This document shows positions 1-10,282 of a DNA stretch of 10,282 nucleotides, one piece after another; position 1 is the first letter of the stretch, and each line of letters starts with the position of its first letter. Where the stretch lies: the NCBI GenBank assembly GCA_003663695.1, contig QMUB01000018.1:1-10282 (forward strand). The letters are read 5' to 3'. The notes beneath the pieces are model-generated. The model had not been told where the DNA came from. It did no database searches and saw nothing but the letters and a program-made list of their open reading frames with translations. The position numbers and the translations under genes were made by a program. This DNA is from Thermococci archaeon. GTDB taxonomy: Archaea > Methanobacteriota_B > Thermococci > Thermococcales > Thermococcaceae.

Positions 1-153
1 AAAAAAAGGATAATAGGGCAGACATGGTTCGTTGGAGTAGCTTCCCTTCTCTACATGGCAACCTTTATATTCATGAAGGTAAGTGAATTACCCTTATTTT
101 TGCTCCTCTCCACCTTCGCCATAAGGCTCACTCAAAAGGCAAGTCAAACTTGA
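1..153 (+). CDS. C-terminal fragment of a membrane protein (partial, 5' end outside window)
   Basis: An open frame runs in from the left edge and ends at a TGA at 151-153, giving about 50 residues. The fragment begins with a basic KKR, followed by a hydrophobic stretch (roughly residues 4-26) and, after a short KVSELP linker, a second one (roughly 30-43). It ends in the polar tail RLTQKASQT. This is the look of the last one or two membrane spans of an integral membrane protein. I do not recognise the family from this piece. The gene is convergent with the DUF2110 gene and the two overlap by 26 bases at their 3' ends. The reality of the frame is supported only by its hydrophobic pattern and by the open reading frame from the edge. 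Confidence 0.55.
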   Translation, partial: KKRIIGQTWFVGVASLLYMATFIFMKVSELPLFLLLSTFAIRLTQKASQT

Positions 154-868
154 TTGCCACTATCAAAGCGGGCTTAATGTACGGCCCTATGACTTTTATT
201 ATGCCCGGAGCCTGGGTGCCCTTCTTCAGGATAAGCATGGTCTCCATGAGCCCTAACTCCTCGATCCTCCTGACATCTCTTGAGTGCCCCGTGTTAATTA
301 GAGCTTCCTCAATTCTCTCGCTTGTTGTACCGGCTATAAAGAGCTTGTCATGGCCATCACTGAGCCAGGACTTGAATCTTTTAAGCTGCTCCGGTGCAAA
401 GTGAGCCTCAATCTCTCTGGCACCAAATTCAACCCTCTCAACCTCCACTTCAAGGGGCAGATTATTCACCCATCCAAAATCCTTTATCATTTTTCTAACT
501 GCCTTATCCCCGAACTCCTCTTTGAGATAATATAAAGGTACCAGAGCATCCTTAGGTGTTGGTGTAAACACTCCTATATCAACGTAGACCCCATATCCTA
601 TTTTTCCCAAATCCACAAACCTGCCCTTATAAATTCCCCCTTCTCTAACACTCTTCAACCTGTAGGGGACCTCACCAAATTCCTCTCTGAGGAGGTTTGC
701 CGAAATTTCCTCATCCTCACCTTCAAGATTTACTTTAACCCATTGCTTTTGAGTTATGGAGAGCTTCCATGAGACTTCCAAATCACCTATCAAAGAGCTC
801 AATTTTCTGTTAAGCTTTTTAAAACCGCTCCTGTCACCATAAATCTTCTCCAGAATAACCATTTCCAT
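128..868 (-). CDS. DUF2110 family protein with S1-like region
   Basis: A 246-residue protein that I recognise as archaeal DUF2110, a family without an assigned reaction. Residues about 75-115 (GGIYKGRFVDLGKIGYGVYV, then an IG-rich turn and LVPLYYL) resemble the start of an S1/OB-fold RNA-binding domain, where a glycine-rich beta strand is followed by a V-D-I-G strand. The C-terminal third is a mixed alpha/beta region ending in FDLPFE. The first ATG is preferred because GAGGTG at 876-881 lies 7 bases upstream; the second Met (residue 3) is spaced less well. A TATA-like box at 913-922 would give a short leader. It lies downstream of tfe on the same strand, with 152 bases between them. RNA binding is my inference from the S1-like stretch. 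The family call is from memory. Confidence 0.72.
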   Translation of the reverse strand: MEMVILEKIYGDRSGFKKLNRKLSSLIGDLEVSWKLSITQKQWVKVNLEGEDEEISANLLREEFGEVPYRLKSVREGGIYKGRFVDLGKIGYGVYVDIGVFTPTPKDALVPLYYLKEEFGDKAVRKMIKDFGWVNNLPLEVEVERVEFGAREIEAHFAPEQLKRFKSWLSDGHDKLFIAGTTSERIEEALINTGHSRDVRRIEELGLMETMLILKKGTQAPGIIKVIGPYIKPALIVAIKFDLPFE

Positions 869-912
869 GGCCGCACACCTCTTCCATTCGATAGGCTAAC
901 TAGAAAGCGCTG

Positions 913-922
913 CTTATAAATG
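913..922 (-). promoter_or_regulatory. TATA-box promoter for the DUF2110 gene
   Basis: Read on the minus strand the site is CATTTATAAG, a good archaeal TATA element. Transcription would begin about 25 bases on, near 890, leaving a leader of roughly 20 bases that still contains the GAGGTG ribosome binding site. The core is nearly palindromic, so it could also fire on the plus strand, where it would produce a transcript through 945-1000 with no obvious gene. Confidence 0.5.
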
Positions 923-1020
923 TTTGCAATGGTTTGCTGGGCTGCCTGTTGATGTGAGTGAATAGCTTCAGGAGGTGATACCCCAGTTATTAGTTATCTA
1001 ACAGTGTGGGAAGAAGAGAA

Positions 1021-1536
1021 TTAAACCAACCCAAGCTCCTTTTCGAGCTCGTGGATTCTCTTCTTAAGTTCTTCAACAATAGCAGAATTATCATATTCCT
1101 GAAGCATTGCGCCACAGATAGGACATTGGAATTCATACTCCAAAGCTTCATCAAAAGTAAGCTTTGGATGACCGGGATTTCCACAGTGATAGTAAATCTC
1201 CTGAGTTTCCTCCTCGAGCATTCTCCGGAGGGTTTTTAACTCCTCCATTTTCTTTGCCCTGAGGATCTCAGGAAGGCGTTTCGTATCCAAACGCCAGTAA
1301 TAATAATACCATCCTGTTTCCTTATCCCTAATCCTCTTGAAATCCGCCAGCTTTGTATCATAAAGCATGTAGAGTATTTTGCGAACGGTGTTTACCCTAA
1401 TTTCCGTAGCCTCGGCTAGTTCTTCATCTGTAGCTTCACCTTTCTTTTCAAGAGCCTTTATAACTTCAACGGCCTCTTCGCCCCCCATATCCATTGCGAG
1501 TTCAAGGAGTTCCTTCCTTCCCTTCCTTCTTGCCAT
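1021..1536 (-). CDS. tfe: Transcription initiation factor E subunit alpha (TFE-alpha)
   Basis: TFE-alpha, the archaeal counterpart of TFIIE-alpha, helps RNA polymerase with TBP and TFB open the promoter. This 171-residue protein has the expected order. Residues about 5-90 form the winged helix ([25 protein letters not shown]) including the aromatic GWYYYYWRL segment. A charged linker helix (about 95-112) follows, then a zinc-ribbon-like part with C118, H123, C138 and C141, and a C-terminal helix. The first metal pair is C-X4-H (CGNPGHP) rather than the usual C-X2-C; from memory this resembles other Thermococcales TFEs. An in-frame ATG at 1551 exists, but its own sequence contains the GGAGGT at 1544-1549, which is spaced 7 bases from the ATG at 1536. 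I therefore start at 1536 (MARRKGRK). Confidence 0.95.
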
Positions 1537-1614
1537 TGATGAAACCTCCATCCTCGATTATTTCAGCTTAAGAATAATTTAATTTTGATAACTTAGAATT
1601 TGCCCCAATACATG

Positions 1615-1695
1615 CTGTCTATTTATAAACTATGTGTGCCCGCCTATATATATGTTTTTGTTTATAAAAGGCGTTCAATGAACAAAAATAGACAG
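1615..1695. repeat. Nested inverted repeats between tfe and the upstream gene
   Basis: CTGTCTATTT at 1615-1624 is a perfect inverted match to AAATAGACAG at 1686-1695. Just inside, TTTATAAAC at 1622-1630 is matched by GTTTATAAA at 1660-1668. A small palindrome, GTTCAATGAAC, sits at 1673-1683. The arms carry two outward-facing TATA-like boxes. The right arm overlaps the region just after the upstream gene's stop, where a minus-strand T run (1684-1688) may serve as a weak terminator. Function is not known; an operator or a terminator/promoter junction is possible. Confidence 0.45.
1621..1630 (-). promoter_or_regulatory. tfe: Candidate TATA box for tfe
   Basis: On the minus strand the site reads GTTTATAAAT. 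A start about 25 bases downstream (near 1600) would give a leader of about 60 bases, longer than is common in this group. A weaker AT-rich element at about 1577-1588 would give a leader near 20 bases, so tfe may have one of two promoters. The site is also one arm of an inverted repeat with 1660-1668. Confidence 0.4.
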
Positions 1696-1699
1696 AGGG

Positions 1700-1984
1700 T
1701 TAATCGCTAAAATACTCATCTACAAGTTCCTTGGCTGAAGGCTTATAAACTTCCAGAATCTCCAAATTTTCAATGACGTTTCCTTCCCTTAGTTCCAGCT
1801 TAACCCTCCCGCCATAGACCTGCAAATCCAATAATCCATATATTGCATCCTCTGCTTCGAGAGGAGTTTTAAATTTCATTATGAACTCCCCTTCCTTCTC
1901 ATCAATGAGCTTGACCCAGTACTCGTTCTTTCTCTTGAAGGGGCGTGTTATCTTTGGTTTGAACTTTTCAATGACAACTTCCAA
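1700..1984 (-). CDS. Small conserved-looking hypothetical protein upstream of tfe
   Basis: A soluble, charged protein of about 94 residues that I do not recognise. It has no cysteines, no membrane span and no signal peptide. The pattern (ITRPFKRKNEYWVKL, then EGEFIMKFKTPLEAEDAIYG) suggests a compact alpha/beta fold with an FKTPLEAEDA helix. The stop is TAA at 1700-1702. An ATG at 1999 would give 99 residues, but GGAGGTG at 1991-1997 lies inside its first codons. That ribosome binding site is spaced 6 bases from a TTG at 1984-1982, so I take TTG as the start (protein beginning LEVVIEKF, with Met in place of Leu). It shares a divergent promoter region with the DUF531 gene and may be cotranscribed with tfe, although 163 bases separate them. 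Confidence 0.75.
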   Translation of the reverse strand: MEVVIEKFKPKITRPFKRKNEYWVKLIDEKEGEFIMKFKTPLEAEDAIYGLLDLQVYGGRVKLELREGNVIENLEILEVYKPSAKELVDEYFSD

Positions 1985-2025
1985 TGGATTCACCTCCATC
2001 TCTCGGCAAATATCTAAGGGGACAT

Positions 2026-2035
2026 GCTTAAAAAG
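2026..2035 (-). promoter_or_regulatory. TATA-box promoter for the small gene at 1700-1984
   Basis: On the minus strand the site reads CTTTTTAAGC, a plausible archaeal TATA element. A start about 25 bases on (near 2005) places the GGAGGTG ribosome binding site at 1991-1997 within a short leader. It faces away from the promoter at 2059-2077. Confidence 0.45.
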
Positions 2036-2058
2036 TTTAGCTTCTCTAAATTTTTTAG

Positions 2059-2077
2059 CTTAAAAACTTTTAAGCCT
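2059..2077 (+). promoter_or_regulatory. TATA-box promoter for the DUF531-signal peptidase pair
   Basis: GCTTAAAAACTTTTAAGCC holds two overlapping TATA-like candidates and is itself an inverted repeat (GCTTAAAA/TTTTAAGC). Transcription from the downstream box would start near 2095, giving a leader of about 20 bases with AGGAGG at 2106-2111 before the ATG at 2118. Confidence 0.5.
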
Positions 2078-2117
2078 TTCTCCAGCGGAAAATTAGGGAA
2101 AAATAGGAGGGTAAAAA

Positions 2118-2666
2118 ATGATTACACTCGCACTTTACAACTCATATGACCCCAAAAAACTCCATGACGCCCATTTAAGGGCAATTGCAAGAGCTGCTCC
2201 CATATGTTATGCCTTCGAGTTTCATCTGGCCATAGTTGGATTTCCCTTCGACAACAAAAAAGCAGTTGAACTTGCAGAGGAGATAGCCCGGAACACAACC
2301 ATAGGGGAAAGCGGTAAATACCTCATAGAGCTCTCAAAGAAGGACAAATTTCATGTGCTTGAATTCCCAAAGAAGGGATTCCCCCCGCAGTTCGGACATT
2401 TGGTTGCCACAACAAGGAAACCTGACGATAAAAAGGCAATAAAATCAATGGAAATCGCAAAAAGGGCATTAAAGGGAGAAAGTTTTCTCCTCTTAGTTGG
2501 GCTTGGAAGGCATGGACTACCGAAAGAGATATTTAAGCTTAGTGAGTACCATTTGGATATAACAGATGGAAGAGGAATAAGCCTTGAAACATGCACCGCG
2601 ATAGGTTCAATTCCCGCCAAGATTAGAACTCAAATGGAGGCTTTGAAATGGATGAGAAAATGGTGA
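2118..2666 (+). CDS. DUF531 family protein, probable SPOUT-fold RNA methyltransferase
   Basis: A 182-residue archaeal protein opening with the DUF531 hallmark LALYNSYDP. The C-terminal third looks like the trefoil-knot part of SPOUT methyltransferases: LLLVGLGRHGLPKEIF (residues about 124-139) resembles the knot strand with its glycine-rich cofactor loop and GLP-hydrophobic turn, and DITDGRGISLETCTAIGSI (about 147-165) resembles the closing loop and helix. An S-adenosylmethionine-dependent RNA methylation role follows only by inference; the substrate is unknown. AGGAGG sits 6-7 bases before the ATG. The last 19 bases overlap the start of the signal peptidase gene, so the two are translationally coupled. 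Family assignment is from memory and fairly firm; the enzymatic role is not. Confidence 0.8.
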   Translation: MITLALYNSYDPKKLHDAHLRAIARAAPICYAFEFHLAIVGFPFDNKKAVELAEEIARNTTIGESGKYLIELSKKDKFHVLEFPKKGFPPQFGHLVATTRKPDDKKAIKSMEIAKRALKGESFLLLVGLGRHGLPKEIFKLSEYHLDITDGRGISLETCTAIGSIPAKIRTQMEALKWMRKW

Positions 2667-3112
2667 AGGAAATCAAAGAGACCGTGATTTTTCTTTTGAT
2701 ATCGATTGTGGTCGTTTTTGCACTTAACAGTGGCTTAAAAGTCGCTCTCCACACGGATTCCCCATTAGTGATCGTTGTAAGCGGTTCAATGGAGCCCGTC
2801 TTTCACAGGGGAGATGTTGTGTTGCTCAAAGGAGTAACCCCAAATGAGATAAGAATAGGAGATGTCGTTGTTTACAAGAGACCCTTCACAAAATATCCAA
2901 TAATACACCGGGTCAGGGGGATAGAAGAGTATAACGGAGAAAAATGCTTCGTGATATGGGGGGATAACAACTTTATACACGACTTCTACCCAACTCCCGA
3001 AGGCGAAATCCCCTGCGTCCCTGGAAGCGCAATAGAGGCAAAGGCACTCCTGGTTTTTCCGAAAATAGGGTACATTCCAATGGAAATAAAGGAGAAGCTA
3101 GGACTGGCATAA
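2648..3112 (+). CDS. Signal peptidase I, archaeal/Sec11-like (S26B)
   Basis: A 154-residue membrane-anchored serine protease that removes signal peptides from exported proteins. Residues about 11-34 form one N-terminal membrane span. The catalytic serine is in VVSGSMEPVF (S47), followed by RGDVVLL. The position of the bacterial general-base lysine is taken by a histidine in PIIHRVR (H87), the Sec11/archaeal variant, and the aspartate is in WGDNN (D106), with a second conserved-looking aspartate at D112. Length fits archaeal enzymes. GGAGG at 2636-2640, inside the DUF531 gene, is 7 bases from the ATG. The stop TAA at 3110-3112 is immediately followed by the complement of the stop of the facing radical SAM gene, leaving no bases between them. 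Confidence 0.92.
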   Translation: MDEKMVKEIKETVIFLLISIVVVFALNSGLKVALHTDSPLVIVVSGSMEPVFHRGDVVLLKGVTPNEIRIGDVVVYKRPFTKYPIIHRVRGIEEYNGEKCFVIWGDNNFIHDFYPTPEGEIPCVPGSAIEAKALLVFPKIGYIPMEIKEKLGLA

Positions 3113-3940
3113 TCACATAACACAGCATTCATATAGTATCTCCACATCCCTGACTTCCTTCGCCCATTCAATAATTTTTCTCGGGGGATTTGTTATCCTA
3201 TCGACACCCAGTAGAATGGCTCCCCTATCAAAGTCCAAACGCCATTTTCCTAAGGGACGCATACACCCTATGCTGAGTTCTCCACTGAATTTAGCACGAG
3301 CATATCTAACAACCTTCAGGCTTTCTTCAACACCCGGTTTTTTAACGTGCTCCATCTCCGTTCCCTTTGTGGGAATCAAAACGTCGAGAACGAGGACATC
3401 TATAGGATATCTCAGGAGCATATCAATGGCATCATACTCCCACCACACCTTTCCAAAGTCCAGACCTATGGTTATGTGAGGTGCCACCTTGACCCCTGCC
3501 CCCGTGAGAAGCTCCACGATCCTGAGATAATCCTCCACTTTTTTATCAATTTTATAGACACGTTTTATTACATCATCGCTTCCAACGAAGTCGAGAGAAA
3601 CCGCATCCACGTATTTAATCCACTCCAGATCCTCTTCACTTATGAAGCCGACGTGGGCATTGATTTTCAGATTGGTCTCCCTCTTGATCTGCTTTATCTC
3701 CTCCGCGTATTTGTCAAGAGGAACCTTCAAGCGCTTATCCATGCCCCCGCTGAGGAGGCATCCCGTGTATCCCTGCTCCTCGAGACTTCTGCAGTAATCC
3801 ACTAAATTGGCCTTCTTAACATGCCTCATGCCTTCGAGATAATGCTTCCCACAGTGGGCACAGTTCAAAGAACAGTAGGTGCCTGTTAGAGATATGGAAG
3901 GAAATTTAATGCCCGGGATGTAGATTTTAAGCTTTCTCAT
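3113..3940 (-). CDS. Radical SAM protein, candidate archaeal lipoyl synthase component (LipS2-type)
   Basis: A 275-residue radical SAM enzyme. The FeS-SAM motif is TYCSLNCAHC (C23, C27, C30; C-X3-C-X2-C), preceded by PGIKFPSISLTG, and SGGM at about 64-67 fits the SAM-binding GG motif. Further cysteines (C226 in GCMRPLG, and the terminal pair C272-C273) could bind an auxiliary iron-sulfur cluster. Lipoyl synthases need such a cluster as sulfur donor, and Thermococcus kodakarensis uses a two-protein enzyme, LipS1 plus LipS2, in place of LipA. The biotin-synthase-like character and the lipoate-ligase gene 25 bases upstream on the same strand suggest this is one of the two, more likely LipS2. No LipS1 partner lies in the window. 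GGAGG at 3948-3952 is 7 bases from the ATG. Radical SAM membership is certain; the substrate is inferred. Confidence 0.85.
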   Translation of the reverse strand: MRKLKIYIPGIKFPSISLTGTYCSLNCAHCGKHYLEGMRHVKKANLVDYCRSLEEQGYTGCLLSGGMDKRLKVPLDKYAEEIKQIKRETNLKINAHVGFISEEDLEWIKYVDAVSLDFVGSDDVIKRVYKIDKKVEDYLRIVELLTGAGVKVAPHITIGLDFGKVWWEYDAIDMLLRYPIDVLVLDVLIPTKGTEMEHVKKPGVEESLKVVRYARAKFSGELSIGCMRPLGKWRLDFDRGAILLGVDRITNPPRKIIEWAKEVRDVEILYECCVM

Positions 3941-3965
3941 AGCTTATCCTCCAAAAAATAAAGGG

Positions 3966-4715
3966 CTACTTTAGGAAGTTCCATTCCTCAAGTCCGTAGC
4001 GCTCTTTTACGAGTTTTTCGACGAGATTGAGTTCATAATCCGTAAGCTCCCCTTCCTCAAGGGGAAACTCTTCAAAGAACTTCTGCTTCAGAAGGCCATA
4101 TGCTTCGCTCATTGTAAGTTCAATACCTTCGCGTTCCAGGGTGGTGACCCTATCCCATATGCTCGTTATACCCTTATCTTGGAGTTTCTTTTTGGAGACC
4201 TTCAGAACCGAGGCTAGGACATCAAGGTGCGTTCTGTACATGAAGGTTCCGTGCTGCAGGATAACCCCCTTACGCCTCGTTTGAGCGCTCCCGCTTATCT
4301 TCTTGCCGTTGGCTATTATATCGTTGAGTCCCGAAAAGTCCGCTTCCAATCCGAGCTCTCTAAGGGCGCTTACAAGGGGAGATGCCAGAATTCTGTAGCT
4401 CCTCTCAATGTCCCTCAAATCCGGGTGAATGCCCTCCCCAACTATCGCGCTGTAGGTAATCTCACCGTATTCATCATGGAACACGCTTCCTCCACCCGTT
4501 ATACGTCTCACCACAGGTATTCCAAGCTCCGTGCATTTCTCCAAGTTAACATCATGCCTGACGCTCTGAAATCTCCCTATAGTTATCGAGCTGGGCTTAA
4601 ACACATAGAGCCTGAATGTGTCCTCAACCTTTCCTTTAATCCTCGCATACATTATGGCTTCATCTATAGCCATCTGGATTTCAGGTCTCGCTGCAATGAG
4701 GGGAATAAACCGCAT
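3966..4715 (-). CDS. lplA: Lipoate/octanoate-protein ligase catalytic domain protein (LplA-like)
   Basis: A 249-residue BPL/LplA/LipB-fold enzyme that attaches lipoate or octanoate to carrier proteins such as glycine cleavage H protein. The motifs are clear: RRITGGGSVFHD at about 70-81 (the acyl-AMP-binding loop), NDIIANGKKISGSAQTRR at about 131-148 with the likely catalytic lysine K139, and ILQHGTFMY thereafter. It ends with ELTDYELNLVEKLVKERYGL and EWNF, a usual close for ligase catalytic domains. The accessory C-terminal domain of E. coli LplA is absent, so activation may need a separate partner or the enzyme may act as a transferase. GGGGAG at 4722-4727 is 6 bases from the ATG at 4715, so I prefer this start to the ATG at 4721. 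It starts 2 bases after the stop of the 144-residue gene. Confidence 0.9.
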   Translation of the reverse strand: MRFIPLIAARPEIQMAIDEAIMYARIKGKVEDTFRLYVFKPSSITIGRFQSVRHDVNLEKCTELGIPVVRRITGGGSVFHDEYGEITYSAIVGEGIHPDLRDIERSYRILASPLVSALRELGLEADFSGLNDIIANGKKISGSAQTRRKGVILQHGTFMYRTHLDVLASVLKVSKKKLQDKGITSIWDRVTTLEREGIELTMSEAYGLLKQKFFEEFPLEEGELTDYELNLVEKLVKERYGLEEWNFLK

Positions 4716-4717
4716 GA

Positions 4718-5152
4718 TCATCTCCCCACATTCGCTTCTATCTCCTCAACCTCATCCATCACTTCCTCTTCCTCCTCAAGAAGGAGCTGCTCTTCAAGCT
4801 TCTCTTCTATTGATGCCTTCCTCCTCTCCTTCATTGTTAGCTTCTCAGCCTCAGCCACCATGTTTAAAAGAACCGCTGCCAGACGGGCTGCCGTTTCGGT
4901 CCTCATGGAAGCCTTGGCTTCCACATCCTCATTGTGTATAACCATGCTGACATTTGCTGGTCTGAAGTTCCCGTAATTGTCCACATACGCCTCCCAGAGG
5001 CTCAGAGCGATGTACTTATCCTTCGCACCCATATAAATCCTGATGGTATACCTCGGCTTGTTTCCCATGCAATCACCATCTAGAAATATAACCTTCTCAA
5101 TAAAAGGCTTTTCTCGAAAACTGTCCATACTGTGGGATAACTGCGGCATCAT
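4718..5152 (-). CDS. Hypothetical protein with acidic coiled C-terminus, first gene of the lipoate operon
   Basis: A protein of up to 144 residues that I do not recognise. The central part (KPRYTIRIYM, KYIALSLWEAYVDNYGNFRPANVSMVIH, then METs and an ETAARLAAVLLNMVAEAEK helix) looks like a small alpha/beta domain. The last 35 residues are a strongly acidic, probably helical tail (EEKLEEQLLLEEEEE). It is not similar to the lipoate ligase accessory domain as I know it. The start is uncertain: two ATGs at 5152 and 5149 lie only 1-4 bases after a GGAG, ATG at 5128 has no ribosome binding site, and ATG at 5071 (MGNKPRYTIRI) has GGTGAT just upstream. It is nearly contiguous with lplA (2 bases), so joint transcription is likely. 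Whether it takes part in lipoylation is open. Confidence 0.75.
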   Translation of the reverse strand: MMPQLSHSMDSFREKPFIEKVIFLDGDCMGNKPRYTIRIYMGAKDKYIALSLWEAYVDNYGNFRPANVSMVIHNEDVEAKASMRTETAARLAAVLLNMVAEAEKLTMKERRKASIEEKLEEQLLLEEEEEVMDEVEEIEANVGR

Positions 5153-5175
5153 ACTCCGCTTTCTTTTCCCGGAGT
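5153..5175. repeat. Inverted repeat ACTCCG...CGGAGT next to the lipoate operon start
   Basis: ACTCCG at 5153-5158 and CGGAGT at 5170-5175 form a perfect 6-bp inverted repeat with an 11-base spacer. On the minus strand the inner arm carries the only GGAG before the first ATG. Because transcription is predicted to begin near 5164, within the repeat, a DNA operator is more likely than an RNA hairpin. The match is short and could be chance. Confidence 0.3.
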
Positions 5176-5183
5176 GGTGTCAA

Positions 5184-5194
5184 AAACTTAAATC
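5184..5194 (-). promoter_or_regulatory. TATA-box promoter for the lipoate operon
   Basis: The minus strand reads GATTTAAGTTT, a reasonable TATA element. A start near 5164 would give a very short leader if translation begins at 5152, or about 35 bases if it begins at 5128. It is back to back with the promoter at 5234-5246. Confidence 0.4.
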
Positions 5195-5233
5195 TAACGC
5201 TTCACTGCTTATCCCGATGATCTCAACAGCACG

Positions 5234-5246
5234 AAATTTTTAAAAC
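5234..5246 (+). promoter_or_regulatory. TATA-box promoter for the C/D box RNA and the CDF gene
   Basis: AAATTTTTAAAAC is a strong archaeal TATA candidate. A start about 25-27 bases downstream of its centre falls at about 5266-5270, exactly at the predicted 5' end of the C/D box RNA. No second promoter is evident between the RNA and the CDF start at 5342, so both probably use this one. Confidence 0.6.
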
Positions 5247-5266
5247 CGGGGGGATAATTCTAAAAT

Positions 5267-5324
5267 GCCCGATGAAGAATTCAGCCTTACCTGACTCATG
5301 ATGAAGGAGTGACGGACTGAGGGT
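5267..5324 (+). ncRNA. C/D box small RNA, predicted to guide 16S rRNA 2'-O-methylation at two sites
   Basis: The elements appear in the right order and spacing. C box CCGATGA is at 5269-5275 (one or two bases off RTGATGA), box D' CTGA at 5291-5294, a 3-base spacer, C' box ATGATGA at 5298-5304 (perfect), a 12-base guide at 5305-5316, and box D CTGA at 5317-5320. CCC before and GGG after can form a short terminal stem. The D guide (core GGAGTGACGG) is complementary over 10 bases to CCGUCACUCC of archaeal 16S rRNA helix 44. Counting five bases from box D gives U1406 (E. coli numbering). The D' guide (core TTCAGCCTT) is complementary over 9 bases to AAGGCUGAA near helix 27, giving G902. The 16S sequence is recalled, not aligned here. 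Such RNAs act with L7Ae, Nop5 and fibrillarin. Confidence 0.82.
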
Positions 5325-5341
5325 TCTCAAAAGGTGATCTC

Positions 5342-6202
5342 ATGGAAAGTGCATATAAGCCTCTCATGGCAAGTATCTTTGGGAATATCCTTCTGGCTAT
5401 TTTAAAAATCGCTATCGGGTTCATATACTCAAGCCTCGCTCTGATGTCAGATGGCGTCCATTCACTCTCCGATGTTATAACGAGCATCATTGGTTATTTT
5501 GGTGTTAAAATCGCCTCAAAGCCTGCGGATAAGAGCCATCCCTTCGGACACTCACGTTTTGAACCCCTGTTTGCATTCTTTATAGGTATGGCACTCTTCC
5601 TCGTGGCTTACGAGATAGGGAGGGACTCGCTGGAGAGAATGCTCTCAAGTTACGTGCTTGAAGTGAATGCACTGATGCTGGGTGTTACGGTGGTTTCAAT
5701 ACTTTCAAAGGAGGCAATGACCCGGTACTCCCTCAAGGTTGGAAGAAAGCTCAACAACCAGATACTCATAGCCGACGCTTACCACCACAGGAGCGATGCC
5801 CTAAGCAGCGTTGCCGTTTTAATAGGACTTCTGCTCCAGAAATTCGGTTTTTCATATGGAGATGCCCTGGCGGGCTTTATAGTAGCTCTCCTGATAGGAA
5901 AGGTTGCGGTTGAGGTTGTGCTCAAAAATGTGAGCTATCTAACGGGAACTTCTCCCCCCTTCGAACTCTGCGAGCGGATAAAGGAAACCACACTCAGCGT
6001 GAAAGGTGTTGAAGGTGTTCATGATTTGAGGGCTCACTATGTGGGTCCAAAGCTTCACGTTGAGCTCCACATAGAAGTTTCCCCGAAACTCACGCTGAAA
6101 GAAGCCCATGACATAAGTGAAGAGGTTAAGAACAGGATAGAAAATTTGGACGAGGTTGAAATAGCCTTCGTCCACGTGGATATAAAGGGAGTTACAGATT
6201 AG
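5342..6202 (+). CDS. Cation diffusion facilitator (CDF) family metal exporter, probably Zn-type
   Basis: A 286-residue CDF antiporter expected to export Zn2+ or a similar divalent ion in exchange for protons. Six membrane spans can be placed at about 9-30, 36-56, 75-95, 105-123, 150-167 and 172-193. The transport site is visible as HxxxD in span 2 (SDGVHSLSDV; H40, D44) and HxxxD in span 5 (YHHRSDALSS; H148, D152). This HD/HD arrangement is usual for zinc carriers rather than the aspartate-rich manganese type. The cytosolic C-terminal domain (about 205-286) is histidine-rich, with H227, H232, H239, H243 and H278 as possible metal ligands. AAGGTGAT at 5331-5338 precedes the ATG closely. The leader contains the C/D box RNA. 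The stop overlaps the convergent mfnA stop by 11 bases. The metal specificity is inferred. Confidence 0.92.
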   Translation: MESAYKPLMASIFGNILLAILKIAIGFIYSSLALMSDGVHSLSDVITSIIGYFGVKIASKPADKSHPFGHSRFEPLFAFFIGMALFLVAYEIGRDSLERMLSSYVLEVNALMLGVTVVSILSKEAMTRYSLKVGRKLNNQILIADAYHHRSDALSSVAVLIGLLLQKFGFSYGDALAGFIVALLIGKVAVEVVLKNVSYLTGTSPPFELCERIKETTLSVKGVEGVHDLRAHYVGPKLHVELHIEVSPKLTLKEAHDISEEVKNRIENLDEVEIAFVHVDIKGVTD

Positions 6203-7346
6203 AGAGGACATCCCTCAAATCTCTAAGAAATGCTTCCAGGTGTTCCTGTTTAACATGAGGCATCATAACAATTCTTATATATCCTCTGTGAGCACTTATC
6301 CCCCATCCCTTTGTCTTCAGGATGGTTTCCACTTCTCCGAGCTTCTCAGACCCAAAGGAAACTATATTGAGAACGGGCTCTCTTATAAGATGGACCCCAC
6401 TCATGGATTTTATCCGCTCTGCAAACCATCTCGAAAGTTTCATAGCTTCTCCGACAATCGTTTTGTAGCCCTCAAAGCCGAGATGATTCAAAAGTGCCCA
6501 TACTGCTATAGCATTAGCCCCCGGTCTTGTTCCGGTTATCATAGGGTGGGAAACCTTTCCTCCCGCCAGATAGGGAGCTGGAATGCTTATGGATTCCACA
6601 AACTTCTTTTTCCTGAAGATTATTCCTCCCGCCGGAATCGGCGCCATTCCCATCTTATGAGGATCTATTGTTATGCTCTGCACACCTTTGAGCTTAAAAT
6701 CGAAGTCCGGAATGTCATATCCCAAAGCCTTGGCAAAGGGAATTACAAAACCGCCAAAAGCCGCGTCTACATGCAAGGGTACCCCATAATCCACTGCCAG
6801 GTCGGAGAGGGAAGGTATATCATCAACAACACCCAGACCCGTTGTTCCGGCTATTCCCACAATTCCTATCGTGCTATCGGTAATTTTATTCTCCACGTCC
6901 CTGACATCAACAGAATGGTCTTTTTTCAGCTTTGCCCATACGAGTCTAACATTCAAAAGATCGCTTGCCTTCAAAAATGAGAAGTGAGCACTCTCGGGGA
7001 GGATAAGTTCAGGATTTTCAACATCGCTTCTGTTTCTAAAAGCCCTAACCGCCAGGATATTTGCCTCTGTTCCACCGCTAACTATGTTGCCATGAGCTTT
7101 TTTTAGATGGAGGAGCTCCCCAAGCATCTGAATGGCTTCCCTTTCAATTTCTCTGCTTCCCACATGGAGCCCGGGATCTCCCAAATTTCTATCCATATAT
7201 TTCATAACGACTTTTCGTGCTATTGGATGAGGATATGTGCACATTGAACCCAGAATCTTGCCTGAATCAAAGGTTAAATCCAAACTTAGACGCTTCTCAA
7301 GCTCTTCCAAAACTTCCTCCTCGCTTCTGCCGTTCTCTGGAATCAT
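6192..7346 (-). CDS. mfnA: MfnA-type L-aspartate/L-tyrosine decarboxylase (PLP-dependent)
   Basis: A PLP group II decarboxylase of 384 residues. The PLP lysine is in ITIDPHKMGMAPIPAGG (K231), the aspartate that pairs with the pyridine nitrogen is in HVDAAFGG (D194), and the ring-stacking histidine is in SAHFS (H121). SGGTEANILA is the phosphate-loop region. Near the N-terminus, GKILGSMCTYPHPIA and YMDRNLGDPGLH match archaeal MfnA. In Thermococcus kodakarensis the homologue is an aspartate decarboxylase making beta-alanine for coenzyme A; in methanogens the enzyme makes tyramine for methanofuran. Aspartate is therefore the likelier substrate. A GTG at 7373 is open but lies between the TATA-like site (7379-7388) and its expected start point. 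ATG at 7346, with GGTG 5 bases upstream, is preferred. Confidence 0.92.
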   Translation of the reverse strand: MIPENGRSEEEVLEELEKRLSLDLTFDSGKILGSMCTYPHPIARKVVMKYMDRNLGDPGLHVGSREIEREAIQMLGELLHLKKAHGNIVSGGTEANILAVRAFRNRSDVENPELILPESAHFSFLKASDLLNVRLVWAKLKKDHSVDVRDVENKITDSTIGIVGIAGTTGLGVVDDIPSLSDLAVDYGVPLHVDAAFGGFVIPFAKALGYDIPDFDFKLKGVQSITIDPHKMGMAPIPAGGIIFRKKKFVESISIPAPYLAGGKVSHPMITGTRPGANAIAVWALLNHLGFEGYKTIVGEAMKLSRWFAERIKSMSGVHLIREPVLNIVSFGSEKLGEVETILKTKGWGISAHRGYIRIVMMPHVKQEHLEAFLRDLRDVLSNL

Positions 7347-7378
7347 TCTCCCACCCTGCATAGGGTTGTACACCGCAC

Positions 7379-7388
7379 GTTTAAACTT
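7379..7388 (-). promoter_or_regulatory. mfnA: Possible internal TATA box for mfnA, overlapping the antiporter stop codon
   Basis: The minus strand reads AAGTTTAAAC, in which the TAA is also the stop of the antiporter gene. A start near 7358 would give mfnA a leader of about 12 bases if translation begins at 7346. It may be only an AT-rich stop region; readthrough from the antiporter is the alternative. Confidence 0.35.
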
Positions 7389-8562
7389 TGTGCTTAACCC
7401 TGAGCAGATAGGATTTGAAGAATATCGGAGTGGTAAGTGCCGTGAGCATGGAGACTATAACTATAGCCGCAAAGAGGGTTTGGTTAATTAGCTGACTCTC
7501 GAGACCAAACTTCAGAACCGCAAGTTCCAGGCTCCCTCTCCCTCCCATCCCAATCCCCACGAGGATCGCCTTGTCCCAGCTAAACCTGAAGAGTTTCATT
7601 CCAAAGCTGCATCCTATAAGCTTCCCCAGGATTGCCGCAAAGTAAAGGAGGACTATCAAGATTAAGTTTATATCATTCACCTCGGGATGAAATATCAACC
7701 CAACATAGATGAAGAACAGGGGGATGAAGAACTCCGTCAGAACAACCTGGAGTTCGCCAATAAGCTCGTTAAGCTTTATACGACTTATAATTAGGGGATC
7801 CTTCCTCTCCCGTAAACGGCTTATTGTGAGCCCTGCCAGATATGCCCCTATAATGCGGTTCAATCCAACCTCTTCGGCAAGCAGTGCCAGAAAGAACGTC
7901 AGTATCAGGGAAAAGGTGAAGAATGTGTTTGAGTCTCTTATTATGCTGCTGATCTTTTTGGAGCGTTTGAAGAAATATTCCGAGACCAGCAGAATACTCC
8001 CTATGAAAATTGCGATTTTAACCGTTAGAATGCCCAGAGAAGGAAGGTTAAACTCCCCTCTAGCTAAAGCGGTTATAACACCTATCAAATAAACGGCTAT
8101 GATATCATCGGTAAACGCCGCCCCCATCAGAATTGAAGAGACATCTCTATCCGTTCTCTCACGCATTATAACTCCGCTTGTGACCTCAATCGCAGTATTA
8201 CCCAGGACGGCACCTGCAAATACAGCTGCGGCAAGTCCATATTTTCCAAAATAGTAAACCGTCGAAAAGCCAAATATAAAGGAGAAAGCCACTCCAAAAC
8301 TTGCCACAACAATGGCTTTAATCTTATTTGTGGCTATGGTGGCAAAATTGCTCGTTAAACCCGTGTAGAGCATCATCATGATTAAGCCAAATTCGGAGAG
8401 AACTTTAAGTTCCTCACCGGGAGATACTATGTTAAGGACAAAAGGACCAAGAACAATGCCCGTCAAAACATGTGCCACTATGGGATGTATATCCTTCTTC
8501 TCAAAGAGCCATTCTAAACTTTTTGCAGAAACGAGGAGTATTGAAAGGTCCAAGATGTACAC
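7381..8562 (-). CDS. Cation/proton antiporter, CPA2 family (NapA/Kef-like)
   Basis: A 393-residue, strongly hydrophobic protein with about a dozen membrane spans, of the monovalent cation:proton antiporter-2 type that exchanges Na+ (or K+) for H+. The paired aspartates expected of electrogenic family members are in AFTDDIIAVYL (D152, D153). The interrupted helix before it is LGNTAIEVTSGVI (about 120-132). IHPIVAHVLTGIVLGPFVL near the N-terminus and GMGGRGSLELAVLKFGL near the C-terminus are typical. No cytosolic TrkA domain is attached, which argues against a Kef channel. The start is a GTG at 8562-8560, with GGAGG at 8569-8573 spaced 6 bases away. It follows the DUF131 stop with no gap. Ion choice cannot be read from the sequence. 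Confidence 0.9.
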   Translation of the reverse strand: MYILDLSILLVSAKSLEWLFEKKDIHPIVAHVLTGIVLGPFVLNIVSPGEELKVLSEFGLIMMMLYTGLTSNFATIATNKIKAIVVASFGVAFSFIFGFSTVYYFGKYGLAAAVFAGAVLGNTAIEVTSGVIMRERTDRDVSSILMGAAFTDDIIAVYLIGVITALARGEFNLPSLGILTVKIAIFIGSILLVSEYFFKRSKKISSIIRDSNTFFTFSLILTFFLALLAEEVGLNRIIGAYLAGLTISRLRERKDPLIISRIKLNELIGELQVVLTEFFIPLFFIYVGLIFHPEVNDINLILIVLLYFAAILGKLIGCSFGMKLFRFSWDKAILVGIGMGGRGSLELAVLKFGLESQLINQTLFAAIVIVSMLTALTTPIFFKSYLLRVKHKV

Positions 8563-8820
8563 TCACATCCTCCTCCCCAACAGTGCCCCTGCTATCCACA
8601 GCACCATTAGGATTATAGCCAAGATCATTGCAATCATTGCTCCTCTGGATGTTCCGAAGACTATTGGAATTGGGCCTATCATTATGATGCCGCCCCCTTC
8701 GACATCCGCCTCTCCCCCTGAGGCACTCATGATGGTTCCTATGAAGATCATCAAAAACCCGAGGAATATCACCGCCATTCCCAGCATTATGAGAAGCTCT
8801 CCCCTCATATTCATCATCAT
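8563..8820 (-). CDS. DUF131 / TIGR00304 family small membrane protein
   Basis: An 85-residue protein with two membrane spans (about residues 9-32 and 60-81) joined by an acidic, glycine-rich loop ending in GGGIIMIGPIPIVFGTS. That segment is the hallmark of the archaeal DUF131 (TIGR00304) family, whose function is unknown. The frame begins with ATGATGATGAATATG; the M5 start at 8808 (MRGELLI) matches the usual family start equally well. No ribosome binding site precedes either. The TATA-like site at 8838-8848 puts the transcript start at about 8818-8820, so translation may be leaderless. Its stop abuts the antiporter GTG, and its last codons carry the antiporter's ribosome binding site, so the two are coupled. 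Confidence 0.85.
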   Translation of the reverse strand: MMMNMRGELLIMLGMAVIFLGFLMIFIGTIMSASGGEADVEGGGIIMIGPIPIVFGTSRGAMIAMILAIILMVLWIAGALLGRRM

Positions 8821-8837
8821 CTTAAATTAGGTCTTCA

Positions 8838-8848
8838 CTTTTTAAATG
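8838..8848 (-). promoter_or_regulatory. TATA-box promoter for the DUF131-antiporter(-mfnA) operon
   Basis: The minus strand reads CATTTAAAAAG, a good TATA element. The expected start point, about 25 bases on, coincides with the first ATGs of the DUF131 gene, predicting a leaderless or nearly leaderless mRNA. Confidence 0.5.
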
Positions 8849-8916
8849 TTATACCCATACCCTTGGACTAATATGTTATGCTCCTCAGAGCCAAATGCCG
8901 TTTAAGCAACAAGTGC

Positions 8917-8968
8917 ATGGAGCAACCACGGAGTTCATTGCTCTCATACCCTGCCCTTCAGGGCAGGG
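8917..8968. mobile_element. Tandem stem-loops resembling a solitary IS200/IS605-type end
   Basis: CCCTGCCC (8949-8956), the loop TTCA and GGGCAGGG (8961-8968) form a perfect 8-bp stem. Just before it, GAGCAA (8920-8925) and TTGCTC (8938-8943) form a 6-bp stem. This CCCTGCCCTTCAGGGCAGGG hairpin resembles, from memory, the 3' ends of archaeal IS200/IS605 (TnpB-type) elements. No transposase or tnpB frame is nearby, so at most this is a remnant or non-autonomous copy. Neighbouring genes diverge from here, so a shared terminator is not expected. It could instead be an independent structured RNA. Confidence 0.4.
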
Positions 8969-9006
8969 ACAAAAACTAACCCACCCTCACCTGTACCCAA
9001 AAGAGT

Positions 9007-9014
9007 TATTAAAC
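9007..9014 (+). promoter_or_regulatory. TATA-box promoter for the HAD-kinase pair
   Basis: TATTAAAC, within GAGTTATTAAACTTTG, is a moderate TATA element. The expected start near 9035 falls after the TTG at 9032 and just before the ATG at 9041, which supports the ATG and suggests a very short leader. Confidence 0.4.
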
Positions 9015-9040
9015 TTTGAGGAATTCAAAAATTGAGGACA

Positions 9041-9733
9041 ATGTTGGTGCTTGTGGATCTGGATGATACCCTCTGCAACACATGGGACGCAGCCAAGTGG
9101 AGTATCCTGAGGTTGCTTCCTCACCTACTGAGAAAGAGAAAGATAAGGGCACTCGTGTATATCCTGAGCCAGAGGTATAAGGAGCTCGAACAATCAAAGG
9201 AACTTCACATTCTGGATCTGGATAAAATCCTCGAGAATTTCATGGAAAGGGTCTATAGAAAAATTTCGAATAGAGACCTTCAAGAGATGGTAGAGTTAGT
9301 TGACAGAACTTTTTTCTCAAATTTAAAGCTTTATCCAGACGCAAAAGAATTTCTGGAAGAACTGAAGAATATGGGAGCTAAAATAGTCCTCGTAACCGAT
9401 TCTTCTTCATACTGGCAGAGAAAAAAGCTCGAATATCTCGGGATTAAGGATTATTTTGATGAGTTAATAATAAGCGGTGAAACGGGGATAAGCAAGCTGG
9501 AGCCCCACAACTTTTTTCTAGCCAAGAAGATGTTTCCAAAGGAGAGCGAGATTTATATGGTTGGGGATAGGGACGAGACGGATATGAAGGGCGGGAAGAC
9601 AATAGGGGCTACAACAATCCTTGTAAGGAGAGGTTATTTTCAATCCAGAAGGCATGAACATGCAGATTATATTGTGAAAGACCTCCTGGAAGCCCTGGAG
9701 GTGATAAAAAATGAGCATGAAAAGCGAGCTTAA
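9041..9733 (+). CDS. HAD-superfamily hydrolase (probable phosphatase)
   Basis: A 230-residue HAD enzyme with an inserted helical cap. Motif I is VDLDDTL (nucleophile D6, D8), motif II is LVTDSSSYW (T119), motif III is K152 in ISKLEP, and motif IV is VGDRDETDMKGG (D176, D181). The region from about 12 to 95 is the helical cap typical of C1-type HADs such as phosphoglycolate phosphatase-like enzymes. The substrate cannot be told from the sequence. An in-frame TTG at 9032 would add three residues, but the ATG at 9041 fits the TATA position better; no strong ribosome binding site is present. The last 23 bases overlap the following polyprenol/diacylglycerol kinase-family gene, implying coupled translation and perhaps a shared phosphate-handling pathway. 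Confidence 0.88.
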   Translation: MLVLVDLDDTLCNTWDAAKWSILRLLPHLLRKRKIRALVYILSQRYKELEQSKELHILDLDKILENFMERVYRKISNRDLQEMVELVDRTFFSNLKLYPDAKEFLEELKNMGAKIVLVTDSSSYWQRKKLEYLGIKDYFDELIISGETGISKLEPHNFFLAKKMFPKESEIYMVGDRDETDMKGGKTIGATTILVRRGYFQSRRHEHADYIVKDLLEALEVIKNEHEKRA

Positions 9734-10282
9734 GAGGAAAGCCCTTCATCTGACAGGTTTAACAGTTCCCATCATTTACCTGCTCTTCGGAAGAACTGTG
9801 ACTATCCGCTTTGTGTTATTCTTCTTTGTTCTCTTTCTGATTCTGGAGCCCTTTAGAATTGTGGAAGAACTTAGGGATAAGGTGAAGAGGAGGCTGCACC
9901 TCTACATGAACGAAGAAATTGTAAGCCACATTGAGAAGGAAATAGACAGCCTGGCCAGAGAGGAAGAAAAGAAGAGAATAGCAGCCCATATTTACTTCAC
10001 AGCTGCAGCATTAATAGTTCTATATTTCTTTCCTGCAGAAATAGCCATAGGCGCGATCACAGTTGCAACCCTTGGAGACGCCATAGCAGCCATAATAGGA
10101 AAGCCCTTTGGAAAACATCGCTTTAAAAACGGGAAGAGCCTAGAAGGAAGCTTAGCATTTTTCATAACCGCCCTTCTGATACTCGTCCCCCTGATAGACC
10201 TGCCCCACGGGATAGTTGGAGCTCTAGCCGGGACATTAGTGGAATTTCATGGACTTCCACCGGACGACAACTTCTCAAATCA
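9711..10282 (+). CDS. Diacylglycerol/polyprenol kinase family membrane protein (SEC59/DGK1-like), partial
   Basis: The frame is open to the right edge, giving about 190 residues. It starts KRKALHLTGLTVP, the characteristic opening of the dolichol kinase/DGK1/VTE5 group. Membrane spans follow at about 16-28 and 30-48, then a basic-acidic cytosolic stretch (about 55-95), and further spans. The signature GDAIAAIIGKPFGKHRF followed by GKSLEGSLAFF is the family's nucleotide-binding core, and DDNFSN near the edge fits the conserved last loop. Eukaryotic relatives phosphorylate dolichol, diacylglycerol or phytol with CTP; archaeal members may act on polyprenols or archaeol. GGAGGTGAT at 9697-9705, inside the HAD gene, is 5 bases before the ATG at 9711. 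The substrate is inferred. The C-terminus is beyond the window. Confidence 0.85.
   Translation, partial: MSMKSELKRKALHLTGLTVPIIYLLFGRTVTIRFVLFFFVLFLILEPFRIVEELRDKVKRRLHLYMNEEIVSHIEKEIDSLAREEEKKRIAAHIYFTAAALIVLYFFPAEIAIGAITVATLGDAIAAIIGKPFGKHRFKNGKSLEGSLAFFITALLILVPLIDLPHGIVGALAGTLVEFHGLPPDDNFSN

Follow-up and report, generated by a model that had tools for sequence, protein, structure and literature searches.

The window, a 10,282-nt stretch of archaeal DNA (contig QMUB01000018.1 of the Thermococci assembly GCA_003663695.1), contains a C/D box RNA on its plus strand at 5268-5322, in the leader of a gene for a cation diffusion facilitator. The original prediction of such an RNA at this locus is confirmed: in a cmscan search, window positions 5268-5322 (plus strand) matched the Rfam family RF01309 (sR60) over its full length (model positions 1-55 of 55) at 63.2 bits (E = 6.3e-14), above the gathering cutoff of 50 bits that defines membership. 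Six further C/D families matched the same place, each below its own cutoff. The RNA family is already catalogued, and the locus is an ordinary, well-conserved member, which shares with the usual sR60 the full-length match, the boxes and the guide cores (91 of 91 copies read). It differs from the usual sR60 in that the window copy lacks a tandem sR1 RNA and in that 21 nt separate the end of its D box from the cation-efflux start codon. The features of the locus are listed below; the promoter-like stretch, boxes, spacer and 12-nt D guide were read from the sequence.

5232..5245, plus strand: CGAAA-TTTTTAAAA, resembling a BRE/TATA element, about 25 nt upstream of sR60
5268..5322, plus strand: sR60 C/D box sRNA (RF01309 match, cmscan)
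5268..5270, plus strand: 5' strand of the terminal stem, CCC, pairing with GGG at 5321-5323 (25-genome alignment)
5269..5275, plus strand: degenerate C box, CCGAUGA (AUGA invariant in 25 of 25)
5280..5288, plus strand: D' guide, positions +11 to +3, complementary to 16S 900-908 (h27); predicted Gm902
5291..5294, plus strand: D' box, CUGA
5295..5297, plus strand: D'-C' spacer, CUC, 3 nt
5298..5304, plus strand: C' box, AUGAUGA
5305..5316, plus strand: D guide, 12 nt
5306..5315, plus strand: paired part of the D guide, positions +11 to +2, complementary to 16S 1403-1412 (h44); predicted Um1406
5317..5320, plus strand: D box, CUGA
5321..5323, plus strand: 3' strand of the terminal stem, GGG (25-genome alignment)
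5332..5339, plus strand: Shine-Dalgarno sequence AGGTGATC of the downstream gene (8-nt match, complement of the 16S 3' end)
5342..6202, plus strand: gene for a cation diffusion facilitator (Pfam), with sR60 in its leader

The four boxes, short D'-C' spacer and terminal stem expected of an archaeal C/D box sRNA are all present, and the box order (C, D', C', D), 3-base spacer and 12-base D guide proposed earlier are borne out by the sequence. The C box departs from the consensus at its first two bases. Other marks of such an RNA are also found: target bases stand opposite +5 on a 16S rRNA of the same genus, the guides are conserved together with their targets, and the genome bin encodes fibrillarin (PF01269, E = 1e-100). 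The terminal stem covaries. In an alignment of 25 genomes (23 distinct rows), its three pairs were paired in 98.6% of cells and 25 cells were changed on both sides; in 500 control shuffles, neither of these two values nor the covariation score was matched once. The number of pairs showing two-sided changes did not exceed that in the shuffles (203/500), and the number of further pair types behaved likewise (335/500).

Position of sR60 in the cation-efflux leader

We take the stretch at 5232-5245 to be BRE/TATA-like by comparison with the archaeal consensus; lying about 25 nt upstream, it suggests that sR60 is probably the first element of its transcript. The motif TTTAAAA is present upstream in 13 of the 16 copies shown from g1 and g6 (the genus of the window and one other), and one of the remaining three is incomplete. 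The open reading frame (ORF) at 5342-6202 matches the Pfam families Cation_efflux (167.8 bits) and ZT_dimer (74.6 bits), and the other flank of sR60 is a 144-amino-acid reverse-strand ORF with no Pfam match. Plasmid matches to the transporter were all below 60% identity in tblastn. A neighboring decarboxylase had its best matches in metagenome-assembled genomes of Thermococcus or Thermococci, in a scan of genome contigs from which near records may be left out.

A cation-efflux ORF starts no more than 121 nt downstream of sR60 in 24 of 25 genomes, the exception being G020. A pattern search located the start codon in 72 of 86 parsed copies, at distances of 2 to 143 nt, and four more starts were found by eye among the 14 failures, eight of which have something else downstream. 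The last two of these, in G084 and G096 (loci L217 and L218), retain only a C-terminal piece of the cation-efflux gene, interrupted by stops, next to an intact sR60. In g1 and g6, sR60 stands alone in the leader, and where the pattern search placed the start codon of the transporter (13 of 16 copies), it lies 9 to 22 nt beyond the D box. A separate Shine-Dalgarno sequence of 6 nt or more was not found in 8 of these 16 copies, seven having the GAGG of the stem only and one having none; in those seven, the sRNA stem and the Shine-Dalgarno sequence share the GAGG letters, and the window has a separate Shine-Dalgarno sequence. Overlaps and short distances between sRNAs and genes have been reported, with 5' overlap lowering reporter transcription (PMC7994747, available sections).

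Complementarity of the guides to 16S rRNA

The only small-subunit rRNA gene in the genome bin of the window lies on contig C132 (minus strand, 371-2149, 1,779 nt). It is 73.6% identical to the 16S of a genome of the same genus (G001), to which six other family members are 95.3 to 96.7% identical in the same alignment, and it carries extra insertions, one of which adds 62 nt between positions 890 and 891 (E. coli numbering). On both grounds it was rejected as foreign and hence as the RNA's own target, and the guides were tested on the 16S of relatives instead. The C132 gene keeps the D' target but has no D target, and relying on it would have led to a wrong rejection of the D guide. A 23S gene was not found in the bin.

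On the G001 16S, the D guide pairs over 10 bp and the D' guide over 9 bp, the lengths that had been predicted. Alignment with the E. coli K-12 16S places the D target, CCGUCACUCC, at 1403-1412 with U1406 opposite +5, and the D' target, AAGGCUGAA, at 900-908 with G902 opposite +5, so both proposed sites, in h44 and h27, were correctly numbered. Among the 21 family genomes with the RNA, 16S and 23S in hand, the h44 site is the best D guide match in all 21 (10 to 11 bp), and the h27 site is the sole best D' match in 16. The D' target is less certain than the D target and is ambiguous in some genomes: the D' guide also pairs over 8 bp with a second 16S stretch (about 1016-1023) on G001, and in five of the six g2 genomes examined, the h27 site and a competitor, near 1016-1023 or elsewhere, both give 8 bp (the h27 figure of G008 was taken from the separate 91-copy pairing count). 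With G-U pairs allowed, D'-h27 pairing extends over 12 bp in 14 copies, 11 in 48, 10 in 3, 9 in 19 and 8 in 7, and the 12 bp of G010 were reached by 0 of 3,000 shuffles. As a guess at the genera, g1 is presumably Palaeococcus, g2 Pyrococcus and g3 to g5 Thermococcus.

Chance matches were assessed with mononucleotide shuffles of each guide against the G001 16S and 23S, counting Watson-Crick pairs only. Shuffled D guides reached 10 bp in 31 of 4,000 cases (best match in 16S, 11/4,000), and shuffled D' guides reached 9 bp in 149 of 4,000 (best match in 16S, 46/4,000). The D match is therefore unlikely to be accidental, and the D' match taken alone is only modest; both matches become firm because they are conserved over 91 copies.

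This conservation is extensive. sR60 scored above the cutoff in all 25 Thermococcaceae of a first sample; a wider search of 94 Thermococcaceae genomes gave 90 above the cutoff, and 73 of 74 good-quality Thermococcaceae genomes have a match. In the 94-genome search, G075, G082 and G093 gave no sR60 match and G108 only a weak one; G082, G093 and G108 are 53 to 75% complete, and G075 is 98% complete in 210 contigs. The 90 genomes yielded 91 copies, five of which fell outside the search pattern and were read by eye; these enter the position counts and not the 86-copy neighbor counts. Positions +3 to +11 of the D guide are invariant in 91 of 91 copies and +2 in 90 of 91, with variation at +1, which faces C1402 and is unpaired, and at +12. 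In the D' guide, +4 to +11 are invariant in 91 of 91, and +1, +2, +3 and +12 vary. The invariant blocks are almost exactly the rRNA-paired ones. A compensatory guide change was not seen, and the target strings are constant in the 21 family 16S sequences scanned. Four of the copies read by eye have T at D +1, and the fifth (G109) differs at D +2; in the sR60 of G074, the D' box reads CGGA and the C' box GTGAAGA.

Outside the family, sR60 scored above the cutoff in 0 of 16 non-Thermococcaceae genomes of the class, and in three sister-family 16S sequences one to three of bases 1409-1411 differ, 1409 in each. On these two results, the guide to U1406 would seem to be characteristic of the family Thermococcaceae. 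Matches below the cutoff were present in 7 of the 16 genomes. The four sister RNAs that were read (L027, L028, L030 and L031) are likewise of the C/D type and have another D guide, and these matches were rejected as sR60 on that account. The sister D guide, GAGATGGGCGGT, fits C1402 in 3 of 3 sister 16S sequences tried, of which only G037 comes from a genome whose RNA was read, and no good 16S site was found for the sister D' guide.

Predicted guided methylation and its alternatives

We favor, with a probability of roughly 0.86, a model in which a TATA promoter of its own drives transcription of sR60 at the head of the cation-efflux mRNA leader, and the RNA is trimmed to its terminal stem and assembled into an RNP that guides the formation of Um1406 and Gm902. 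By analogy with the general archaeal mechanism, L7Ae would bind the k-turns at C/D and C'/D', and Nop5 and fibrillarin would join. Pairing of 16S 1403-1412 to the D guide and of 900-908 to the D' guide would direct fibrillarin to 2'-O-methylate U1406 and G902. Within the usual limits of the two helices, each target strand finally becomes part of a helix (h44 or h27), so pairing would have to precede their final folding, and it may also help to order that folding. These decoding-region targets are credible. If both sites are methylated, the Thermococcaceae would carry, besides the widespread Cm1402, a lineage-wide ribose methyl at U1406, in the portion of h44 close to the A site and to the subunit interface.

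The published modification data speak weakly against this model. Neither Um1406 (U1380 by offset) nor Gm902 is among the 44 modifications of the Pyrococcus abyssi 30S model as given in the available parts of PMC7005279, where Table 3 has neither site, Table 2 covers acetylcytidines only, and the text contains no 1406, 1380 or 902. This absence counts for little, since the model is at 3.2 Å and only three ribose methyls are noted in those parts (Am373, Cm1376 and ac4Cm250). A P. furiosus RiboMeth-seq data set is deposited as GSE153501 (PMC7758197).

An alternative is that only the D guide works, producing Um1406, with the D' guide serving as a holding arm or directing modification near 1016-1023 (h33 region). 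We consider this unlikely. The 16S contains the string AGGCUGAA at two places, the second of which gives 8 to 9 nt of pairing in 91 of 91 sR60 copies when G-U is allowed, and D' sites tie in five of the six g2 genomes examined. The base at D' +3, however, discriminates between them, since the h27 site has A900 and the second site has C: it is U, which pairs with h27 only, in 83 of 91 copies, and the h27 pairing reaches 11 to 12 bp in 62 of 91 (G-U allowed).

Much less probable still is that sR60 acts mainly in cis, as a k-turn in the leader through which L7Ae binding or trimming controls the transporter. It has been noted that certain predicted snoRNAs close to 5' ends might act in cis (Jager 2014, PMC4247193, available sections), and the proximity of sR60 to the transporter ORF (within 121 nt in 24 of 25 genomes), together with the 9- to 22-nt spacing (13/16) and the 8 of 16 copies without a separate Shine-Dalgarno sequence in g1 and g6, fits such a role. 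However, the invariant letters are the rRNA-complementary ones, the distance to the gene varies from 2 to 143 nt among 72 copies, the window's own leader has a separate Shine-Dalgarno sequence, and sR60 is kept where such an ORF is missing (G020) or reduced to a C-terminal remnant (G084 and G096). The reading of the locus as an accidental C/D-like motif whose rRNA matches are also fortuitous, for which only the modest D' result (149/4,000) could be cited, is refuted by conservation: the RNA exceeds the Rfam cutoff in 90 of 94 family genomes, its guide cores are invariant, and its stem covaries.

Cm1639 and Cm1703 of yeast and human 18S rRNA are directed by guide snoRNAs and resemble the predicted Um1406 in being 2'-O-methylations on the 5' strand of h44. 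They differ in position, corresponding to E. coli 1402 (PMC7005279, Table 4, among the parts available), which in Thermococcaceae is fitted by sR1 and not by sR60. Double guides to nearby rRNA sites are known in archaea, and a chaperone role has been proposed for them (Dennis et al. 2015, PMC4644070, available text); the idea that one RNA could coordinate two sites, suggested for this locus by the original prediction, has appeared in general terms as that chaperone proposal. sR60 resembles these RNAs in that its two guides target rRNA regions that lie near or face each other. That survey differs in covering seven species with no Thermococcales (Table 1) and, in its available text, not naming U1406: the h3/h18/h27 region is the densest in predicted sites, and predictions in h44 are sparse, with A1408 and G1494 named (E. 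coli numbers).

An sR60 with a Um1406 target was not found in the literature searched; U1406 is not named among the matches listed, and this target was not found named in the available portions of PMC2584109, PMC7994747 and PMC4644070. The targets may nevertheless have been predicted before, as the 2000 Pyrococcus sRNA paper and snoRNAdb, mentioned in the available text of PMC7994747, lay outside the search. In the accessible part of the T. kodakarensis circular-RNA table (PMC9014305), no entry was matched to sR60.

Tandem arrangement with sR1

sR1 (RF01152) lies directly upstream of sR60 in 17 of 25 genomes and elsewhere in 7 of 25, as judged from Rfam matches; the sR1 cutoff was passed in only 6 of 25 genomes, and location and guide sequence served to assign the rest. 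An sR1-like 3' end falls no more than 170 nt upstream of sR60 in 63 of 86 parsed copies. In the genome bin of the window, which is 78% complete, sR1 was not found. Both are C/D RNAs directed to the same 16S neighborhood, and they differ in their guides. In all 20 genomes scanned, the D' guide of sR1 pairs over 9 to 10 nt (one G-U) with 16S 1400-1408 or 1400-1409, with C1402 opposite +5, and its D guide pairs over 8 to 9 nt with the 16S 3' end (CGAUCACCU), with C1533 opposite +5 by alignment count. C1402 corresponds to Cm1376 of P. abyssi, identified by cryo-EM and mass spectrometry (PMC7005279, available text), and the fall of the sR1 D' guide on this published Cm serves as a check with which our method agrees.

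The predicted footprints of the two RNAs on h44 overlap (1400-1409 for the sR1 D' guide, 1403-1412 for the sR60 D guide), so the sR1 and sR60 RNPs could not bind together and would act in turn. As h27, h44 and h45 surround the N-terminal part of eL41 (PMC7005279, available text), the sites are in one neighborhood. We tentatively suggest, as a possibility that we would not yet favor, that sR1 and sR60 form a decoding-center methylation unit, in which the RNPs work turn by turn and chaperone the rRNA and U1406 is an added methyl. The RNPs of such a unit may keep h27, h44 and the 16S 3' end from closing before the subunit neck is ready, and methylation of U1406 may be a Thermococcaceae addition to the widespread Cm1402. 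With its overlapping footprints, the sR1-sR60 tandem would be a simple system for ordered C/D RNP action in 30S assembly and would also suit tests of archaeal C/D RNPs as folding chaperones; it is the part of this work most deserving of experiment. The sR1 D guide (loci L161 to L184), with its predicted site at C1533, also covers the start of the anti-Shine-Dalgarno region.
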